Both the position numbers and the translations under genes were made by a program. The notes beneath the pieces were generated by a model. That model was not told where the DNA came from, made no database searches, and saw nothing but the letters and a program-made list of their open reading frames with translations. From Thermotoga caldifontis AZM44c09 (lineage in GTDB: Bacteria; Thermotogota; Thermotogae; Thermotogales; DSM-5069): a stretch of 64,000 nucleotides of DNA. Shown piece by piece: positions 1 through 64,000 of the stretch (positions are counted from its first letter, which is position 1; every line of letters starts with the position of its first letter). The stretch is from contig NZ_AP014509.1 in assembly GCF_000828655.1 (NCBI RefSeq), positions 806,001 through 870,000 of the forward strand, in the 5' to 3' direction.

Positions 1-777
1 CCGACGTTGAAGGTCAGGGTTGACAACGAAACAGGTCAGATTATACTTTCTGGCATGGGTGAGTTACACCTGGAGATCGTGACTGACAGGTTGAAGAGAG
101 AATTCAACGTGAACGTGAGAGTTGGCAAACCCCAGGTTTCTTACAGAGAGACTATCACCAGAGCCGGAATTGGTGAGGGCAAGTACATAAGACAGACGGG
201 TGGTAGAGGGCAGTACGGACATGTCGTGGTCAGGTTCGAGCCCATTCCGTACGAAGCTGGTAAACATTTCGAATTCGTCAACAACATAGTTGGTGGTACA
301 ATACCGAAAGAGTACATACCAGCGATAGAACAGGGCATACGCGAAGCCATGGAAATGGGTTATGTGGCCGGTTATCCAATGATCGGAGTAAGGGCCATAC
401 TCATTGATGGCTCGTATCATGAAGTAGACTCTTCGGAAATCGCTTTCAAAGTTGCGGCGAGTCTCGCCTTCAAGAATGCCATGAAAGAATGTGAACCTGT
501 CTTGCTGGAACCGGTCATGCGCTTGGAAATAATCACACCCGAAGAGTATCTGGGTTCCATCATAGCCGATTTGAGTTCTCGTAGAGCCAGCGTACACGGT
601 CTCGAGACGAGAGGCAACACCAAGATCATAAAGGCAACGGCACCGATGTCCGAACTGTTCGGCTACGCGACAGTTTTGAGATCCCTGAGTCAGGGTAGGG
701 CGGTCTACACTGCTCAATTTTCACACTACGAGAAGATACCAGATAGGATCCTCGAGAAGCTTTTGAAGGCTGTTTAA
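1..777 (+). CDS. fusA: Elongation factor G, C-terminal part (5' truncated by window edge)
   Basis: This is the last ~258 codons of EF-G, the GTPase that drives ribosomal translocation. The reading frame is open from base 1 (Pro-Thr-Leu-Lys-Val) with no start codon, so the gene begins outside the window. The visible part covers the end of domain III (GMGELHLEI near the start), domain IV ([10 protein letters not shown], then the GGRGQYGHV segment) and domain V (EPVMRLEI, then [14 protein letters not shown]). The GTPase domain is not seen. It is followed 20 bases later by tuf, the usual str-operon order. Identification is certain at family level. Confidence 0.97.
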
Positions 778-797
778 AGGTGAAGGAGGGAGTTTGA

Positions 798-1997
798 ATG
801 GCTAAGGAAAAATTTGTGAGAACCAAGCCACACGTCAACGTCGGTACCATAGGCCATATTGACCACGGTAAAACCACACTCACAGCAGCGATCACTAAGT
901 ATTTGTCTTTCAAGGGTCTGGCAACCTATGTGCCGTACGACCAGATCGATAAGGCGCCTGAAGAAAAGGCCAGAGGAATAACGATCAACATCACTCACGT
1001 GGAATACCAGACGGAAAAGAGGCACTATGCACATATCGATTGTCCCGGACACGCTGACTACATAAAGAACATGATCACCGGTGCCGCACAGATGGATGGA
1101 GCCATCCTCGTCGTTGCCGCGACGGATGGACCCATGCCACAGACACGTGAACACGTCCTGTTGGCAAGGCAAGTGAACGTGCCTTACATGGTGGTCTTCT
1201 TGAACAAAGTCGACGCTGTCGATGATCCTGAACTGATCGATCTCGTCGAAATGGAGGTCAGAGAACTGCTGACCAAGTACGAGTTCCCTGGCGATGAGGT
1301 TCCAGTCATCAGAGGTTCCGCTCTGAAAGCACTCGAAGCCAACGATCCAAACGATCCGGCTTACAAAGCCATACAGGAACTGCTCGATGCCTTGGACAAC
1401 TACATTCCCGAGCCCGTCCGCGAGGTCGACAAGCCGTTCTTGATGGCAATAGAGGACGTTTTCTCCATCACTGGAAGAGGTACAGTTGTCACTGGAAGAA
1501 TCGAGCGCGGACGTATCAGGCCTGGTGACGAAGTGGAAATCATTGGTATGAGCTACGAAATAAAGAAGACGGTTGTGACGAGCGTTGAAATGTTCAGAAA
1601 AGAACTCGAAGAAGGAATCGCAGGAGACAACGTTGGATGCTTGTTGAGGGGTATTGACAAGGACGAAGTAGAACGCGGGCAGGTTCTTGCGGCTCCTGGT
1701 ACAATAACGCCTCATACAACGTTCAAAGCAAACGTGTACGTTTTGAAGAAAGAAGAAGGTGGAAGGCACACACCGTTCATGAAGGGTTACAGACCACAGT
1801 TCTACATTAGGACAGCGGATGTCACGGGTGAGATCGTCGAGCTTGGCAACAACGCGGAAATGGTCATGCCCGGTGACAACGCGATTTTGACGATAAAACT
1901 GATCTACCCGGTCGCGATTGAAAAAGGTATGCGCTTCGCTATAAGAGAAGGCGGTAAAACAGTTGGAGCAGGTGTTGTCGCAGAGATCATAGAGTGA
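798..1997 (+). CDS. tuf: Elongation factor Tu
   Basis: EF-Tu carries aminoacyl-tRNA to the ribosome as a GTP complex. At 399 residues it has normal length. Visible G motifs are GHIDHGKTT (residues ~18-26), DCPGHADY in switch II, and NKVD with SALKAL for guanine recognition. Domains II and III follow ([27 protein letters not shown]). The ATG is preceded by GAAGGAGGGAG. Only one tuf copy lies in this window. A GC-rich hairpin follows the stop before rpsJ. Confidence 0.98.
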
Positions 1998-2003
1998 TCC
2001 TGA

Positions 2004-2027
2004 GTGGGGGCTCAGCCCCCACCTTTT
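2004..2027 (+). terminator. GC-rich hairpin between tuf and rpsJ (weak terminator or attenuator)
   Basis: An 8-bp stem (2004-2011 with 2015-2022, GTGGGGGC/GCCCCCAC) closes a 3-base loop and is followed by C then four T. The T run is too short for an efficient intrinsic terminator. Partial termination or a processing site separating the str genes from the S10 operon is inferred. Confidence 0.5.
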
Positions 2028-2052
2028 GAGCGAAGAGGAGGGAACGAGACTC

Positions 2053-2361
2053 ATGCCAGGACAGAAGATCAGAATAAAGCTGAAAGCATATGATCACGAA
2101 ATTCTCGACGAATCTGCAAAGAAAATCGTGGAGGTTGCGAAGTCCACGAATGCGAAAATATCTGGTCCTATACCGTTACCAACGGAAAGAACCCTTTATG
2201 TTGTTCTTAGGTCTCCACACAAGCACAAGGACTCGCGTGAGCAGTTTGAAAAAAGGGTTCACAAGCGACTGATAGACATAATAGAACCGTCTCCGAAGAC
2301 GATTGACGCCCTGATGAAGATAAACCTTCCAGCAGGTGTCGATGTAGAGATCAAACTCTGA
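2053..2361 (+). CDS. rpsJ: 30S ribosomal protein S10
   Basis: S10 (102 residues) is a head protein of the 30S subunit and the NusB partner in transcription antitermination. The ATG at 2053 is chosen because it follows GAGGAGGGA at good spacing and gives the family N-terminus [19 protein letters not shown]. The frame is open upstream to a TTG at 2026, but that extension is polar, unlike S10, and would read through the ribosome-binding site. It is the first gene of the S10 operon. Confidence 0.97.
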
Positions 2362-2381
2362 ACCTTTGGAGGTGCTGAAGC

Positions 2382-3014
2382 ATGAAGATGATCATAGGGA
2401 GAAAAATTGGAATGACTCAGCTGTTCAAAGATAACGAAGTCGTTCCTGTGACCGTCATAAAGGCAGGTCCATGCTATGTCGTGCAGAAGAAAACCCCTCA
2501 ATTGGATGGTTATTGCGCGATACAACTGGGGTTCGAGGAAGTGAAGAAAGTCAACAAACCTCTCGAAGGACATTTCAAAAAGGCCAACTTGAAACCATTG
2601 CGAATCCTCAAAGAGATGAGACTCGAAAGTGAAGAGGAACTCAACAAGTACGAAATCGGACAAGTGATAAAAGTTGACATATTCCAACCCGGAGAACTGG
2701 TCGATGTGATCGGTTGGACCAAAGGTAGAGGCTTTGCGGGTGCTGTGAAGAGATGGGGATTCGCAGGAGGTCCGAAGACTCACGGATCGAAATTTCACAG
2801 GGAGTTAGGTTCATTGGGACAGCACACCGAACCGGCGAAAATTTTCAAAGGCAAAAAGATGCCGGGAAGGTACGGTAACGAAAGGGTGACCATCCATAAC
2901 CTTGAAGTTGTGAAACTCGATGTTGAAAACAACCTCATAGCGGTCAAGGGCTCTGTTCCAGGAGCGAGGGGTGGCTTGGTGCTCATCAGGAGTCCCAAGA
3001 AGACCCGAAAATGA
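2382..3014 (+). CDS. rplC: 50S ribosomal protein L3
   Basis: L3 (210 residues) binds 23S rRNA near the peptidyl-transferase centre. The family start IIGRKIGMTQLF and the central loop GRGFAGAVKRWGF...THGSKFHRELGS are visible. The Shine-Dalgarno GGAGGTG lies at 2368-2374. A second in-frame ATG two codons downstream (2388) is a possible start. Gene order rpsJ-rplC-rplD is standard. Confidence 0.97.
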   Translation: MKMIIGRKIGMTQLFKDNEVVPVTVIKAGPCYVVQKKTPQLDGYCAIQLGFEEVKKVNKPLEGHFKKANLKPLRILKEMRLESEEELNKYEIGQVIKVDIFQPGELVDVIGWTKGRGFAGAVKRWGFAGGPKTHGSKFHRELGSLGQHTEPAKIFKGKKMPGRYGNERVTIHNLEVVKLDVENNLIAVKGSVPGARGGLVLIRSPKKTRK

Positions 3015-3035
3015 AGCTGAGGAGGAATCAGATTT

Positions 3036-3710
3036 ATGGCCATCGTTGATTTGTACAACATGAAAGGACAGAAGATCGGTGTTCAGGAGTTAAAAGATGA
3101 GATATTCAATATCGAACCGCACCTCGACGTTATGTGGCGTTACATCGATTATCAGTTGTCCAGAAGGCGCGCGGGAACTGCTTCAACCAAGACTCGCGCG
3201 GAGGTCAGCGGAGGCGGGAGGAAACCTTGGCCCCAGAAGCACACGGGTAGAGCAAGACATGGATCCATCAGATCCCCTATTTGGAGGCACGGTGGAATCG
3301 CGCACGGTCCGAAGCCACGTGACTGGAGTAAAAAGTTGCCGAAAAAAATGAAGAGGTTGGCTATAAAATCGGCACTTTCCCAGCGCTTCAGGGAAGGTAA
3401 TCTCATCGTTGTGGATGATATAAAGTTCGACGAACCCAAGACTAAGAACATGCGACAACTGCTCAGTGATCTCCAGCTTACGGGAAAGAAGGTTCTGTTC
3501 GTTTTGCCATGGAAGAAGCCGGAGTATGAGAATGTGAAACTTGCCTGTCGAAATCTTGAAGATGTGAAGGCGATCATTGCTGACAATACAGGTGCTTCTC
3601 AGAAGGGTGAGGTCAGAATAGACGGTCTGAACGTTTACGATATCATCAACCACGAGAAACTCGTCCTGACAAGAGACGTGGTAATGAAGATCGAGGAGGT
3701 GCTCAAATGA
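3036..3710 (+). CDS. rplD: 50S ribosomal protein L4
   Basis: L4 (224 residues) has a globular domain plus a long basic loop lining the exit tunnel. The loop is visible at about residues 45-95 ([31 protein letters not shown]). In several bacteria L4 represses its own operon; no leader suited to that is evident here. The Shine-Dalgarno GAGGAGG is at 3019-3025. The gene ends in ATGA, overlapping rplW by 4 bases, so the two are probably translationally coupled. Confidence 0.96.
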
Positions 3711-4009
3711 ATCAGCAGAAGCTCACACCCTATGATGTGATCATCCGCCCCATAGTAACAGAGAAAACCACGTCTGCGAGGGAAGACAGAAAATACGTCT
3801 TCGAGGTCAATCTCCTGGCGAACAAGAATCAGGTGAAGGATGCCGTCGAGAAGTTGTTCAACGTCAAAGTTGAAAAGGTCAACATTCTGCTTGTAAAACC
3901 GAAACCGAAACGCCGAGGCCTGTTCGAAGGCAGAACACGGCAGTGGAAGAAAGCCATCGTCACCTTGAAAGAAGGCCACACTATCAAAGAACTAGAGGTT
4001 CAACAATGA
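3707..4009 (+). CDS. rplW: 50S ribosomal protein L23
   Basis: L23 (100 residues) sits at the tunnel exit and docks trigger factor and SRP. Family features are [12 protein letters not shown] near the N-terminus, the [20 protein letters not shown] helix, and the basic segment [20 protein letters not shown]. The ATG overlaps the rplD stop (ATGA). Confidence 0.96.
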
Positions 4010-4022
4010 GAGGTGAATTTCT

Positions 4023-4850
4023 ATGGGTCTAAAGAAATTCAAGCCGATCACGCCAGGTCGAAGATTCATGGTTATACCGGACTTCGCCGAAATAACGAAG
4101 GAAGAACCTGAGAAATCTTTGCTCGTACCCATCAAGAAAACAGGAGGCCGCAACCATCATGGTCACACGACGGTGAGGTTCCGCGGGGGAGGTCACAAAA
4201 GAAGGTACAGGATCATCGACTTCAAGCGTGATAAGATAGGTATCCCTGCGAGAGTTGTAGCCATCGAATACGATCCTAACAGAACCGCGAGGATCGCTTT
4301 GTTGCAGTACGCTGATGGAGAAAAAAGATACATCCTCGCACCGAATGGCTTGCAGGTTGGGGACACTGTGATGTCTGGTCCCGATGCAGAAATAAAGGTT
4401 GGGAATGCTTTGCCGCTGGAAAAGATCCCACTCGGAACGATGATACACAACGTTGAGATCAGGCCGGGTTCAGGTGGAAAGATCGCGCGTTCTGCAGGTG
4501 TCGCATGCCAGTTGATGGCCAAAGAAGGCGAGTATGCTCTACTCAGAATGCCTTCCGGAGAACTTCGAAAGATTCACATAAAGTGTTATGCCACGATCGG
4601 TGTCGTTGGTAACGAAGACCACAAAAACGAAGTGGATGGTAAAGCTGGTAGAGTGCGCTGGAAAGGTAGAAGGCCACACGTCAGAGGCATGGTCATGAAC
4701 CCTGTAGACCACCCGATGGGTGGAGGTGAAGGTAGAGGTAAGGGTCAGCACCCCGTGACACCGTGGGGAGTGCCGTGCAAAGGATACAAGACCAGAAGAG
4801 GCAGAAGGCCATCGGACAGATTCATCGTTCGCAGACGCAACGAAGTCTGA
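4023..4850 (+). CDS. rplB: 50S ribosomal protein L2
   Basis: L2 (275 residues) is needed for subunit joining and peptidyl transfer. The sequence shows the N-terminal [13 protein letters not shown], the RNA-binding core ([19 protein letters not shown]), and the C-terminal segment around [18 protein letters not shown] that carries the conserved histidine near the peptidyl-transferase centre. It lies 13 bases after rplW, with AGAGGTGAA before the ATG. Confidence 0.98.
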
Positions 4851-4863
4851 AGGAGGTGTTCGT

Positions 4864-5151
4864 GTGTCTCGATCTAAGAAGAAGGGTCCTTACGTTGATC
4901 CAAAGCTTTTGAAAAAGATCAGGATGCTGAATGAAACAGGGGAGAAAAAGATCATAAAGACTTGGAGCAGGGCTTCCACGATCGTTCCGGAAATGGTCGG
5001 CCACACGATAGCCGTTCACAATGGCTTGAAACACATCCCGATATACATTACAGAGAACATGGTCGGTCACAGACTGGGTGAGTTCGCACTCACGAGAAGG
5101 TTCGGAGGCCACGCTGATAAGAAGGCAGCTTCCAAGGGCCAGGTTAAGTGA
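4864..5151 (+). CDS. rpsS: 30S ribosomal protein S19
   Basis: S19 (95 residues) is a 30S head protein that contacts 16S rRNA with S13. The family block [18 protein letters not shown] and the later [24 protein letters not shown] and [11 protein letters not shown] are present. The start is GTG at 4864, preceded by AAGGAGGTG. The stop is adjacent to the rplV ribosome-binding site. Confidence 0.97.
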
Positions 5152-5165
5152 GGAGGGAACAACGC

Positions 5166-5573
5166 ATGAATACTCAGAGTCAGATCAGAAGGCCAAAAAG
5201 ATCTGTCCAGCACAGACAGAAACAGGAAAGCGAAACGAAAGAAGCACGTGCTGTTGCCCGCTACGTTAGACTGTCGCCCAGAAAGGCCCGGTGTGTTGTG
5301 AACGCTATCAGAGGCAAGAGTGTGGATGAAGCGTTCCAGATTCTACAGATGTCTCCAAAAAAAGCCGCACGCATTGTCGAAAAGGTCCTGGCGTCAGCTG
5401 TGGCCAACGCTGAGAACAATGCGAAACTCAGCAGAGAAAGTCTCTACGTTTCGCATTGCGTCGTTGACGATGGCCCAAGGATGAAGAGGATCTGGATACG
5501 TGGTAGAGGAAGAGCGGATATAATACAGAGGCGAATGTGCCATATCACTGTAGTAGTGAAGAGCAAAGACTGA
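5166..5573 (+). CDS. rplV: 50S ribosomal protein L22
   Basis: L22 (135 residues from this ATG) has a beta-hairpin in the exit tunnel. [35 protein letters not shown] analogues and the C-terminal [21 protein letters not shown] are seen. The frame is open from a GTG at 5148, but that codon abuts the Shine-Dalgarno GAGGAGGGA; the ATG at 5166 has correct spacing. The N-terminus is basic and glutamine-rich, as expected for an rRNA-binding extension. Confidence 0.95.
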
Positions 5574-5592
5574 TATCTGGAGAGGTGATACG

Positions 5593-6222
5593 GTGGGTCA
5601 GAAAGCACATCCAAGAGGATTCAGACTGGGGATGACTTCAGAATGGCAAGCAAGATGGTTCAACGAGAAGAACTATGCGTTGTGGCTTAAAGAGGACGAA
5701 GAAATACGCAAGCTGATCAAGGCAACTTACAATCAAGCCGGCATAAGCGAAGTTTTCATAGAGAGGCCTGACAACGAGACTGTGACCGTGATTATTAAGA
5801 CCGCAAGGCCTGGCGTCATAATAGGAAAGAAGGGTGCCGAGATCGGCAAATTGAGGGAAGAGCTGGAAAAGAAGTTGAACAGACGCGTAATTGTGAATGT
5901 GGAAGAAATAAAAACGCCCGAGCTTGATGCACAGCTTGTCGCTGAAAGTATCGCAACAAGGATAGAGAAAAGAGCTTCGCACAAGCGTGCGATGAAGAGG
6001 GCCATTTCGGACGCCATCAGAAAAGGCGCTTTGGGAATAAAAACGATGGTTTCGGGGCGCTTAGCTGGGGCAGAGATCGCAAGGCGTGAGTGGTACCTCA
6101 GAGGAAGGTTGCCTCTCCAAAAGATTAAAGCAATCATAGATTATGGAACGGCGAGGGCCGAGACGAAATACGGTACGATCGGCGTCAAAGTCTGGATTTA
6201 CAAGGGTGATGCACAGATTTGA
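5593..6222 (+). CDS. rpsC: 30S ribosomal protein S3
   Basis: S3 (209 residues) helps form the mRNA entry tunnel. It starts at GTG with the family [14 protein letters not shown], contains a KH domain with the GXXG loop in [18 protein letters not shown], and a C-terminal domain ([21 protein letters not shown]). The Shine-Dalgarno is GGAGAGGTGA. Confidence 0.97.
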
Positions 6223-6240
6223 AACAGGGAGGGAAAGAAG

Positions 6241-6669
6241 ATGTTGATGCCCAAAAGGGTCAAATACAGAAAGCAACAACGAGGCCGGCTCAAAGGTGAT
6301 GCGAAAGGCGGAACAACTGTCGCTTTTGGTGAATGGGGTTTGAAGGCACTCGCTCCTTCGTGGCTCACTGCTCAGCAGATAGAGGCTGGCAGGATCGCAA
6401 TCATGAGGGTTTTGAAAAAAGGTGGAAAACTCTGGATCAGAGTTTTCCCGGACAAGCCTTACACGAAAAAACCAGCCGAGTCCAGGATGGGTAAAGGAAA
6501 AGGTAACGTTGAAGGCTGGGTTTGCCCGGTCAAGCCTGGAAAAATCATATACGAGATCGCCGGTGTGGATGAGCAAACGGCCAGGGAAGCCCTCGAATAC
6601 GCTGCGTCCAAGTTACCGATACCTACCAAGATAGTTTCCAGGACCTCCTTCGGGGGTGAAGCAGTATGA
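6241..6669 (+). CDS. rplP: 50S ribosomal protein L16
   Basis: L16 (142 residues) lies near the A site of 23S rRNA. Family features are [14 protein letters not shown] at the N-terminus, [23 protein letters not shown], and the [22 protein letters not shown] loop. ATG codons at 6241 and 6247 are both possible; the second gives the more usual MPKRVKY start. The stop overlaps rpmC by 4 bases. Confidence 0.97.
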
Positions 6670-6866
6670 AAGTGGCAGAAATCAGAAACTACAGCGACGA
6701 AGAATTGAAAAAGCTCTTGGAAGAAAAGAAGAGGCAGCTCATGGAGTTGAGATTTCAGCACGCGATGGGCCAGCTGAGAAACACTTCTCTAATTGAAGAG
6801 ACCAAAAGAGACATAGCGAGGATCAAGACAATACTCCGTGAACGAGAGCTCGGAATAAGGAGGTAA
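6666..6866 (+). CDS. rpmC: 50S ribosomal protein L29
   Basis: L29 (66 residues) is a small two-helix protein near the tunnel exit. The charged helix ([20 protein letters not shown]) and the family turn around [22 protein letters not shown] are visible. Its ATG overlaps the rplP stop (ATGA). It is followed 6 bases later by rpsQ. Confidence 0.95.
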
Positions 6867-6872
6867 TGAACG

Positions 6873-7160
6873 ATGCCGAGAAAACGTTTGATAGGTGTTG
6901 TGGTCAGTGACAAGATGGATAAAACCGTGGTTGTGAAGGTTACAAGGAGATTCGAACACCCCGTTTATAAGAAGCACATCGAGCGCTCGAAGAAGTACCA
7001 TGCCCATGATGAGCGCAACGAATGCAAAGTCGGCGATGTTGTACTCATAGAGGAAACGCGACCGTTGAGTAAGACGAAAAGATGGAGAGTTGTTGAGATA
7101 CTCCAGCGAGCGTTTCAAGTTGAAAAAATGCCCGAGATTGAGGAGAGTGATCAGGCATGA
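6873..7160 (+). CDS. rpsQ: 30S ribosomal protein S17
   Basis: S17 (95 residues) is an OB-fold primary 16S-binding protein. Recognisable segments are [39 protein letters not shown] and [19 protein letters not shown]. The Shine-Dalgarno AGGAGG lies inside the rpmC end. The stop overlaps rplN (ATGA). Confidence 0.96.
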
Positions 7161-7525
7161 TCCAGACGGAAAGTTATCTCAACGTCGCGGACAACTCGGG
7201 TGCAAAAGTTTTGAGGGTCATAAGGGTCCTCGGAGGTCATCACAAGAAATACGGAACGGTGGGTGACATCGTTGTGTGTTCTGTCAGGGATGTCGTACCA
7301 AACACTGGCATCAAAAAAGGTGAAATCGTCAAAGCGGTGATAGTCCGAACAAAGAGGCCCATAAGGAGACCGGATGGAAGTTATATAAGGTTTGATGACA
7401 ATGCAGCGGTTCTGCTCGACAAGTTCAATGAACCCAGAGGGACACGTGTCTTCGGGCCGGTAGCCAGAGAGATTCGTGAGAAGGGTTACATGAAGATCAT
7501 ATCTCTGGCACCAGAGGTCCTCTGA
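7157..7525 (+). CDS. rplN: 50S ribosomal protein L14
   Basis: L14 (122 residues) forms part of the subunit interface and binds L19. It shows [56 protein letters not shown] and the C-terminal [23 protein letters not shown]. Its ATG overlaps the rpsQ stop. Confidence 0.98.
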
Positions 7526-7539
7526 GAGGTGAAAAGAAG

Positions 7540-7857
7540 ATGCGAATAAAACGAGATGATCTGGTTCAAGTCATTTCAGGTAAGGACAAGGGTAAGAGAG
7601 GAAAAGTTCTCAAAGTGATACCGAAAGAGAACAAGGTCATAGTCCAGGGAGTCAACATAGTTAAAAAGCATCAGAGGCCAATACCCCAGCTGAGGGAAGG
7701 AGGCATCATAGAAAGGGAAGCACCAATTTATGCTTGCAAGGTCATGGTTGTGTGTCCGAACTGTGACAGACCAACGCGCGTCGGCATGAAATTCCTGGAG
7801 GACGGAACAAAGGTTAGATTCTGCAAAAAATGTGGCGAGATCATCGATAAGGTGTGA
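7540..7857 (+). CDS. rplX: 50S ribosomal protein L24 with C-terminal zinc ribbon
   Basis: L24 (105 residues) initiates 50S assembly through a KOW motif ([21 protein letters not shown], residues ~6-26). The C-terminus carries a CPNC (72-75) and CKKC (95-98) pair that should bind zinc. Many bacterial L24 proteins lack this ribbon. The stop lies next to the rplE ribosome-binding site. Confidence 0.97.
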
Positions 7858-7871
7858 GGAGGAATCCAAAA

Positions 7872-8420
7872 ATGGCACAGTATGTACCTTTGAAAGAAAA
7901 ATATGAAAAGGAAGTAGTTCCCATACTGATGAAAGAGTTTGGATACAAAAACATTCACCAGGTTCCAAGATTAGAAAAGATCGTTATAAACATGGGCATC
8001 GGTGAGGGTGCTCGAAACTCTGATCTGCTTATGAAACACATGAACGAGTTGGCGGCCATCACCGGTCAGAAGCCCGTTATTACAAAAGCCAAGAAGAGCA
8101 TCTCGAACTTCAAAATAAGAAAGGGTATGAACATAGGGCTCAAGGTAACGCTTCGTGGTTTGAGAATGTGGAACTTTCTTTACAAACTTGCCAACATAGC
8201 CCTGCCGAAAGTCAGGGACTTTCGAGGGTTGAACCCTGATTCTTTCGACGGTAGGGGTAACTACAGTTTCGGCTTGAGCGAACAATTCGTTTTCCCTGAA
8301 ATAACACCTGACCAGGCGACGAGAGTTCAGGGTATGGACATCACTATAGTCACGACGGCCAAGACCGACAGGGAAGCGAAAAGGCTTTTAGAACTGCTTG
8401 GACTGCCTTTCAGAAAGTGA
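7872..8420 (+). CDS. rplE: 50S ribosomal protein L5
   Basis: L5 (182 residues) binds 5S rRNA in the central protuberance. Family blocks are [40 protein letters not shown] and [20 protein letters not shown]. The frame opens at a GTG at 7854, but the Shine-Dalgarno GAGGAGGA fits the ATG at 7872, which gives [15 protein letters not shown]. The final codons overlap the ribosome-binding site of rpsN. Confidence 0.97.
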
Positions 8421-8433
8421 GGAGGAGATAAGG

Positions 8434-8619
8434 ATGCCAAGAAAAGGATTGATAGAAAGATGGAAGAAACCGAAGAAATTCAAAGTTCGCGAATACACAA
8501 GGTGCGTCATGTGCGGAAGGGCCAAGTCTGTTTACAGGGAATTCGGTCTGTGCAGAGTCTGCTTCAGGAAGATGGCGCTGGAAGGTAAGCTCCCGGGTGT
8601 CAGGAAGGCAAGTTGGTGA
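8434..8619 (+). CDS. rpsZ: 30S ribosomal protein S14, zinc-binding (type Z)
   Basis: This is the short, zinc-binding S14 (61 residues). Cysteines 24, 27, 40 and 43 (CVMC and CRVC) form the metal site, and [21 protein letters not shown] is the conserved core. An upstream open extension overlaps the end of rplE out of frame; the ATG at 8434 is supported by GAGGAGATAAGG before it. Confidence 0.97.
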
Positions 8620-8634
8620 AGAGGAGGGAGAACG

Positions 8635-9039
8635 ATGTGGAGTGATCCGATAGCCGATATGCTCACGCGAATCAGAAACGCGAACATTGTATTCAAGGAG
8701 TACGTTGATGTGCCAGCTTCGAATTTGAAGCGCGCGATCTGTGAGATACTGAAGCGTGAAGGCTTCATCCAAGATTACAAGTACATCGAAGATGGTAAAC
8801 AGGGCATCCTGAGAATACACATGAAGTACAAGGGTCTTCGGAAAAACCGTGAAAGAGTGATCCACGGGATTGTGAGGGTCTCGAAACCCGGAAGGAGAAT
8901 TTACGTTACGAAGGACGAGTTGCCAAAGGTCAAAAATGGGCTCGGCATAGCGATACTAACGACTTCGAAAGGTGTCATGACCGACAAGGAAGCCAGGGAA
9001 CTCGGAGTCGGTGGAGAAGTCATCGCCTACATCTGGTGA
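8635..9039 (+). CDS. rpsH: 30S ribosomal protein S8
   Basis: S8 (134 residues) binds the central domain of 16S rRNA and represses the spc operon in some bacteria. Visible blocks are [15 protein letters not shown] and the C-terminal [33 protein letters not shown]. The Shine-Dalgarno GAGGAGGGAG precedes the ATG. Confidence 0.98.
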
Positions 9040-9052
9040 GGAGGTGAAGACC

Positions 9053-9607
9053 ATGTCCAAGCTCGCAAAGAAACCGATATCGATACCAGCCGGTGTCAAC
9101 GTTCAGTTAGAAGCGGACACGATAACAGTTAAAGGACCCAAGGGAACGTTATCACAGAAGTTATCCCCATACGTGAAGGTTGAAATAGAAGACGGCAAGA
9201 TCTGGGTTAGACAGAACGAGGAGAAATTGGTGAGGAGATCTTTCAGAAGAGTTTTGAAAATGTTCCAGGGTACCTACTGGTCGTTGATAAGGAACATGAT
9301 CGTTGGTGTGACGAGCGGCTTCGAAAAGCAACTCGAAATCATAGGGGTTGGTTACAGGGCACAGGCACAGGGAAACAAATTGACTTTGCAGGTTGGTTAC
9401 ACGCATCCGGTCGTCCTTGAGGCACCGGCAGGTGTGAGTGTTGAGACACCATCGCCGAACCTCATCGTTGTAAGGGGAGCAGACAAACAGAAAGTTGGTC
9501 AATTCGCCGCGACGATCAGATCTTACAGGGAAGTCAATGTCTACACAGGTAAGGGTATCAAGTACAAAGATGAAGTGGTGAGGAGAAAAGAAGGTAAGAA
9601 AGCATAA
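9053..9607 (+). CDS. rplF: 50S ribosomal protein L6
   Basis: L6 (184 residues) is a duplicated-fold protein near the GTPase-associated centre. The N-terminal [13 protein letters not shown], the [20 protein letters not shown] block and the C-terminal signature [21 protein letters not shown] are clear. An open extension to 9011 overlaps rpsH; the ATG at 9053 follows GAGGAGGTGAAG and matches family starts. Confidence 0.97.
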
Positions 9608-9621
9608 AGGGGGCATTTGAC

Positions 9622-9990
9622 GTGATAAAGAGAGAGGATCGAAACCTGAAGAGGATCAGAAGGCATCTCAGAATCAGAAAAAAGATCAAGGGTACACCAG
9701 AGAGGCCTCGTTTGGCCGTCTTCAGAAGTGAAAAGCACATCTATGCGCAAATAATTGACGATACGAAAGGTCACACACTCGTCGCAGCTTCCACACTGGA
9801 CAAAGAACTCCGTGGGAAGCTCGTAAAGACTTACAACGTTGAAGCAGCAAAAGAAGTGGGAAGACTGATAGCTCAGCGCGCACTGAGCTTGGGTATCAAA
9901 AAGGTCGTCTTCGATCGTGGTGGTTTCAAATACCACGGCAGGATCAAAGCACTGGCCGATGCGGCAAGGGAAGCGGGATTGGAATTCTGA
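9622..9990 (+). CDS. rplR: 50S ribosomal protein L18
   Basis: L18 (122 residues) binds 5S rRNA together with L5. It starts at GTG with basic [20 protein letters not shown], then [24 protein letters not shown], and ends in the family [23 protein letters not shown]. The Shine-Dalgarno AAGGGGG lies 11 bases before the start. Confidence 0.97.
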
Positions 9991-10003
9991 GGAGGTGTGA
10001 AGA

Positions 10004-10543
10004 ATGGTGGATGAAATACTGGAAGAAGAAATTATAAAGAAAGAATCCGAGGAGTTTGAGGAGCGTATCATTGAGATAAGAAGAACAGCTAAGGTCACAA
10101 AAGGTGGAAAAACTCTCAGCTTCAGGGTTCTGGCTGTAGTAGGAAACAGAAAAGGTAAAGTGGGCATCGGGATAGGAAAAGCGCGAGAAGTGCCAGATGC
10201 CATGAGAAAAGCGTTGAGTGCAGCTCGTTCGTCCTTGATCGATGTTCCGATCTACAGAGGTACGATACCGCACGAGGTCACCGCAAAACAGGATGCATCT
10301 GTTGTTTTGCTCAAACCTGCCGCACCAGGTACGGGAATCATAGCTGGGTCAGTTGTGAGAGCCGTTGTCGAGCTCGCGGGCATTCAGAACGTGCTCACCA
10401 AGGCACTGGGTTCAACGAATCCAGTGAATCTGGCATTGGCCACCATAAAGGCCTTGAAGAGTCTCGTTCCGCCAGACAAAGCTGCAAAATTGAGAGATCT
10501 GAGTGTGAGTCAGGTCATTTATGGTGCGAAGAAGGGGGCTTGA
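10004..10543 (+). CDS. rpsE: 30S ribosomal protein S5
   Basis: S5 (179 residues) is needed for translational accuracy and mRNA unwinding. An acidic N-terminal helix ([19 protein letters not shown]) precedes the double-stranded-RNA-binding fold ([23 protein letters not shown]) and the [25 protein letters not shown] analogue of the S5 C-terminal domain. The Shine-Dalgarno is GAGGAGGTG. Confidence 0.97.
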
Positions 10544-10546
10544 GCT

Positions 10547-10738
10547 GTGGTGAAGCTCGTCGTGGAACTCATCAAGAGTCCAATTGGTTACAAGTACGAT
10601 CAGAGAGCAACGCTGAAGGCACTCGGACTGAGGAAACTGCACGACAGGGTGGTTAAACCAAAGACACCACAGATACTCGGTATGCTCGAGAAAGTTAGAC
10701 ACTTAGTTAAAGTTGAAGAGATTTCGGAGGAGGAATGA
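10547..10738 (+). CDS. rpmD: 50S ribosomal protein L30
   Basis: L30 (63 residues) has the usual [29 protein letters not shown] fold and a conserved [27 protein letters not shown] segment. It starts at one of two tandem GTG codons (10547 or 10550), four bases after rpsE, with AAGGGGGCT as the probable ribosome-binding site. Confidence 0.95.
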
Positions 10739-10741
10739 AAC

Positions 10742-11191
10742 ATGGCGTTGAGACTCGAAGATCTCAAGCCCACACCCGGTTCGGTGAAAAAACCCAAGAG
10801 GGTTGGTAGAGGCATAGGTTCTGGTCACGGCAAGACGTCTGGTAGGGGTCACAAAGGTCAAAAGGCCAGGGGCACAGGAAAGGTTCATCCGTGGCATGAA
10901 GGTGGACAGACACCTTTGCACAGAAGGCTGCCGAAAGTTGGGTTCAAGAGTTTCGTCCACAAGGACTATGCCGTAGTGAACTTGAGAACGCTCGAAGAAA
11001 AGTTCGAAGCCAACGAAGAAGTTACACCGGAAAAGCTGATCCAGCTCGGTGTGGTGAAAAAGCTGAAAGACGGTGTGAAAATCCTGGGAGACGGTGAACT
11101 GACGAAACCCCTGATTGTGAAAGCCCACGCATTCAGTGAGAGCGCGAAAAAGGCTATAGAAGCGGTCGGGGGAAGGGCAGAGGTGATCTAA
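10742..11191 (+). CDS. rplO: 50S ribosomal protein L15
   Basis: L15 (149 residues) has the long glycine/basic N-terminal extension that threads 23S rRNA ([22 protein letters not shown]) and a globular C-terminal half. The start lies 3 bases after rpmD, with GGAGGAGGAATG inside the rpmD end. The stop is directly followed by the secY GTG. Confidence 0.97.
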
Positions 11192-11192
11192 T

Positions 11193-12470
11193 GTGTGGAA
11201 AGCCCTTCGGAATGCGTTCAAGATACCCGAGCTACGCGACAGAATAGTTTTCACCATCCTGATCCTGATCGTCTTCAGACTCGGTGTCTATATTCCAGTA
11301 CCTGGCATCAACATTCAGGCGTGGGCAGAAGCGTTCAAACGCTTCGCAGGGACCGCAGGGGGTATCATCAGTTTCTACGATGTGTTCACCGGTGGAGCTT
11401 TGGAGAATTTTTCGATCTTCGCGATGAGTGTTACTCCGTACATAAATGCCTCCATAGTTTTGCAGTTGCTCTCTTCTGTCATAACCAAGTTGCGTGATAT
11501 GTTGAGAGAGGGCGAGGAAGGTAGAAAGAAATTTGCCAAGTACACGCGCAACTTGACGATCGCGCTTGGTGCGTTCCAGTCTTTCGTCGTCTCGTTCAGC
11601 TTGGTGAGACAGAGCCCCGACATAGTTGCTTACGGCCTCAATCCCATGGTGTTCGTGTTGATCTCCACCATTTCGATGCTGGCCGGTACCATGTTCCTTC
11701 TCTGGTTGGGAGATAGAATCACGGAGAAGGGCATAGGCAACGGTATTTCGGTTTTGATCTTTGCTGGGATCGTTGCCAGATATCCCAGCTACTTCGGAAG
11801 GGTCTTGCTCGGGAATTTGAACCTGTTCGGTTGGATCTTTCTGATCGCAATAGCTGTCATAACGGTTGCGGGTATCATATACGTTCAGCAGGCGGAGCGA
11901 AGGATCACGATACAGTACGCGACGCGTGTCGTTGGAAGACGCATCTACGGTGGCGCTTCCACTTATATTCCGATCAAGGTGAACCAGGGTGGTGTGATAC
12001 CGATAATATTCGCCAGTGCCATAGTGATGATCCCGGCAGCGATCGCTGAGATGACGGGCGTTCAGTGGCTTCGAACCATCTTTTCCGCAGGCAACGCCCT
12101 GTACATAATACTTTACGGTCTGTTGGTGTTCTTTTTCACATACTTTTACAGTGTTGTTGTCTTCGATCCGCACGAAGTGTCCGAAAATGTGAGAAAATAT
12201 GGTGGATTCATACCCGGTATTCGGCCGGGAAAGCCCACAGAGGAATACATCCAGCGCGTTTTGAACAGAGTCACGTTCTTAGGGGCTGTGTTCCTGGTAG
12301 TTATAGCGTTGCTGCCACATTTTGTCGAAGCGGTCACCAGAGTCAACATCGTCATTGGTGGCACGTCTACGCTGATAGCAGTCGGTGTCGCACTCGATGT
12401 GGTGCAGCAAATGGAAGCCCACATGATCATGAGGCATTACGAAGGGTTCGTCAAGAAAGGGTTGAAATGA
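11193..12470 (+). CDS. secY: Protein translocase subunit SecY
   Basis: SecY (425 residues) is the channel of the Sec translocon in the inner membrane. About ten hydrophobic segments are visible, beginning at IVFTILILIVFRLGVYIPVPGI, with the plug region (FYDVFTGGALENFSIFAMSVTPYINASIVLQLL) and the cytoplasmic loops that contact SecA and the ribosome. The start is GTG at 11193, one base after the rplO stop; an ATG two bases earlier is out of frame. It directly abuts adk. Confidence 0.97.
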   Translation: MWKALRNAFKIPELRDRIVFTILILIVFRLGVYIPVPGINIQAWAEAFKRFAGTAGGIISFYDVFTGGALENFSIFAMSVTPYINASIVLQLLSSVITKLRDMLREGEEGRKKFAKYTRNLTIALGAFQSFVVSFSLVRQSPDIVAYGLNPMVFVLISTISMLAGTMFLLWLGDRITEKGIGNGISVLIFAGIVARYPSYFGRVLLGNLNLFGWIFLIAIAVITVAGIIYVQQAERRITIQYATRVVGRRIYGGASTYIPIKVNQGGVIPIIFASAIVMIPAAIAEMTGVQWLRTIFSAGNALYIILYGLLVFFFTYFYSVVVFDPHEVSENVRKYGGFIPGIRPGKPTEEYIQRVLNRVTFLGAVFLVVIALLPHFVEAVTRVNIVIGGTSTLIAVGVALDVVQQMEAHMIMRHYEGFVKKGLK

Positions 12471-13124
12471 ATGAGGATCGTTCTGCTCGGTGCGCCCGGA
12501 GCTGGGAAAGGTACACTGGCAAAGGATTTGGTCAAACTAATAGGTGTACCTCACATTTCAACAGGCGATATGTTCAGGGAAGCCGTTGCGTCTGGGTCAG
12601 AGTTGGGTAAGCGAGTCGAGCAAATCATGAAGTCGGGTGCACTCGTGCCGGACGAAATAGTGAACGAACTGGTGAAGGAAAGGATATCCAAAGCCGATTG
12701 CAGGAATGGTTTCATATTCGACGGATATCCACGTACAGTCCAGCAGGCACATGCCTTCGACGAGATGCTGAAAGAAATGGGTCAGAAAATCGACGCAGTA
12801 ATCTACTTGAAAGTGAGTGAAGATGTCGCGGTCAGGAGATTGACGAGCAGAAGGATTTGCCCCAAGTGCGGCAAAATTTATAACTTGTTGTCGATGCCTC
12901 CGAAGAACGACGAGACCTGTGACGACTGTGGTATCAAGTTGATCCAGCGCGACGACGATAGAGAGGATGTTGTCAGAAACAGGTTCAAAGTTTACAGCAG
13001 CCTGACGGCTCCTTTGATCGATTACTACAGGAGCAAAAACGTTCTGATAGAGGTCGATGCTGAAGAAGACCATCGAATCGTCGTCGAAAAGGTCATGAAA
13101 CTGCTCGGAAAGGTGAGAACTTGA
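12471..13124 (+). CDS. adk: Adenylate kinase with zinc LID
   Basis: This enzyme interconverts ATP + AMP and 2 ADP in the cytoplasm. The 217-residue protein has the P-loop GAPGAGKGT (8-16), the AMP-binding segment (STGDMFREAV) and the FDGYPRT motif (~83-89). The LID domain has four cysteines (130, 133, 150, 153), a structural zinc site typical of thermophile and Gram-positive enzymes. The ATG follows the secY stop with no gap. The last bases (TTGA) hold the map start codon. Confidence 0.97.
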   Translation: MRIVLLGAPGAGKGTLAKDLVKLIGVPHISTGDMFREAVASGSELGKRVEQIMKSGALVPDEIVNELVKERISKADCRNGFIFDGYPRTVQQAHAFDEMLKEMGQKIDAVIYLKVSEDVAVRRLTSRRICPKCGKIYNLLSMPPKNDETCDDCGIKLIQRDDDREDVVRNRFKVYSSLTAPLIDYYRSKNVLIEVDAEEDHRIVVEKVMKLLGKVRT

Positions 13125-13876
13125 TCAGGATCAAATCGCCGCAGGAGATCGAAAGAATGAGAGTTGCGTGCAGAGCTGTAGCATTAGTCCTCGATGAGAT
13201 CGAAAAAATCGTTGTGGAAGGTGCTACGGCAGCTGATGTGGAGGACTTTGTGAATAAGGCGTTCAGGGAACTCAAGGTCAAGCCGGCTTTCAAAGGTTAC
13301 AGGGGATACAAGTACGCAACTTGTGTGTCGATCAACGAGGAGATCTTGCACGGAGCACCTTTGAAGAAGAAAGTTTTTAAACGGGGAGACGTAGTTTCTG
13401 TGGACGTTGGAGCAATCTACGAAGGTTATTACGGTGACGGCGCGAAGACCTACTGTGTTGGCGAGGTTGACGAGATTGCGAGAAAGTTGGTGGATACAAC
13501 GAAACAGGCTTTAGAAAAGGCCATCTCTTTCGCGAGGAAGGGTTACAGAGTTGGCGATATATCTTACGCAATCCAAAGCGTTGTGGAAGCTGCAGGTTTC
13601 AACGTCATAAGGGACTACGTAGGACATGGAGTTGGGAAACAGTTGCACGAAGAACCCGAGGTGCCGAACTACGGCAAACCTGGCACGGGGATCGCGCTCG
13701 TTCCCGGGATGACTTTAGCGATAGAAGTGATGGCGTGTGAGGGAGACTACAAAACAGTTCTGCTCGACGATGGTTGGACTGTGGTCATGGCCGACGGAAA
13801 AAGGAGCGCGCACTTCGAACACACAGTGCTCGTACGAGAAGATGGGGCAGAAGTTTTGACAAGCAGCAAGGGGTGA
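13121..13876 (+). CDS. map: Type I methionine aminopeptidase
   Basis: This metalloenzyme removes the N-terminal Met from new proteins. The 251-residue chain has the pita-bread ligands: H in EEILHGAP, D in [17 protein letters not shown] (two aspartates), H in [21 protein letters not shown] and E in [11 protein letters not shown]. The start is TTG, overlapping the adk stop (TTGA), after AAGGTGAG. Its place between adk and infA is the common spc-alpha arrangement. Confidence 0.96.
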
Positions 13877-13880
13877 TACG

Positions 13881-14144
13881 ATGCCTAAGGAAGATGTCAT
13901 CAAAATGGAGGGTACCATCGTTGAGGCTCGCAGGAACGCGACTTTCCTCGTTGAACTGGACAACGGTCACAAAGTTCTGGCCCAGATCTCCGGGAGAATG
14001 AGAAAAAACTTCATCAAACTCCTGCCCGGAGACAGGGTTGTTGTGGAGCTCTCCATATACGATTTGACCAAGGGCAGGATAGTTTACAGAAAGAAACTCG
14101 ATAAAAAATCTGATGTAGATGAAGAAGAGGAAGAAAGGAGTTGA
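13881..14144 (+). CDS. infA: Translation initiation factor IF-1 with acidic tail
   Basis: IF-1 occupies the A site during initiation and has an OB fold. The core ([49 protein letters not shown]) is standard. The protein is 87 residues, about 13-15 more than usual, because of a C-terminal tail rich in Asp and Glu after GRIVYRKK ([14 protein letters not shown]). The ATG lies 4 bases after map, with AAGGGGTG before it. Confidence 0.96.
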
Positions 14145-14150
14145 TCAGCC

Positions 14151-14267
14151 GTGAAAGTCAGATCTTCCGTTAAGAAAAGATGTGAGTACTGTCAAATCGT
14201 GAGGAGAAAGGGAAGAGTGTTGGTGATCTGCAAAGCGAACCCGAAACACAACCAGAAACAGGGTTGA
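14151..14267 (+). CDS. rpmJ: 50S ribosomal protein L36 (zinc-binding form)
   Basis: This 38-residue gene starts at GTG 14151: [20 protein letters not shown] and so on to KQG. It has the C+ zinc site: Cys 11, Cys 14, Cys 27 and His 33. GAAAGGAGTTGATCA before the start includes the ribosome-binding site, which overlaps the end of infA. It sits in its normal place between infA and rpsM. Confidence 0.96.
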
Positions 14268-14279
14268 GGAGGGAAACGA

Positions 14280-14666
14280 ATGGCGCGCATCATGGGAGTT
14301 GAGTTGCCCGCGAACAAGAAATGCTTCGTTGCTCTGACGTACATATATGGCATTGGCAAGACACGAGCGCTGGAAATACTCAAAAATACAGGAATCGACA
14401 TGAACAAGCGTGTGAAGGACCTCACCGATGAAGAGGTCAACAAGATAACGAAGTACATCCAAGACCACTTCAAAGTCGAAGGAGAACTGAGAGCCGAGGT
14501 GAACAGAAATATCAAGCGACTTATAGACATAGGTTGCTACAGGGGAGTGCGACACAAACTCGGCTTACCAGTTCGCGGGCAGAGCACACGTCACAACGCA
14601 AGAACGAGGAAAGGCCCGAGACCGAGCAGGATCAAAACTAAAAAGAAGAAAGAACAAACCATCTGA
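14280..14666 (+). CDS. rpsM: 30S ribosomal protein S13
   Basis: S13 (128 residues) bridges the 30S head to the 50S subunit. It shows [33 protein letters not shown], then the HhH-like region and the C-terminal family motif [21 protein letters not shown], ending in a lysine-rich tail. The Shine-Dalgarno is GAGGAGGGAAACGA before the ATG. Confidence 0.97.
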
Positions 14667-14686
14667 CGTCTTAGGAGGGATACACC

Positions 14687-15073
14687 GTGGCGAGAAGATC
14701 AGAGAGCAAGAAAAAGAGAAAGGTTCTCATCGATCGTGCGATCGTTCATATAAAATCTACGTTCAACAACACGATCGTCACGCTGACCGATCAGGATGGT
14801 GCAGTACTCACCTGGGCAAGCGGTGGAACGGTCGGTTTCGATGGAACCAGGAAAGGTACTCCATACGCCGCACAGCTTGCAGCGGACAAAGTGGCGAAAG
14901 AAGCCCTGAGGATGGGCATCAAAAGGGTCGATGTACTTGTGAAAGGACCCGGACCGGGTCGTGAAGCGGCGATAAGGACGTTACAGGCTGCCGGTTTGGA
15001 AGTAGACACCATAAAGGATGTCACCCCGATCCCCTTCAACGGTTGCAGGCCGAAGAAGAAGAGGAGAGTGTAA
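14687..15073 (+). CDS. rpsK: 30S ribosomal protein S11
   Basis: S11 (128 residues) lies on the 30S platform near the E site. It starts at GTG after TTAGGAGGGA. The lysine/arginine N-terminus, [40 protein letters not shown] and [20 protein letters not shown] are diagnostic. The C-terminus is the usual [11 protein letters not shown]. Confidence 0.98.
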
Positions 15074-15088
15074 GAGGAGGGAAATTGG

Positions 15089-15718
15089 ATGGCCAGATAC
15101 ACTGGACCTGTTTGCCGTCTCTGCAGACGAGAGGGTATGAAGCTGTACCTGAAAGGTGAAAGGTGCTTCACGGAAAAGTGCGCGTTCGATCGCAGGCCTT
15201 ACGCCCCCGGCGAGCATGGCAGGAACAGGGGTAAGATGTCGCAGTACGCGTTCCAGCTCAGATCGAAGCAAGTGATGAAGAGAATCTATGGGATCCTGGA
15301 ACGACAGTTCAGAAGATATTTCGATCGAGCCCTCAGGATGCCTGGCGACACTCGAGAGAACTTAGTTAGACTGGTAGAATCGAGACTGGACAACGTTGTC
15401 TTCAGAATGGGTTTCGCCATAAACAGGAGACAGGCAAGACAACTCGTCAGTCACGGGCATTTCCTCGTGAACGGTAAAAAGGTGAACATACCGTCTTACC
15501 TGCTCAAGCCAGGAGACGTTATCGAAGTCAAGGAATCGAGTAAATCCCTCGATGTCATAAAGAGATCCGTTGAGCTCGCCAAGGGTAGAACGATAGTACC
15601 GTGGATACAGGTAGATTTCGAAGCGTACCGTGGCGTTTTCGAAAGGGCACCGAAGCTCGAAGAACTCACCGATCTGCCTGTGGATGTCCAAGCGATCGTA
15701 GAGCTTTACTCGAGGTGA
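15089..15718 (+). CDS. rpsD: 30S ribosomal protein S4 (zinc-binding form)
   Basis: S4 (209 residues) is a primary 16S rRNA-binding protein and a general antitermination factor for rRNA. Cysteines 9, 12, 26 and 31 form the zinc site of C+ S4. The S4 RNA-binding domain is at about 97-160 ([24 protein letters not shown]). The Shine-Dalgarno is AGAGGAGGGAAA. Confidence 0.97.
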
Positions 15719-15723
15719 TGTGA

Positions 15724-16725
15724 ATGGAGTTCATGATACCGAAAAGATTGAAAGTGGAAGAAGAACGATCGGAAGCGGACTGTTATTACGCAAGATATGT
15801 TTTTTCGCCGCTTGAGAAAGGTTACGGCATCACGATCGGCAATGCGTTGAGGAGGGTGCTCCTGTCCTCCATACCTTCCGTCGCCATCGTGGGTTTGAGA
15901 TTCATAAAGCCCGAGAGATATCACGAGTTCGATACGCTTCCTGGTGTCAAGGAAGATATCCTGGAGATCATTCTGAACTTGAAGAAAGTTCAGTTAAGAG
16001 CAGAGATACCGGTCAAAGAAAGGATCAAAGTTATTGTCGAGAAGAGAGGGCCTGGATTGTTGCTGGCGGGCGATATAAAGACACCTGCAGGTATCGAGGT
16101 GGTGAACCCCACCTTGAAAATAGCCACACTCGACGAAGAAGCAGATTTGATGTTCGAACTTTACATTCAGGCTGGAAAAGGTTTCGTGCCAGCTCAAGAG
16201 ATAGAAGAACACCCGGAGATCGGTTCAATACCCATTGACGGCGTGTTCTCACCTGTACTCAAGGTGAACTTCAGGGTTGAAAGCGCCAGGGTTGCCAAGC
16301 GCACAGATTACGACAAGCTCGTGCTGGAAGTGTGGACGAAAAAATCGATCTTCCCGCATGAAGCACTGAAACGGGCCATCGATACACTCATGAATCATTT
16401 CAGGGTCATCGATGAAAGCCTGCCAGCGACGATGGCTCCTCTGTCGGCGGAGTTCGTGACGGTGACATCGCAGGATGAAACGCCGGCAGAACAGGTTCCA
16501 CACGCTGAGGAAGAATCTATCTACTCGAAGAAGATAGACGAGCTCGAACTCTCCATAAGATCGTTGAACTGTCTCAGAAGAGACAAGATTGAGACCATAG
16601 GCGATCTTTTGAAGCGAACGGAAGAGGATCTTCTCAAAATCAAGAATTTTGGGCCGAAATCTCTCGAAGAGGTTAAACAGAAACTGTACGAGAAGTTCGG
16701 TTTGACGCTCAGGAAGGGAGGATGA
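15724..16725 (+). CDS. rpoA: DNA-directed RNA polymerase subunit alpha
   Basis: Alpha (333 residues) dimerises to scaffold RNA polymerase. The N-terminal domain has FSPLEKGYGITIGNALRRVLLSS and PGVKEDILEIILNLK. A variable linker (~245-270) leads to a C-terminal domain with the two helix-hairpin-helix elements (LSIRSLNCLRRDKIETIGDLL; NFGPKSLEEVKQKL) that contact promoters and activators. It starts 5 bases after rpsD and is followed by rplQ. Confidence 0.98.
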   Translation: MEFMIPKRLKVEEERSEADCYYARYVFSPLEKGYGITIGNALRRVLLSSIPSVAIVGLRFIKPERYHEFDTLPGVKEDILEIILNLKKVQLRAEIPVKERIKVIVEKRGPGLLLAGDIKTPAGIEVVNPTLKIATLDEEADLMFELYIQAGKGFVPAQEIEEHPEIGSIPIDGVFSPVLKVNFRVESARVAKRTDYDKLVLEVWTKKSIFPHEALKRAIDTLMNHFRVIDESLPATMAPLSAEFVTVTSQDETPAEQVPHAEEESIYSKKIDELELSIRSLNCLRRDKIETIGDLLKRTEEDLLKIKNFGPKSLEEVKQKLYEKFGLTLRKGG

Positions 16726-16729
16726 GCCT

Positions 16730-17119
16730 GTGAGACACAGAATGGTTAAAACCAAGATTGGTTCGTACGGAAGCCACAGTCGCGCTTTGATAAAGAACCA
16801 GCTCAGGGAGCTTGTTGAGCATAGAAGCATCGTGACCACGGTATCGAAGGCCAAAGTTGTCAAACGCTTTTTCGACAAATTGATGACCAAGGCTGTCAAA
16901 GCAGCGAAAAGTAACGATAAGGCTGAAAGCGTCGCCTTGAGGAGACAGATCAACTGGTATTTGTGTGATAGAAGACTGACCAACAAGTTGGTCGATGAGA
17001 TCGCCAAAGATCTGGTTGACAGAAATAGTGGATTCTGCAGGATCGTAAGGATCGGCCAAAGGAGAGGCGATGGGGCCGAAATGGTCCTCCTTCAAATTGT
17101 TGAGAAGAGTAAAGATTGA
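16730..17119 (+). CDS. rplQ: 50S ribosomal protein L17
   Basis: L17 (129 residues) lies near the tunnel exit. It begins at GTG with RHRMVKTKIGSYGSHSRALIKNQ, close to the family RKLGRTSAHRRALLRN, and ends in GFCRIVRIGQRRGDGAEMVLLQIVE. It is the last gene of the ribosomal block. A hairpin follows 1 base after the stop. Confidence 0.96.
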   Translation: MRHRMVKTKIGSYGSHSRALIKNQLRELVEHRSIVTTVSKAKVVKRFFDKLMTKAVKAAKSNDKAESVALRRQINWYLCDRRLTNKLVDEIAKDLVDRNSGFCRIVRIGQRRGDGAEMVLLQIVEKSKD

Positions 17120-17120
17120 G

Positions 17121-17151
17121 GCCTCTCCCTGCCTGGGGGAGGCTTCCCTCT
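17121..17151 (+). terminator. Probable terminator at the end of the ribosomal superoperon
   Basis: A 9-bp stem with one G-T pair (17121-17129 with 17135-17143) and a 5-base loop starts one base after rplQ. The following sequence is pyrimidine-rich (TTCCCTCTCTT) and has no clean T run. Its place between the ribosomal block and the rho promoter supports termination, though weakly intrinsic. Confidence 0.55.
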
Positions 17152-17152
17152 C

Positions 17153-17182
17153 TTGCCACGGGGCTCAAAGTTTTGATAAAAT
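17153..17182 (+). promoter_or_regulatory. Promoter of rho
   Basis: TTGCCA (17153-17158) and TAAAAT (17177-17182), spaced by 18 bases, form a good vegetative promoter match just after the rplQ hairpin. Transcription should start near 17189, giving a leader of about 100 bases before the rho ATG. Confidence 0.6.
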
Positions 17183-17220
17183 ATTCTCAGTGAGTGAGCT
17201 ACCGCCAATTCGCCTTCCGT

Positions 17221-17258
17221 GATCAGTATTGCCACGTCTTCTCGAAGAAGTATTGATC
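17221..17258 (+). promoter_or_regulatory. Hairpin in the rho leader
   Basis: 17221-17230 pairs with 17249-17258 (10 pairs, two of them G-T), and an inner 4-bp stem (17237-17240 with 17245-17248) caps it around a CTCG loop, with a 6-base bulge on one side. It ends 15 bases before the rho Shine-Dalgarno GGAGGTG, so it does not bury that site directly. A role in rho autoregulation is inference. Confidence 0.4.
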
Positions 17259-17289
17259 CACCTACGCGTATCTGGAGGTGTTTCGGTCG

Positions 17290-18585
17290 ATGAATAACGA
17301 ACAGGAAAAGAACGAACCAATCACCGTGAAAATTAACGATCTGGAGCAGATGACGATCAAACAGTTGTATGAACTCGCAAAACAGTACGACATTCCTCGC
17401 TACACGAGCATGAGAAAGAGAGACATCATATTCGCCATCCTTGAGGCGCAGGCGAAATCGCACGGCTTGATCTTCGGGGAAGGCGTGCTCGAGATCTTAC
17501 CCGAAGGGTACGGTTTTTTGAGGAGCAGTGACAACCTGCTCCCGAGTGCCAACGATATCTACATCTCTCAGTCGCAGATAAAGAAATTCAACCTGAACAC
17601 CGGCGACATCATATCCGGTGTGATAAGGCCTCCGAAAGAAGGCGAGCGTTATTTCGCGATGATCAAGATCGAGGCCGTCAATTACAAGTCGCCTGAGCTC
17701 AGCAACGAGAGAGTCAACTTCGAGAACCTTACCCCGGACTATCCGAGAAAGCGCTTCATTCTCGAGACGAGTCGCGATATACTTTCAACTCGTCTCATAG
17801 ATCTTTTCGCGCCCATGGGGAAAGGGCAGAGAGGTCTCATCGTCGCACCTCCCAAGGCCGGAAAGACAACGTTACTGAAAGAGATCGCCAACGGTATTGC
17901 GGTGAACCATCCAGACACGATAAGGATAGTCCTGTTGATCGATGAAAGGCCGGAAGAAGTGACAGACATCAAAGAGTCTGTGAACGCCAAGGTGATTGCC
18001 GCGCCTTTCGATATGGCCCCGGACAAGCAAATCAAGGTCGCCGAACTGACACTCGAAATGGCGAAAAGGCTTGTGGAGTACGGTCACGATGTTGTTATCC
18101 TGCTGGACAGTTTGACCAGGTTGGCACGCGTTTACAACATACAGGTTCCTCCCAGCGGCAAGCTTCTGAGCGGTGGCGTTGATCCCGCTGCCCTGTACAA
18201 GCCGAAGCATTTCTTCGGAGCCGCAAGGAACACGCGCGAAGGGGGTAGTTTGACGATAATAGCCACCGCGTTGATAGAGACAGGATCCAAGATGGATGAG
18301 GTCATATTCGAGGAGTTCAAAGGTACTGGTAACATGGAACTTGTCTTATCGAGGCAGCTCGCCAACAAACGTATCTTCCCCGCGATAAATCTCCAGCTTT
18401 CTGGGACCAGGAAAGAGGAACTCCTCCTGGATGAGAGCACGCTCAAGAAGGTCTGGATACTCAGAAGGATGCTTTCTAACATGACCGAAGAAGAAGGTCT
18501 AACGCTGATATTGAAGAAGTTGCAAGAAACGGAAAGTAACGAAGACTTCCTCGCACTCATAGATCAGCAGAAAGTGAAATACTGA
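17290..18585 (+). CDS. rho: Transcription termination factor Rho
   Basis: Rho (431 residues) is the hexameric RNA-dependent ATPase that ends transcription. The N-terminal helical domain (~20-57), the cold-shock-like RNA-binding domain (FGEGVLEILPEGYGFLRS from ~62), Walker A APPKAGKTTLLKEIA (186-200) and the Q-loop/R-loop regions (VILLDSLTRLARVYN; GGVDPAALYKPK) are present. A GTG at 17278 is in frame but lies inside the Shine-Dalgarno GGAGGTG, so ATG 17290 is preferred. Confidence 0.97.
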   Translation: MNNEQEKNEPITVKINDLEQMTIKQLYELAKQYDIPRYTSMRKRDIIFAILEAQAKSHGLIFGEGVLEILPEGYGFLRSSDNLLPSANDIYISQSQIKKFNLNTGDIISGVIRPPKEGERYFAMIKIEAVNYKSPELSNERVNFENLTPDYPRKRFILETSRDILSTRLIDLFAPMGKGQRGLIVAPPKAGKTTLLKEIANGIAVNHPDTIRIVLLIDERPEEVTDIKESVNAKVIAAPFDMAPDKQIKVAELTLEMAKRLVEYGHDVVILLDSLTRLARVYNIQVPPSGKLLSGGVDPAALYKPKHFFGAARNTREGGSLTIIATALIETGSKMDEVIFEEFKGTGNMELVLSRQLANKRIFPAINLQLSGTRKEELLLDESTLKKVWILRRMLSNMTEEEGLTLILKKLQETESNEDFLALIDQQKVKY

Positions 18586-18604
18586 AAGATGGGAGGTTGT
18601 AGCA

Positions 18605-19549
18605 TTGAACGTCATAGGTGTTGATCTGGGCGGAACCAACTATGCAGTTGGTCTCGTTGACGAGAACGGAAAGATTCTGGCGAGGGTTGAAGGAGAGACC
18701 AGGGTGCATGAAGGGCCAGATGCGGTTGTCAGAAGGATATCGGACTCGATTCTGAGTTTGGGCAAGGCTGGTTCTGTTCTTGCTGTGGGTATTGGGTCTC
18801 CTGGTAGCATCGACCATCACACAGGTACGGTCAGATTTTCACCCAACTTTCCTGGCTGGATAGATTTTCCGCTCGCCAGGAGGATCGAGGAGTTGACTTC
18901 TCTGAAAGTCTTTGTTGAGAACGACGCCAACGCGTACGCTCTCGGTGAAAGGACTTTCGGAGTTGCGAAAGGACTGGAACACGTGGTGTGCCTCACGTTG
19001 GGCACCGGTATAGGTGGTGGTGTGATAACACACGGGGTTCTGCTCAGGGGGAGCACAGGCATCGGAGCAGAGCTCGGTCACATGAACGTGATGCCCAACG
19101 GACCAAAGTGTGGTTGTGGTGCCCGTGGATGTCTTGAAGCACTGGCGTCAGCGACGGCCATAAGAAATTTTGTGAGAGAAGGTTATGAAAGGCACAGGGA
19201 TTCTTCCCTGTTTCGAGATAAAACACCGGATCTGGTCACCCCGAAGGATGTGTTTGACCACGCGAGGATGGGTGATCAGTTCGCGCTTGAGATCTTCAAC
19301 ATCGTTGTCGATGCTCTCTCAGCAGCAATCGGAAGTTTGATAAACATTTTCAACCCACAGCTCGTCGTGCTCGGCGGAGGTATGGCGAACGCCGGGGAGT
19401 TCTTGCTGGCACCCATCGAAGAACGTGTGAAGAATTACGTGCTTCCAACGATGTTTGGCAGTTATCGAATCGCGCTGAGCCAGCTTGGGAAGGATGCGGG
19501 TATACTCGGAGCAGCCTCGATCGTTTATGAGAGGCTGGGTGGAAGATGA
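18605..19549 (+). CDS. glk: ROK-family sugar kinase, probable glucokinase
   Basis: The 314-residue protein has the ROK fold: the ATP phosphate loop VDLGGTNYAVGLV (6-18), the catalytic ENDANAYALGE, GTGIGGG, and the ROK zinc motif CGCGARGCLE. It would phosphorylate glucose (or a related hexose) in the cytoplasm. The same rho-glucokinase order occurs in Thermotoga maritima, which supports the name. The start is TTG 18605 with GGGAGGTTG ahead. It overlaps the next gene by 4 bases (ATGA). Confidence 0.85.
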   Translation: MNVIGVDLGGTNYAVGLVDENGKILARVEGETRVHEGPDAVVRRISDSILSLGKAGSVLAVGIGSPGSIDHHTGTVRFSPNFPGWIDFPLARRIEELTSLKVFVENDANAYALGERTFGVAKGLEHVVCLTLGTGIGGGVITHGVLLRGSTGIGAELGHMNVMPNGPKCGCGARGCLEALASATAIRNFVREGYERHRDSSLFRDKTPDLVTPKDVFDHARMGDQFALEIFNIVVDALSAAIGSLINIFNPQLVVLGGGMANAGEFLLAPIEERVKNYVLPTMFGSYRIALSQLGKDAGILGAASIVYERLGGR

Positions 19550-20028
19550 AATTGCTGCTGGTCAGCGATACGCACGTTCCGACTTATCTGAAGTCCTTGC
19601 CAAACGATTTGATCGAGCTTGCGAGGCAAGTAGATGCCGTGATTGGTCTTGGAGACTACGTCGATCTCAACACGGTGCTCGAGCTGAAATCAGCCGCTCG
19701 CAGTTTCTATGGAGTGCACGGAAACATGGACGATGTGGACGTGAAGGATACCTTGCCACAGCTTCTCACGGTGCACCTGGCTGGATTCAACATAGGCCTG
19801 TGCCACGGCTGGGGCCCACCCTATCAATTGAGGGAGAGAATTTTGAAACTGTTCGAGGAAAAACCTCACGTGATCTTCTACGGTCATACGCACTTTCCCG
19901 ACGATTCTCTTCTCGAGAATGTGAGATTCATCAATCCTGGAAGTTTCGGTGAGAATGGCAGTTTTGCGGTTGTTGAAATATGCGATTCGCATCTGAAAGT
20001 CAGCTTCGAGAGACTGCCGATCGTCTGA
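19546..20028 (+). CDS. YfcE/MJ0936-family metallophosphoesterase
   Basis: The 160-residue protein has the calcineurin-like metal motifs: D and H in LLVSDTHVP, D in VIGLGDYVD, the GVHGNMD motif, H in LCHGWGP, and the GHTH motif (FYGHTHFPDDS). Such enzymes hydrolyse phosphodiesters in vitro; the natural substrate is unknown. It overlaps the ROK gene by 4 bases and its 3' end is overlapped by the next gene for 49 bases, so the trio is probably one transcript. Confidence 0.88.
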   Translation: MKLLLVSDTHVPTYLKSLPNDLIELARQVDAVIGLGDYVDLNTVLELKSAARSFYGVHGNMDDVDVKDTLPQLLTVHLAGFNIGLCHGWGPPYQLRERILKLFEEKPHVIFYGHTHFPDDSLLENVRFINPGSFGENGSFAVVEICDSHLKVSFERLPIV

Positions 20029-20957
20029 TACACGACATAAGGCTCACCGTCGATAGAGACGTTGTCGTTGCCTTCTCAGGTGGTGAAGACAGTAGCCTTG
20101 CAGCTTTCCTCTGCAAGGTCGCGCTTGGACCCGAACGTGTGGTCCTCGCCACGGTGGACTGGGGTCCGTTCACCTACGGTGTGATCAGAGAAAAAGTCGT
20201 CGAGTCTGCGGCGCGACTCGGTCTTTCACACGTTTATTTGAACGGTGTTGAGAAACAGAGACAGATATGGAAGCACGGTCCGAATTGCAACGCGTGTACA
20301 AGGTCTGCGAAGCTGCTCACGGTTCGAAAAAGCTTTCCCGACAGGATCGTGGTGACCGGATCGAACCAATCCGACAGCTGGGGTAAGTTAGGCTTGAAGC
20401 TGTACGAGAGTTTCTATTCACCGCTGAAAGACCTGACAAAAGATCAGATCAGGCAGCTGATAGATTTTTTTCACATCGAACCTGTGAAAGTTGGAGAGTC
20501 CTCCGTTCGCGAAGGTTGTAAACTGAAGCATCTGATGAAGATGTTGATCAACCCCGCTTATCACGGAAGGGCTGTTGCAGAAGCGAACGACATTCTCATC
20601 CAGTTCGTTCGAGAGAGAGCCAGGAACGTTACACTCGCCAACGTGAAGATCATCGGACCGCTCTCGAGAAACGTTGCCTTGGTCAACGTGAAACCTCACC
20701 TGAACGACGATGAGAAGTCCGAACTTTTATCGAGACTGAAGAGCGTCGATGTCATCGAAGAGATCCACATACTCGAGAGACCCGTGAGACTCAAGGTGCT
20801 GGTGAATCCAGGTTTGTACAACGATCCAAAATCCTTGGAGGATGTGTTTGAGGGATTCATAAAAAGGGATTTTGCCGTTCCTGTCAGCGTTGTCTGGATC
20901 AAAGCGAAAAACAATCGCTTGAGGACCTTCCAAGTGGTGGATTTCGAGTATGAGTGA
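19980..20957 (+). CDS. PP-loop ATPase of unknown substrate
   Basis: The N-terminal half (325 residues in all) is an ATP pyrophosphatase fold: VVVAFSGGEDSSLAAFL (28-44) is the PP-loop and TGSNQSDSWGK (126-136) is the second adenylate motif. C103-x2-C106 and C180 make a three-cysteine set of the kind that holds an iron-sulfur cluster or carries persulfide in tRNA-thiolation and sulfur-insertion relatives. Residues ~210-325 match nothing I know. The only ATG/GTG/TTG start is 19980, deep inside the previous gene and with a weak ribosome-binding site. It overlaps mfd by 8 bases. A role in tRNA thiolation or cofactor sulfuration is a guess. Confidence 0.75.
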   Translation: MRFASESQLRETADRLIHDIRLTVDRDVVVAFSGGEDSSLAAFLCKVALGPERVVLATVDWGPFTYGVIREKVVESAARLGLSHVYLNGVEKQRQIWKHGPNCNACTRSAKLLTVRKSFPDRIVVTGSNQSDSWGKLGLKLYESFYSPLKDLTKDQIRQLIDFFHIEPVKVGESSVREGCKLKHLMKMLINPAYHGRAVAEANDILIQFVRERARNVTLANVKIIGPLSRNVALVNVKPHLNDDEKSELLSRLKSVDVIEEIHILERPVRLKVLVNPGLYNDPKSLEDVFEGFIKRDFAVPVSVVWIKAKNNRLRTFQVVDFEYE

Positions 20958-23751
20958 ACTTGGTGAACTTCTGAAAAAACATCCTGAAAGGCCCACCCTG
21001 TTGATAGTTCCCAGTGAAAAGGAAGCATCGCACCTCGCATCCGTTCTGAATGCCCGATATTTCCCTGGCCCCGACGTTTTCCCGTTCGAGGACGTACCGG
21101 TTTCTTTTCTCGTTCGAAAAGGTCGTATCGAAACGCTCTGGTCGCTCCTGAACGCGGAATGCGAACTGATCGTGGCGAGTTTGTATTCTGCGACTCGTTT
21201 CACGATGCCTCCAGACCTTTTGAGGAACTTTTCAAGGAAGTTCAAACGTGACGATGAGTTCGTCGATGCACATCACTTGATAGATCTTGGGTACGAGAGA
21301 GCCTACTTGGTTCGTTCGGGTGGAGAGTTCTCTGTTAGGGGTGATATCGTCGATGTGTTCGCACCACTTTACGAAAAACCGGTGAGGGTAGAACTCTTCG
21401 GGAACAGGATCGAAGACATCCGCCTCTTCGACGTGGTCAGTCAGACGTCGACCGTGAAATTGGATGAGTTCGTTCTCTTACCCGCACGTGAGTACGTCTG
21501 TGAAGAACACGACTTTGACACGATCGTCGCCAGAGTGAGTGAACGAGCCACGATATTCGATTACGCTGCTTTTGATGTACTCATCCTGGATGTCGATAGA
21601 TGCTTTGAAGAATTCGTGAAATTGGAAAAGCAGATCAGGGAGTTTCTCTCAGACGAGCAGTACGAAGAGTACAGAAATTACTCGGGGTTGAGCCTTGTTG
21701 AGATACAGCAGAAACTTCGTCAAGCGAAGGAGGTGGAACTGGACCTTCAGAGCCTCGAGTTCGTCGAGAGAAAGAGCAGCATACAGCAGGTTCCGGTAAT
21801 CGACGAAGACGAGCTCAGCGTGGGAGATCTTGTGGTACACGAGAAATACGGGATAGGTATCTTCGAGGCCGTGAAACCTGTTACGAACGCACTCGGCACG
21901 AAAGAATACATCGTGATCAAATACGAAGATGCGACCATCTATGTGCCTGCAGAAAGGCTCGATAAGATTCACAAGTACATAGGCGATCCGAACGTAAAGA
22001 TCGACCGTATCCACGCCGGAACCTGGAAAAGAAGGCTTGACAAGGTCAAAGAAGATCTGAGGAAGAAGATATTCGAGCTGGTGGACATATACATGAAGAG
22101 GCAGCAGGTCAGAGGTTTGAGTCTTCCCGGAGATGCGGAGATGGAACAGAAATTTGCCGAGACGTTCCCATACGTTGAAACTCACGATCAATCCGTAGCC
22201 ATTGAGGAAGTCCTCGAGGATCTCGCCAGCGATCAACCCATGGATAGGCTGCTGTGCGGTGATGCCGGTTATGGGAAAACGGAGGTGGCCCTCAGGGCTG
22301 CGTTCAGGTGCGTTGTGAGTGGAAAACAGGTCGCGATCCTTGTACCCACAACGGTGCTTGCCAGACAGCATTACAGAGTTTTCAGACAAAGAATGGAACC
22401 GTTCGGTGTATCGGTTGCGCTTCTGGACAGATCGATTTCGAAATCGGAGCGAGCCAGAATAATCGAGGACCTGAGGAACGGAAAGATCGATGTCGTTATA
22501 GGTACCAGCGCCTTGCTGTCGAACAGCGTGAAGTTTTCTGATCTCGGCTTGGTGATCATCGATGAAGAGCAGAACTTCGGTGTGGAACAGAAGGAGAAGT
22601 TCAAGAAGATCAGACTCAACGTGAACGTTTTGTCGATGAGTGCCACGCCGATACCCAGAACCCTGCACATGGCACTGAACGGGATGAAGGACATGAGCGT
22701 TCTGACCACGCCGCCTTTTGGAAGACTTCCAGTTGTAACTTATGTGGCACACTACGACGATAGGCTCGTCAGAGGTGCGATACTGAGGGAGATAAACAGG
22801 GGAGGTCAGGTGATATACGTACACAACCGTGTGGAGGATTTGCAAGAGGTCTACAGAAAAGTTTGTGAACTCGTACCTGAAGCGCGCGTCGTCATGGCGC
22901 ACGGTCAGATGCCCATGAAAAGGCTGACGGAGGCTGTGAGGAGTTTCTACGAGCATACGGCCGACGTGATCGTGTGCACGTCGATAATGCAGAACGGAAT
23001 AGACGTGCCATCGGCGAACACGATCATCGTGGACGACGCGCATCGCTACGGTTTGGCCCAGCTCTACCAGCTGAGAGGAAGGGTTGGAAGGAGTGACAAG
23101 AGAGCGTTCGCGTATTTCCTCTTCGATTCCAATCTCAGTCCTTCCGCTTTGAAGAGACTCCAGGTCATAAAAGAGTTTTCAGGTCCTGGAAGCGGCTTGA
23201 AGATAGCACTGAAGGATATGGAGATAAGAGGTATAGGAACCATCTTCGGCCTGGAACAGCATGGGAACGTGAACGCGATCGGGTTGAACATGTATTTGCA
23301 GATACTCAACGAAGAGTTGAAACATACGATGCATCCAGAAACCGAGGAACACGTGGACGTTGAGATCGAAGGTGTGCCGGGTTCTTTCTACATACCTGAC
23401 GATTTCATTGAGGACGAGATAGAAAGGCTCAGGACTTACCGCAGGCTCGCTTCCTGCAGGTCCGTGAAAGAGATAGACGAATTGAAACTCGAATTGAGGG
23501 ACCGTTTTGGAAAACTTCCCGAGCAGGTGGAACAGCTGATCGATCTTTTCAAAATCAGACTGATGGCGATCCAGAAGAACGTCAGGAAAATCGTCTTCGA
23601 TGAAACGACCTTGAAGATCTTCTCCGATTCCGATTCGTTGAAGTTGCCTGGAAGGTTCGTCTACAACGAGAAGGAAAAAGTCTATCTGTATTACAACGTT
23701 CCTCCAGAAAAATGTCTCACACTGCTCAAAAAGGTTTTTCTAAGAGATTGA
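20950..23751 (+). CDS. mfd: Transcription-repair coupling factor Mfd, short form
   Basis: Mfd displaces stalled RNA polymerase and recruits UvrA. This 933-residue form is about 200 residues shorter than the E. coli protein. Walker A GDAGYGKT is at 437-444, DEEQ at 538-541, SATPIPRTLH and QLRGRVGRSDK complete the RecG-like motor, and the RNA-polymerase-interaction domain (DLVVHEKYGIGIFE...) is near 292-345. The UvrB-like segment GYERAYLVRSGGEFSVRGDI (114-133) is kept, so the lost length lies mostly between it and the polymerase-binding domain. A TRCF domain ends the protein. The 3' end overlaps the convergent gene by 12 bases. Confidence 0.95.
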   Translation: MSELGELLKKHPERPTLLIVPSEKEASHLASVLNARYFPGPDVFPFEDVPVSFLVRKGRIETLWSLLNAECELIVASLYSATRFTMPPDLLRNFSRKFKRDDEFVDAHHLIDLGYERAYLVRSGGEFSVRGDIVDVFAPLYEKPVRVELFGNRIEDIRLFDVVSQTSTVKLDEFVLLPAREYVCEEHDFDTIVARVSERATIFDYAAFDVLILDVDRCFEEFVKLEKQIREFLSDEQYEEYRNYSGLSLVEIQQKLRQAKEVELDLQSLEFVERKSSIQQVPVIDEDELSVGDLVVHEKYGIGIFEAVKPVTNALGTKEYIVIKYEDATIYVPAERLDKIHKYIGDPNVKIDRIHAGTWKRRLDKVKEDLRKKIFELVDIYMKRQQVRGLSLPGDAEMEQKFAETFPYVETHDQSVAIEEVLEDLASDQPMDRLLCGDAGYGKTEVALRAAFRCVVSGKQVAILVPTTVLARQHYRVFRQRMEPFGVSVALLDRSISKSERARIIEDLRNGKIDVVIGTSALLSNSVKFSDLGLVIIDEEQNFGVEQKEKFKKIRLNVNVLSMSATPIPRTLHMALNGMKDMSVLTTPPFGRLPVVTYVAHYDDRLVRGAILREINRGGQVIYVHNRVEDLQEVYRKVCELVPEARVVMAHGQMPMKRLTEAVRSFYEHTADVIVCTSIMQNGIDVPSANTIIVDDAHRYGLAQLYQLRGRVGRSDKRAFAYFLFDSNLSPSALKRLQVIKEFSGPGSGLKIALKDMEIRGIGTIFGLEQHGNVNAIGLNMYLQILNEELKHTMHPETEEHVDVEIEGVPGSFYIPDDFIEDEIERLRTYRRLASCRSVKEIDELKLELRDRFGKLPEQVEQLIDLFKIRLMAIQKNVRKIVFDETTLKIFSDSDSLKLPGRFVYNEKEKVYLYYNVPPEKCLTLLKKVFLRD

Positions 23752-23760
23752 CAGAAAAAC
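23734..23760. repeat. Inverted repeat spanning two convergent stop codons
   Basis: GTTTTTCT (23734-23741) and AGAAAAAC (23753-23760) form a perfect 8-bp inverted repeat around an 11-base loop. The mfd stop lies in the loop and the convergent gene's stop straddles the left arm and loop. It could act as a weak bidirectional terminator; an A/T-rich stem would be marginal at high growth temperature. Confidence 0.4.
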
Positions 23761-24423
23761 GTAGGAATCATCAACGAGCAGCACGATCAGGTCTTTCTTC
23801 GAACCTTTCACATCTTCCTTCAGTTCGATCGTGAGTTCTCTATCAAGCACGATCATGCGCTTGGCAGAATCGACAGGAACATTCCTGTAGAAGCCGATGA
23901 ACTTGAAGGAACCAGCTTTCCTCTGAGAGAGGAACGCTCTGATGATCTGTAGAACGCGCCTCTTCTGCTCTTCGTTCATGCTCTCGGGCTTGAAACGGAT
24001 CGTTCTGAGCAGAGGAACGTTTCTGCTACGAACATTGACTCTGAAAGAAGTTTCGCCGATCTGGAGCTGGAATCTGGGCTGGATCTTCTCCACTTTCGCA
24101 CCCAACTTCAACTGGCACGAGTGTATCGCGTTGGGGACCTTTTCGAACCGAACATCTTCCATGAGAGGATCGATCTTTCCGAGCGTTTGGTCCTTCACCT
24201 TCACCCACGATGCTTCGATCGAATGGGCCAAAACCTTCACAGACGTGTGCAGAGGAACATCCTTCAGCTGGCATTCCAGCTTCTCACTCGAAATCCTTGG
24301 TTGTATCGCTGTTTCTCCTTTCACAACGATATCTGTATATGTCAGAGAAAGCGTGGAAGTATGGATCTTTATGAAGCCCAGTTCGAGCTTCAAAGTTTCG
24401 AGAATTTGCCTCAGGAACGACAT
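23740..24423 (-). CDS. Unrecognised protein, last gene of the flagellar cluster
   Basis: A 227-residue soluble-looking protein with no signal peptide or clear membrane segment. I recognise no domain. It alternates short beta-like stretches (TLSLTYTDIVVKGETAIQP; FQLQIGETSFRVNVRSRNVPLL) with one charged helix (NEEQKRRVLQIIRAFLSQRK). It overlaps the preceding gene by 13 bases, so it is likely translated from the fliA transcript. Position suggests a flagellar or chemotaxis role but nothing in the sequence proves that. Confidence 0.75.
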   Translation of the reverse strand: MSFLRQILETLKLELGFIKIHTSTLSLTYTDIVVKGETAIQPRISSEKLECQLKDVPLHTSVKVLAHSIEASWVKVKDQTLGKIDPLMEDVRFEKVPNAIHSCQLKLGAKVEKIQPRFQLQIGETSFRVNVRSRNVPLLRTIRFKPESMNEEQKRRVLQIIRAFLSQRKAGSFKFIGFYRNVPVDSAKRMIVLDRELTIELKEDVKGSKKDLIVLLVDDSYVFLSIS

Positions 24424-24899
24424 ACGAACTCGAGGGCCTTCGACAGCCTCTGGAATGGTTCCATCACGTCGAATTCTTCCACGATCTTTTTCAGCTTTTC
24501 GATCTTATCCTGCGTGAAGTTCGATTTGGATACGAACTTCAGAGTCTCATTCTGCAGAGGTATCACGCATTCGTTGGGTTCCGAGTTCTGGCTCTGCTCC
24601 AGTTTCGATGTGCCGTAGGACGAAACGTAGTAGACCTGATCGGAAGCTTCCACGAGCGAGATGTTATCTGTCAGAAAGACTTCTGGCTTCTGTTCCACAC
24701 TTTTCAGAAGGCTCTTCGCGATGATCTCGACCGTCAGGTAAAGTTCAAGAGATTTGCCGTACAGAATCTTTTGAAGGGGAGTTGGTGAGACTGGTTCTGT
24801 GTATTTGAACTCTTGGGGAATCCCGAGCTCATCCACTACCAGTACCGCGCCAACGTACTTTTCGTCTATCTTTTTCGCGCTTATGTAACCTACCTTCAC
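24411..24899 (-). CDS. Unrecognised protein downstream of fliA
   Basis: A 162-residue cytoplasmic-looking protein, start GTG, overlapping the previous stop (GTGA). The N-terminus (MKVGYISAKKIDEKYVGAVLVVDELGIPQEF) reads like a small alpha/beta fold. No motif I can name is present. It is part of a three-gene run of unknown proteins after fliA, tightly packed with overlaps at both ends. Confidence 0.75.
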   Translation of the reverse strand: MKVGYISAKKIDEKYVGAVLVVDELGIPQEFKYTEPVSPTPLQKILYGKSLELYLTVEIIAKSLLKSVEQKPEVFLTDNISLVEASDQVYYVSSYGTSKLEQSQNSEPNECVIPLQNETLKFVSKSNFTQDKIEKLKKIVEEFDVMEPFQRLSKALEFVCRS

Positions 24900-25201
24900 A
24901 GTCTCACGTCCAGTATGGTCCCTTTGCTCTCTTCACGAACTTCTTCTCGTGCTGGCGTGCCGCGGCGGGAAGAAGGTCTGTAGAAAGCGGAAGAGCTTCT
25001 TTCCTCCGTGGAGGAACCAACGTTCTTTTGTTCCACACCTTCACGCGGGGTAACGGTACGCGAATGCTGTACAGATCTTTGGATCATCTGCGCATTGACC
25101 AGCTGGGCCAGCGCCGTCTGAACGTTCGCTTGCTGAGAGACGCTGGTTGAAACATCGATGCCCCTCACGATCATCGTTTGTAAATCAATCGGGTTTACCA
25201 T
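24896..25201 (-). CDS. Unrecognised small disordered protein downstream of fliA
   Basis: A 101-residue protein with a short ordered N-terminus (PIDLQTMIVRGIDVSTSVSQQ) and a Ser/Arg/Glu-rich remainder that is probably disordered, ending in GTILDVRL. The overlap with the fliA 3' end is 17 bases. The N-terminal stretch resembles in style small proteins seen beside flagellar genes in other Thermotogota, but I cannot name it. Confidence 0.65.
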   Translation of the reverse strand: MVNPIDLQTMIVRGIDVSTSVSQQANVQTALAQLVNAQMIQRSVQHSRTVTPREGVEQKNVGSSTEERSSSAFYRPSSRRGTPAREEVREESKGTILDVRL

Positions 25202-25895
25202 CGTCTTCCCCCAGCACGTACTTTTTTATCTTGATCAAAGCGCTGGAGAGTATTTGAGAAACTCTGGACTCACTCACTCCAAGAATAAGACCTATCTCCT
25301 TGAGGGAAAGTTCTTGTTCGAATCGCAGCGATAGGACGAGTTGCTCACGTTGCGGTAACTGTTTGATAGCCTCTGTCACCTGCTCGAGCAATATCTGTTT
25401 GTAAGCATCCTGCAACGGCTCCGAATCGGCTGCGACGTCTGGACTGTAAGAATCGTACGTGTCGTACAGGTACTCATCCAGCCTCAGGAACTGTTTTCTT
25501 ACCATCTCGTTCTTGGCACGGATCACTTCCTCGTTACTCAAGTTTGTGTAGAGACTGATCTCCTCAACCGTTGGATGCCTTCCAAGCTTCGATTCGAGCT
25601 CGTAGATCGCTTTCTCGACTTCTTTTATGTTCCTTCTCAAACTCCTTGGCATCCAATCTATGTTTCTCAAATAATCGTACATCGCACCCTTGATCCTCTT
25701 GATGAGGAAGGTCCTCAGATTGACACCCCTTCTCGGATCGTACCTGCGAATGGCTGAGATGAGCGCGAGCACACCTTCCTGAATCAGGTCTTCCACTTCG
25801 ACGTTTTTCGGTAGATGTTGTACGAGATCGCTCGCGATTCTTTTCACCGTCGGCAGCAATTCTTTTATGATTTGTTCTTCATCTACCTCGTACAT
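25185..25895 (-). CDS. fliA: Flagellar RNA polymerase sigma factor (FliA/WhiG/SigD type)
   Basis: Sigma-28-class factor (236 residues) that directs late flagellar and chemotaxis promoters. Region 2 is visible in VEDLIQEGVLALISAIRRYDP...FLIKRIKGAMYDYLRN, region 3 in SLRRNIKEVEKAIYELESKLGRHP, and region 4 in LPQREQLVLSLRFEQELSLKEIGLILGVSESRVSQI, a helix-turn-helix. It sits after cheD in the same long unit. No anti-sigma FlgM is seen in this window. Confidence 0.95.
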   Translation of the reverse strand: MYEVDEEQIIKELLPTVKRIASDLVQHLPKNVEVEDLIQEGVLALISAIRRYDPRRGVNLRTFLIKRIKGAMYDYLRNIDWMPRSLRRNIKEVEKAIYELESKLGRHPTVEEISLYTNLSNEEVIRAKNEMVRKQFLRLDEYLYDTYDSYSPDVAADSEPLQDAYKQILLEQVTEAIKQLPQREQLVLSLRFEQELSLKEIGLILGVSESRVSQILSSALIKIKKYVLGEDDGKPD

Positions 25896-25911
25896 ACCGC
25901 ACCGCCCTCAC

Positions 25912-26394
25912 TCATATCTCCAAGACCTGTATCGTTTCTCCGCCCCCCACTTTCCTCACCAGCAGCTTTCCGGTCTCTATGTTGTACTCTATGCTCCTGG
26001 CCCTGTTTCCCCCGACATCTTCCGCCCTGAGCGGTATCTGATGGTACTTCAACCAGTACTTCACTGCCTCCACGTTCCTGGCACCCACGTTCATCCCGGA
26101 GCTTTCGAACATCGAAGCCCCACCGGCTATCTTGGCCTCAAGCCTCGATTTCGAAGCTCCGAGTGAGACGAGTTCCTCGATGAGCGTTGCAACGGCTGTG
26201 TCCGCGTATTTGCCTGGCATCTGAACGTTCTTCCCCCCACTGTCGGGAAGCATCACGTGCGCCATTCCACCAACCTTGGCAACAGGATCTCTCATGCACA
26301 CGCCCACGCACGAACCGAGTCCGAGCGTGATGATCACGGCTGGATTCCGTTCAACTGCCAGTTCGCCTATTCCTATCACAACCTTCTTGCTCAT
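25912..26394 (-). CDS. cheD: Chemoreceptor glutamine deamidase CheD
   Basis: CheD (160 residues) deamidates receptor glutamines and binds CheC. The catalytic triad is visible: Thr 23, Cys 29 (in LGLGSCVGV) and His 46 (in GGMAHVMLPDS). The C-terminal half keeps the family segment around GARNVEAVKYWL. Its ATG overlaps the cheC stop (ATGA), fitting the known CheC-CheD complex. Confidence 0.96.
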   Translation of the reverse strand: MSKKVVIGIGELAVERNPAVIITLGLGSCVGVCMRDPVAKVGGMAHVMLPDSGGKNVQMPGKYADTAVATLIEELVSLGASKSRLEAKIAGGASMFESSGMNVGARNVEAVKYWLKYHQIPLRAEDVGGNRARSIEYNIETGKLLVRKVGGGETIQVLEI

Positions 26395-26996
26395 CTGAGT
26401 CCCACCTTCTTGAAGATCGTTTCCAGACTGTTCTCCCCGGGGATCAGCAACATGTAAGAACTTATGCTCTGCATGCCTTCAATGCTCAGCTCGGTTTCAA
26501 CGTATATTGCACTGTCTTCGTACGAAGCGGTGGGGAGCACAGCTTCGGATATGATCGCCGCGAGCATGTCGACTGAAAGGTCGGGGGGTAACGGGTCTAA
26601 GTACAGTCCTGTGAACTCCGCCAACGCCGTTATGTAGGAACCACACATTATGTTCCCGATCTCTTTCAGGGCAGATCTGGACAGTTCATCAAGTTGTGTG
26701 ATGTCTTCACACGGAGAACCTAAAAGGTCCTGAAGGATCCTCTTCGCAGCCAATCTATTGAGCACGAGCACGACATCGAAGACGACGTCTCCACGGACCG
26801 ACATCCTAACGCCAACCACGAGGTCTTCAGGTTCCGGGAAGATGAAGGTTATTCTCGATATCGGGATGACCTCAGCCTTCGGAACCGTGATTTCCACCTT
26901 CTTGTTCGTCAGCTGCGACAGCGCCGTGGCCGCGTTGCCTGTTCCGATGTTGCCGATTTCTTTGAGCAAGTCGAGTTCTCTCTCTGAGAGTACCAT
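26391..26996 (-). CDS. cheC: CheY-P phosphatase CheC
   Basis: CheC (201 residues) removes phosphate from CheY-P and is stimulated by CheD. The two phosphatase motifs are LLKEIGNIGTGNAATALSQL near residue 10 and ALKEIGNIMCGSYITALAEF near residue 110, each with the conserved Glu and Asn. It is coupled to cheD by a 4-base overlap and separated from the PilZ gene by one base. Confidence 0.95.
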   Translation of the reverse strand: MVLSERELDLLKEIGNIGTGNAATALSQLTNKKVEITVPKAEVIPISRITFIFPEPEDLVVGVRMSVRGDVVFDVVLVLNRLAAKRILQDLLGSPCEDITQLDELSRSALKEIGNIMCGSYITALAEFTGLYLDPLPPDLSVDMLAAIISEAVLPTASYEDSAIYVETELSIEGMQSISSYMLLIPGENSLETIFKKVGLR

Positions 26997-26997
26997 T

Positions 26998-27681
26998 CTA
27001 CACCTCCTCTCTCGTCTTGCGCAATTTGATCTCCTGCTGGAACACGTACGATACTAAAGCCCTTTCGAGTGCTGGCGGGACATCCAAGAACTGTACCCCG
27101 TACTCGTGAAGACCTGTATTTTCGTTGAATCCCGCGTATCGAACGATCTGCGCCTTTTGGCTTGCGAGTTTTATATCTCCCAGATCGAGATCCACGTGGA
27201 TGATCTGTCCGACCTTCAAGAGTTTCGACGTGCACATCAGCATCCCACCGGCGCTGAAATCTCTGGTGAGGAAAGAGTATCTGTTTCCCTCTTCCTCAAT
27301 CAAAAAACTTCCACTGAGGACCAGCGGGATGCGGACGTACCTCCTTCTCTGCACGCGATCGACCTGTTCTGGCAACGTGACGTACATAACCAACAAATTC
27401 GATTCACTGTCTCTTCCATAGTCGAGGACGCGGCTGCTGAAGGCGTACACGACTTTGTCCGCGATGGCCGTGATCCTTATGAACTCCTGTCTCGGCAGGG
27501 GAACGAACCTGCCTTGATAACTGGGCATCGCGATCTTGAGAACCCCTCTATCAAAGTACGTATCGTGTATCGAGCTTTTCATTTTCAGGATCTCACCTTT
27601 CTTGGTTTCAAACTCTATCACGAGGGGCATGCCTGGTTTCAGGGCGTCTCTTGCGCTGACCTTGACGACGTATTCTGCCAT
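26998..27681 (-). CDS. PilZ-domain flagellar brake protein (YcgR-like)
   Basis: A 227-residue protein with an N-terminal YcgR_2-like beta domain (~1-105) and a C-terminal PilZ domain. The cyclic-di-GMP motifs are visible: RRRYVR (R113 and R117 as RxxxR) and DFSAGG (141-146). Such proteins slow the motor when c-di-GMP is high. It lies 6 bases after flhG, inside the flagellar unit, which supports a motility role. Confidence 0.88.
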   Translation of the reverse strand: MAEYVVKVSARDALKPGMPLVIEFETKKGEILKMKSSIHDTYFDRGVLKIAMPSYQGRFVPLPRQEFIRITAIADKVVYAFSSRVLDYGRDSESNLLVMYVTLPEQVDRVQRRRYVRIPLVLSGSFLIEEEGNRYSFLTRDFSAGGMLMCTSKLLKVGQIIHVDLDLGDIKLASQKAQIVRYAGFNENTGLHEYGVQFLDVPPALERALVSYVFQQEIKLRKTREEV

Positions 27682-27687
27682 CCCTTC

Positions 27688-28518
27688 TCATCCCATGCCG
27701 AAAAGGATTTTGATTCTCTCAATGAATGAGAGCCTCTTCGCGACCACTTTGTTCGTTATCTTGTCAGCGATTCCGTGGATGGCCAAAGACGGCTGGCACG
27801 TTTTCCTGAAAATCACGAAGGGTATCTGTCTCGAAACGCTGTCTTTCACCGCGGGCTCGAACTTCATGACGTGCGTCGAATCGAAACTCACGCCGATGAA
27901 CCTGTTCACAACGGAGCTGAATTTCTCGATAGCTTTTCTCCCTTCTTTCAAATCCTTCACCATGTTCATCACGACGTGGAAGGTCACCGGTTCGAGACCC
28001 TTCAGAACGAGTATCTTGACGAAGGTGTACGCGTTCACCAGCGCCGTTGGTTCGGCGGCCGTCAGGACCAGAACGTGGTCGCTGTTCAGGTAGAACCTCT
28101 CCAGTTGTTCGTTGAAACCCGGCGGGAAGTCGAAAACGATGTAGTCGTAATCTTCTCCGATCTTTCTCAACTCGTTCATAACCCTGCCTTTGTCCTCAAC
28201 GTTGAAAGTGATCAGATCATCGACATCCATACCACTGCTTATGAGCTCGACCCCGTAGGGAGTCTTGAAGATGACCTCGTTCATGTCCACTTTCTTCTTA
28301 AGAAAATCTTTCAGCGTGAACTTTGGTGTTACACCCATGAGTATCTCTGCGTTGGCGAAGCCCGCATCCGCGTCGAACAACAGGACCCTGTAGCCCCGTT
28401 CTTGAAGGACTATCGATAGATTGACGGCAACCACCGTCTTACCTACGCCACCCTTACCGCTGGCGACACTGATGATCCTTGCCCCTGAGTTGTAAAGTCC
28501 CTCAGCTTGATTGGGCAA
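27688..28518 (-). CDS. flhG: Flagellar-number regulator FlhG (MinD-like ATPase)
   Basis: A ParA/MinD-type ATPase (276 residues) that works with FlhF to set flagellar number and placement. The deviant Walker A ASGKGGVGKTVVAVNLS is at about 19-35; DYIVFDFPPGF is Walker B; the C-terminus (SFIERIKILFGMG) resembles a membrane-targeting amphipathic helix. The start is TTG, overlapping flhF by 17 bases. Confidence 0.92.
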   Translation of the reverse strand: MPNQAEGLYNSGARIISVASGKGGVGKTVVAVNLSIVLQERGYRVLLFDADAGFANAEILMGVTPKFTLKDFLKKKVDMNEVIFKTPYGVELISSGMDVDDLITFNVEDKGRVMNELRKIGEDYDYIVFDFPPGFNEQLERFYLNSDHVLVLTAAEPTALVNAYTFVKILVLKGLEPVTFHVVMNMVKDLKEGRKAIEKFSSVVNRFIGVSFDSTHVMKFEPAVKDSVSRQIPFVIFRKTCQPSLAIHGIADKITNKVVAKRLSFIERIKILFGMG

Positions 28519-29611
28519 TTCTCAACACCTCTTTCGATAGTAGGTAAGCTATATCCTTCGCGTTGGCTTCGACGATGTCTTCAGGTACCCTTTGACCGTT
28601 GGTGATGAAGGCGAGCGGTATTCCACCCAGAAGTGATGCGTTGATCAGATGTCCAAACGTGCGGGTCTCGTCCATTTTCGTCAGGATCAGATGTGTATGC
28701 CTGGCTGCCTGAAACCTCTCGAGCACGTCCTTGAGATCTGAAAACCTCGAATTCATACTGATCACCAGAAAAGCCAGATCCGGCTGTATCACGTCGAACA
28801 GAGCTTTGAGTTCGCTCATCTGCATATCGTTGTTCTGACTCCTCCCGGCCGTGTCGATCAGGACCACATCGAAGGATCTCATCGCATCGAGTTCTATCTT
28901 CGCTTCCTTCGGTGTGTAAGCTATTCTCATGGGGATGTCCATGATCGTCGCATACGTTTTCAGCTGGTCTGTAGCAGCGATCCTGTACGTGTCGAGCGTG
29001 AGTATGGCCACCTGCTTTTTCTCGACGATTTTCAGCCTCGCGGCAAGCTTGGCGAGTGTCGTGGTTTTACCGACACCCGTCGGACCGGTGAACAGGACCG
29101 CACCTTCCAGGTTGGGTACCTCGGTCTTCATGAAGGCCGCAAGGTGTTCCGCCAGACGTTGCCTCAAGGAGTCGTCCAGATTTACATCACCGTAGCTTAT
29201 CCTCAAATACTCGATGATCTTGCTCGCAACCGTTTGCTCTATTTCCTGAGCCTGCATACCTTTCAAGAGTTTTTGAAGGTTCTGTGGCAGATCGTTCATT
29301 CTCTGCATGCCGAGCATCTGTTTCATTTCCTGAATCATCTGTTTGAGCTCTCTGAGTTCTTCCTCCTGACGTTTTTCCCTGTTCTTGACGAGTAATTCCT
29401 GAAGCCTGTAAACCTCACTGCTTTCTTTTCTCTCCTGGTCTTTGTCTTCGCAGACCGCTGTGACTTCGAGATACCTTTTTGCGCCTATTCCCAGAAAACC
29501 TCCTTTCCTGACGCTACGGGTACTCAATATGATGGCGTCCTCACCAAGATCTTTCTTTATCTGCTCAAGGGCTTCCTTTATGTCTTTCACAACGTACTTT
29601 TTCATTTTCAC
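28502..29611 (-). CDS. flhF: Flagellar SRP-like GTPase FlhF
   Basis: FlhF (369 residues) is the SRP-family GTPase that places flagella. A basic, glutamine-rich N-terminal region precedes the NG domain with G1 FTGPTGVGKTTTLAKLAARL, DTYRIAATDQLKTYA, and LIDTAGRSQNND. The start is GTG at 29611 overlapping the flhA stop (GTGA); ATG 29605 two codons in is an alternative. Confidence 0.94.
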   Translation of the reverse strand: MKMKKYVVKDIKEALEQIKKDLGEDAIILSTRSVRKGGFLGIGAKRYLEVTAVCEDKDQERKESSEVYRLQELLVKNREKRQEEELRELKQMIQEMKQMLGMQRMNDLPQNLQKLLKGMQAQEIEQTVASKIIEYLRISYGDVNLDDSLRQRLAEHLAAFMKTEVPNLEGAVLFTGPTGVGKTTTLAKLAARLKIVEKKQVAILTLDTYRIAATDQLKTYATIMDIPMRIAYTPKEAKIELDAMRSFDVVLIDTAGRSQNNDMQMSELKALFDVIQPDLAFLVISMNSRFSDLKDVLERFQAARHTHLILTKMDETRTFGHLINASLLGGIPLAFITNGQRVPEDIVEANAKDIAYLLSKEVLRIAQSS

Positions 29612-31659
29612 AGCCTCACCACACCCTCAACTTGAAGAACTCTGTCCTCGGGCACTTCTTCGTAGGCGATGACTGGCACACTGGGTAAGAATTTTCTCAC
29701 AAGCTGTGCAAAGTAAGGTCTTATCGCCCCTGAACAGACTACGAGGGGCGAGAAGCCCTTCTTCATGAGCGTTTCAAGCTGCTTTGAAAGGTTTTCCATG
29801 ATTTCTCTCAGTATCTGTGGGTTCAGCACGATCTTTCTTTCTCCGGCAACGTCCTGCAACGATTCGAGTAACCTCTTTTCAAGTTCTCCGTCGAGTCCCA
29901 CACCGTGCAGTTTACCGTCCTCGCTGAGCAGTGATTGGCATATCTGTCTCTTCAAAGCTCTCCTCACCTGTTCGGTGAGGTACACTAAGTCCGTAGATTT
30001 TTCCCCGTACTCCAGCAACACCTCGAATATGAGAGGTAGATTTCTTATACTCACGCCTTCGCTGAGCAGTCTCTGCAGGATCTTCTTCACGTCGCCCGCT
30101 TTCAATACTGACGGTATCAAGTCGTTTACGAGCTGGGGGAATTTTTCTCTCAGACCGTCGATGAGCATGTTGAACTCTCTGGATCCCAGCAGGTCTGCGG
30201 CGTTTTTCTTTAGAGTCTCCGTCAGATGTGTTATGAAGACGGTTGGCGGGTCGACCACCGTGTAACCGAGCCTGACCGCTTCTTCCTTACGGGACGGGTC
30301 TATCCAGAACGCCTGCAATCCGAAGGCAGGCTCTTTCACGGCGATTCCGGGAATTTTCTCGGTCGCGGTTCCTGGATTGATCGCCAGCAACCTGTTGGGT
30401 ATCAACTCGTAACGCGCGACTTCCGCTCCCCTAATCCTTATGAGATATTCGTTCGGTTTCAGAAGCACGCTGTCTCGCACCCTGATCGGTGATACAACCA
30501 GGCCGAGATCGTAGGCGAGCTGTTTTCTCACCATGGCGATTCTCTCGAGGAGATCTCCTCCCTGTGATGGATCGGCGAGGGGGATCAATCCGTACCCTAT
30601 TTCGACTTCGACAGTATCACTCTGAATCACTTCGGCTATTTCCTGTGGGGTGGTCAAAATCGGCTTTGACGGTGCAGGAGCAGCGGCCGCAGCGGCGGGA
30701 GCGGCAGCAGGCGCAACGCGCCTGGGGGCGGCTCTGAAAGAATAGTAAGCCAAGGCGAGAAAGACAGCGCCTATGATGGAAGCGGTGATCGGCAACGGTG
30801 TGGCCAAGCCGAGAAACAGCAGTATGAAGCCGGTTATCATGATGACTTTTCGCTCGCTGGAAAGTTCTCGCACGAGGTCCTGGCCGAGGTTCTCCTTGGC
30901 GGCCGCTCTGGAGACTAAAATACCTGTTGCTGTTGAAACCAGCAGGGCCGGGATCTGTGTCACAAGGCCGTCTCCAACGGTCAGGAGTGCGTAAACTTGC
31001 GCGGCCCTACCAAGGCTCAAATTGTGCTTCAACACACCGATCAGTATGCCTCCGATTATGTTGACCAGGACTATTATGATACTCGCTATGGCGTCACCCC
31101 TCACGAATTTGGACGCACCGTCCATAGCCCCATAGAAATCTGCCTCTCGCCTTATGAGCTCTCTCCTTCTGCGTGCCTCCTCCTCTGTGATCAAACCCGC
31201 GTTCAGATCGGCATCAACGCTCATCTGCTTGCCAGGCATCGCATCCAGTGTGAACCTCGCCGCAACTTCGGCTATGCGTTCGGCACCGCGAGTTATAACG
31301 ATGAACTGTATGATGACGAGTATCAGGAATATGATCAATCCGACGATGTAGTCGCCCCGAACAACGAACTCCCCGAAGGTTCTTATGACCCTACCTCCAA
31401 ACTTTTCTCCTTCGAGCAGGATCAACCGTGTTGAGGCAACGTTCAGCGCGAGGCGAAACAGAGTGATTATGAGCAGAAGTGTCGGGAAGGAGGACATGTC
31501 GAGCGCGTGCTTCACGTACATCGAAGACAGTAGAACGATCATCGACAGCGCGATATTGAGTAGCTGGAAAAAATCCAGCGCGAAGTCTGGTATAGGGATT
31601 ATCATCAGAAGAACGATCGCCACAACTGCAACGGCTACGAAAACATCCAAATGTTTCAC
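29608..31659 (-). CDS. flhA: Flagellar export gate protein FlhA
   Basis: FlhA (683 residues) is the export gate with about eight N-terminal membrane helices (residues ~1-325) and a cytoplasmic domain that docks chaperone-substrate complexes. The FHIPEP-type loop is seen at SVDADLNAGLITEEEARRRR. An alanine/proline-rich linker (~315-335) joins the halves. The start is GTG 31659. A TGATATAAT element lies just upstream. Confidence 0.96.
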   Translation of the reverse strand: MKHLDVFVAVAVVAIVLLMIIPIPDFALDFFQLLNIALSMIVLLSSMYVKHALDMSSFPTLLLIITLFRLALNVASTRLILLEGEKFGGRVIRTFGEFVVRGDYIVGLIIFLILVIIQFIVITRGAERIAEVAARFTLDAMPGKQMSVDADLNAGLITEEEARRRRELIRREADFYGAMDGASKFVRGDAIASIIIVLVNIIGGILIGVLKHNLSLGRAAQVYALLTVGDGLVTQIPALLVSTATGILVSRAAAKENLGQDLVRELSSERKVIMITGFILLFLGLATPLPITASIIGAVFLALAYYSFRAAPRRVAPAAAPAAAAAAPAPSKPILTTPQEIAEVIQSDTVEVEIGYGLIPLADPSQGGDLLERIAMVRKQLAYDLGLVVSPIRVRDSVLLKPNEYLIRIRGAEVARYELIPNRLLAINPGTATEKIPGIAVKEPAFGLQAFWIDPSRKEEAVRLGYTVVDPPTVFITHLTETLKKNAADLLGSREFNMLIDGLREKFPQLVNDLIPSVLKAGDVKKILQRLLSEGVSIRNLPLIFEVLLEYGEKSTDLVYLTEQVRRALKRQICQSLLSEDGKLHGVGLDGELEKRLLESLQDVAGERKIVLNPQILREIMENLSKQLETLMKKGFSPLVVCSGAIRPYFAQLVRKFLPSVPVIAYEEVPEDRVLQVEGVVRL

Positions 31660-31681
31660 GTTTTCGCTCCCTTAACATCAA

Positions 31682-31690
31682 ATTATATCA
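31682..31690 (-). promoter_or_regulatory. Candidate internal promoter before flhA (extended -10)
   Basis: On the - strand TGATATAAT (31690 down to 31682) is a perfect TGn plus TATAAT extended -10. It lies in the 33-base flhB-flhA gap, the only non-coding stretch nearby. No good -35 is seen. Transcription would start near 31676, about 16 bases before the GTG of flhA. Confidence 0.4.
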
Positions 31691-31692
31691 AG

Positions 31693-32751
31693 TTATCTCA
31701 GCGAGTAGACGTATGCGAGGATCTCTGCCACGGCTCTGTAAAGACTCGGAGGGATCTGCTCCCCCACCTCGCAGCTTCTGAAAAGCTCCCAAGCGACCTG
31801 GGGGTTTCTAACGATGGGGACACCACTCTTAGTGGCTATCTCGACGATCTTTTTTGCAACTTCATCGGCTCCTTTTGCGATCACTTCCGGTGCTTCCATA
31901 TTTTCAGAATCGTACTGCAGAGCGACGGCGACGTGCGTCGGGTTCGTGATCACAACGTCTGCTTCGGGAACCTTCTGTAGCATCCTGCTCCTCGCGAGTC
32001 TTATCATGATCTCACGTTGACGTCTCTTCACTTCTGGGTTACCTTCAACTTCCTTGAACTCTTCCTTCAATTCCTGCCTGGTCATGCGCAGACTCTTTTC
32101 AAATTCCCACCTCTGGAAAAGATAGTCAACCAGCGCCAGAGCCAGCATCGCTATGGCACAGCGCAGCATCAACGTGCCAACGAGGTCTGCGAGGTACCAG
32201 ACCGAAGCGTGCGGTTCGACATCGGAAAGCTGGGGCAATTCGCTGTAACGCTGCTTGATCAAGCTGTACGACACGTAGCCCACGATGGCAAGTTTGACGG
32301 CCGCCTTGAAAAGTTCAAAGAGATTTCTTAAAGAGAACATTCTTTTCAAGCCCTCGATCGGGTTGATCCTGTTCAGGTCAAACTTCAACGGTTTGAAAGA
32401 GAACAAGAACTTCGTCTGCAGGGCACCTGCGATAATGCTTACCAGCGCCACGATGGACATCAGAAGGATCAGAAGAACGAGGGGATCTCTAAAGAGATGG
32501 AATACAAAACTCGATAACGTTTCTCCGTCCATGGTTTCGAGTGAGAAGAAAGGCACGGACGCGTTCATCAATGTTCTGCTGAGCTGCGGCAGAAGGAGTT
32601 TCAAAGCGATGGTCGCGGCGAGAAAACTTAGTGCCATGTTCAACTCACGCGATACTGCTACCTGACCTTCCTCTCTCGCCTTTCTTCTGCGCCTCGGGGT
32701 GGGTTTCTCGGTCCTGTCCGGATCGGCAAAAAGTTGCAGATCGATGTTCAT
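31693..32751 (-). CDS. flhB: Flagellar export switch protein FlhB
   Basis: FlhB (352 residues) switches the export apparatus from rod/hook to filament substrates. Four membrane helices are followed by a cytoplasmic domain with the self-cleavage site NPTH (in ADVVITNPTHVAVAL). The ATG at 32751 overlaps the fliR stop (ATGA) and gives the family N-terminus DPDRTEKPTPRRRRKAREEG. A longer open frame upstream overlaps fliR and is not used. Confidence 0.95.
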   Translation of the reverse strand: MNIDLQLFADPDRTEKPTPRRRRKAREEGQVAVSRELNMALSFLAATIALKLLLPQLSRTLMNASVPFFSLETMDGETLSSFVFHLFRDPLVLLILLMSIVALVSIIAGALQTKFLFSFKPLKFDLNRINPIEGLKRMFSLRNLFELFKAAVKLAIVGYVSYSLIKQRYSELPQLSDVEPHASVWYLADLVGTLMLRCAIAMLALALVDYLFQRWEFEKSLRMTRQELKEEFKEVEGNPEVKRRQREIMIRLARSRMLQKVPEADVVITNPTHVAVALQYDSENMEAPEVIAKGADEVAKKIVEIATKSGVPIVRNPQVAWELFRSCEVGEQIPPSLYRAVAEILAYVYSLR

Positions 32752-33515
32752 CGGCTCATGAAAAACTCTATGAAATTGATCGTTTTCTCTGCCAACTGGG
32801 CGCTCATCTCTGCCCATATACCTATCATTCCCACCATCAAGAGCATACCAACGAGTACCTTCAAAGGCAAGCCCACCATGAACACGTTCATCTGAGGAAT
32901 CAATCGGGACAGAATGCCCAGCGCTACTGAAACGATCAGCATGAATCCGATCAGGGGCATACCGAACTTGAACGCGACTACGAAGCTCTCAGAAATTTTG
33001 TTGATGATGGCGTCCAGAAAGTTCAATCCTTCCAGAGAATCCGTGAGTGAAAAGTGCTTGAACGAATCGACGATCGCTTGATAAACGAGCAAATGTCCCT
33101 TTATCGTGACGAAGACAAACAGACCGATCGTGTACAGCAGTTCCCCATGCAGTGGTACTTCTTCACGCTGCGGGTCGAACACGGAAGACATGGCGTACCC
33201 CATCTGTGTACCGAAAACCTCTCCAGCCAGGCTCAGGCCGGAAAGTGGTAGCAGCGCCAGAAATCCCACCACCAGACCGTAGAGGTAATTGTTGAGCATC
33301 GCGAGCACGAGCGATAGAACCGGAACGTCTAAAGGAACTACCTGTTGCAGCGCTGGTACCACCAGCCAGCTCAAGAATACGGCAAGAAGCGCCTTCACCT
33401 GCACAGGTAGAAACCAGTCTCCAAAGAAAGGCGCAACCGTGAACATCCCGGCTATCCTGGTCAGAGCCAGCGCCCAGACGAGGAATTTCTCCTGAACGAA
33501 TTCGTACAGGTTCAG
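32748..33515 (-). CDS. fliR: Flagellar export protein FliR (apparent non-canonical start)
   Basis: FliR is a membrane component of the export gate. The first ATG in frame (33446) would give 232 residues and remove the first membrane helix. Upstream the frame continues for 23 codons with a typical FliR N-terminus (LNLYEFVQEKFLVWALALTR then IAG) back to CTG at 33515, giving 255 residues, the usual family length. No ATG, GTG or TTG occurs there; the frame's stop is at 33524-33522. CTG initiation or a +1 shift from fliQ are possible. Function is secure, start is not. Confidence 0.85.
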   Translation of the reverse strand: MNLYEFVQEKFLVWALALTRIAGMFTVAPFFGDWFLPVQVKALLAVFLSWLVVPALQQVVPLDVPVLSLVLAMLNNYLYGLVVGFLALLPLSGLSLAGEVFGTQMGYAMSSVFDPQREEVPLHGELLYTIGLFVFVTIKGHLLVYQAIVDSFKHFSLTDSLEGLNFLDAIINKISESFVVAFKFGMPLIGFMLIVSVALGILSRLIPQMNVFMVGLPLKVLVGMLLMVGMIGIWAEMSAQLAEKTINFIEFFMSR

Positions 33516-33516
33516 A

Positions 33517-33783
33517 TCATATCATCCCCATGAATCTTTCCATGACTTCCTGTGTGTATTCGACGAGCTTTTGAAGCATCCACGAACCGAGCAACATGAT
33601 GGTGAGGAAGGTCAGAATGATCTTTGGGGCAAAGGTCAGCGTTTGTTCGTGTATCTGTGTGGCTGCTTGTAGCACACCGATGATCAAACCTGCGATCAGG
33701 CTCACCAGCAAGGGTGGAGTTATCAAGATCAGTATGAGCTCGATACCTTCTTTGACCACATCGACAAAAACGTCTATCGTCAA
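33517..33783 (-). CDS. fliQ: Flagellar export protein FliQ
   Basis: FliQ (88 residues) has two membrane helices (ILILITPPLLVSLIAGLIIGV and KIILTFLTIMLLGSWMLQKL) with the conserved TPPLLVSLIAGL turn. TTG 33783 is preferred since GAGGTGA lies 6 bases before it; GTG 33792, overlapping the fliP stop, is the alternative. The stop codon sits 2 bases from the presumed fliR CTG. Confidence 0.93.
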   Translation of the reverse strand: MTIDVFVDVVKEGIELILILITPPLLVSLIAGLIIGVLQAATQIHEQTLTFAPKIILTFLTIMLLGSWMLQKLVEYTQEVMERFMGMI

Positions 33784-33788
33784 GAGAA

Positions 33789-34541
33789 TCACCTCGCAAA
33801 GCTTCTGATCAGACCGGCAACCAGCAGGTCCCAACCGTTCACGGCAACGAACAACAGAACTTTGAACGGTAGAGAGATCAGCACGGGTGGGATCATGATC
33901 ATACCCATCGAAAGAAGTACGCTCGCAACGACCATATCTATCACGATGAAGGGTATGTAGAGCAGAATACCCATCTTGAAACCGATCTCCAGTTCACCCA
34001 GCACGAAGGCGGGTATGATCACAGTGTTTGGAGCTTCCTCTATTCGGTCCAGTTTCAGACCAACGTTGGAAGCGAGCAAGAAAACGTTGTCTTCGTTGTG
34101 ATGATTCTTCAGTTCGTTGATCATGAACTGTCTCACACGGTTCATCGTTCGGTCGAACATTTCTTGATAACCTATTTTGCCGTTCAGGTACGGCGTGAGG
34201 GCGTTGTTGTAGATGTCGTTCCACACCGGTTGCATTATGAAGAAGGTCAGGAACAGGGCAAGACCGATGAGTACCTGGTTGGGTGGAGTTTGTCTGGTAC
34301 CGAGCGCGTTTCTCAGAAACGAAAAGACGACGATGATGCGTGTGAAGGAGGTGAACAGAACGAGTATGCTCGGAGCGAGTGTGAGAACAGTCAGTATGAG
34401 GAGTATCTCAAGTGTGACGACCAGATCGCGCTGGTTCTGCGGGGGGGAAACTCTTATACTTATCGATGGAAAGGGCACTTCCTCCTGTGCGTAAGAGAGG
34501 CTCGCGAGTAGGAATAAGAGCAAGATCAACCATTTCTTCAT
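33789..34541 (-). CDS. fliP: Flagellar export protein FliP
   Basis: FliP (250 residues) forms the core of the export gate with FliQ and FliR. It has a cleavable-type signal peptide (KKWLILLLFLLASLSYA, ~2-18) and about four membrane helices, with the family segments TSFTRIIVVFSFLRNALGTRQTPPNQ and GMGMIMIPP-like (SVLLSMGMIMIPPVLISLPFKVLLF). It overlaps the fliO 3' end by 4 bases (ATGA). Confidence 0.96.
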   Translation of the reverse strand: MKKWLILLLFLLASLSYAQEEVPFPSISIRVSPPQNQRDLVVTLEILLILTVLTLAPSILVLFTSFTRIIVVFSFLRNALGTRQTPPNQVLIGLALFLTFFIMQPVWNDIYNNALTPYLNGKIGYQEMFDRTMNRVRQFMINELKNHHNEDNVFLLASNVGLKLDRIEEAPNTVIIPAFVLGELEIGFKMGILLYIPFIVIDMVVASVLLSMGMIMIPPVLISLPFKVLLFVAVNGWDLLVAGLIRSFAR

Positions 34542-34873
34542 TCTCTATCTTCCCTGTCACGCTGTTGCATTCTTGAAAGCTTTTTGAAAAAGACCTTCGA
34601 AAAAGACTCTTTCGCCTCTATGCGGCTGATTTCTTGCTCTGATAGTTTCTTCAGCACGCTGCAACTGGAATGCGAAACCAGAAGATAGTAATACTCGTCC
34701 AGTACTCTGACCAAAACTATAGATGTATTCCTGTCGATGTAGTGTCTCTGGAGCACTTGAACGTCCTTTGAAAAAGCGAAAGGAACGCGTCTTCTCACAA
34801 GGATGTACATCACATAAAGCAAACCGATCAGAATGCCTAAGGCAAGAAGGAATTGAAGTACCAGCTTGCTTAT
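34538..34873 (-). CDS. fliO: FliO-like flagellar export protein (apparent non-canonical start)
   Basis: Small membrane protein in the FliO position before fliP. The frame runs in phase from the cheY stop: codons from 34885 read GCGKISKLVLQFLLALGILI then GLLYVMYILVRRR, a clear N-terminal membrane helix followed by a soluble tail (~70 residues). No ATG/GTG/TTG precedes the helix; TTG 34822 would cut it in half. ATA at 34873 lies 7 bases after GAGGGTG, and CTG 34864 is also possible; the coordinates use ATA. FliO identity rests on position, helix and size, as the family is weakly conserved. Confidence 0.65.
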   Translation of the reverse strand: MSKLVLQFLLALGILIGLLYVMYILVRRRVPFAFSKDVQVLQRHYIDRNTSIVLVRVLDEYYYLLVSHSSCSVLKKLSEQEISRIEAKESFSKVFFKKLSRMQQRDREDRE

Positions 34874-34885
34874 CTTCCCACACCC

Positions 34886-35245
34886 TCAACTCAGTTTTTG
34901 TAAGGCTTCGATCACCCTACTGTGCTGGAAGGGCTTCACGATGAAGTCTTTTGCCCCGGCCTGGATCGCCTCGATGACCATCGCCTGTTGACCCATGGCG
35001 CTGCACACGATGATCTTTGCGTTCGGGTCGAATTCTCTAATCTTCTTGATCGCAGTGATACCGTCCATTTCAGGCATCGTTATGTCCATGGTGACAACGT
35101 CGGGTTTCAACTCTTTGTACTTTTCAACCGCTTCAACACCGTTGGCCGCTTCTCCAACGACCTCGTAGCCAGCTTTCGTGATTATGTCTTTCAAAAGCAT
35201 CCTCATGAAAGCAGCATCATCTACTATGAGCACTCTCTTTGCCAT
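34886..35245 (-). CDS. cheY: Chemotaxis response regulator CheY
   Basis: CheY (119 residues) carries the phosphoryl signal from CheA to the motor switch. The acidic pocket is D9 and D10, the phosphorylated residue is D54 (TMDITMPEMDG), the switch residue is S82 and the lysine is K104 (FIVKPF). Closely resembles the T. maritima protein. The stop is in phase with the fliO frame that follows. Confidence 0.97.
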   Translation of the reverse strand: MAKRVLIVDDAAFMRMLLKDIITKAGYEVVGEAANGVEAVEKYKELKPDVVTMDITMPEMDGITAIKKIREFDPNAKIIVCSAMGQQAMVIEAIQAGAKDFIVKPFQHSRVIEALQKLS

Positions 35246-35267
35246 TCCGTTAACCTCCCCGCACTCT

Positions 35268-35705
35268 TTAAGAAGACATTGTCAATTCTTCGAGAATCTT
35301 TCCCAGGTTGAGGTGAACTATCAACTGCTCCCCTCTCTTGATGATCCCCTTGGACTTTTCACCAAAGCTCTCGAACCTGTGGATCTTTTCTACATCTTCA
35401 CTTTTCACTCTCATCACACCTCTGACTCTTTCGACCAGGAATCCCGTCTCGATGTCTTCGTAGTTCACCACAACGATTTTTCCCTGTGAGCCGTTTTCAA
35501 GGGTCAAACCGAGTGTGGAAGCGAGGTCTATGACCGGTACGATCCGTCCCCTCAGGTTCATGACTCCGAGAACGTTCTTCTTAGCACGCGGAACGGGTGT
35601 TATATCCGTTTTCTCTATCACAATGCTTACGTGTTCCACGTCGAACGCCATCTCTTGACCGCCAACACTGAAAACGAAGACCTCGAATTCCGAAAGGTCA
35701 GCCAT
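35268..35705 (-). CDS. cheW: Chemotaxis coupling protein CheW
   Basis: CheW (145 residues) couples CheA to receptors and has the SH3-like double-barrel fold. Visible segments are FSVGGQEMAFDVEHVSIVIE, the MNLRGRIVPVIDLASTLGL core and a second barrel (VNYEDIETGFLVERVRGVMRV). It follows cheA by 11 bases, with GAGGGAA as the ribosome-binding site. Confidence 0.96.
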   Translation of the reverse strand: MADLSEFEVFVFSVGGQEMAFDVEHVSIVIEKTDITPVPRAKKNVLGVMNLRGRIVPVIDLASTLGLTLENGSQGKIVVVNYEDIETGFLVERVRGVMRVKSEDVEKIHRFESFGEKSKGIIKRGEQLIVHLNLGKILEELTMSS

Positions 35706-35716
35706 GCTTTCCCTCC

Positions 35717-37714
35717 TCAGACGATGTTTGATACATCGAGTATCAAGGCTATGCTTCCGTCACCGAGTATGGCACCTCCACTGAATATTCTCACGTCGTT
35801 GAAGATCTTTCCGAGAGACTTTATCACGATGTCTTCCTGGCCTATCAGCGAATCGACAACGAGGCCATATTTTCTGTTTCCAACGCGCACGATCACCGTG
35901 TTGTAATAAGGTTCTTCCCTGTGACCATCGAGGCCGAAGATTTCCCACAACTTGACCAGGGGGATTATCTCGCCACGTATGACCGTGACGAGTTTGTTCT
36001 GCAGTTTCTGCACCTTGTCCAACGGAACGTTGAGGGTGCTGTCTATGTTCGCGATTGGAATGGCATAAACGTAGTTGTTGACCGTGACGAGCAGCGCCTG
36101 AATTATCGCCAGTGTCAGCGGTAATCTTATGGTCACTGTCGTTCCTCTATCTTTGACACTCTCTATCTTCACTGTCCCGTTCAAAGACTCGACGACACTC
36201 CTCACTACATCCATTCCCACGCCCCTGCCAGAGAGCTCGGTAGCTTGAGACTTCGTCGAGAACCCTGGCAGGAAAAGGAATTCGTAGACTTTTTCATCTG
36301 GCAGACTCTCCGCTTGGGCTTCACTTATCAAACCCTTTTCTATCGCTTTTCTGAGCACGGCTGCTCTGTCGATCCCTCTTCCGTCATCCTTCACTTCGAT
36401 GACCACGTTGTTGCCCTCATGGCGCGCCGACAAAATCACCGTGCCCACAGGAGGTTTACCTTTCGCGATACGTTCTTCTTTGGTTTCTATCCCGTGATCT
36501 ATCGCGTTCCGCAGCAAATGTACGAGCGGTTCACCGATGTCTTCAACGAAGGTTCTGTCAAGTTCAGTATCTTCTCCTTCGATGATGAAGTTTATCTCCT
36601 TGGAAAGTTGCTTCGCCAGATCGCGAACCATTCGAGGGAATCTGTTGAAAACGAAGGCTATTGGAACCATCCTGATCTTCATGACCACGTTCTGCAGATC
36701 CAAGGTGATTCGGTTCAACTGTGAGAGGCTCTCGTCCACTTCTTTTATGTTGTACTTCCTGAGCGTGTCCGAGATCCGGCTTCTCGCTATAACCAGTTCA
36801 CCCATCAGGTTCATCAGTGTATCCAGCTTATCGATGTCCACACGAACCGTTTGAACGAGCCTTCTTCTTTGGGACACCTTTTGTTCCGGTTCTTTTTCCC
36901 CGACAGTCTCAAGCCGTGTGGGTATTTCCCGTTTTTCTTCTTCAGTTTTTGTTTCTTGCGCTTTCATCAGCGGCACCACTGTCACTCTGTCAATTTCTGA
37001 TATAGAAATTATCGTCTTGTGCAAGGCTTCAGCGTCCTGCTTGCTGATCACCACGAGCTCGACTTCTCTGTCGAATTTTTCCTGCTCTATGTCTTCCACC
37101 GGTGGAACGCTGCTCAGGATCTGTCCACCCGAGTCTTCTATGGCTTTGAATACCATGTACATCCTGACAGCTTTCATGAGCGTTCCTTCCGCAAGCGTAA
37201 CTTTCAATCTGAACGCGTTGTAACCTTCCTTCGATGCTTCTTCTATGACTTTCTTCACCGAGTCGTTCAGAACTTGAGATTCTTTCTTTTCTTCAGCAGG
37301 CAGTGTTTTCTCTTCAGACTTTACAACTTTTTCCTCCGGTACAACCTCGAACGAATTCATCAAGTTTTTCAAATCTTCTTCGTTCACCTGATCGCTACCA
37401 CTCGATGCGATGCTGTTCACCATTTTATCCACCGTGTCGACACCCGCAAACAATCTGTCGAGCAGTTCTGAAGTCAGTCTGACTTTCCTGGACCTCACTT
37501 TGTCCAAAAGCTGCTCCATCTTGTGGCACAGCTTCGACATGTTCTCAAAACCCATGGTACCGGCCATGCCCTTCAACGTGTGCAAGGCCCTGAACGTTTC
37601 ATTTATGGTTTCCTCATCTTCGGGATTCTTCTCGAGTTTCAGCAAGGAATCGTTGAGACTTTGAACGTATTCTCTACTTTCATCGATGAAAATGCTGAGA
37701 TATTGTTCGTTCAT
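35717..37714 (-). CDS. cheA: Chemotaxis histidine kinase CheA
   Basis: CheA (665 residues) autophosphorylates and passes phosphate to CheY. P1 (Hpt) carries His 45 in [16 protein letters not shown]2 lies at ~175-260; P3 dimer helices are at ~290-350; P4 ATP-binding boxes are [21 protein letters not shown] and [12 protein letters not shown]5 (CheW-like) ends the protein. The Shine-Dalgarno is AGGAGGA. A promoter overlapping the end of cinA lies just upstream. Confidence 0.97.
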
Positions 37715-37742
37715 ACGGATTCCTCCTGGTTTTCTTTATCAA

Positions 37743-37770
37743 ACTATATCATACCACGCACGCGGATCAA
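37743..37770 (-). promoter_or_regulatory. Promoter of the cheA-fliA supercluster
   Basis: On the - strand TTGATC (37770-37765), a 16-base spacer and TATAGT (37748-37743) preceded by TG (TGATATAGT) make an extended -10 promoter. It overlaps the final codons and stop of cinA, so the start site is near 37736 and the leader before cheA is about 22 bases. It is vegetative in type, not a FliA (sigma-28) promoter. Confidence 0.5.
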
Positions 37771-38964
37771 CAATAAAAACAGTGCGTGCGTCGCGACCCT
37801 GGCTCTGAAGATGTTTCTTTCTTGAGGGTAAAAGATTTTTTCGACGGTGTCTTTTTGACCGTCCGTGACGCAAAAATATGCTGTTCCGACGGGCTTCTCC
37901 TCGCTTCCGCCGGTTGGCCCCGCAATGCCAGAGACTGCGACCGCCAGATCGCTGTTTGTGAGTTTCTTAACACCGTGTGCCATTTCCACAACGCACCGTT
38001 CACTGACTGCCCCGAATCGTTCGATCGTTTCTTCAGGAACGTTAAGCGTTTTGATCTTTACTGAGTTGTCGTACGCCACGATTCCACCGACGAAAACTTG
38101 CGAAGCTCCGGGCACGGAAACCATCTTCGAGCAAACCAGACCACCGGTGCACGATTCTGCAACCGAGAAAGTCAGCTTCCTACTCTTCAGTTCTTCGAAC
38201 AGCGCTTTCTCTACGCTGGTCTCACCATAACCTATGAAATTCAGCCGGAACTTCTCCACGAGTTTCTGTGAAAGCTTCTGTGCCTCGTCGAAACAATCCA
38301 AAGGTGCGGTGAGCCTTATCCACACGCCCTCACCGAAGGACGCCTGCGTAGCGATCTTCACGCAACTTTTCACCGCGGCATCCGTCATGAACTGATCCAG
38401 AACCGATTCCGGAACACCAAAAAACAGCATCTTTATGGTTTTGAAATCCTGTTCTGTCTTCAACTGCTCGAGGACACTGTCCAGCATTGGCCTCATTTCC
38501 TGAGGTGGGCCAGGCAGGAGCACGATCTTTTTCCCTTCGAATTCGATCAACTGGCCGGGAGCGGTACCCACGGGGTTGGGAATGATCTGGGCGCCCTGGA
38601 TCACGAGGGCCTGTCGTTCCAGGTTTTTTGGCAAGGCACTGTAATAGCGGGAAACTTTTTCATAGATCTTCCTTTTGACCTGTTCGTCCACAATCAGCTG
38701 GCGTGACAACGAACTGGCAATCGCTTCCCGTGTTCTGTCATCCTCCGTTGGCCCCAGGCCCCCGCTCACTACTATGACGTCGCAACTTTTCAGCAGACGT
38801 TGTATTTCTTCTTTGATTGAGTCTTCCTCGTCATCGACACTGATCACTTTTTTGACCGTGTAGCCGTTCTCTACGAGTTTTTGGCAGATGTACTGAGCGT
38901 TGGTGTTGAGGATGATGCCTTCGACGATCTCGCTACCTATGGTCAGCACCGCCGCCGTTTTCAA
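37744..38964 (-). CDS. cinA: CinA/PncC-family protein (nicotinamide-nucleotide amidase)
   Basis: The 406-residue protein joins an N-terminal MoaB/MogA-like domain (TIGSEIVEGIILNTNAQYI; VVSGGLGPTEDDRTREAI) with a C-terminal PncC amidase domain (SVAESCTGGLVCSKMVSVPGAS; VAVSGIAGPTGGSEEKPVGT). It recycles nicotinamide mononucleotide and may act as an ADP-ribose pyrophosphatase. The start is TTG 38964 after GGAGGGG. It lies between the tct genes and cheA; its 3' end holds the cheA promoter. Confidence 0.93.
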   Translation of the reverse strand: MKTAAVLTIGSEIVEGIILNTNAQYICQKLVENGYTVKKVISVDDEEDSIKEEIQRLLKSCDVIVVSGGLGPTEDDRTREAIASSLSRQLIVDEQVKRKIYEKVSRYYSALPKNLERQALVIQGAQIIPNPVGTAPGQLIEFEGKKIVLLPGPPQEMRPMLDSVLEQLKTEQDFKTIKMLFFGVPESVLDQFMTDAAVKSCVKIATQASFGEGVWIRLTAPLDCFDEAQKLSQKLVEKFRLNFIGYGETSVEKALFEELKSRKLTFSVAESCTGGLVCSKMVSVPGASQVFVGGIVAYDNSVKIKTLNVPEETIERFGAVSERCVVEMAHGVKKLTNSDLAVAVSGIAGPTGGSEEKPVGTAYFCVTDGQKDTVEKIFYPQERNIFRARVATHALFLLLIRVRGMI

Positions 38965-38985
38965 ACGATCCCCTCCGAATAAGGA

Positions 38986-40455
38986 TTATACCTTTCTTTT
39001 CCTCACCGTGTTCAGCAGTGGTGGCACCAACAGCACGGAAAGTATCAACACGAACAGGACCAGCGAGATGGGACGGGTCAAGAATGGAAGAAAGTTTCCT
39101 TTGGTCTTGATCAAACCAACCCTCAGGTTGTCCTCGATCGTCCTGCCAAGGATCAACCCCAGAATCATCGGTGCAAGTGGTACTCTCAGTTTCTCGAATA
39201 CATAACCTATCAGTCCGAAAACGAACATCACGTAAACATCGAACACACTGTTTCTCAATGCGTAAGAGCCTACGATGCAGAAAATCGTCACCGCGGTCAT
39301 CACGAGACCTGCTTTGAGCCTCACAAACAGTGAAAACGCCTTTATTCCGAGCCAGCCTACTGGGATCAGCAGTATCTGTACCAGGATAGCAACTGTGAAC
39401 AACTGTGTCACGAGATCTCTGGATTGCGTGAAGATCATGGGACCGGGTCTTAGACCATACATGAGCATCGCACCAAGTACGATCGCGGTGATCGAGTCTC
39501 CAGGTAAGCCGAACACCAGAGCAGGAATCCACGTTCCACCGATTGCAGCGTTGTTCGCACTCGTGGGTGCGATAACTCCTCGTACACTTCCTGTGCCCAG
39601 CTCTTCGTCTTTCGAGATGTTTTTCTCCACACCGTACGACACCCACGCCGCCACGTCCGCGCCAGCCCCAGGGAGGGCGCCTATGAAAGTTCCTATCAGC
39701 GCGCCACGTATGAGGGTAAACTTGTACTTCCAGATGTATCTGAACGCTTCTCTCAGGTCCGTCTTTGTTGTTTCTCGAACAGCTGAAAGTTGAAGCTGAC
39801 TCCTTTCAGTTACTTTCTTGAAGACTTCAGATAATCCAAACAGACCTATCATCGCGGGTATGAAGCTCACACCGTCCATCAGATCCGTGACACCGAAAGT
39901 GAACCTCGGGTAACCCGTCGTCACGTCTATGCCGATCGTTGAAATGAGCAAACCGAGCGTGGCGGACATCAATCCTTTGATCATGTTGCCTTTACTCAGA
40001 ACCGCTGCCATGCTTAGGCCGAAGATTCCAAGCCAAAAGTATTCAAAATGAGTGAACTTCAGGGCGAATTTTGCGAGCGGTGGAGAAACTGTTATGAGTA
40101 TCAGAACACCTATCAAACCTCCGAGTGCAGAGCAGAAAAGGTCTAATGTGAGGGCGAGCGAAGCCTTTCCCTTCTTGTTCAGCTCGAATCCATCGAGTAC
40201 TGCTGCACCGGATGCGGGAGTGCCTGGGATCCTCAGAAATGTGGCAGGGATATCACCAGCGAAGATCGCTGTGAACGAAACCCCCAGAACCATTGCGAGC
40301 CCCGCTATGGGTTTCATGTAGTAAGTGAGAGGAATTATCAGAGCGACAGCCATCGTTGCTGTCAGGCCGGGAACGGCGCCCACAAAGACTCCAAAAAACA
40401 TTGACAGCAAGAGAGGAAAAAGAACATCGGGTTTCAGAACAGAAACAAGTTGCAT
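38986..40455 (-). CDS. tctA: Tripartite tricarboxylate-type transporter, large membrane subunit TctA
   Basis: A 489-residue integral membrane protein of the TctA family with about 12 helices. The two conserved glycine-rich repeats are visible: FVGAVPGLTATMAVALIIPLT near the N-terminus and FIGALPGAGADVAAWVSYGVE in the middle. It forms the secondary (ion-driven) permease with TctB, fed by TctC. The substrate is unknown; the linked KDPG aldolase hints at a sugar acid rather than citrate. Confidence 0.92.
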   Translation of the reverse strand: MQLVSVLKPDVLFPLLLSMFFGVFVGAVPGLTATMAVALIIPLTYYMKPIAGLAMVLGVSFTAIFAGDIPATFLRIPGTPASGAAVLDGFELNKKGKASLALTLDLFCSALGGLIGVLILITVSPPLAKFALKFTHFEYFWLGIFGLSMAAVLSKGNMIKGLMSATLGLLISTIGIDVTTGYPRFTFGVTDLMDGVSFIPAMIGLFGLSEVFKKVTERSQLQLSAVRETTKTDLREAFRYIWKYKFTLIRGALIGTFIGALPGAGADVAAWVSYGVEKNISKDEELGTGSVRGVIAPTSANNAAIGGTWIPALVFGLPGDSITAIVLGAMLMYGLRPGPMIFTQSRDLVTQLFTVAILVQILLIPVGWLGIKAFSLFVRLKAGLVMTAVTIFCIVGSYALRNSVFDVYVMFVFGLIGYVFEKLRVPLAPMILGLILGRTIEDNLRVGLIKTKGNFLPFLTRPISLVLFVLILSVLLVPPLLNTVRKRKV

Positions 40456-40459
40456 GTTT

Positions 40460-40933
40460 TCACCTCAATCCTGTGAACAATATTCCTTCAGGCAGAGGGA
40501 TCTTGAACAGAACGCGGAAGATTAAGTGAACAGTCAAGGCAGCCGCCAGTGAAAAGATCAAAGCTTCGTACCACCTCGACTTCAGAATAACCAATGAGAG
40601 GAAGGATAGCACGCTCAGAGCGAGGAAGGTTCCCACGAAATTGGCAAAGGGAAAGAAAAACAGAACCACCGTGCAGAACCACAAGATGTTCAGCAGACTC
40701 TTTGTATCGATTGCATGTTTCTCTTTCTTGGGCTCCTTCCTGCGCAAGAAGTATTCGACAAAAAAATATACGGCGAAGCACAGAAGGATGATTGCAAGAA
40801 CTCGGGGAAAGAAGCTTGGGCCAGGTAACCGAGTTTGCCTGACCACGAAATGTGGGAACTTCCGACTGTAAAGTAGAACAAAGATTGAAATGAAAGCCAG
40901 CACGCAACCCAGTATGAAATCGTAAAATGTCAT
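40460..40933 (-). CDS. tctB: Tripartite tricarboxylate-type transporter, small membrane subunit TctB
   Basis: A 157-residue protein with four membrane helices (DFILGCVLAFISIFVLLYS; VLAIILLCFAVYFFVEYFL; LNILWFCTVVLFFFPFANFVG; an overlapping final pair), the size and shape of TctB. Low sequence conservation is normal for this subunit. It follows a stable hairpin and precedes tctA by 4 bases. Confidence 0.85.
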   Translation of the reverse strand: MTFYDFILGCVLAFISIFVLLYSRKFPHFVVRQTRLPGPSFFPRVLAIILLCFAVYFFVEYFLRRKEPKKEKHAIDTKSLLNILWFCTVVLFFFPFANFVGTFLALSVLSFLSLVILKSRWYEALIFSLAAALTVHLIFRVLFKIPLPEGILFTGLR

Positions 40934-40955
40934 AGCGATCTACCCCTCAGGAGAA

Positions 40956-40979
40956 GCGATGGCCCCGAAGGGCCATCGC
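40956..40979 (-). promoter_or_regulatory. Perfect UUCG-capped hairpin between tctC and tctB
   Basis: A perfect 10-bp stem (GCGATGGCCC with GGGCCATCGC) closes a 4-base loop. In the transcribed (- strand) sense the loop is TTCG closed by C-G, the extra-stable cUUCGg type. It starts 2 bases after the tctC stop and has no T run, so it should protect the tctC 3' end and lower tctB/tctA expression rather than end all transcripts. Confidence 0.65.
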
Positions 40980-40981
40980 GG

Positions 40982-41938
40982 TCATTTTTGCAGGTATCCT
41001 CCGAGTTCCAGAACTCTCTTCCAGGCCTGATCCTGTTGCTTGACAAATTCGTAGAATTCTTGACCTCTCCTGATCTTAATACCAAAACCGTTCGTTTGCA
41101 TGAAGTTCTTGAAAGACTCACTGTTCGCTATCTCGATGATGGCATCTTCCAGGATCTTCTTGATCTCACTCGGCGTTCCTTTCGGCACAGCGATTCCACG
41201 CCATGTACCAGCACTCCAGTTTATACCAAGTTCTTTGAGCGTTGGCACATCTGGAAACAGAGGATGACGTTCATCAGCCATCACTGCGAGCGCCCGAGCC
41301 TGACCACTCTGAATCTGCGAAACGGCCTCAGCTATGGAGCACGTCACTACATGAACGTGTCCTCCAAGAAGCTCAACCAGACCCTGCGCGGCACCCGTTG
41401 TTGGGACCCACGTGACGGCATCTGGTGAGATCCCGGCTGCATCTAACATACCAATCCTGGCAAGATCCCATATACCACCGGCTGCGGTTCCGGAGAACAG
41501 ATATTTACCGGGATTCGCCTTGATGTCGTTCAGCAGATCTTGCAGCGTTTTCCAGGGTGCATCCGCTTTCACGATCACACCTGCGGGATCCTCGTTGACC
41601 TGCGCAATGTAGTCGAACGCTTCGAATGTCAGGTCAGTCAATCCCATCCAGTGCATCGTAGCAATCTCCAGGGTAACGAGTGTGAGGGTATAACCATCGG
41701 GAGCAGCGTAAGCACCGGCGGCGTGCCCGACAGCTCCTCCACCTCCAGTTTTGTTGACCACCGTGAAAGGTTGTCCGAATTTCTTTGATAACTCATCTGC
41801 GAGAAACCTGGCGAGCCTGTCGGTACCTCCACCAGCACCCCACGGACAGATGATCGTTACCGGTTTTCTGGGATAGTTCACTGCAAAGACGACAAACAGA
41901 ACCGACACCAACAGCACCAACGTCAGCAACTTTTTCAC
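40982..41938 (-). CDS. tctC: Tripartite tricarboxylate-type transporter, solute-binding protein TctC
   Basis: A periplasmic binding protein of the Bug/TctC family, about 318 residues, with a signal peptide (KKLLTLVLLVSVLFVVFAVNY). Family features are PRKPVTIICPWGAGGGTDRLAR, VVNKTGGGGAVGH and the C-terminal IAVPKGTPSEIKKILE. GTG codons at 41947, 41941 and 41938 are in frame; 41947 lies within the Shine-Dalgarno GGGAGGTGA, so 41938 (8 bases after GGGAGG) is preferred. Confidence 0.93.
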   Translation of the reverse strand: MKKLLTLVLLVSVLFVVFAVNYPRKPVTIICPWGAGGGTDRLARFLADELSKKFGQPFTVVNKTGGGGAVGHAAGAYAAPDGYTLTLVTLEIATMHWMGLTDLTFEAFDYIAQVNEDPAGVIVKADAPWKTLQDLLNDIKANPGKYLFSGTAAGGIWDLARIGMLDAAGISPDAVTWVPTTGAAQGLVELLGGHVHVVTCSIAEAVSQIQSGQARALAVMADERHPLFPDVPTLKELGINWSAGTWRGIAVPKGTPSEIKKILEDAIIEIANSESFKNFMQTNGFGIKIRRGQEFYEFVKQQDQAWKRVLELGGYLQK

Positions 41939-41943
41939 CACAC

Positions 41944-42579
41944 TCACCTCCCGCTCATTTCTCTTCTTGCCTCTCTAATGAGTTCAACAAAGCGTTTTGC
42001 CCTTTCTCTGATTTCGTCTTTGCTTCCTTTCGTCAGTCCTCCACCCACTCCGACTGCCGCGGCACCAGCCTTGATCCACTCTTTGACGTTTTCGAGTTCG
42101 ATGCCACCCGTGGGCAGGAGCTTCGCCTGTGGCAGTGGTCCGTGTATCGCTTTGATGTACCCGGGACCAACTGCGGAAGCTGGAAACAGCTTGATCAGCT
42201 CGCAACCAACTTCCAGAGCTTTAACAATTTCTGTTGGTGTGAAAGCGCCCGGGATGTAAGGTACGCGATGCTTGTTGCAGAGCAGGGCTGTTTCCTCTGA
42301 AAGGTTTGGAGCGACGATGTACCTCGCGCCGGCTTCGATCGCGATCTTTGCGGTGTATGGATCCAGAACTGTACCTGCACCGAGTAAGATTTCGTCGCCG
42401 AGTTCCTTCGATAGCTGGCTGATGACTTCAACGGCCCTCGGTACGCTGAACGTTACCTCGATGGCGACGATACCACCGTCTTTGCAGGCTCTACACACCT
42501 CGATCGCTCTCTGTGGGCTTTCCACTCTGATGACGGCGACGATCCCGGTTTCGATGATTTTCTCAACAATACTGTTCAT
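41944..42579 (-). CDS. eda: KDPG/KHG aldolase
   Basis: A 211-residue class I aldolase that cleaves 2-keto-3-deoxy-6-phosphogluconate to pyruvate and glyceraldehyde-3-phosphate (Entner-Doudoroff pathway) or related keto-acids. Glu 41 (VAIEVTF), the GAGTVLD phosphate loop and the Schiff-base Lys 130 (LIKLFPAS) are present. It is the first gene of the tct operon and overlaps tctC by 4 bases at its GTG 41947, so the aldolase and the transporter probably handle one substrate route. Confidence 0.93.
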   Translation of the reverse strand: MNSIVEKIIETGIVAVIRVESPQRAIEVCRACKDGGIVAIEVTFSVPRAVEVISQLSKELGDEILLGAGTVLDPYTAKIAIEAGARYIVAPNLSEETALLCNKHRVPYIPGAFTPTEIVKALEVGCELIKLFPASAVGPGYIKAIHGPLPQAKLLPTGGIELENVKEWIKAGAAAVGVGGGLTKGSKDEIRERAKRFVELIREARREMSGR

Positions 42580-42611
42580 ACCGTACCCTCCCTTCCGAAG
42601 CGTTCAAAACT

Positions 42612-42641
42612 ATTATAGATCCGGCCTTTAAGAAACGGCAA
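42612..42641 (-). promoter_or_regulatory. Promoter of the eda-tctCBA operon
   Basis: On the - strand TTGCCG (42641-42636) and a perfect TATAAT (42617-42612) are 18 bases apart. The predicted start near 42605 leaves about 25 bases before the eda ATG. The 8-base palindrome GATTAATC (42645-42652) lies just upstream of the -35 and might be part of an operator. Confidence 0.6.
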
Positions 42642-42688
42642 ATAGATTAATCAAGAGTAAAGAAATGGGTGTTGCCGTCTCTACGAGT

Positions 42689-42718
42689 TTCAAACCTTCA
42701 GGAAACTGGAAGTATAAT
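42689..42718 (+). promoter_or_regulatory. Promoter of the murD operon
   Basis: A perfect TATAAT (42713-42718) with TTCAAA (42689-42694) 18 bases upstream. The start would fall near 42725, immediately before the Shine-Dalgarno GGAGGTG (42726-42732), so the leader is almost only a ribosome-binding site. It diverges from the eda promoter with about 70 bases between the -10 and -35 elements. Confidence 0.55.
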
Positions 42719-42729
42719 TCGGTACGGAG

Positions 42730-44013
42730 GTGCCTCATCTGCTGTACGCACTGGTCGGCTACGGAATAAGCAACAGAACGCTCTGCAAGTTGTTGAAACG
42801 CATGGGCTATGAAGTTTTCGTGAGCGAGACGAGGATTTTGAGTGAGGAAGAAAAGCGTGAACTTTGCGAGATGAACGTGGCGTACGAGGAGAATGGTAAC
42901 ACGGAAAGAATGTTGAGCGCAGAATGGATCGTGGTCAGTCCATCTGTCAGGCCCGACCATCCGATCGTTTCGAAAGCACAGGAAAAGGTCGTCACGGATC
43001 TGGATGTGGTGTTGAATTTCCGAAAACCAGCGTTCACTGTAGCGATCACCGGTACGAATGGAAAGACAACCACCTGCAGCATGCTGGCGCACGTGTTGAA
43101 CAAGCTCGGCAAGAAAGCCACCGTCGCGGGCAACATCGGTAATCCTATCGCGAACGTCTTCGACCAGCAGCTCGATTATCTCATCCTCGAGATCAGCAGT
43201 TTTCAGTTGTTTTGGTCAAAAAGCCTGCCTGTAGATGTGGGGATCATTTTGAACATAGAACCGAATCATCTCGACTGGCACCCAAGTTTCGATCATTACG
43301 TTCAGAGTAAGCTCAAAATGTTCACGTTCGCTGAGAAAAAGTTCATCGGGGAAGCTTATCTGAAGTTTGTCAAAGATGAGCGGAACGTACACGTCATTTC
43401 TGCCGTTCATCCTCTGGACAAAGATAAAGTGATCTTCCGTGGCCGAACTTATCCTCTTAAAAATGACCACGTCATGACCTACCAGAATTTGCAGAACCTC
43501 TCTGCCGTGCTCACGGTCATGGATTTTCTCGGGTTTGAACCGAACGAAGTGCTGCGGGCGCTCGAAGATTTTGATCTTCCACCGCACAGAATGCAGCTTG
43601 TCGCTGTGATAAATGGCGTGCAATTCGTCAACGATTCAAAATCGACGAGCGCAGCTGCGACGATCGCCGCACTGGGAAACTACGAAGATGGCAAGGTCAT
43701 ACTGATCCTCACCGGAAGGGGCAAGAACGAAAGTTACGATGTGCTCGTTGAAAAGATCAAAAGAAAGGCGAAGCACGTGTTGTTGTTCGGTGAGATTGCA
43801 CCACTCATGAGTTCACTTTTGAAGACATCGGGTGTACCATGTTCAATCGTGAGCAACATGGAAGAAGCAGTGATTGAAGCTTTCCGAATAGCCAGCCGAG
43901 GAGATGTAGTTTTGCTGAGTCCCGCTGCGGCGAGCTTTGATCTGTACAGAAACTATGAAGAACGTGGAGAACATTTCGTTCGGGTGGTACAATCTCTTAA
44001 GGAGGGCATTTAG
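42730..44013 (+). CDS. murD: UDP-N-acetylmuramoylalanine--D-glutamate ligase
   Basis: MurD adds D-Glu to UDP-MurNAc-L-Ala in the cytoplasm. The chain (up to 427 residues) shows GYGISNRTL (N-terminal nucleotide fold), the ATP loop AITGTNGKTTTCSML, EISSFQLFW, NIEPNHLDWH and the C-terminal NDSKSTSAAAT. The only canonical start, GTG 42730, lies inside the Shine-Dalgarno; CTG 42739 or 42742 would match the usual MurD N-terminus and spacing. First gene of a peptidoglycan-precursor operon. Confidence 0.94.
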   Translation: MPHLLYALVGYGISNRTLCKLLKRMGYEVFVSETRILSEEEKRELCEMNVAYEENGNTERMLSAEWIVVSPSVRPDHPIVSKAQEKVVTDLDVVLNFRKPAFTVAITGTNGKTTTCSMLAHVLNKLGKKATVAGNIGNPIANVFDQQLDYLILEISSFQLFWSKSLPVDVGIILNIEPNHLDWHPSFDHYVQSKLKMFTFAEKKFIGEAYLKFVKDERNVHVISAVHPLDKDKVIFRGRTYPLKNDHVMTYQNLQNLSAVLTVMDFLGFEPNEVLRALEDFDLPPHRMQLVAVINGVQFVNDSKSTSAAATIAALGNYEDGKVILILTGRGKNESYDVLVEKIKRKAKHVLLFGEIAPLMSSLLKTSGVPCSIVSNMEEAVIEAFRIASRGDVVLLSPAAASFDLYRNYEERGEHFVRVVQSLKEGI

Positions 44014-45095
44014 TGCCAAGTCATGCGTTGGCACTTTTGATCATAACGGCTGTTTTGATCGCGGTGGGGTTGGTTGTCATCTCGAGCCTGGAAGTGTCGG
44101 CAAAAATGAATCTTTACGGTGGTGTTGCTCGTGAAATCTTTCGTTCGCACGTAACGAAGCTCGTCGTGGGAGTGGTGTTGCTTGTCATCACGAGCTTCGT
44201 TGATTACAGATACCACGAGAAATACGCCTGGTTTTACTACGTGCTTGCGATCTTCCTTCTTGTGTTACCCTACGCGTTCCCACCTGTGGCAGGTTCTCGA
44301 CGCTGGATCCTTCTGGGGAACTTCAGTTTTCAACCTTCTGAATTTGCCAAGTTTGCGTTGATCGTCTGCTGTGGTGCTTACATAAAGAAACATCAGGATC
44401 GGATGCGGAGCTTTGTTGATGGCTTTTTGAAGCCTTTTTTGATGGCGATCCCAGTACTGATACTTGTATTTCTTGAGCCGGATCTGAGCAGTTGCATAGT
44501 CATAATGCTCGTCGTGATGTTGATGCTCTACTCTCACGGTACCAGGTTGATTTATGTTCTTTCAACGCTGGCTTCGCTCGGGTTTCTTTTCATTGCCGCA
44601 CAAAAGTTTGGCATTCTCCTGAAGGGTTATCAGATTTCGAGGTTGAAAGCGTTTTTCACAGGAGACCTACCTGATCAAGTCATGCAAGCTGTGCGTGCAC
44701 TCAAAGAAGGTGGTCTGGTCGGTAAAGGTGTCGGACTCGGCGAAGTGAAGCTCTCTGTGCCGGCTGTTGTTACGGACTTTGTGTTTGCAGCGATAGGTGA
44801 AGAACTTGGATTGGTGGGCATAATCGCTGTGGTTCTGCTCTTCTTTTTGCTGGTATGGACGATGCTCAAGCTGGTCGAATCTTCCAGAGATGTGTTCGTG
44901 ACTTCTTTCGTCTCGGGATTGTCTTTGCTCATAATGGTTCAGGTCCTGGTGAACCTCGGTGTCGTGGCCGGAATGTTTCCAGTCACGGGTGTGACACTAC
45001 CCTTCATCAGTTACGGTGGAAGCTCTATGGCGGTGATGATGGCGAGTCTTGGAGTTGTGGTCAACATGGCAACCAGTGGGAGTGAAATCGGATGA
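44013..45095 (+). CDS. ftsW: Peptidoglycan polymerase FtsW (SEDS family)
   Basis: A 360-residue membrane protein with about ten helices, of the RodA/FtsW/SpoVE family, which polymerises lipid II. Family marks are PPVAGSRRWILLGNFSFQPSEFAKFALI, GVGLGEVKLSVPAVVTDFVFAAIGEELG and PFISYGGSSM. Position between murD and murG is the division-cluster place of FtsW. GTG 44013 shares one base with the murD TAG; the Shine-Dalgarno AAGGAGGG fits. Confidence 0.94.
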   Translation: MPSHALALLIITAVLIAVGLVVISSLEVSAKMNLYGGVAREIFRSHVTKLVVGVVLLVITSFVDYRYHEKYAWFYYVLAIFLLVLPYAFPPVAGSRRWILLGNFSFQPSEFAKFALIVCCGAYIKKHQDRMRSFVDGFLKPFLMAIPVLILVFLEPDLSSCIVIMLVVMLMLYSHGTRLIYVLSTLASLGFLFIAAQKFGILLKGYQISRLKAFFTGDLPDQVMQAVRALKEGGLVGKGVGLGEVKLSVPAVVTDFVFAAIGEELGLVGIIAVVLLFFLLVWTMLKLVESSRDVFVTSFVSGLSLLIMVQVLVNLGVVAGMFPVTGVTLPFISYGGSSMAVMMASLGVVVNMATSGSEIG

Positions 45096-46111
45096 AGATC
45101 TTGGTTGCCGGTGGTGTCACGGGTGGGCATCTTTATCCCGCTCTGGCGATTTTAGAGGAGCTTTCCAAACACACAGAATTGGATGTCGTATACTTCTGTA
45201 CGTTGACGGGTATCGAAAATAGAATCATCCCTCGAGAACATCCGGAGTATAAGCTCGTGAAGCTGGACGTCTCCGGTTTGGAAAGACCGCTGTTCAATCC
45301 GTCCAACGTAAAGAGGGTATTGAAAATCATCAAGAGTAAGAGTATTATTGCATCGGAAGTGAACGGGTCAAATTGCTGTCTTGTGACCGGCGGTTATGTG
45401 TCGTACCCGGTCGGTTCTGTTTGCGGAAAGAGAAGAGTACCTCTCTACATTCAGGAACAGAACGTCGTACCAGGAATAGCGAACAGGGCACTCAGCAGAT
45501 ACGCGAGCAAAATATTCGTTGGTTTCGAAGAGACGATCGCTGGCTTTCCCAGGTCTGTGAGAAACAGGATAGTTGTCACTGGCAATCCAATAAGGATCTC
45601 AAGTGTGGGACAGAGCCCTTTCGGGGAAGGCTACGTGCTCGTTCTCGGGGGAAGCAGGGGGAGCGATTTCATCAACGCAGTCATGGAGAAGATATACCAG
45701 GAGGAGAAACAGTTGAAGTTCGTTCACAGTACGGGCGATCCTGCCTGGACGCAGAGACTTTCAGTTTTCGAAAACGTGCTCGCCGTCGATTACATTTACG
45801 ACATGGCTTCTGCATGGCGCGGGGCAGTTGCTGCTGTGTGCCGGGCAGGAGCTCTAACGGTGAGCGAATTACTCCACTACGGTGTTCCAGCAGTTCTCAT
45901 ACCCTGGGAAGGAGCGGCTGAAGGTCATCAGGTGCGGAACGCAGAGTACGTTGTGAGGATCAACCGTGGCGTGATCGTTAGAGAAAACGAAGCGAATCCC
46001 AGAACAATCATGAAAGCGATCAGGGATGTTCTCGATCTGGGTAAAGTGGCCGAGCGTGAGACGAACCCGGCGAGTACGATAGCGAAAATCATTCTGGAGG
46101 AATGCGTATGA
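45092..46111 (+). CDS. murG: Undecaprenyldiphospho-muramoylpentapeptide GlcNAc transferase
   Basis: MurG (339 residues) adds GlcNAc to lipid I at the inner face of the membrane, giving lipid II. The G loops (VAGGVTGGHLYPALAI at residue 4) and the C-terminal donor-binding part (VLGGSRGSDFIN; RAGALTVSELLHYGVPAVLIPW then EGAAEGHQ) are clear. It is coupled to ftsW by a 4-base overlap. Confidence 0.96.
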   Translation: MKILVAGGVTGGHLYPALAILEELSKHTELDVVYFCTLTGIENRIIPREHPEYKLVKLDVSGLERPLFNPSNVKRVLKIIKSKSIIASEVNGSNCCLVTGGYVSYPVGSVCGKRRVPLYIQEQNVVPGIANRALSRYASKIFVGFEETIAGFPRSVRNRIVVTGNPIRISSVGQSPFGEGYVLVLGGSRGSDFINAVMEKIYQEEKQLKFVHSTGDPAWTQRLSVFENVLAVDYIYDMASAWRGAVAAVCRAGALTVSELLHYGVPAVLIPWEGAAEGHQVRNAEYVVRINRGVIVRENEANPRTIMKAIRDVLDLGKVAERETNPASTIAKIILEECV

Positions 46112-47439
46112 GAATCCATTTTGTTGGAATCGGTGGTGTGGGGATGAGTTCTTTGGCCATCCACTGCCACCTTGTGGGTCATGACGTGTATGGTTCAGAT
46201 ATACACAGGAATGAACACATAGAAATCCTTCAGAAGCTGGGTGTGAAGGTCTTTTTGGGACACAGTCGTGAGAACTGGCTCGATCCCGACCTGCTGGTTC
46301 ACACTCCAGCTGTCAGTTCGAACAATCCAGAACTTTTGAGGGCACGTGAGGAAAAGGTCCGAATCATCACGCGCTTTGATCTACTGAAACAGCTCGTGGA
46401 GGGTTCCGTTCAGTTCGCGGTCACCGGCTCGGATGGGAAAACGACTACGACGGCCATGCTCGCACACGTTCTCAAGGCGCTCGGGAAGGACCCAACGGTG
46501 TTTCTTGGAGGCATCAACCCGTCGCTCGAATTCGGAAACTACAGGAAAGGGAATGGTCCGTACGTTTATGAACTCGATGAGAGTCAGCCGAGTTTTTCTT
46601 CTTTTCACCCGACACACCTCATCATCACCAACGCGAGGAAAGACCATCTGGAAAACTTTCACAGCGACGAATCGTATTATCTGTCGTGTTTCGAAGCCTT
46701 GGCACGCTCTGCCCAGAACGTTGTCACCTTTCAACATGACCAGCTGACCTCGCATCTGGGTCACCACACGTTCGGTCTCGATGAAGGAACCTGCACCCTG
46801 CTCGACAGAAGGGCTGAACGTTTTGAACAGGTTGCTCGAATCGAGCTGGATGGAAAGGTTTACACCATGAGGCTCAGGGTGCCTGGTCTTCACAACGTTC
46901 TGAATGCGATGGCGGTCGTGACCTTGCTCTGGGCCGCTGGCATCGATCCTTTGGATACGATCCAGGCTCTTTCAAGTTTCGTCGGTACGTACAGAAGGTT
47001 CACCGTTACGGCCATAGATGAATCGAGGAACATATACGTGGTGGACGATTATGCACACACTCCGGACGAAATCGCGTGGTTGATCAGGACGTCCCGTGAA
47101 GTGTTTGCCGGCTTGAGACAGGTGATGATATTCCAGCCACACCGATACACAAGGCTTGCCAGGGAGGACGGAAATTTCGCCAAGGCTTTGATGGAGGCCG
47201 ATGAGATATACGTTGCAGAGGTGTACAGTGCTTTTGAGCAAGCTCTGCCAAACGTTTCCGCACGGATGATCGTGGATGGCCTGAAAAATTACGGCAAAGA
47301 CGCGAAGTACTTCTCATCGATCGAGGAGTTGTTGAAACAAATAAAACCCGCACCGAACACGGTGTACCTCTTCGTCGGTGCGGGCGACATAATAGACTAT
47401 TCTCGAAAGTTCGTCAGGGAAATCGCTTCAACCCAGTGA
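46108..47439 (+). CDS. murC: UDP-N-acetylmuramate--L-alanine ligase
   Basis: MurC (443 residues) adds L-Ala to UDP-MurNAc, the first peptide step. It shows HFVGIGGVGMSSLA (N-terminal fold), the ATP loop VTGSDGKTTTTAML and VDDYAHTPDEI. ATG 46108 overlaps the murG stop and is 7 bases from GGAGG; ATG 46102, two codons earlier, is too close to the ribosome-binding site. Its end overlaps the convergent oppC by 12 bases. Confidence 0.96.
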   Translation: MRIHFVGIGGVGMSSLAIHCHLVGHDVYGSDIHRNEHIEILQKLGVKVFLGHSRENWLDPDLLVHTPAVSSNNPELLRAREEKVRIITRFDLLKQLVEGSVQFAVTGSDGKTTTTAMLAHVLKALGKDPTVFLGGINPSLEFGNYRKGNGPYVYELDESQPSFSSFHPTHLIITNARKDHLENFHSDESYYLSCFEALARSAQNVVTFQHDQLTSHLGHHTFGLDEGTCTLLDRRAERFEQVARIELDGKVYTMRLRVPGLHNVLNAMAVVTLLWAAGIDPLDTIQALSSFVGTYRRFTVTAIDESRNIYVVDDYAHTPDEIAWLIRTSREVFAGLRQVMIFQPHRYTRLAREDGNFAKALMEADEIYVAEVYSAFEQALPNVSARMIVDGLKNYGKDAKYFSSIEELLKQIKPAPNTVYLFVGAGDIIDYSRKFVREIASTQ

Positions 47440-48963
47440 TCTCGGATCCAGCGCGTCTCTGAGCGCGTCCCCAACGAAGTTGAACGCGAGGACCGTTATG
47501 AAGATGAACACACCCGGTATGAGCAGCCACGGGGCTTTCGTTATCACGTACACATCCTGCGCTTGTGCGAGCATTAACCCCCATGAGGCCTGTGGTTCTC
47601 TTATACCCAGTCCCAGGAAGCTCAGACCAGCTTCGCCAAGTATGTATCCAGGGATTCTCAGTGTTGCGTTGACGATCAGATAAGTCGTCGTGTTCGGTAG
47701 CACGTGTCTCGTGAGGACCTTCCAGTTCGACAAACCTATCGCCACGGCCGCTTCGACGAATTCCCTTTCTCTTATAGAGAGCACCAGACCTCTGATGACG
47801 CGTGACGTTCCAGCCCAGCCTATGAACGAGAGTATGAAAACGATGAGGATGTAGATCTGCGTGGAGGGCAGATCGAGCGGCAGCACGGCTCTGAGCATGA
47901 TCATCAGGTAGAAGCCCGGGATCGACATGATGATCTCGGCAAATCTCATGAAGGCTTCATCCACCCATCCGCCGTAATAACCGGATATGCCTCCAAAAAC
48001 GAGTGCGAAGGCGATCGTTATGGCAACACCTATCAGACCTATGGATAGAGAGATCCTCGAAGCGAAGACTATCCTCGAGAAAACGTCCCTTCCGAACAGA
48101 TCGGCTCCCATTATGTAAAGCTTCACAAATTGATTGTTGTCGTAGTTGTCCACGCCGAAGAGGTGCAGTCTGGAAGGCACCAACCAGAGGAACTTTCCCG
48201 TCCAGCTCTTTACGAACCATTTGACAGGATAAATCTTGTAATCGTAATCCAGCACCTTACCCTTCACCATTTCGAACTTTCCATCGCGCTTGACTATGAT
48301 ACTGTCGAGCTGTTCCGTTACCGCAACGGCTTCGATGTCGTACTCGCTTGTCAGGCCGAACCTGTCTTTGTAAGCCTTGAAGAACATTTCCTGAGCCACA
48401 GCGGAAGTTGTTTCGAAGCGAGACACACCTTTGTTCAGAACGTCCTCGTTGTATTTGAACAGGAAATAGTCAGTCGTTGCGGGGCTCTTCTTGACGTCGT
48501 ACCATTGACCGTTCACCTTGATGCTTTCTGTCCTGTTGACGGAGAATCTGAAGGATTCGACTCCGTCCTTCCCGAGTTCGTACGTGACAACCGTACCGTC
48601 TGCTTTCTGAACCACGAGCCTTCTTGGGAACAACATTTCTCTGTACGTTCTTTCATAAGTGATCTTGTCCACGTAGCTCATCGATGGAAGAACGTACGGC
48701 TTGACTCTCTGGCCCTTGTAAGTTCTGTAAATCTTCGTCGGGGGAGAGTAAGTGTGCCTCAAAGATTGCTCGATGGGATTGTAGGGAGACAGAAAATCTG
48801 CGAAGAGAGCCATGAGGTACAGGATTATCAGTACCACAAGGCCAGCGATACCAAGTCTATGCTTGAGGAACGCCCTCCAGATGAGCTGACCCCTGCTGAG
48901 GTACTTTTCTTCGAAATCAACCGTTTTGTTGTTGTTGTTCAACCTATTATTGTTCTGAGCCAC
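47428..48963 (-). CDS. oppC: Oligopeptide ABC transporter permease OppC with large insertion
   Basis: The C-terminal half is a normal OppC/DppC permease: GADLFGRDVFSRIVFASR (286-303), several helices, and the ATPase-contact EAA loop (EAAVAIGLSNWKVLTRHVLPN). The protein is 511 residues against ~300 usual. Between helix 1 (~38-58) and GADLFGRD lies a ~225-residue extracytoplasmic segment rich in beta-type sequence and charges. The N-terminus is asparagine-rich. GTG start. The last gene of the opp unit. Confidence 0.92.
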   Translation of the reverse strand: MAQNNNRLNNNNKTVDFEEKYLSRGQLIWRAFLKHRLGIAGLVVLIILYLMALFADFLSPYNPIEQSLRHTYSPPTKIYRTYKGQRVKPYVLPSMSYVDKITYERTYREMLFPRRLVVQKADGTVVTYELGKDGVESFRFSVNRTESIKVNGQWYDVKKSPATTDYFLFKYNEDVLNKGVSRFETTSAVAQEMFFKAYKDRFGLTSEYDIEAVAVTEQLDSIIVKRDGKFEMVKGKVLDYDYKIYPVKWFVKSWTGKFLWLVPSRLHLFGVDNYDNNQFVKLYIMGADLFGRDVFSRIVFASRISLSIGLIGVAITIAFALVFGGISGYYGGWVDEAFMRFAEIIMSIPGFYLMIMLRAVLPLDLPSTQIYILIVFILSFIGWAGTSRVIRGLVLSIREREFVEAAVAIGLSNWKVLTRHVLPNTTTYLIVNATLRIPGYILGEAGLSFLGLGIREPQASWGLMLAQAQDVYVITKAPWLLIPGVFIFITVLAFNFVGDALRDALDPRSLG

Positions 48964-48976
48964 CGTCGCTACCTCC

Positions 48977-49942
48977 TCAAGTCAGACGGACCCTGGGATC
49001 CACAAGCGCCAGGAGTATGTCAGCCACAAGGTTACCGATCACAAGAAGGACGGCGCTGATCAGTCCACTCGTTATGACGAGATAGAGGTCTTTCTGTATC
49101 AGAGCCTGATATATTAGCCTGCCCATACCCGGCCAGGCGAATATGTTCTCTATGAACAACGATCCTCCAAGGATACCGGAGATGCTGAAACCGAGGAACG
49201 TGATCATCGGATTGATCGCGTTTCTCATCGCGTGTTTGAATACCACTATCCTCTCAGGCATCCCTTTGGCGCGGGCGAAAGTCACGTAGTCTTCGTTCAA
49301 AACATCCAGCAGAGACCCTCGCATGTATCTCATCAAGCTCGCCATCGAACCGAGCGTCAGAGCAGTTGCAGGCAGAGTCATGTGCCAGAGGAGATCTTTG
49401 AACTTCTGCCATGCTGTCATGGTGTTGTGATCGATCGAGATCATCCCACCGATGGGGAACCACCCCGTACGGGCTGCAAGGTACAGCAAAAGGAGTCCCA
49501 GGAAGAAAGACGGAACCGCGATGAAGCTGAACGCGAACACGGTGAGTATCTTGTCCGTAAGCGAATACTTTTTCAAAGCGGAAAACGTTCCCAGCGCTAT
49601 TCCCAAAATCCATGAACCGGCGAGTGAAGTCAACGACAGTGAGAGTGTTGCCGCCACACGCTCCCAGATGAGCTTGGAAACCGGCCTTCTGTAATAGAAG
49701 GAATAACCAAAATTACCTCTGATCGCACCGGAAAGCCACTTGAAGTACCTCACCAGTGGATGCTGGTCCAGCCCCAGCTCTTTTTTCATCGCTTCGAGCG
49801 TTTCTTTCGACATGGATGGATCGAGCTTGTACTGATCGAGAAAGTCACCCGGAGCAGCCTCCATGATCATGAACACGAGAAAAGAGATGACGATCAGTTC
49901 GGGTATGGCTATGACCAATCTCCTCGCGATGTACTTCAGCAC
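48977..49942 (-). CDS. oppB: Oligopeptide ABC transporter permease OppB
   Basis: A 321-residue permease with about six helices. The N-terminal IARRLVIAIPELIVISFLVF, GLDQHPLVRYFKWLSGAIRGNFG-type segment and the EAA loop (ARAKGMPERIVVFKHAMRNAINP) are family features. GTG start after GAGGTGA. It follows a GC-rich hairpin located after oppA. Confidence 0.94.
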   Translation of the reverse strand: MLKYIARRLVIAIPELIVISFLVFMIMEAAPGDFLDQYKLDPSMSKETLEAMKKELGLDQHPLVRYFKWLSGAIRGNFGYSFYYRRPVSKLIWERVAATLSLSLTSLAGSWILGIALGTFSALKKYSLTDKILTVFAFSFIAVPSFFLGLLLLYLAARTGWFPIGGMISIDHNTMTAWQKFKDLLWHMTLPATALTLGSMASLMRYMRGSLLDVLNEDYVTFARAKGMPERIVVFKHAMRNAINPMITFLGFSISGILGGSLFIENIFAWPGMGRLIYQALIQKDLYLVITSGLISAVLLVIGNLVADILLALVDPRVRLT

Positions 49943-49964
49943 AGAGTATCACCTCATCGGGAAA

Positions 49965-49982
49965 GGGGGGCAGGCGCCCCCC
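49965..49982 (-). promoter_or_regulatory. GC-only hairpin between oppA and oppB
   Basis: A 7-bp all-GC stem (49965-49971 with 49976-49982) and a 4-base loop lie 5 bases after the oppA stop. In the transcribed sense it is followed by TTTCCC, too short for full termination. It likely protects the abundant oppA message and reduces oppB-oppC expression. Confidence 0.6.
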
Positions 49983-49987
49983 AGAGT

Positions 49988-51751
49988 TCACTTCTTCCAG
50001 TAGATCCAAGGCAGCGTCCAGAGCATTCCACCGAAAGCGGTCGGTTCGATGATGTTCAGGTCAGCCTTGTGTGCGTACAGGTACAGCTGCTGCACGGTGT
50101 AGATGAGAGGCAGATGCTCGGAGACGAGTTCCTGGAATCTCGAGAACATCTCGTAGACTTTCTTCTGATCGAGTACTTTGACGTTTTCGGCGAATATTCT
50201 GTCGATTTCGAGTTCCCAATCGGGTGCTTCGTAGATCTCAGGCTTGATCTGTTTTCCTGGTGCTGCGTCCGGATGGAAGTTCCAGAAGTGGAGTGTTCCT
50301 TTCTGAGCCCAAACGTTCCTTCCACCCTGTGGTTCGTCCGAACCGGTCAACCCTATCACGACCGCTTCCCAGTCGGTGGTGTTGAGCATCTTGTTCACGA
50401 GCAGGTTGAAGTCCAGCGGGACGAACGTGACCTTGATGCCCAGCTTTGCGAGCTCATCTCTGATGATGTTGCACATACCTTCGCGGACCGTGTTACCGGC
50501 GTTGGTGGACAGAATGAACTCAACCTTGTTGCCCTGTGCGTCTATCAAGTTGCCGTCTTTGTCCCAGCTGAATCCTCCGAGTTGCAGCATCATGCGTGCG
50601 TAATCCAGATCGTACGGATATTTTCTCAAAGCATCGTCGTTGTAGAACGGTGAGAGCACAGAGACAGGACCCCACTGTGCAACTCCAAGGCCTGCAAGGA
50701 GCGTGTCGATCATCGCTTCTTTGTCCATTGCGTACGCTACAGCCTTTCTGAAGTATTCGTTCCTGAACCATGACCTCTTCACAGGATCGTCGTGGTTCCA
50801 GTTGAACGTGATGAACGTGGTTCCATAGGTGGGGCCACCCGTTCCAACGACCCAGTTCTTCTTTTTGGCTTTGGCTTTGATCTCTGGATAGAACTGTGCG
50901 GTCACGCCGTAGATGTCGATCTCGCCGTTTTCGAACGCGAGCTTGATCGCGTTGAGATCTGGCAGAATCTTGAAGACGAACTCGTCGAGGTAAGGCAGCT
51001 GGTTGCCTTTCGCGTCTTTCTTCCAGTAGTATGGGTTCCTCACAGCCCTGATGTACTGGTCCGGTACGTACTCTACCGGTATGAACGGTCCAAGACCAAC
51101 CAGCTCTTTGTTGTTGATGGCTTCCACGGTCCATTTTTCGCGGAACGTGCCATCCTTGACCCACTGCTCGGCGATGTGTTTCGGCCAGATGTAGAGTCCG
51201 CCTATGTACCTGACGGCCAGGCGGAACGGCTCTTCGTAGATCACTCTGACGGTGTAATCGTCGATCTTTTCAGCCCTCGGGAGCCTTCCTTGCGAATCCT
51301 TGATGACGTCCTGAGTGCTGCTGGGAATGTTAGGATTGCAGTAAACGTCGTTCACTGTGAACACGAAATCGTCGGCAGTGAATGGATGTCCATCCGACCA
51401 CCTGATGCCTTCCCTCAGCCAGAAGGTGACGATCATCTTGCCTTCGTCTGTGAGCTCAACTTCGCAGCGCTTGGCGATGGCCGGATGAAGCCTTGCGTAG
51501 TTGTCGAGTTCCACCAGTGTTCCACCGTATCCCATGAACAGTGCGATGACATCGGTCGAGCTGGTTTCTTTCGCAACGGTGTAGTTCATCGTTCTTGGAC
51601 CACTCAGTGTCGCAACTACGATCCTACCTCCATACTTTCCGGCGGCGTCTGAACCAAGGTACGGTGTTTTTTCATCGAACCAGACGTACTTCTCTGCTGC
51701 GAAGATCGCCACGGCTGCAAGCAGTACCGCAACAAGTAAGAACCTCTTCAC
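49988..51751 (-). CDS. oppA: Oligopeptide-binding protein (SBP_bac_5 family)
   Basis: A 587-residue extracytoplasmic binding protein with a signal peptide (KRFLLVAVLLAAVAIFAAEK). Family segments include LREGIRWSDGHPFTADDFVFTV and YFRKAVAYAMDKEAMID. No lipobox cysteine is seen, so it is probably secreted free under the outer sheath. GTG start. In Thermotogota, proteins of this family often bind oligosaccharides as well as peptides, so the substrate stays open. Confidence 0.9.
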   Translation of the reverse strand: MKRFLLVAVLLAAVAIFAAEKYVWFDEKTPYLGSDAAGKYGGRIVVATLSGPRTMNYTVAKETSSTDVIALFMGYGGTLVELDNYARLHPAIAKRCEVELTDEGKMIVTFWLREGIRWSDGHPFTADDFVFTVNDVYCNPNIPSSTQDVIKDSQGRLPRAEKIDDYTVRVIYEEPFRLAVRYIGGLYIWPKHIAEQWVKDGTFREKWTVEAINNKELVGLGPFIPVEYVPDQYIRAVRNPYYWKKDAKGNQLPYLDEFVFKILPDLNAIKLAFENGEIDIYGVTAQFYPEIKAKAKKKNWVVGTGGPTYGTTFITFNWNHDDPVKRSWFRNEYFRKAVAYAMDKEAMIDTLLAGLGVAQWGPVSVLSPFYNDDALRKYPYDLDYARMMLQLGGFSWDKDGNLIDAQGNKVEFILSTNAGNTVREGMCNIIRDELAKLGIKVTFVPLDFNLLVNKMLNTTDWEAVVIGLTGSDEPQGGRNVWAQKGTLHFWNFHPDAAPGKQIKPEIYEAPDWELEIDRIFAENVKVLDQKKVYEMFSRFQELVSEHLPLIYTVQQLYLYAHKADLNIIEPTAFGGMLWTLPWIYWKK

Positions 51752-51763
51752 ACTTACACCCCC

Positions 51764-52750
51764 TCACTTCACCAGGTGGCATGCCACCCAGTGGTTATTT
51801 GAGACCTGTATCAGTTGAGGATATTCTTTTTCACAGATTTCGACCTTGAAAGGACACCTCGGGTTGAAGAAGCAACCGCTCGGTCTGTTTATGGGACTCG
51901 GTACACCCCCGGTCAGGATGATCCTCTTTCTGGCCCTCTCAACTTTTGGATCGGGTACCGGCGTGGCTGAGAGCAGTGCTTTACTGTAAGGATGGAGGGG
52001 CTGTGAGAATATCTCTTCCGAATCACCCATCTCCACTATCCTGCCAAGATACATTATAGCAACTCTATGACTTATGAACCTCACCAGGCCAAGGTTGTGT
52101 GATATGAACAAATAGCTGAAATGGAATCTCTCCTGAAAATCCAGGAACATGTTTATGATCTGAGCCTGCACGGAAACATCGAGAGAAGAGGTGGGTTCAT
52201 CCAACACGAGGAATTCTGGTTGTATCGCTATGGCACGCGCTATGGCTATTCTTTGGCGCTGTCCGCCGCTGAACTGGTGCGGATATCTGTCCAGATGGAA
52301 CGTTTTCAAGCCGACCATTTCCATCAATTCTTTCGCTTTCTCGTAAGCTTCCTGCTTCGTCTTCACGACTCCATGGAAGAGCATCGGTTCGGTGACGATC
52401 TGACCAACTGTCATTCTGGGATTCAGTGAGCTCATGGGATCTTGAAAGACGATCTGCATTCTCCTTCTGAAGGGCAGCAGTTCTCTGTAGCTGAGTTTCG
52501 AGATGTCTGTTCCGTCGAAGAAGATCTGTCCTTCGGTCGGATCGATCAGTCTCAGTATGGTGCGGCCCACCGTGGTCTTACCGCATCCAGATTCACCCAC
52601 CAGGGCAAAGGTTTCGCCTTTTTTGATTTCAAAATCTACACTGTCCACCGCTTTGACATGAGCCACCGTTCTTTTTATGAAGAAGCCCTGTTTTATCGGG
52701 AAATACTTCTTCAACCCGACGACTTTAATGAGTACGCTGTTCTCAGCCAC
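51764..52750 (-). CDS. oppF: Oligopeptide ABC transporter ATPase OppF
   Basis: ABC ATPase (about 328 residues) with Walker [10 protein letters not shown], the signature [14 protein letters not shown], Walker [15 protein letters not shown], the H-loop SHNLG, and the Opp-type C-terminal cysteine-bearing motif [18 protein letters not shown], which may bind an iron-sulfur cluster. GTG 52750 is 9 bases from GAGGG; GTG codons at 52759 and 52762 are alternatives. It is coupled to oppD. Confidence 0.94.
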
Positions 52751-52751
52751 G

Positions 52752-53726
52752 TCACACACCACCCTCGACAGGATTGAAGCATCTCACGCGATGACCGGGT
52801 GACACTTCGATCATGTCTGGGATCCGCTTGGAACATTCGTCGATCGATCTCGGACAGCGTGGCAGGAAAGGACAGACTTTGGGTATATCTATCATGCGCG
52901 GTGGTTGACCGGGTATCGGTTCGAGCCTTTCGATCTTCTTATCGACCCTTGGGATGCTTCTCAGCAACATGTTCGTGTAAGGATGTACCGGATTGTAGAA
53001 GATGTCCTCGGCAGACCCTTCTTCCATCTGTTTTCCACCGTACATGACGATGATGCGGTGCGCCATCGAAGCGATCACGCCGAGGTCGTGTGTGATGAAG
53101 ATCATGGCCATTTTTAGAGTCTCCTGCAGCTGTCTCATGAGCTCGAGTATCTGGGCCTGTATGGTGACGTCGAGAGCGGTGGTTGGTTCGTCCGCTATGA
53201 GTATGCTCGGATTGCAACTGAGTGCTATGGCGATGACGACGCGCTGCCTCATTCCACCGCTGAACTCGAACGGATAAGCCTTCATTCTCTTTTCGGGTTC
53301 TGGTATCTGAACGAGTCTGAGCATTTCGACGGCTCTTTTGTAAGCTTCTTCCCTGGAGACCTTTTGATGCTGCATGATCGTTTCCATCAGCTGATCGCCG
53401 ATGGTGAACAGAGGGTTCAAAGAGGTCATGGGATCCTGGAAAACCATGCTGATTTCTTTACCGCGTATGTTGTACATCTCTTTCTCGTCGAGCTTGAGTA
53501 TGTCCTGCCCTTTGTAAATGACCTGCCCGCTCACTATCTTTCCCGGGGGTTTTATCAGACGCATGATCGATTTGACCGTGACGCTCTTACCAGAACCAGT
53601 TTCACCGACTATGCCGAGCACTTCTTGGGGTCTGAGCTCGAAGCTGACGTCGTCAACTGCGGCAACGATGCCTTCCTCCATGTAGAAGTATGTCGACAGA
53701 TTTTTGACGGTCAGAATGCTGTCCAC
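52752..53726 (-). CDS. oppD: Oligopeptide ABC transporter ATPase OppD
   Basis: ABC ATPase (324 residues) with Walker A GETGSGKSVT, the signature FSGGMRQRVVIAIAL, Walker B ILIADEPTTALDVT and the C-terminal VCPFLPRCPRSIDECSKR motif of peptide transporters. GTG start, directly adjoining the stop of the anchored protein gene upstream. The ATPases precede oppA, which is not the usual A-B-C-D-F order. Confidence 0.94.
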   Translation of the reverse strand: MDSILTVKNLSTYFYMEEGIVAAVDDVSFELRPQEVLGIVGETGSGKSVTVKSIMRLIKPPGKIVSGQVIYKGQDILKLDEKEMYNIRGKEISMVFQDPMTSLNPLFTIGDQLMETIMQHQKVSREEAYKRAVEMLRLVQIPEPEKRMKAYPFEFSGGMRQRVVIAIALSCNPSILIADEPTTALDVTIQAQILELMRQLQETLKMAMIFITHDLGVIASMAHRIIVMYGGKQMEEGSAEDIFYNPVHPYTNMLLRSIPRVDKKIERLEPIPGQPPRMIDIPKVCPFLPRCPRSIDECSKRIPDMIEVSPGHRVRCFNPVEGGV

Positions 53727-54281
53727 TCAGCTCCCTCCCGTTTTTTCGAAGAAAACCTGTTCAGCCCTGGGATCGTAAGTGAATATCTTTTGTCCATCGA
53801 AAGTTGCTTCAATCGGTGCGAGTAAAAAGCCGTTTTCAAAATAATCGTTACGCTGACTCAAAATAGATTCTATCATACCAGCCAGCGCATCATCGCCTGC
53901 GACCCTCAGTTCAATCTTATGAGTTGAGTCCTGAAAGGCAACTTCGTACGATTTGCTCAGAAATCCTGCAGATGAAGACTTTATGCTCGCCCCAGGAAAG
54001 TGAAGCAGGATCAACTCTTCGATCCTCTTGTTGATTCTCTCTTCCCATTCGAGGTGATAGACCATACCTTTGTAAACGACTTGATTCATTCTAACGACCA
54101 GATCCGCTTCCCGTGGCTCGGAGAATTCGTACGCTACGCGTCGTTCTTCAAGAATTTTGACCACCACGCTTTTCAAAGGTTCTTCACAGAACAGCTTCAA
54201 CCTTTGCGTAGAGGTACGAAAGATCACGAGTGCTATGGTAAGAAAGGTCAAAATGACGATTAGAAAGACCTTACCTCTCAC
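53727..54281 (-). CDS. Unrecognised membrane-anchored protein between receptor and opp genes
   Basis: A 184-residue protein with one N-terminal membrane helix (KVFLIVILTFLTIALVIF) and a soluble remainder likely outside the membrane. I recognise no domain. It ends directly at the oppD start and follows the chemoreceptor by 6 bases, so it is co-transcribed with both. A link to peptide sensing or uptake is inference from position only. Confidence 0.75.
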   Translation of the reverse strand: MRGKVFLIVILTFLTIALVIFRTSTQRLKLFCEEPLKSVVVKILEERRVAYEFSEPREADLVVRMNQVVYKGMVYHLEWEERINKRIEELILLHFPGASIKSSSAGFLSKSYEVAFQDSTHKIELRVAGDDALAGMIESILSQRNDYFENGFLLAPIEATFDGQKIFTYDPRAEQVFFEKTGGS

Positions 54282-54287
54282 CGTCGC

Positions 54288-56255
54288 TCATACCCTGTAC
54301 CTCGAGAAGACCTGCCTCAGCTCTTCAAAGACGCTCGTGAGTTCCTGCAAGCTGTTCGACAGGTTTTGAACACGTTCAGACTGTTCCGCAACTCCCTTCG
54401 AGAGTTTATCGATATCACTCGAAACTCTGTCAATTTCTTTCACAATCCTCTCGATCGCAGCGTTGATTTCTTCAACCGCCGCGTTCTGTTCCTGACTCAC
54501 CGCGGCAAGCTCACTCGACATCGTGGCAACTCTTTCTATGTCTTCAACCATACCCGCGATGGTCCTCAAACTTTCACCGATCAGGGCGCTGCTCTCGCTC
54601 GTTCTCTTAACGATCTCCTCTTCCTGCTCGAGCATCGTCTGCACCTGTGATCTGATGCTCACTAAAAAGTCTTCTATCTGCTTTGTAGAGGTCCTGCTCT
54701 GTTCGGCGAGCTTCCTCACTTCTTCAGCGACCACCGCGAAACCTCTACCTGCTTCTCCAGCCCTCGCGGCCTCGATGGCTGCGTTGAGCGCCAGAAGGTT
54801 CGTCTGTTCTGCGATAGAGTAAATTGTACCTATCACTTCTTCGATCTTTCCAGTGAAACTGGCAAGTTCCTGTATGGACCGCCTCACGGAGTGTTGCTGC
54901 TGAACCATGGATTCCACAGATTCGATCAGCTTGTTCACAACTTGTTCAACGGCTTTCGATGATTTTCTGAGTTTTTCGAAACTTTCAGACAGTACAAGTG
55001 CGTTCTTGGACGTCTGCTCGCTCCCCGAGGCGATCTCCCTCGCACCCATGTCCACTTGATGAACCAGTTGATTGACGTTGCTGACGATCCTGCTCACTTC
55101 TTCCGAAATCGCTCTTGCCTCTTCAGACGCGGTTCTCGCTGCAGATGAATCTTTTTCTATTTGTTCACTCAGCAGGTTCATTCTTTCCTCTATCTTTTTG
55201 GTGTTCATTATACTGTCTTTCAAGCTCTTCGTCAAGATCGAAAAGGCGTTCGAAAGCTGAGTGATTTCAGCTCCAGCACGCTTGAGCTGTACAGACTGGG
55301 AGAGATCACCCTCAGCGACTCTTTGAGCCACGTTTGAAAGGTTCACGATCGGCTGGGTGATAGATCTGGCGAAAAAGATGGCCACGATGACCGCGACTAT
55401 GGAAACGATGGCCGCCACGCTCGCGTTCATCACGATCGTGTTCTGAAAGACGGCTTCAATCTCTTTCCTTGGAATCGTCAAGCAGAGCGACCAGCCAACG
55501 CTGGGAACGTTCGTGATCGCGGCGAGCTTTCTCTCAGACTGGAAGGTGTAATTCACGGTTGTTGTTTCTCTGTTCGCGATCTTTTCCTCGATGATCCTCA
55601 GATTCTCGTCCACCTCTCTCAATTTCTTCCCCAGTAGATCCGCGTTCGGGTGTGACAGGACGACAGATTCTCCGTCCACCATGAACGCGTAGCCCTCTTT
55701 GCCGTGCTTTATGTTGAGAACGATCTCGTCCAATTCCTTCTGTGGCATGAAGGCAGCGTAGACACCGACGATCTCCTGCGAGTAACTGATCACCGGCACG
55801 GAAAAGACGTAGCCCCTCTGGCCCCTGAAAGTCACACTTTGTAAGTAAAGGTTCCCTTTCATCGTTTCTTCGAAAAACTTTTGCTTCGATAAATCCAAAT
55901 CAGGTTGAACGTCCAGCGTGAACGTTTTTCCATCCGCGCTGATGAGTATTTGCCCTGTGAAACCAAGTTTCTGAAGGTTCTCAGTGTAGGAACGCAGACT
56001 CATGTCTATCATGTTCGTGTCGAAGAACAAAAAGAGATTTTCCAGATTCGGGGCTATACCTTGAAGCGTGATGAACCTTTCTTTGAACCAGTTGTCCAGT
56101 CTGATCGCTTCCTTTTCCACCTTTTGAAGCATCTCTCCTTCAGCGTAACCGAGGAGCTTTTCTCTGATCATGAGCAGGTTCGTCACCGTAACCGTCAGAA
56201 CGCCCGCGATCAGAAACACCACCACGAGCAGAACTATGCTGAGTTTCAGCGACAT
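54288..56255 (-). CDS. Methyl-accepting chemotaxis protein with dCache sensor
   Basis: A 655-residue receptor: helix 1 at ~7-28, an extracytoplasmic Cache-type domain (~30-270; the [15 protein letters not shown] and [15 protein letters not shown] segments), helix 2 at ~275-296, HAMP (~297-350) and a signalling domain whose tip reads [20 protein letters not shown] followed by [15 protein letters not shown]. Cache domains often bind amino acids or small acids. It heads the run leading to the opp genes. Confidence 0.94.
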
Positions 56256-56267
56256 ACCTTCACCTCC

Positions 56268-56894
56268 TCAAGCCCTGGCGATGCAGTAGGCGACGATTTT
56301 CTGTGCGCCCGCCTCAAGTAACAGTCTCGCACATTCGTTCATGGTGGCACCCGTGGTGTACACATCGTCTATCAGGGCTATCACGCCTTCTGGCTTTCCC
56401 TTCAGTCTGAAAGCACCACGAACGCTCTCTTTCCTCTGCTGTCTCGTTAAGCCTCTCTTCGTCGATGAGGCTGTCGATTCGATCAGGGAAGCGCACTCTA
56501 AGTGGATAGATCTGCCGACAATCTTCGCAATCGTTCCCATGGTGTCGTACCCTCTCTCTTCGAGAGCCCTGAAACTGGAGGGAACCCAGGTCAGACGGTC
56601 GCAGGGGATTTTGTACCTCTCCATCGTAGCTATCAACATCTTCGCGAGGATTCTGCGCAGTCTCCAGTGGCCTTCGTTCTTGTAGGCTAAGATGGCCTTC
56701 CTCAGTTTCGAATCGTACCTACCGTAGAAATGAACCTCGCACCATTTCGTTTTTTCAACCAGTGGTATCGGCCCCTGCAAAAGTTCGTGTTCGCACTCGT
56801 CACAGATGACGGAGAACGGTGCTATCGCTCTGCCACACAGAACACAACTGTTTGGAAAGATCGTTCCGAGTAACAGCTCGAGACTCTTCCTCAT
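56268..56894 (-). CDS. comF: ComF family phosphoribosyltransferase-like protein
   Basis: A 208-residue ComFC-type protein: an N-terminal zinc finger (CVLCGRAIAPFSVICDEC) and a PRTase fold ending in the PRPP loop VIALIDDVYTTGATMNECARLL. Family members support DNA uptake. ATG 56894 overlaps the preceding stop (ATGA); the longer open frame upstream lies over that gene. Followed by the chemoreceptor after 12 bases. Confidence 0.9.
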   Translation of the reverse strand: MRKSLELLLGTIFPNSCVLCGRAIAPFSVICDECEHELLQGPIPLVEKTKWCEVHFYGRYDSKLRKAILAYKNEGHWRLRRILAKMLIATMERYKIPCDRLTWVPSSFRALEERGYDTMGTIAKIVGRSIHLECASLIESTASSTKRGLTRQQRKESVRGAFRLKGKPEGVIALIDDVYTTGATMNECARLLLEAGAQKIVAYCIARA

Positions 56895-57505
56895 ATCCAA
56901 TTCCTTTTGAGTTGTTCGGGATCGACCGCGAACAGATCGCACAGGACTCTGATCACGCTCTCGTCGTACTTCTGACAGGTCAGAAAGGCTTTGACACACA
57001 GTAACCTACGTTTCTGAAGTTCGACGTCACCGCATCTGTCTATGGATTCTATCACTGCGTCGTAATCTTCCGGATCGCACAGCGTCACAACGTTCCTGTA
57101 GTTCTTCGCGGCCGCCCTCAACAGTGCAACACCACCGACGTCTATACTCTTCAGTATTCTTTCTTCATCGAGGCTGTCGTCGAGCTGGAAGGGCCTCAGA
57201 TTGACCGCAACGAGGTCGAAAGGCTCGATGTTCATTTCTTTCAAAAGTCGAAGATAGTCTTCTTCGAACAAATTCATCAGGACCGCGGCGAATATCTTCG
57301 GATGGATCGTTTTCACGTTTCCCTGAAGCATTTCTGAAAAGCCTGTTATCTCACTGATTTCTTTGGCGTTCACTCCGCACGAGCGGAGGTACGCAGCCGT
57401 GCCGGAAGTCGCGAAGATCTCAACTTTCCGCTCACTCAAAGCCTTCGCGAATTCGGCGACCCTTCTCTTGTCCCAGACACTGATCAACGCCCTCTTGATG
57501 TTCAC
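56891..57505 (-). CDS. Stand-alone IMP-cyclohydrolase-like (PurH N-terminal) domain
   Basis: A 204-residue protein matching only the MGS-like cyclohydrolase half of bifunctional PurH. It keeps SVWDK (9-13), TSGTA (33-37), TGFSEM, VKTIHP (64-69) and IDVGGVALLRAAAKN (121-135), but the phosphate-binding GRVKTLHP reads GNVKTIHP, GGIL reads AAVL and NLYPF reads NLRPF. No AICAR transformylase follows. It may be a true cyclohydrolase split off from its partner or a repurposed domain. GTG start. Confidence 0.8.
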   Translation of the reverse strand: MNIKRALISVWDKRRVAEFAKALSERKVEIFATSGTAAYLRSCGVNAKEISEITGFSEMLQGNVKTIHPKIFAAVLMNLFEEDYLRLLKEMNIEPFDLVAVNLRPFQLDDSLDEERILKSIDVGGVALLRAAAKNYRNVVTLCDPEDYDAVIESIDRCGDVELQKRRLLCVKAFLTCQKYDESVIRVLCDLFAVDPEQLKRNWI

Positions 57506-57547
57506 TGGTGCATCGCCTCCATCAACGTCTAAGGTAAATTCTACAAT

Positions 57548-57572
57548 AAAAAAAGCGGGGACAGGCCCCGCT
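57548..57572 (-). terminator. Intrinsic terminator of uraA
   Basis: On the - strand a 7-bp stem (AGCGGGG with CCCCGCT, 5-base loop) is followed by a run of T. It begins 21 bases after the uraA stop. It is the clearest intrinsic terminator in the window and isolates uraA from the genes downstream. Confidence 0.85.
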
Positions 57573-57592
57573 GTTTGGAATTTGGAAGAGGT

Positions 57593-58804
57593 TCAGTCTT
57601 TCTTTTCCGGGATCAGGAGGTTGGCGATGATCCCAACCATCGCCGCGAGACTGAGACCCTTGAATTCGACGTGTCCAACCTTCAGTGTGGCTCCACCGAT
57701 ACCGACGGTGAGAATCAGGGAGGCTACGAGGAGATTCTTTGGCTTCGAGAAGTCCACCTGTGCGTTGATCAAGGTCCTTATACCCACCGAGGCGATCATT
57801 CCGAACAGGATCAAACTGATGCCGCCTATGACAGGGGTTGGAATCGTGCGGAGAACTGCTCCAAATTTGGATAGAAAAGCTACCAGCATCGCCAAGAAGG
57901 CCGCACCCCTCAACACTCTCGGATCATAAACCCCCGTGAGCGCGAGTACACCGGTGTTTTCACTGTAAGTCGTGTTTGCAGGACCACCGAGCAAGCCTGC
58001 CAGCGAGGTGGCGAGTCCGTCACCGATCAAAGTCCTGTGAAGCCCAGGTTTTTCGAAAAAGTTCCTGCCAACAACGGCTCCATTCGTTGTGATATCACCG
58101 ATGTGTTCCATCACTGTTGCGATCGATACGGGAGCTATCGTTGCTATGGCCGACCAGCTGAACTTTGGAAGCATGAACTTTGGCACACTCAACCAGCTGC
58201 TCTGCTGGATGGGTGAAAGATCGACCAGGCCCAGTGGCAGGGATACAGCGTAACCAGCGAGCACACCGAACAGCACAGGTATCATGCTCCAGAAGCCTTT
58301 CAGCAGGACGGAGGTGAGTATGACCGTGACGACGACCACCATCGCCACAAACCAGTTCTGGCTCGCCATCTGGATCGCCACGGGACTGAGGGTTAAGCCT
58401 ATGACGACGATCATGGGACCGGTCACGACGGGTGGAAACAGCCTGTTAACTTTCTCGATGCCCACCAGCCACACCAGCAATGCGAAGAGCAAGTAGACTA
58501 AACCGGCAGCGAATATTCCACCGGTGGCGTAAGCCAGATCATTCATTTGTTCCTTCACCATGATCACAGGTGCGATGAAGGCGAAGCTTGAACCGAGGAA
58601 CACTGGAACGATACCACCTGTAATGGTATGAAACAGCAGCGTTCCAGCACCCGCCGTGAAGAGTGCGACGAGCGGATCAAGACCGGTCAACAATGGGACG
58701 AGTACCGTTGCGCCGAACATGGCTACGAAATGCTGGAGGGAGAGTAAGAAAAACTTGACGCCACGCACTTGCTGGTGGGCCACAGTGAGGGAAGTGTCAA
58801 CCAT
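57593..58804 (-). CDS. uraA: Uracil/xanthine permease family (uracil permease)
   Basis: A 403-residue NCS2 permease with about 14 helices. Family signatures are QHFVAMFGATVLVPLLTGLDP, the GGPANTTYSENTGVLALTGVYDP segment and the GVIGGISLILFGMIASVGIR-like stretch (PVIGGISLILFGMIASVGIR). It imports uracil with protons. ATG 58804 follows AAGGAGGT; the longer open frame is leader. A PyrR-type hairpin in the leader supports pyrimidine control and hence uracil as substrate. Confidence 0.92.
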   Translation of the reverse strand: MVDTSLTVAHQQVRGVKFFLLSLQHFVAMFGATVLVPLLTGLDPLVALFTAGAGTLLFHTITGGIVPVFLGSSFAFIAPVIMVKEQMNDLAYATGGIFAAGLVYLLFALLVWLVGIEKVNRLFPPVVTGPMIVVIGLTLSPVAIQMASQNWFVAMVVVVTVILTSVLLKGFWSMIPVLFGVLAGYAVSLPLGLVDLSPIQQSSWLSVPKFMLPKFSWSAIATIAPVSIATVMEHIGDITTNGAVVGRNFFEKPGLHRTLIGDGLATSLAGLLGGPANTTYSENTGVLALTGVYDPRVLRGAAFLAMLVAFLSKFGAVLRTIPTPVIGGISLILFGMIASVGIRTLINAQVDFSKPKNLLVASLILTVGIGGATLKVGHVEFKGLSLAAMVGIIANLLIPEKKD

Positions 58805-58818
58805 GATCTGACCTCCTT

Positions 58819-58838
58819 TTTGCCCTCGCTGGGGCAAA
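58819..58838 (-). promoter_or_regulatory. PyrR-binding-site-like hairpin in the uraA leader
   Basis: On the - strand TTTGCCC and GGGCAAA pair around the loop, and 58832-58824 reads CCAGCGAGG, which fits the CCNGNGAGG core of known PyrR mRNA sites. The stem base touches the Shine-Dalgarno AAGGAGGT (58818-58811) with no gap. No terminator fits between promoter and start, so control would be at translation. Confidence 0.55.
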
Positions 58839-58857
58839 TTAAAGGACCTTCGTGGAG

Positions 58858-58887
58858 AGTTTATCACCTTTACACAGCTCATGTCAA
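58858..58887 (-). promoter_or_regulatory. Promoter of uraA
   Basis: On the - strand a perfect TTGACA (58887-58882), an 18-base spacer and TAAACT (58863-58858). The start would be near 58851, giving a leader of about 47 bases that consists mainly of the PyrR-like hairpin and the ribosome-binding site. Confidence 0.6.
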
Positions 58888-58934
58888 GTGATCTTACTCG
58901 CACGATCCTGAGGGAAGCTGTTGAAGCACCATCA

Positions 58935-58956
58935 GATTTCTAATGGATTTCTAATG
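58935..58956. repeat. Perfect 11-base tandem repeat in the divergent intergenic region
   Basis: GATTTCTAATG occurs twice with no gap (58935-58945 and 58946-58956), about one helical turn apart. It lies 48 bases upstream of the secreted-repeat gene and behind the uraA promoter. It may be an operator or part of a promoter; I see no convincing -35/-10 pair for the + strand gene. Confidence 0.55.
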
Positions 58957-59003
58957 TGTTCACTGTAGGATGTTCGACGAAAAACTTCAAGGGGGGAACA
59001 GGG

Positions 59004-60056
59004 ATGATGAAAAAGGTTTATTCAGTGGTGGTTTTGAGCTTCGCGGTATTGTTCTACGCACAGATCACGATCATCGACGACGGCTGGGTCAGATTGAGTG
59101 TACTCGACAACAAGTTCGCTCAGTATCCATACCCAACAGACTTCGTCATCGAAATCCTGGCGCTCGATCGCAGTATGCCCGTGGAGGTTTCCTATCTGAT
59201 GATGGATGGTAGTGGAACACCCGGGCAGCCTTCCACCAACTTCGTCATGAAAGGTTCGAACTTCAATCCTCCCTGGGATGGCAGCTGCTTCTTCAAAACC
59301 GAAGTTGGTGGCTGGGCTCAAGCTGAATTTGCCGCGAATCCAAAGTATTTACCTTTACCGCACTATCGGACCTGCCTGCTCTTACTCGCCAGATATGAGA
59401 ACATCTACGCTGTGTTTCTGAGGGAAAACGACGGACAGGTTGGATACACGCTTCTGAAAGGTGGTTCGTTCAGCAGCTTTGAGATTCCTAAGGTTGCGAG
59501 GATCGAGCTTCAGGTCAACGAGTTCGTGGTCACTTCGCTGGGCCAGCCGGTTGAGGTGGGTATGTGGGTTGAAGGCAGATACACCCACGACGAAGTCGGT
59601 GGCTGGGCCGCTCCAAGTTACGCTGCGAAGACGAAGAGGTACAGAGTCCCGCACTACGAAATGTTCATGATGATGCTGGGTCGCTACGACAAACTCGCAC
59701 TGATCATCGGAAAAGAGAACGATGGACGGCTCGGTGTGATCGTGTTCCCAAAATCTACGAGCTGGTCAAACCCGATCGAGGTGCCTGGATTCTGCAGGAC
59801 CGTGGCCCGGGGAACTCGACTCACCGTTGCGGCCCTGTCAGACAGCCCCGTGGAAATCACCCACTTCGCGTTCGACAACACGTGCTGGCAGTGGGAAGTT
59901 GGGGGATGGGCATTGCCCGAATACGCACCGAAGCAGCAAACTTTCACGCTGAAACACTACACACCGGGTTTGATCGTGGTCAACAGGTACCAGACCATGG
60001 ACCTGTTTGGCTACAACGAGAACGACGGTCAAACGGGAGTCATACAGATCAAATGA
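59004..60056 (+). CDS. Secreted protein with three EVGGW...ENDG repeats, function unknown
   Basis: A 350-residue protein with a signal peptide (KKVYSVVVLSFAVLFYAQ) and three ~100-residue repeats. Each carries PVEV/PVEI, then EVGGWA (100, 197, 298), xYA or EFA, a hydrophobic HY (120, 217, 318), RY (130, 227, 328) and ENDGxxG (141, 238, 339). A stretch of beta-type sequence lies between. The ATG at 59004 or 59007 follows AAGGGGGGAA; an open extension upstream is unlikely. It stands alone between convergent and divergent neighbours. I know no family for it; a surface binding role is a guess. Confidence 0.85.
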   Translation: MMKKVYSVVVLSFAVLFYAQITIIDDGWVRLSVLDNKFAQYPYPTDFVIEILALDRSMPVEVSYLMMDGSGTPGQPSTNFVMKGSNFNPPWDGSCFFKTEVGGWAQAEFAANPKYLPLPHYRTCLLLLARYENIYAVFLRENDGQVGYTLLKGGSFSSFEIPKVARIELQVNEFVVTSLGQPVEVGMWVEGRYTHDEVGGWAAPSYAAKTKRYRVPHYEMFMMMLGRYDKLALIIGKENDGRLGVIVFPKSTSWSNPIEVPGFCRTVARGTRLTVAALSDSPVEITHFAFDNTCWQWEVGGWALPEYAPKQQTFTLKHYTPGLIVVNRYQTMDLFGYNENDGQTGVIQIK

Positions 60057-60093
60057 TCGTTCCTTCAGAGTACCACAGTCTCGGAAAATTTGC

Positions 60094-61137
60094 TCACTGA
60101 GGAACTGATCGAGTGTGTTCGATGAGCTTGATCAGTTCCTCTACGATCTTTTCTCGCGGAACGGTCTTTACGATCGTTCCGGATTTGAATATGACTGCTC
60201 CATTTTTAGTACCAGCAACACCTACATCGGCGTGTCTTCCCTCACCGATTCCGTTGACCACACAGCCCATCACTGCGACTGTGAGATCTGTTTTTTCCAC
60301 GATGGGTTCGATCGATCTGGCGATCTGTTCCACATCTATTTCACACCTGGCACACGTGGGACACGCGATCACCTGGCCGAACTTTCTCAGACCGATCGAG
60401 GCGAGGATCTTCCGTGCCACGATCACTTCTTTGATCGGATCCCCCGCGATGGAAACTCTTATCGTGTTACCTATTCCTTTGAGCAACAGGTGCCCTATAG
60501 CGATGGCAGACTTTATGATCGCCGTTTCACCGACCCCAGCCTCGGTCAGTCCGATGTGCAAGGGATAATCCACTTTCGAGGCAACGTACTCGTTGGCTTT
60601 GATGGTTTCAAGAACGTCCGTACTCTTGACCGAGACAACGATGTCGTAGAAGCCGAACTTCTCGAGCAGCCGCACTTCGTAGAGTGCCGACTCGGCCAGT
60701 GCCGTGATCCGATCGTACTTCTGTTCGAAATCTTTCCTCAACGAGCCACTGTTCGCCCCGACCCTGATCGGCACCGAATACTCTCTCGCCACCTCGACGA
60801 GTTCCTTCACTTTCCAGTCCTGACCTATGTTGCCAGGATTTATTCGAACCTTGTCTGCCCCATTCTTGATCGCTTCTATAGCGAGACGATGATCGTAATG
60901 AACGTCCGCCACGATCGGAACGTTCAGATCGAGAACTTCCTTGATCTTCCTTATGGCTCTTGCACTTTCAAAGTCTGCCACGGCGACCCTCACTATCTCA
61001 CAACCCGCGGCGGCCAGTTCCCTGATCTGTCGGACGGTCGCATCCACATCGACGGTTTTCGTGTTCGTCATGGACTGGATCGAAACTGGATAGCCTTGCC
61101 CAATGAAGACGTTACCCACACGCACGATCCTGCTCAT
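60094..61137 (-). CDS. ispG: 4-hydroxy-3-methylbut-2-enyl-diphosphate synthase IspG
   Basis: IspG (347 residues) converts MEcPP to HMBPP in the MEP isoprenoid pathway using a [4Fe-4S] cluster. Cluster cysteines are seen in [11 protein letters not shown] and [11 protein letters not shown]. The TIM-barrel part has [15 protein letters not shown] and [13 protein letters not shown] 61137 overlaps the rseP stop (ATGA). Together with dxr two genes upstream this is a small MEP cluster. Confidence 0.96.
60099..60141. repeat. 12-bp perfect inverted repeat at the 3' end of ispG
   Basis: GAGGAACTGATC (60099-60110) and GATCAGTTCCTC (60130-60141) are perfect complements around a 19-base loop; four more pairs with wobble extend the stem. 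It lies within the last codons of ispG, 42 bases from the convergent secreted-repeat gene. On the - strand AAATTTT follows at a distance. A terminator or mRNA-end protector serving both genes is inferred. Confidence 0.6.
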
Positions 61138-62624
61138 CGCCCGATCAACCTTCCTATGTCACTGAAGGTAACGAAGATCATCAGTGCTACGAGCAACAGA
61201 AAGCCTATGAAGTGTATCAGATTTTCCACTTCTGGCCTGACCTTCCTCCTGCTCACCAGTTCGATGAGGGAAAACACGATCCTTCCACCGTCCAGCGCCG
61301 GGAGTGGCAACAGGTTGAATATGCCAAGGCTCATCGTGATCAGTGCAACGAGTGTCAGCACCGGTTCTAAACCCACCTTCGCTGTCTCGCCGATGAACGC
61401 CACCAGTCCCACCGGTCCCACGATTCCACCCGTTTCTGTGCCACGTAGCATTCCGAGAAGCGATCTGTACATCGTGATCAAAACGTTGTTGCACCTGTCC
61501 ACGGCAACGGCTATCGTCTCGAGCGGATCTTTTGGTCTGAGGTTGGCCGTTTTCGATTCGAACACGCCCGGCGTTTCCAGAAGGTTTTTGACCAGCGCTG
61601 TGGGGACCTTCAACTGGACCTGTTGACCATCCCTGAGCAGACCGACGGTCACTTCGCTCCCAAAGCCCCGGCTGGCCCAGACGATCAGATCACCCTGAGT
61701 TTCTATGTAAGCACCGCCATCCTGCGCCAGTGCGAGCTGATAGATCCTCGAGAGATCGACGTTGTTGTTCACCGTGACGTTTTCGACCCGAAAGAGCACG
61801 TCCCCTTTCCTGAAAGGTTCGAAGTCTTTTCTGAGAACGTTCGACACCGTGGCAAAGTAAAAACCGAGTGCGTACTTGGCCGGTTCGTACTGGTACTGCT
61901 TGAGCAGACCCTTCACGGTACCGTTCGTTGTTTCAACCGATACGTAACTTTCCAAAAGACTGTTGAGCTGCGCAGGGCTCAAAGATCTCCCCGATACGTT
62001 TTCTATTCTCGCTCCGATCTGAAATTCTCCGTCCACATCTCTCAGCAGAATGAAGTGCGATTCTTCAAACATCTTCGGTACTGCCCTTATGTTCAACTTT
62101 TCATCGTTTCTGAGGACAGTTAACTCCACCGGAAGCCCTCTTCTTATGATCTGACTCACGGTGTAGTTGTCATAAACCCTTCTGCCGTTGATTTTCAGTA
62201 TCACATCCCCATCCCTGAGCCCCGCTTCGTAAGCGGGTTTTCCGGGCTCGACGTAAGCTACCGTCACTGCCGGTACACCCCACAGAGTAACGATGAATAA
62301 GAACAGTACATAACCTGCGAGTATCGAAAAAACAGGTCCTGCGAGGAAGATCAGAAGCCTCTGCCATGCGGGCTTCGAGTAGAGACTGCCAGCTTCTCCT
62401 GTCGCCTCGGTGGGATCCTCGCCGGCGAGCCGGACGTACCCACCGAGAGGGAACACGTTTATTCTGAAAGTCGTTCTCTTGAACTTCTTCTGGTAGATCT
62501 TTGGACCGTACCCGATCGCGAATTCCAGCACGTCCACTTTGAAGAACCTTGCAAACGCGAAGTGTCCCAGTTCGTGCACGACGACCACGGCCATGAATAT
62601 GATCAAAAAGTACACGACAGCCAT
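61134..62624 (-). CDS. rseP: Site-2 protease family protein RseP
   Basis: A 496-residue intramembrane zinc metalloprotease. The first helix has HELGH (17-21), the PDZ region is around 110-190 ([26 protein letters not shown]), and the C-terminal helix has the LDG zinc-ligand motif ([20 protein letters not shown]). It could cleave anti-sigma or signal-peptide remnants. It overlaps dxr by 22 bases. This dxr-rseP-ispG order also occurs in T. maritima. Confidence 0.94.
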
Positions 62625-63694
62625 TCGATCACCTCTTCTGCAATCCTTCTACTCGCTTCATCCACGTCCTTCAGATCTGATAGATCCCTCACGTTGCCTT
62701 CTACCTTCTCGATCACCCTTTCGATGATCTTCGCGATGTCCGTGAATTTGATCCGACCTTCGAGAAACGCGTCCACGCACACCTCGTCGGCCGCGTTGTA
62801 AGCGGTCCTTTTAGCGTAGTCTTTCTCGATTTCGTAAGCGAGATAAAAAGCAGGATATCGGTTTCTATCGACCTGCTCGAACTTCAACTGCGTTTGCCGC
62901 AGATCTGGCCAACTTTCCTGCTGGTAAAGTCTTTCTGGGTATGTTAATCCGTAGGCGATCGGAACTCTCATGTCTGGAAAACCGAGGTGCATTTTGATCG
63001 TTCCGTCCCTCAGGAACACCGCCGCATGGACCAGACCCTCTCTGTGGATCAGCACCTCTATCTGACTCGCCCCGAGCTGGAAGAGTTCACAGGCTTCGAG
63101 CACTTCAAAACCTTTGTTGACCATCGTCGCGGAATCGACCGTTATCCTCTTACCCATCTTCCACACCGGATGTTTCAGCACGTCTGACGGTTTTGCACGA
63201 TCGAGTTCCTCCAGTTTCCAGTCTCTCAGAGCGCCGCCGGATGATGTCAAAAGAACCTTCTCGATGGAAGGTTCGTAGAGCTGCATCACGGCGCTGTGTT
63301 CGCTGTCGAGTGGTATGAGCTCGCAGGAAGTTTTTTCTTTCGTCTGCCTGACGAGCCAGCCACCACACACGAGTGCTTCTTTGCTCGCCAGCAAAACTCT
63401 CCTTGAGGTTTCCAGGGCTTTCAGAGTGATGGGGAGACTCACGAAGCCCGGGATGCAAACCAATGTCACATCAGGTTTTTCTCGTTCAAGAAAGCTCTCG
63501 AGTTCCTCGTAACCTTCGGCCGTGCATATCAGCTTTGGAACGTTGTATTTCTTCGCGAGTTTTTGGGCCGATTCCACGTTCGTGTGGTACGTTCCTGCAA
63601 TTATCCGAAAATTTTTGATCTTGTCGATCACCTCGAGCGCCTGGGTGCCTATCGATCCCGTCATGCCCACGATCACGATGGTTCTTTCAGCCAT
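62603..63694 (-). CDS. dxr: 1-deoxy-D-xylulose-5-phosphate reductoisomerase
   Basis: DXR (363 residues) makes MEP from DXP with NADPH. The nucleotide loop GMTGSIGTQALEVI (~9-22), the SKEALVCGG segment, the metal ligands in PLDSEHSAV and the SGGALRDW loop are visible. ATG 63694 overlaps the upstream gene by 22 bases and the 3' end overlaps rseP by 22 bases, indicating strong coupling in this isoprenoid unit. Confidence 0.96.
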   Translation of the reverse strand: MAERTIVIVGMTGSIGTQALEVIDKIKNFRIIAGTYHTNVESAQKLAKKYNVPKLICTAEGYEELESFLEREKPDVTLVCIPGFVSLPITLKALETSRRVLLASKEALVCGGWLVRQTKEKTSCELIPLDSEHSAVMQLYEPSIEKVLLTSSGGALRDWKLEELDRAKPSDVLKHPVWKMGKRITVDSATMVNKGFEVLEACELFQLGASQIEVLIHREGLVHAAVFLRDGTIKMHLGFPDMRVPIAYGLTYPERLYQQESWPDLRQTQLKFEQVDRNRYPAFYLAYEIEKDYAKRTAYNAADEVCVDAFLEGRIKFTDIAKIIERVIEKVEGNVRDLSDLKDVDEASRRIAEEVIEWLSCTF

Positions 63695-64000
63695 CTGAAG
63701 TAGGCCACCTTTCCACGTTCAACGGCTATTCTAACCTTCGATGAGACTGCGACGTTGCTGATCCCGTAAGGATGATCGCACGGCATGTTCTTTCGAGTGA
63801 TCTCGTATTTGAAGCCTCTCAGCGTTACACCCTCCGCGTCTCCTGCGATCGGGACTATGGACCATTTCTCGTTCACGTTTGCCTCCAGTTCGGCTTCGCT
63901 CGAAACCACACCGACGATCAACTGCTCGCTCTTAGCTGTGATCTGGACGTCGAAAGAGCCCATCAGATACATCAGTGCGAGCAGCATGTCCAGTCTGTCT
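63673..64000 (-). CDS. thiN: Thiamine pyrophosphokinase, C-terminal part (5' end beyond window)
   Basis: The last ~109 codons of a protein that reads like the C-terminal half of thiamine pyrophosphokinase: DRLDMLLALMYLM (end of the catalytic domain), then the thiamine-binding beta domain with WSIVPIAGDAEGVTLRGFKYEI and GISNVAVSSKVRIAVERGKV. The frame is open to the window end, so the start is not seen. The enzyme would make ThDP, the cofactor of DXP synthase, which fits next to dxr. Confidence 0.72.
   Translation of the reverse strand, partial: DRLDMLLALMYLMGSFDVQITAKSEQLIVGVVSSEAELEANVNEKWSIVPIAGDAEGVTLRGFKYEITRKNMPCDHPYGISNVAVSSKVRIAVERGKVAYFRWLKEPS

Follow-up and report, generated by a model that had tools for sequence, protein, structure and literature searches.

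The window analysed here is a 64,000-nucleotide stretch of Thermotoga caldifontis AZM44c09 (contig NZ_AP014509.1, positions 806,001 to 870,000), and the locus of interest lies on its minus strand, where a gene for an NCS2-family permease is preceded by a short leader with a two-stem hairpin (Table 1). The permease scores 357.9 bits against TIGR00801 (NCS2 superfamily; cut-off 291.8), and its best model is the uracil permease NF007995, at 392.8 bits, under that model's own cut-off of 477; the name uraA is therefore likely rather than proven, with uracil as the putative substrate. A longer in-frame ORF, from a GTG at 58903, would make the hairpin coding, and was rejected because the promoter elements fall inside it, and because the ATG, placed 7 bases past the Shine-Dalgarno (SD), matches the relatives. 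The next gene past uraA (56891–57505, minus strand) codes for a 204-aa product limited to the N-terminal portion of PurH, which is IMP cyclohydrolase-like, and a comF-like gene follows it. A divergent ORF (58956–60056, plus strand, 366 aa) shows, by eye, an apparent signal peptide and repeating segments with VGGWA and ENDG.

The leader, read on the minus strand, is CCTTTAATTTGCCCCAGCGAGGGCAAAAAGGAGGTCAGATCATG. As described in the sequence-only reading, the loop CAGCGA sits on a 7-bp stem (TTTGCCC/GGGCAAA), with CCAGCGAGG as the loop region; this upper part of the fold occupies 58819–58838. It had also been described as flush against the SD: the stem does adjoin it, but an arm at 58841–58845 had been missed, and the SD lies within a second, lower helix, in which this CCUUU pairs with the AAAGG of the SD. 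The complete fold reads, 5′ to 3′, CCUUU-AAU-UUGCCC-CAGCGA-GGGCAA-AAAGG, followed by AGG and, 7 bases on, by the ATG. The hexaloop fits the PyrR consensus CNGNGA, its closing pair is C-G, and an A-rich 5′ bulge sets the two stems apart. I take a CNGNGA loop with C-G closure, two stems and an A-rich 5′ bulge to be the defining features of a PyrR site, in agreement with the Rfam consensus, and refer to the whole element as the box.

Table 1. Features of the uraA leader (window coordinates), and boxes ahead of other operons in relatives (locus labels, L; genome labels, G)
Feature	Position	Strand	Basis or loci
−35 element TTGACA, uraA promoter (predicted)	58882..58887	−	sequence and relatives' promoters
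−10 element TAAACT, upstream TGA, spacer 18 (predicted)	58858..58863	−	sequence and relatives' promoters
5′ arm CCUUU of lower helix (anti-Shine-Dalgarno)	58841..58845	−	invariant in 22 distinct uraA leaders; changes on both sides in pyrC-operon sites
5′ bulge AAU	58838..58840	−	its AA invariant among 22 distinct uraA boxes
5′ arm UUGCCC of upper stem	58832..58837	−	G-C to C-G double changes at two pairs
Terminal hexaloop CAGCGA (PyrR consensus CNGNGA)	58826..58831	−	aligned to RF00515
3′ arm GGGCAA of upper stem	58820..58825	−	G-C to C-G double changes at two pairs
Shine-Dalgarno AAAGGAGG	58812..58819	−	lower-helix 3′ arm is AAAGG (58815–58819)
uraA (likely name), NCS2-family permease, 403 aa, ATG 58802–58804	57593..58804	−	TIGR00801; SD spacing and relatives
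purE-operon boxes			L249 (G080), L250 (G077), L251 (G071), L252 (G072), L254 (G078), L255 (G079)
pyrC-operon boxes			L247, L256, L113, L125, L126, L257, L124, L248, L114 (genomes G066–G073, G076)

The box begins 12 bases downstream of the −10 element. Because of this distance and of the 7 bases between SD and ATG, no terminator or antiterminator fits, and none was found between box and ATG; a PyrR-dependent attenuator at uraA, for which the sequence-only reading had likewise seen no room, was rejected on these grounds.

Three CNGNGA-loop hairpins with a stem of at least 6 pairs occur in the window on both strands, one of which, the uraA site, abuts GGAGG, compared to a mean of 0.03 such abutting hairpins in 30 mononucleotide shuffles of the window. 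The fold of 58800–58850 has a z-score of −2.04 against shuffles, which is modest for a single sequence. As free RNA at 37 °C, the leader is predicted to fold with the SD hidden (−16.3 kcal/mol) and CCUUU paired with GGAGG, not AAAGG; the SD may therefore be part-hidden at this temperature even without PyrR.

A search with Rfam at the gathering threshold gave no match anywhere in the window. The Rfam PyrR model RF00515, which represents Bacillota attenuation leaders, shares the CNGNGA loop, the upper stem, the 5′ bulge and a consensus CCUU/AAGG lower stem with the uraA box, but scores it at 30.7 bits against a gathering score of 54 (E 0.012 for 261 bases). This model includes a downstream terminator hairpin, which the uraA box lacks; the sub-threshold score therefore argues against an attenuation leader, not against a binding loop. 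A model built from 26 sites in uraA, purE and pyrC leaders, all from another family of the order (R3), matches the 2.01 Mb T. caldifontis genome at the uraA box only, with 43.8 bits and an E-value of ∼2e-7 (rough calibration). In the same genome, model R1 stays at or below 12.6 bits outside uraA, and R2, like R3, finds no site besides uraA. A chance hairpin is ruled out by the match of this out-of-family model together with the conservation described below.

Conservation and covariation of the uraA box

Of 103 Thermotogota genomes searched with the permease protein, 69 had a match at 1e-50, and loci were taken for the best 30 of these 69, T. caldifontis among them. The box is present in 25 of these 30 uraA leaders, as 39-mers of constant length (22 distinct sequences), and in all 25 the lower helix has the SD as its 3′ arm. 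Four further uraA boxes turned up later: those of G038 and G055, in which the 5′ bulge is one base longer, were omitted from the alignments A2 and A3, while those of G056 and G046 are in A2 only. A promoter pattern (TTGACN-16 to 20-TANNNT) lies 10–28 bases upstream of the box at 22 of the 25 loci, T. caldifontis included, and was missed at three. Because of this short distance, the box is probably at the extreme 5′ end of the uraA mRNA.

CCUUUAA and AGGAGG do not vary across the 22 distinct boxes, nor do the CNGNGA letters of the loop; the loop consensus, which the sequence-only reading had expected close relatives to keep, is thus retained. All stem pair cells of these sequences (242/242) are standard. 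Covariation, which had been proposed as a check, is found in the upper stem, where columns 14–27 and 15–26 exchange G-C for C-G in 8 sequences; shifted registers pair only 47.1 to 71.9% of cells, with zero double changes.

The lower helix is near-constant among the uraA leaders, with a single pair changing from U-A to U-G in two sequences, so the evidence for its covariation comes from paralogous boxes ahead of other operons. At the pyrC operons described below, the helix is GGUU/AACC in place of CUUU/AAAG. Across 36 distinct sequences from uraA, purE and pyrC leaders, 98.3% of lower-helix cells are paired, with double changes from C-G to G-C and from U-A to G-C in 7 sequences each. The boxes of purE in G079 and of pyrC in G070 were omitted from the alignments as 39-mers identical to those of G078 and G068, and a ninth pyrC site (G071, L257), found later, is absent from them. 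The CCUUU:GGAGG register of the free-RNA fold pairs only 84.4% of lower-helix cells, and I therefore take CCUUU:AAAGG, which is also the register of the Rfam PyrR consensus, as the conserved one; the SD is predicted to be hidden in either register.

pyrR and its co-occurrence with the box

The sequence-only reading had suggested a search of the genome for pyrR, and such a gene is present ∼91 kb away from the uraA box, encoding a 177-aa protein above the cut-offs of both NF003548 (223.4 bits, cut-off 218) and NF003549 (221.9 bits, cut-off 138). An unrelated ORF upstream ends within the gene (G000:C1:772933-773451, L002). Genome searches with R1, R2 and R3 found no PyrR box at this pyrR, and the gene therefore seems not to be autoregulated through a PyrR box RNA.

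The protein closely resembles PyrRs of solved structure, for example 1a3c at 2e-54. Positions 18, 19, 22 and 41 are presumably important for RNA binding, and threonine 18 is, as I take it, an RNA-binding residue of B. subtilis PyrR. In an alignment of 31 PyrRs, in which the T. caldifontis protein is counted twice, R19, T41 and R42 are present in all and H22 in 29, while position 18 is a threonine in none (leucine in T. caldifontis).

Among the 30 genomes with uraA loci, pyrR scores over the family cut-off in all 25 that bear the box, and in none of the five that do not (G002, G089, G091, G094 and G095; Fisher p 7e-6, kinship ignored). The pattern extends to the whole phylum sample: model R2 finds the box in 32 of 103 Thermotogota genomes (44 sites), pyrR is above cut-off in 42, and the two coincide in 31 of the 32 box genomes compared to 11 of the 71 boxless ones (Fisher p 6e-16, kinship ignored). 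The only genome with a box and no pyrR over cut-off, G073, is 60% complete. The 11 genomes with pyrR and no detected box are G003, G004, G012–G017, G020, G022 and G054.

The uraA leader of G002 (L019), a genome with no pyrR match, has no box, yet carries CTTTTAACAAAATTCAAAAGGGG ahead of the start, which could still mask the SD and is perhaps a decayed box. In four boxless uraA leaders of pyrR-less genomes (L026, L034, L037 and L038), a terminator-like hairpin (for example AAGGCTCTTTTGAAGAGCCTTTATTTTT) stands immediately 5′ of the uraA SD; it may mark where the preceding gene ends, or be a different attenuator.

Boxes ahead of the purE and pyrC operons

The sequence-only reading had also proposed to look for the same hairpin before other pyr genes. 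In T. caldifontis the box precedes uraA only, and the same is true of its family (f1), where each of 11 genomes has exactly one site, at uraA. The expectation is borne out in relatives of a second family (f2), which carry additional sites, including at a pyrC operon.

The box lies ahead of pyrC in nine genomes (Table 1). In G067, the one genome in which these genes were named by NCBIfam, pyrC is followed by pyrK, pyrD, pyrF and pyrE, with pyrC, pyrF and pyrE above a cut-off and pyrK and pyrD below. Here the box occupies the opening codons of a leader ORF (VNLVxR...), as AUG or GUG and then GUUAAUUUGGUC, so that the 5′ arm of the lower stem touches the start codon. The leader ORF is 68 to 97 codons long in the eight leaders analysed; a terminator was called in six of these, and the ORF crosses it in all six. 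The simplest reading of these leaders is that PyrR would stop translation of the leader ORF, the ribosome would no longer melt the terminator, and the operon would be turned off.

In six genomes (G071, G072 and G077–G080), a box lies ahead of a purine operon, purE-purC-purQ-purL, named by NCBIfam in G080 only, with PurE, PurQ and PurL above cut-off and PurC below. In all six, the SD in the lower stem serves a short ORF (13 to 67 codons) whose start lies 7 to 9 bases downstream. Five of the six have a called terminator; the ORF passes through it in three, stops inside it in one, and ends a few bases short of it in another. Four of these purE boxes score above the Rfam PyrR gathering threshold, and therefore provide independent support for the RNA as a PyrR site. 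The literature search found nothing linking PyrR to a purine operon or to purE.

The terminator caller is a simple, mismatch-free one, and the two pyrC and one purE leaders in which it called none lie outside the following comparison with 2000 dinucleotide shuffles. The test is stronger for pyrC: in five of six leaders, which are interrelated, the frame exceeds almost every shuffle in openness (6, 7, 16, 56 and 68 as open), unlike the frame of G076 (441 as open). For the purE leaders, also interrelated, 182 to 870 of 2000 shuffles were as open, which makes the test a weak one there.

A wider proposal follows these layouts: that PyrR of the Thermotogales acts only by keeping ribosomes off, at the SD of uraA, at the leader-ORF SD of purE, and at the leader-ORF start codon of pyrC, the two leader ORFs running before or through a terminator; that it also throttles purine synthesis by ribosome-dependent attenuation; and that in the family of T. 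caldifontis its cis-regulon has shrunk to the uracil permease. I regard this combined proposal as tentative, quite possible but somewhat short of probable.

Control of uraA, alternatives and known systems

From the box, its conservation and covariation, the presence of pyrR, its co-occurrence with the box, and the missing space for an attenuator, I infer PyrR binding, an effect of UMP, and repression of translation. Very probably, the uraA leader joins a PyrR-binding RNA loop and a ribosome-binding site in one element, at which PyrR-UMP would occlude the SD. Under this model, with ample UMP, PyrR-UMP would bind the CNGNGA loop, the upper stem and the AA bulge; the bound protein would clamp the hairpin, with the SD held in the CCUUU:AAAGG lower helix, and the 30S subunit would be unable to start on uraA. 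On release of PyrR, the SD would open and the uracil permease would be made. The role given to UMP agrees with one report, in which it strengthens PyrR binding to mRNA (PMC12369341). A direct block of uraA translation, as the sequence-only reading had proposed, is supported as the best mechanism: the SD lies inside the box, and only 12 bases separate the box from the −10 element.

The leader could also act without PyrR, as a hairpin that sequesters the SD, for example in the manner of an RNA thermometer, or by damping uraA translation at all times. The predicted masking of the SD in the free RNA at 37 °C (−16.3 kcal/mol) fits such an element, as does the leader of G002, where CTTTTAACAAAATTCAAAAGGGG, by eye, offers a possible weak SD-hiding pair despite the lack of pyrR match and box. 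However, a thermometer needs neither an invariant CNGNGA loop nor an AA bulge, the box co-occurs with pyrR, and the same loop precedes pyrC operons, with four purE boxes topping the Rfam PyrR gathering score; I therefore consider a PyrR-independent element very unlikely.

If PyrR does bind the box, it might act through transcription or mRNA stability (attenuation, Rho or 5′-end decay) and not translation. According to a review, B. subtilis PyrR works by transcription attenuation, and relatives do carry terminators in their purE and pyrC leaders; at uraA, on the other hand, the 7 and 12 bases on either side leave no terminator or antiterminator space, and the SD is inside the box in every box-bearing uraA leader, which makes such a mode highly improbable. 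The same slight chance is given to the box being a decayed relic, inactive in T. caldifontis, with pyrR kept for uracil phosphoribosyltransferase activity. The lack of any other site in the genome, the altered position 18 of PyrR and the presence of an upp gene in any case would suit a relic, whereas intact pairing of all stem cells, a loop and bulge invariant across distinct species, and the loss of the box from the pyrR-less genomes among the 30 argue against decay.

SD occlusion by PyrR at uraA resembles a precedent: Fields and Switzer, in 2007, reportedly described how PyrR represses translation of the pyr operon of Mycobacterium smegmatis. The box there reportedly also abuts or overlaps the first ribosome-binding site, with no attenuator and with SD occlusion. 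The uraA case differs in its target, a likely uracil permease gene and not pyrR or the pyr operon, in its phylum, in a lower helix whose 3′ arm is demonstrably the SD, and in being the only site of its genome. A scan of GTDB genome contigs for PyrR boxes with a 3′ arm leading into AAGGAGG gave at least 119 sites, mostly from Actinomycetota among the matches listed. Among the 119 matches listed, the first ORF past the SD matches PyrR in 103, the permease in one and neither in 15; the sole permease case listed (L167) comes from a MAG that bears the name Thermosipho sp., and its box core is identical to that of L033. The layout is therefore already well populated, and common before actinobacterial pyrR; the addition here is a permease gene in Thermotogota.

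A second scheme, which Van de Casteele and colleagues are said to have proposed in 1997 for Thermus strain ZO5, has PyrR control a leader whose leader-peptide translation prevents the terminator. The relatives' leaders at purE and pyrC resemble this scheme, unlike uraA, which has neither leader peptide nor terminator; the purE leader differs from it in serving a purine operon. A PyrR RNA at a uracil transporter gene has also been described: in a Streptococcus pneumoniae study, a pyrR RNA precedes SP_1286, a putative uracil transporter repressed ∼2-fold with uracil (PMC10942264). As presented there, however, that RNA includes a putative intrinsic terminator, whereas the uraA box has none and overlaps the SD. 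A survey of 211 PyrR motif sites in 24 lineages includes Thermotogales, and the available portion of its text is silent on sites there (PMC3766115). No description of PyrR sites in Thermotogota was found in the literature searched, which covered the main texts of non-subscription journals.

These findings would extend translational control by PyrR to the Thermotogota, with a transporter as the target in place of pyrR. In the relatives, one RNA module occurs in three layouts that differ by the ribosome signal under the lower stem, one of which precedes purine synthesis. Because the CCUU/AAGG of the Rfam PyrR consensus makes the box a near-default anti-SD/SD pair, a switch between attenuation and translational block may be easy to evolve. 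If the reading of the purE leaders is true, PyrR would be a pyrimidine sensor that balances purines against pyrimidines through the purine operon.

Follow-up and report, generated by a model that had tools for sequence, protein, structure and literature searches.

Tandem Ig-like domains often act as spacers, and the number of such spacer repeats is usually variable. It has been reported that the majority of predicted Firmicutes proteins in which a known stalk domain occurs contain no known adhesive domain (PMC9210967). Like the fibrillar adhesins considered in that study (PMC9210967), the Bacillota homologues of the protein family described here pair Ig-like repeats with a conserved extracellular module. 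Unlike them, these homologues lack a known adhesive domain, and the Thermotogota version consists of the module alone, without a stalk or an anchor. With regard to fold, the model of a single unit of this module resembles Ig/FN3-like domains, such as fn3, DUF3244 and the C-terminal domains of type 9 secretion (about 70 residues, 2-3 A, Z 5-8), but the units show no sequence match to the Ig/FN3-like Pfam families, carry their own signature (EVGGW-HY-RY-ENDG) and are predicted to have an extra eighth strand past the ENDG turn. The PLipase_C_C domain (PF05506) at the C-terminus of bacterial phospholipase C is also similar in fold to the whole-module model (8yk5, Z 7.6; 9gy2, Z 6.4) and to the unit model (8yk5, Z 6.6), whereas the module has neither an attached catalytic domain nor a PF05506 match. 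Membership of this family was rejected, as none of the units matched it in the Pfam scan and the genome contains no PF05506 copy. Finally, the beta-propeller lectins (NF052348; RSL, 4csd) share a short local similarity near GGW/NGW, but the module falls far under the curated cut-off of that family and is predicted to form a sandwich rather than a propeller.

The gene analysed here is located in a window of 64,000 nucleotides from Thermotoga caldifontis AZM44c09, and the features of the locus are listed in Table 1. Translation begins at an ATG codon, and the N-terminus of the encoded protein shows MMKK followed by a hydrophobic stretch with a mean Kyte-Doolittle hydropathy of 2.3 across aa 5-18, in agreement with the export signal proposed in the initial annotation. 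No lipobox Cys was found when the N-terminus was inspected for one. Thus, the protein is probably exported via a Sec-like signal peptide. The gene is monocistronic, as its earlier description as a solitary locus implied, and promoter and terminator scans gave no signal above chance. Comparison of three pairs with relatives yielded low dN/dS values (0.12-0.15), and the gene is under purifying selection.

Table 1. Features of the module gene and its surroundings (positions in the window; aa, residues of the encoded protein)
Feature	Coordinates	Strand	Basis
CDS, 350-aa putatively exported protein with three homologous units	59004..60056	+	ORF; dN/dS; orthologues in 7 other genomes
Shine-Dalgarno-like AGGGGGG, 7 nt before ATG	58990..58996	+	seen in sequence
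Putative Sec signal peptide, aa 1-19 (MMKK plus hydrophobic stretch; cleavage site guessed, between ...LFYA and QITI)	59004..59060	+	hydropathy
Unit 1 (aa 19-158): EVGGW at aa 100, HY 120, RY 130, ENDG 141	59058..59477	+	unit alignment, HMMs, model strands
Insertion specific to unit 1 (about aa 68-93, TP..PS...W), low-confidence loop	59205..59282	+	unit alignment; pLDDT 43-59
Unit 2 (aa 160-256): EVGGW at aa 197, HY 217, RY 227, ENDG 238	59481..59771	+	unit alignment, HMMs, single-unit model
Unit 3 (aa 257-350): EVGGW at aa 298, HY 318, RY 328, ENDG 339	59772..60053	+	unit alignment, HMMs, Ig/FN3-like match in whole model
Downstream neighbour ispG (convergent), in dxr-rseP-ispG cluster, outside the module; marks the fixed site	60094..61137	-	same position in all Thermotogota loci examined
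Upstream neighbour (divergent), xanthine/uracil permease family, outside the module	57593..58810	-	Pfam PF00860

The proposal that the protein consists of three homologous repeats was well supported by comparison of the units with each other. Unit-versus-unit Smith-Waterman scores of 109-124 were obtained, whereas the scores of 2000 shuffles each averaged 24-26 and never exceeded 56. Moreover, when unit HMMs trained on relatives only, with the window copy and its closest relative left out, were run on the window protein, the remaining two units were detected at i-E values of 9e-9 to 3e-14, while the best of 999 shuffled proteins reached an E-value of 0.03; the three units are therefore regarded as homologous. 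HY, RY and ENDG lie at exactly +20, +30 and +41 from EVGGW in all three units, and the starts of EVGGW reproduce the spacings of 97 and 101 residues given previously. The near-constant spacing of the motifs, also part of the initial annotation, holds for these four motifs but not for the distance from PVE (aa 59, 182 and 282) to EVGGW, which amounts to 41 residues in unit 1 against 15-16 in the other two. Similarly, a unit length of about 100 residues is correct for units 2 and 3 but not for unit 1, which spans about 135-140 aa because of an insertion of approximately 26 residues between PVEV and EVGGW.

Across 30 aligned units, positions V24, E25, W29, G41, W42, Y59, R68, Y69, N80 and D81 are invariant, corresponding to VE, a Trp, GW, the Tyr of HY, RY and the ND of the motifs. 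The invariance of charged and aromatic residues across two phyla, in a protein that is small, exported and stand-alone, would suit an extracellular enzyme or enzyme inhibitor in which the conserved E, H, R, Y, N and D act as catalytic or inhibitory residues. On the other hand, each of the three units contains the same residues, an unusual pattern for a catalytic site, none of the family searches matched an enzyme, and in the most divergent copy HY is gone from unit 1 and RY from unit 3, so that such a function appears decidedly unlikely. Still, it counts against the binding role preferred below that an active site or a buried network might equally account for the invariant E, H, R, N and D.

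Searches against known families agreed with the earlier statement that the protein belongs to no recognisable sequence family. The window protein had no match in Pfam, none of the Pfam Ig-like or fn3 models matched any of 12 whole modules and 30 units at E-values up to 10, and sequence and profile searches of the PDB with the module and its units returned nothing significant. The sole NCBIfam match was NF052348 (beta_propeller_lectin), with 16.5 bits and an E-value of 0.003 against a curated cut-off of 200 bits, and it was present in three of 12 family members; the only PDB profile match of the whole module was 4csd, a fucose-binding propeller lectin, at an E-value of 3.7. Both matches would be in line with a six-bladed beta-propeller lectin related to PLL or RSL/AAL, in which each unit of about 100 residues forms two blades. 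However, apart from the low score of the NCBIfam match, half-unit comparisons revealed no repeat within the units (z 0.3, 0.9 and -1.1), where the four-stranded blades of a closed propeller would recur every 45-50 residues, and for both confident models the fold matches listed comprise Ig/FN3-like chains and no propellers. Such kinship is thus very improbable, and the propeller lectin was ruled out as a candidate by the models and the missing repeats within units.

No match that stands up was found among phage records and viral contigs, and a phage origin of the module gene was rejected for this reason. Three family members showed weak matches to phrog_3985 (79 aa, function unannotated) across EVGGW-ENDG, the best at an E-value of 8e-6; these include L011:5001-6032 (E 8e-6) and L005:1501-2496 (E 0.004). 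The window protein did not match phrog_3985, and a tblastn search for the phage protein behind the match found none. In addition, neither a plasmid search for the module nor a comparison of its protein with a defence library (PADLOC) gave a match, and a literature search found no paper on an EVGGW-HY-RY-ENDG family. As judged by these comparisons, none of the libraries searched (Pfam and NCBIfam) describes the family.

Structure prediction with AlphaFold generated confident models of the whole module (12 sequences; pLDDT 87.8, pTM 0.87) and of a single unit (30 units; pLDDT 87.8, pTM 0.79), both of which contain about eight strands per unit and a short helical turn behind GGWA. VIA-align matched the unit model to Ig/FN3-like sandwiches with Z up to 8.3 over about 70 residues at 2-3 A, and the whole model to chains of this kind with Z up to 7.6; since the background range stated by the alignment tool includes Z values of about 8, the assignment of each unit to an eight-stranded Ig/FN3-like beta-sandwich is likely rather than proven. 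Foldseek returned chains of the same kind, with single-unit E-values all above 0.03. The fold matches stop near unit residue 83, and the ENDG turn and the eighth strand therefore look like additions to the common core. The pTM of the whole model suggests a rigid, fixed arrangement of the three units. Judging from strand order, the two ends of the sandwich would carry different motifs, GGW and RY on one side and HY and ENDG opposite, so that EVGGW/RY and HY/ENDG need not form one site; each unit may accordingly have two sites, or else the motifs may serve as contacts from unit to unit.

The module gene was detected in eight of 103 Thermotogota genomes, which belong to two genera only. The orthologues in the other seven genomes of the family show 54-88% identity, and the L009 homologue is 73% identical to the window protein. 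In every Thermotogota locus examined, the module gene is convergent with ispG, beside the dxr-rseP-ispG cluster, while the upstream neighbours vary. The permease gene upstream is not kept as a neighbour in other genera.

Several other features of these loci were observed. In the second genus, an OsmC-like gene lies between ispG and the module gene or the empty site (L053:7666-8112, L054:8186-8632 and L058:7549-7995), and it is missing from that position in the genus of the window. One genome of the second genus is without the module gene, and at the empty site (L058) uraA adjoins the OsmC-like gene. Within the window, a 204-aa purH-like gene (56891-57505, minus strand) encodes only an MGS domain and positions 1-58 of the AICARFT/IMPCHase model, which has 311; it thus resembles an IMP cyclohydrolase half that stands alone, with the AICAR transformylase missing.

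Outside Thermotogota, the module was found in six of 398 sampled Bacillota genomes (two search centres counted in), with 43-50% identity, and additional searches across whole classes identified no further genome with it. One of the six genomes (L023) retains a remnant with the module start only, and in another (G170) the copy is broken off by contig ends. In the complete Bacillota proteins, the module occurs among Kre9_KNH Ig-like domains or BNR/sortilin-type repeats and is followed in most cases by a Cu_amine_oxidN1 domain; Big_7 is also present, and enzyme domains are not. The Kre9_KNH repeats and other Ig-like domains of these homologues may represent a stalk, and none of them occurs in the window protein. 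The initial annotation of an unfamiliar stand-alone family holds in that no sequence family could be recognised, but not with respect to its isolation, as the module is also found in Bacillota inside large surface proteins.

Additional details were noted in individual Bacillota genomes. The L023 remnant, an ORF of 134 aa (L023:1312-1716, minus strand), covers no more than the beginning of unit 1, and a zinc-ribbon membrane protein gene adjoins both this remnant and the intact module gene of L045. In a 1000-aa homologue (L044:4672-7674), long stretches to which no domain was assigned separate the Kre9-like domains from the module, and unit 1 no longer contains HY, nor unit 3 RY. A DUF4412/DUF2092-like lipoprotein is encoded near the module gene in two genomes (L045:32-946, L024:280-1026 and L026:2-514), and a functional link between the two is possible.

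Every complete copy found in the two phyla has exactly three units. When 36 units were placed in a tree, U1, U2 and U3 each formed one clade that contains both phyla (support 94/90, 100/98 and 100/99), and the Thermotogota and Bacillota copies are parted by a well-supported branch (100/100). Because the clades of the three units span both phyla, the triplication is older than the split of the copies, and the units are not interchanged; on this phylogenetic evidence, the triplication is old and fixed. The distribution is so patchy that an early horizontal transfer of the module between Thermotogota and Bacillota, in either direction, is likely.

This fixed number also bears on whether the protein might be a structural or assembly component of the envelope, namely a rigid spacer or scaffold whose packing core and contacts between units are formed by the motifs and which has no diffusible or polymer ligand. 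Such a role would accord with the common use of tandem Ig-like domains, with the fixed arrangement indicated by the pTM of 0.87, and with the conserved residues, which by strand order would lie in loops at opposite sandwich ends, where inter-domain contacts would sit. Unlike the usual spacer repeats, however, complete copies always have three non-interchangeable units, and in Bacillota other Ig-like repeats already serve as spacer. A purely structural role therefore seems somewhat unlikely.

The reading that we prefer, with confidence about evenly balanced, is that the protein is an undescribed triple Ig-like module with a non-catalytic binding function in the envelope, which stands alone in Pseudothermotoga and is built into long surface proteins in Bacillota. 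We favour a rigid binding module of three units because the count is fixed and Ig-like surface domains lie nearby in Bacillota. The invariant polar and aromatic residues, kept even in diverged units, are in favour of binding, whereas the stand-alone copies without any anchor speak against it. In Bacillota, the module would be held out on a long surface protein, preceded by Kre9/KNH Ig-like repeats and usually followed by a copper-amine-oxidase-N domain; in Pseudothermotoga, it may act free in the periplasm or toga space or outside the cell. The putative ligand could be a repetitive polymer (a glycan or cell-wall polymer) or a partner protein, bound through three alike but individually specialised units; binding, ligand type and site of action are all inferred. 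A more specific and unlikely version is a ring of pseudo-threefold symmetry, closed by the three specialised Ig-like units and with equivalent binding sites at their interfaces, which would form a trivalent envelope or adhesion module shared horizontally by thermophilic Thermotogota and Bacillota.

This is a discovery of an ordinary kind, namely a new extracellular Ig-like module and not a new kind of system. It adds a domain family that neither Pfam nor NCBIfam contains. This family has a clear signature and a fixed architecture of three units, and it is patchily distributed over two phyla. For structure determination and ligand screening, the small stand-alone protein of a thermophile is a convenient target, and its structure or ligand would also explain part of the large, unexplained surface proteins of Bacillota.
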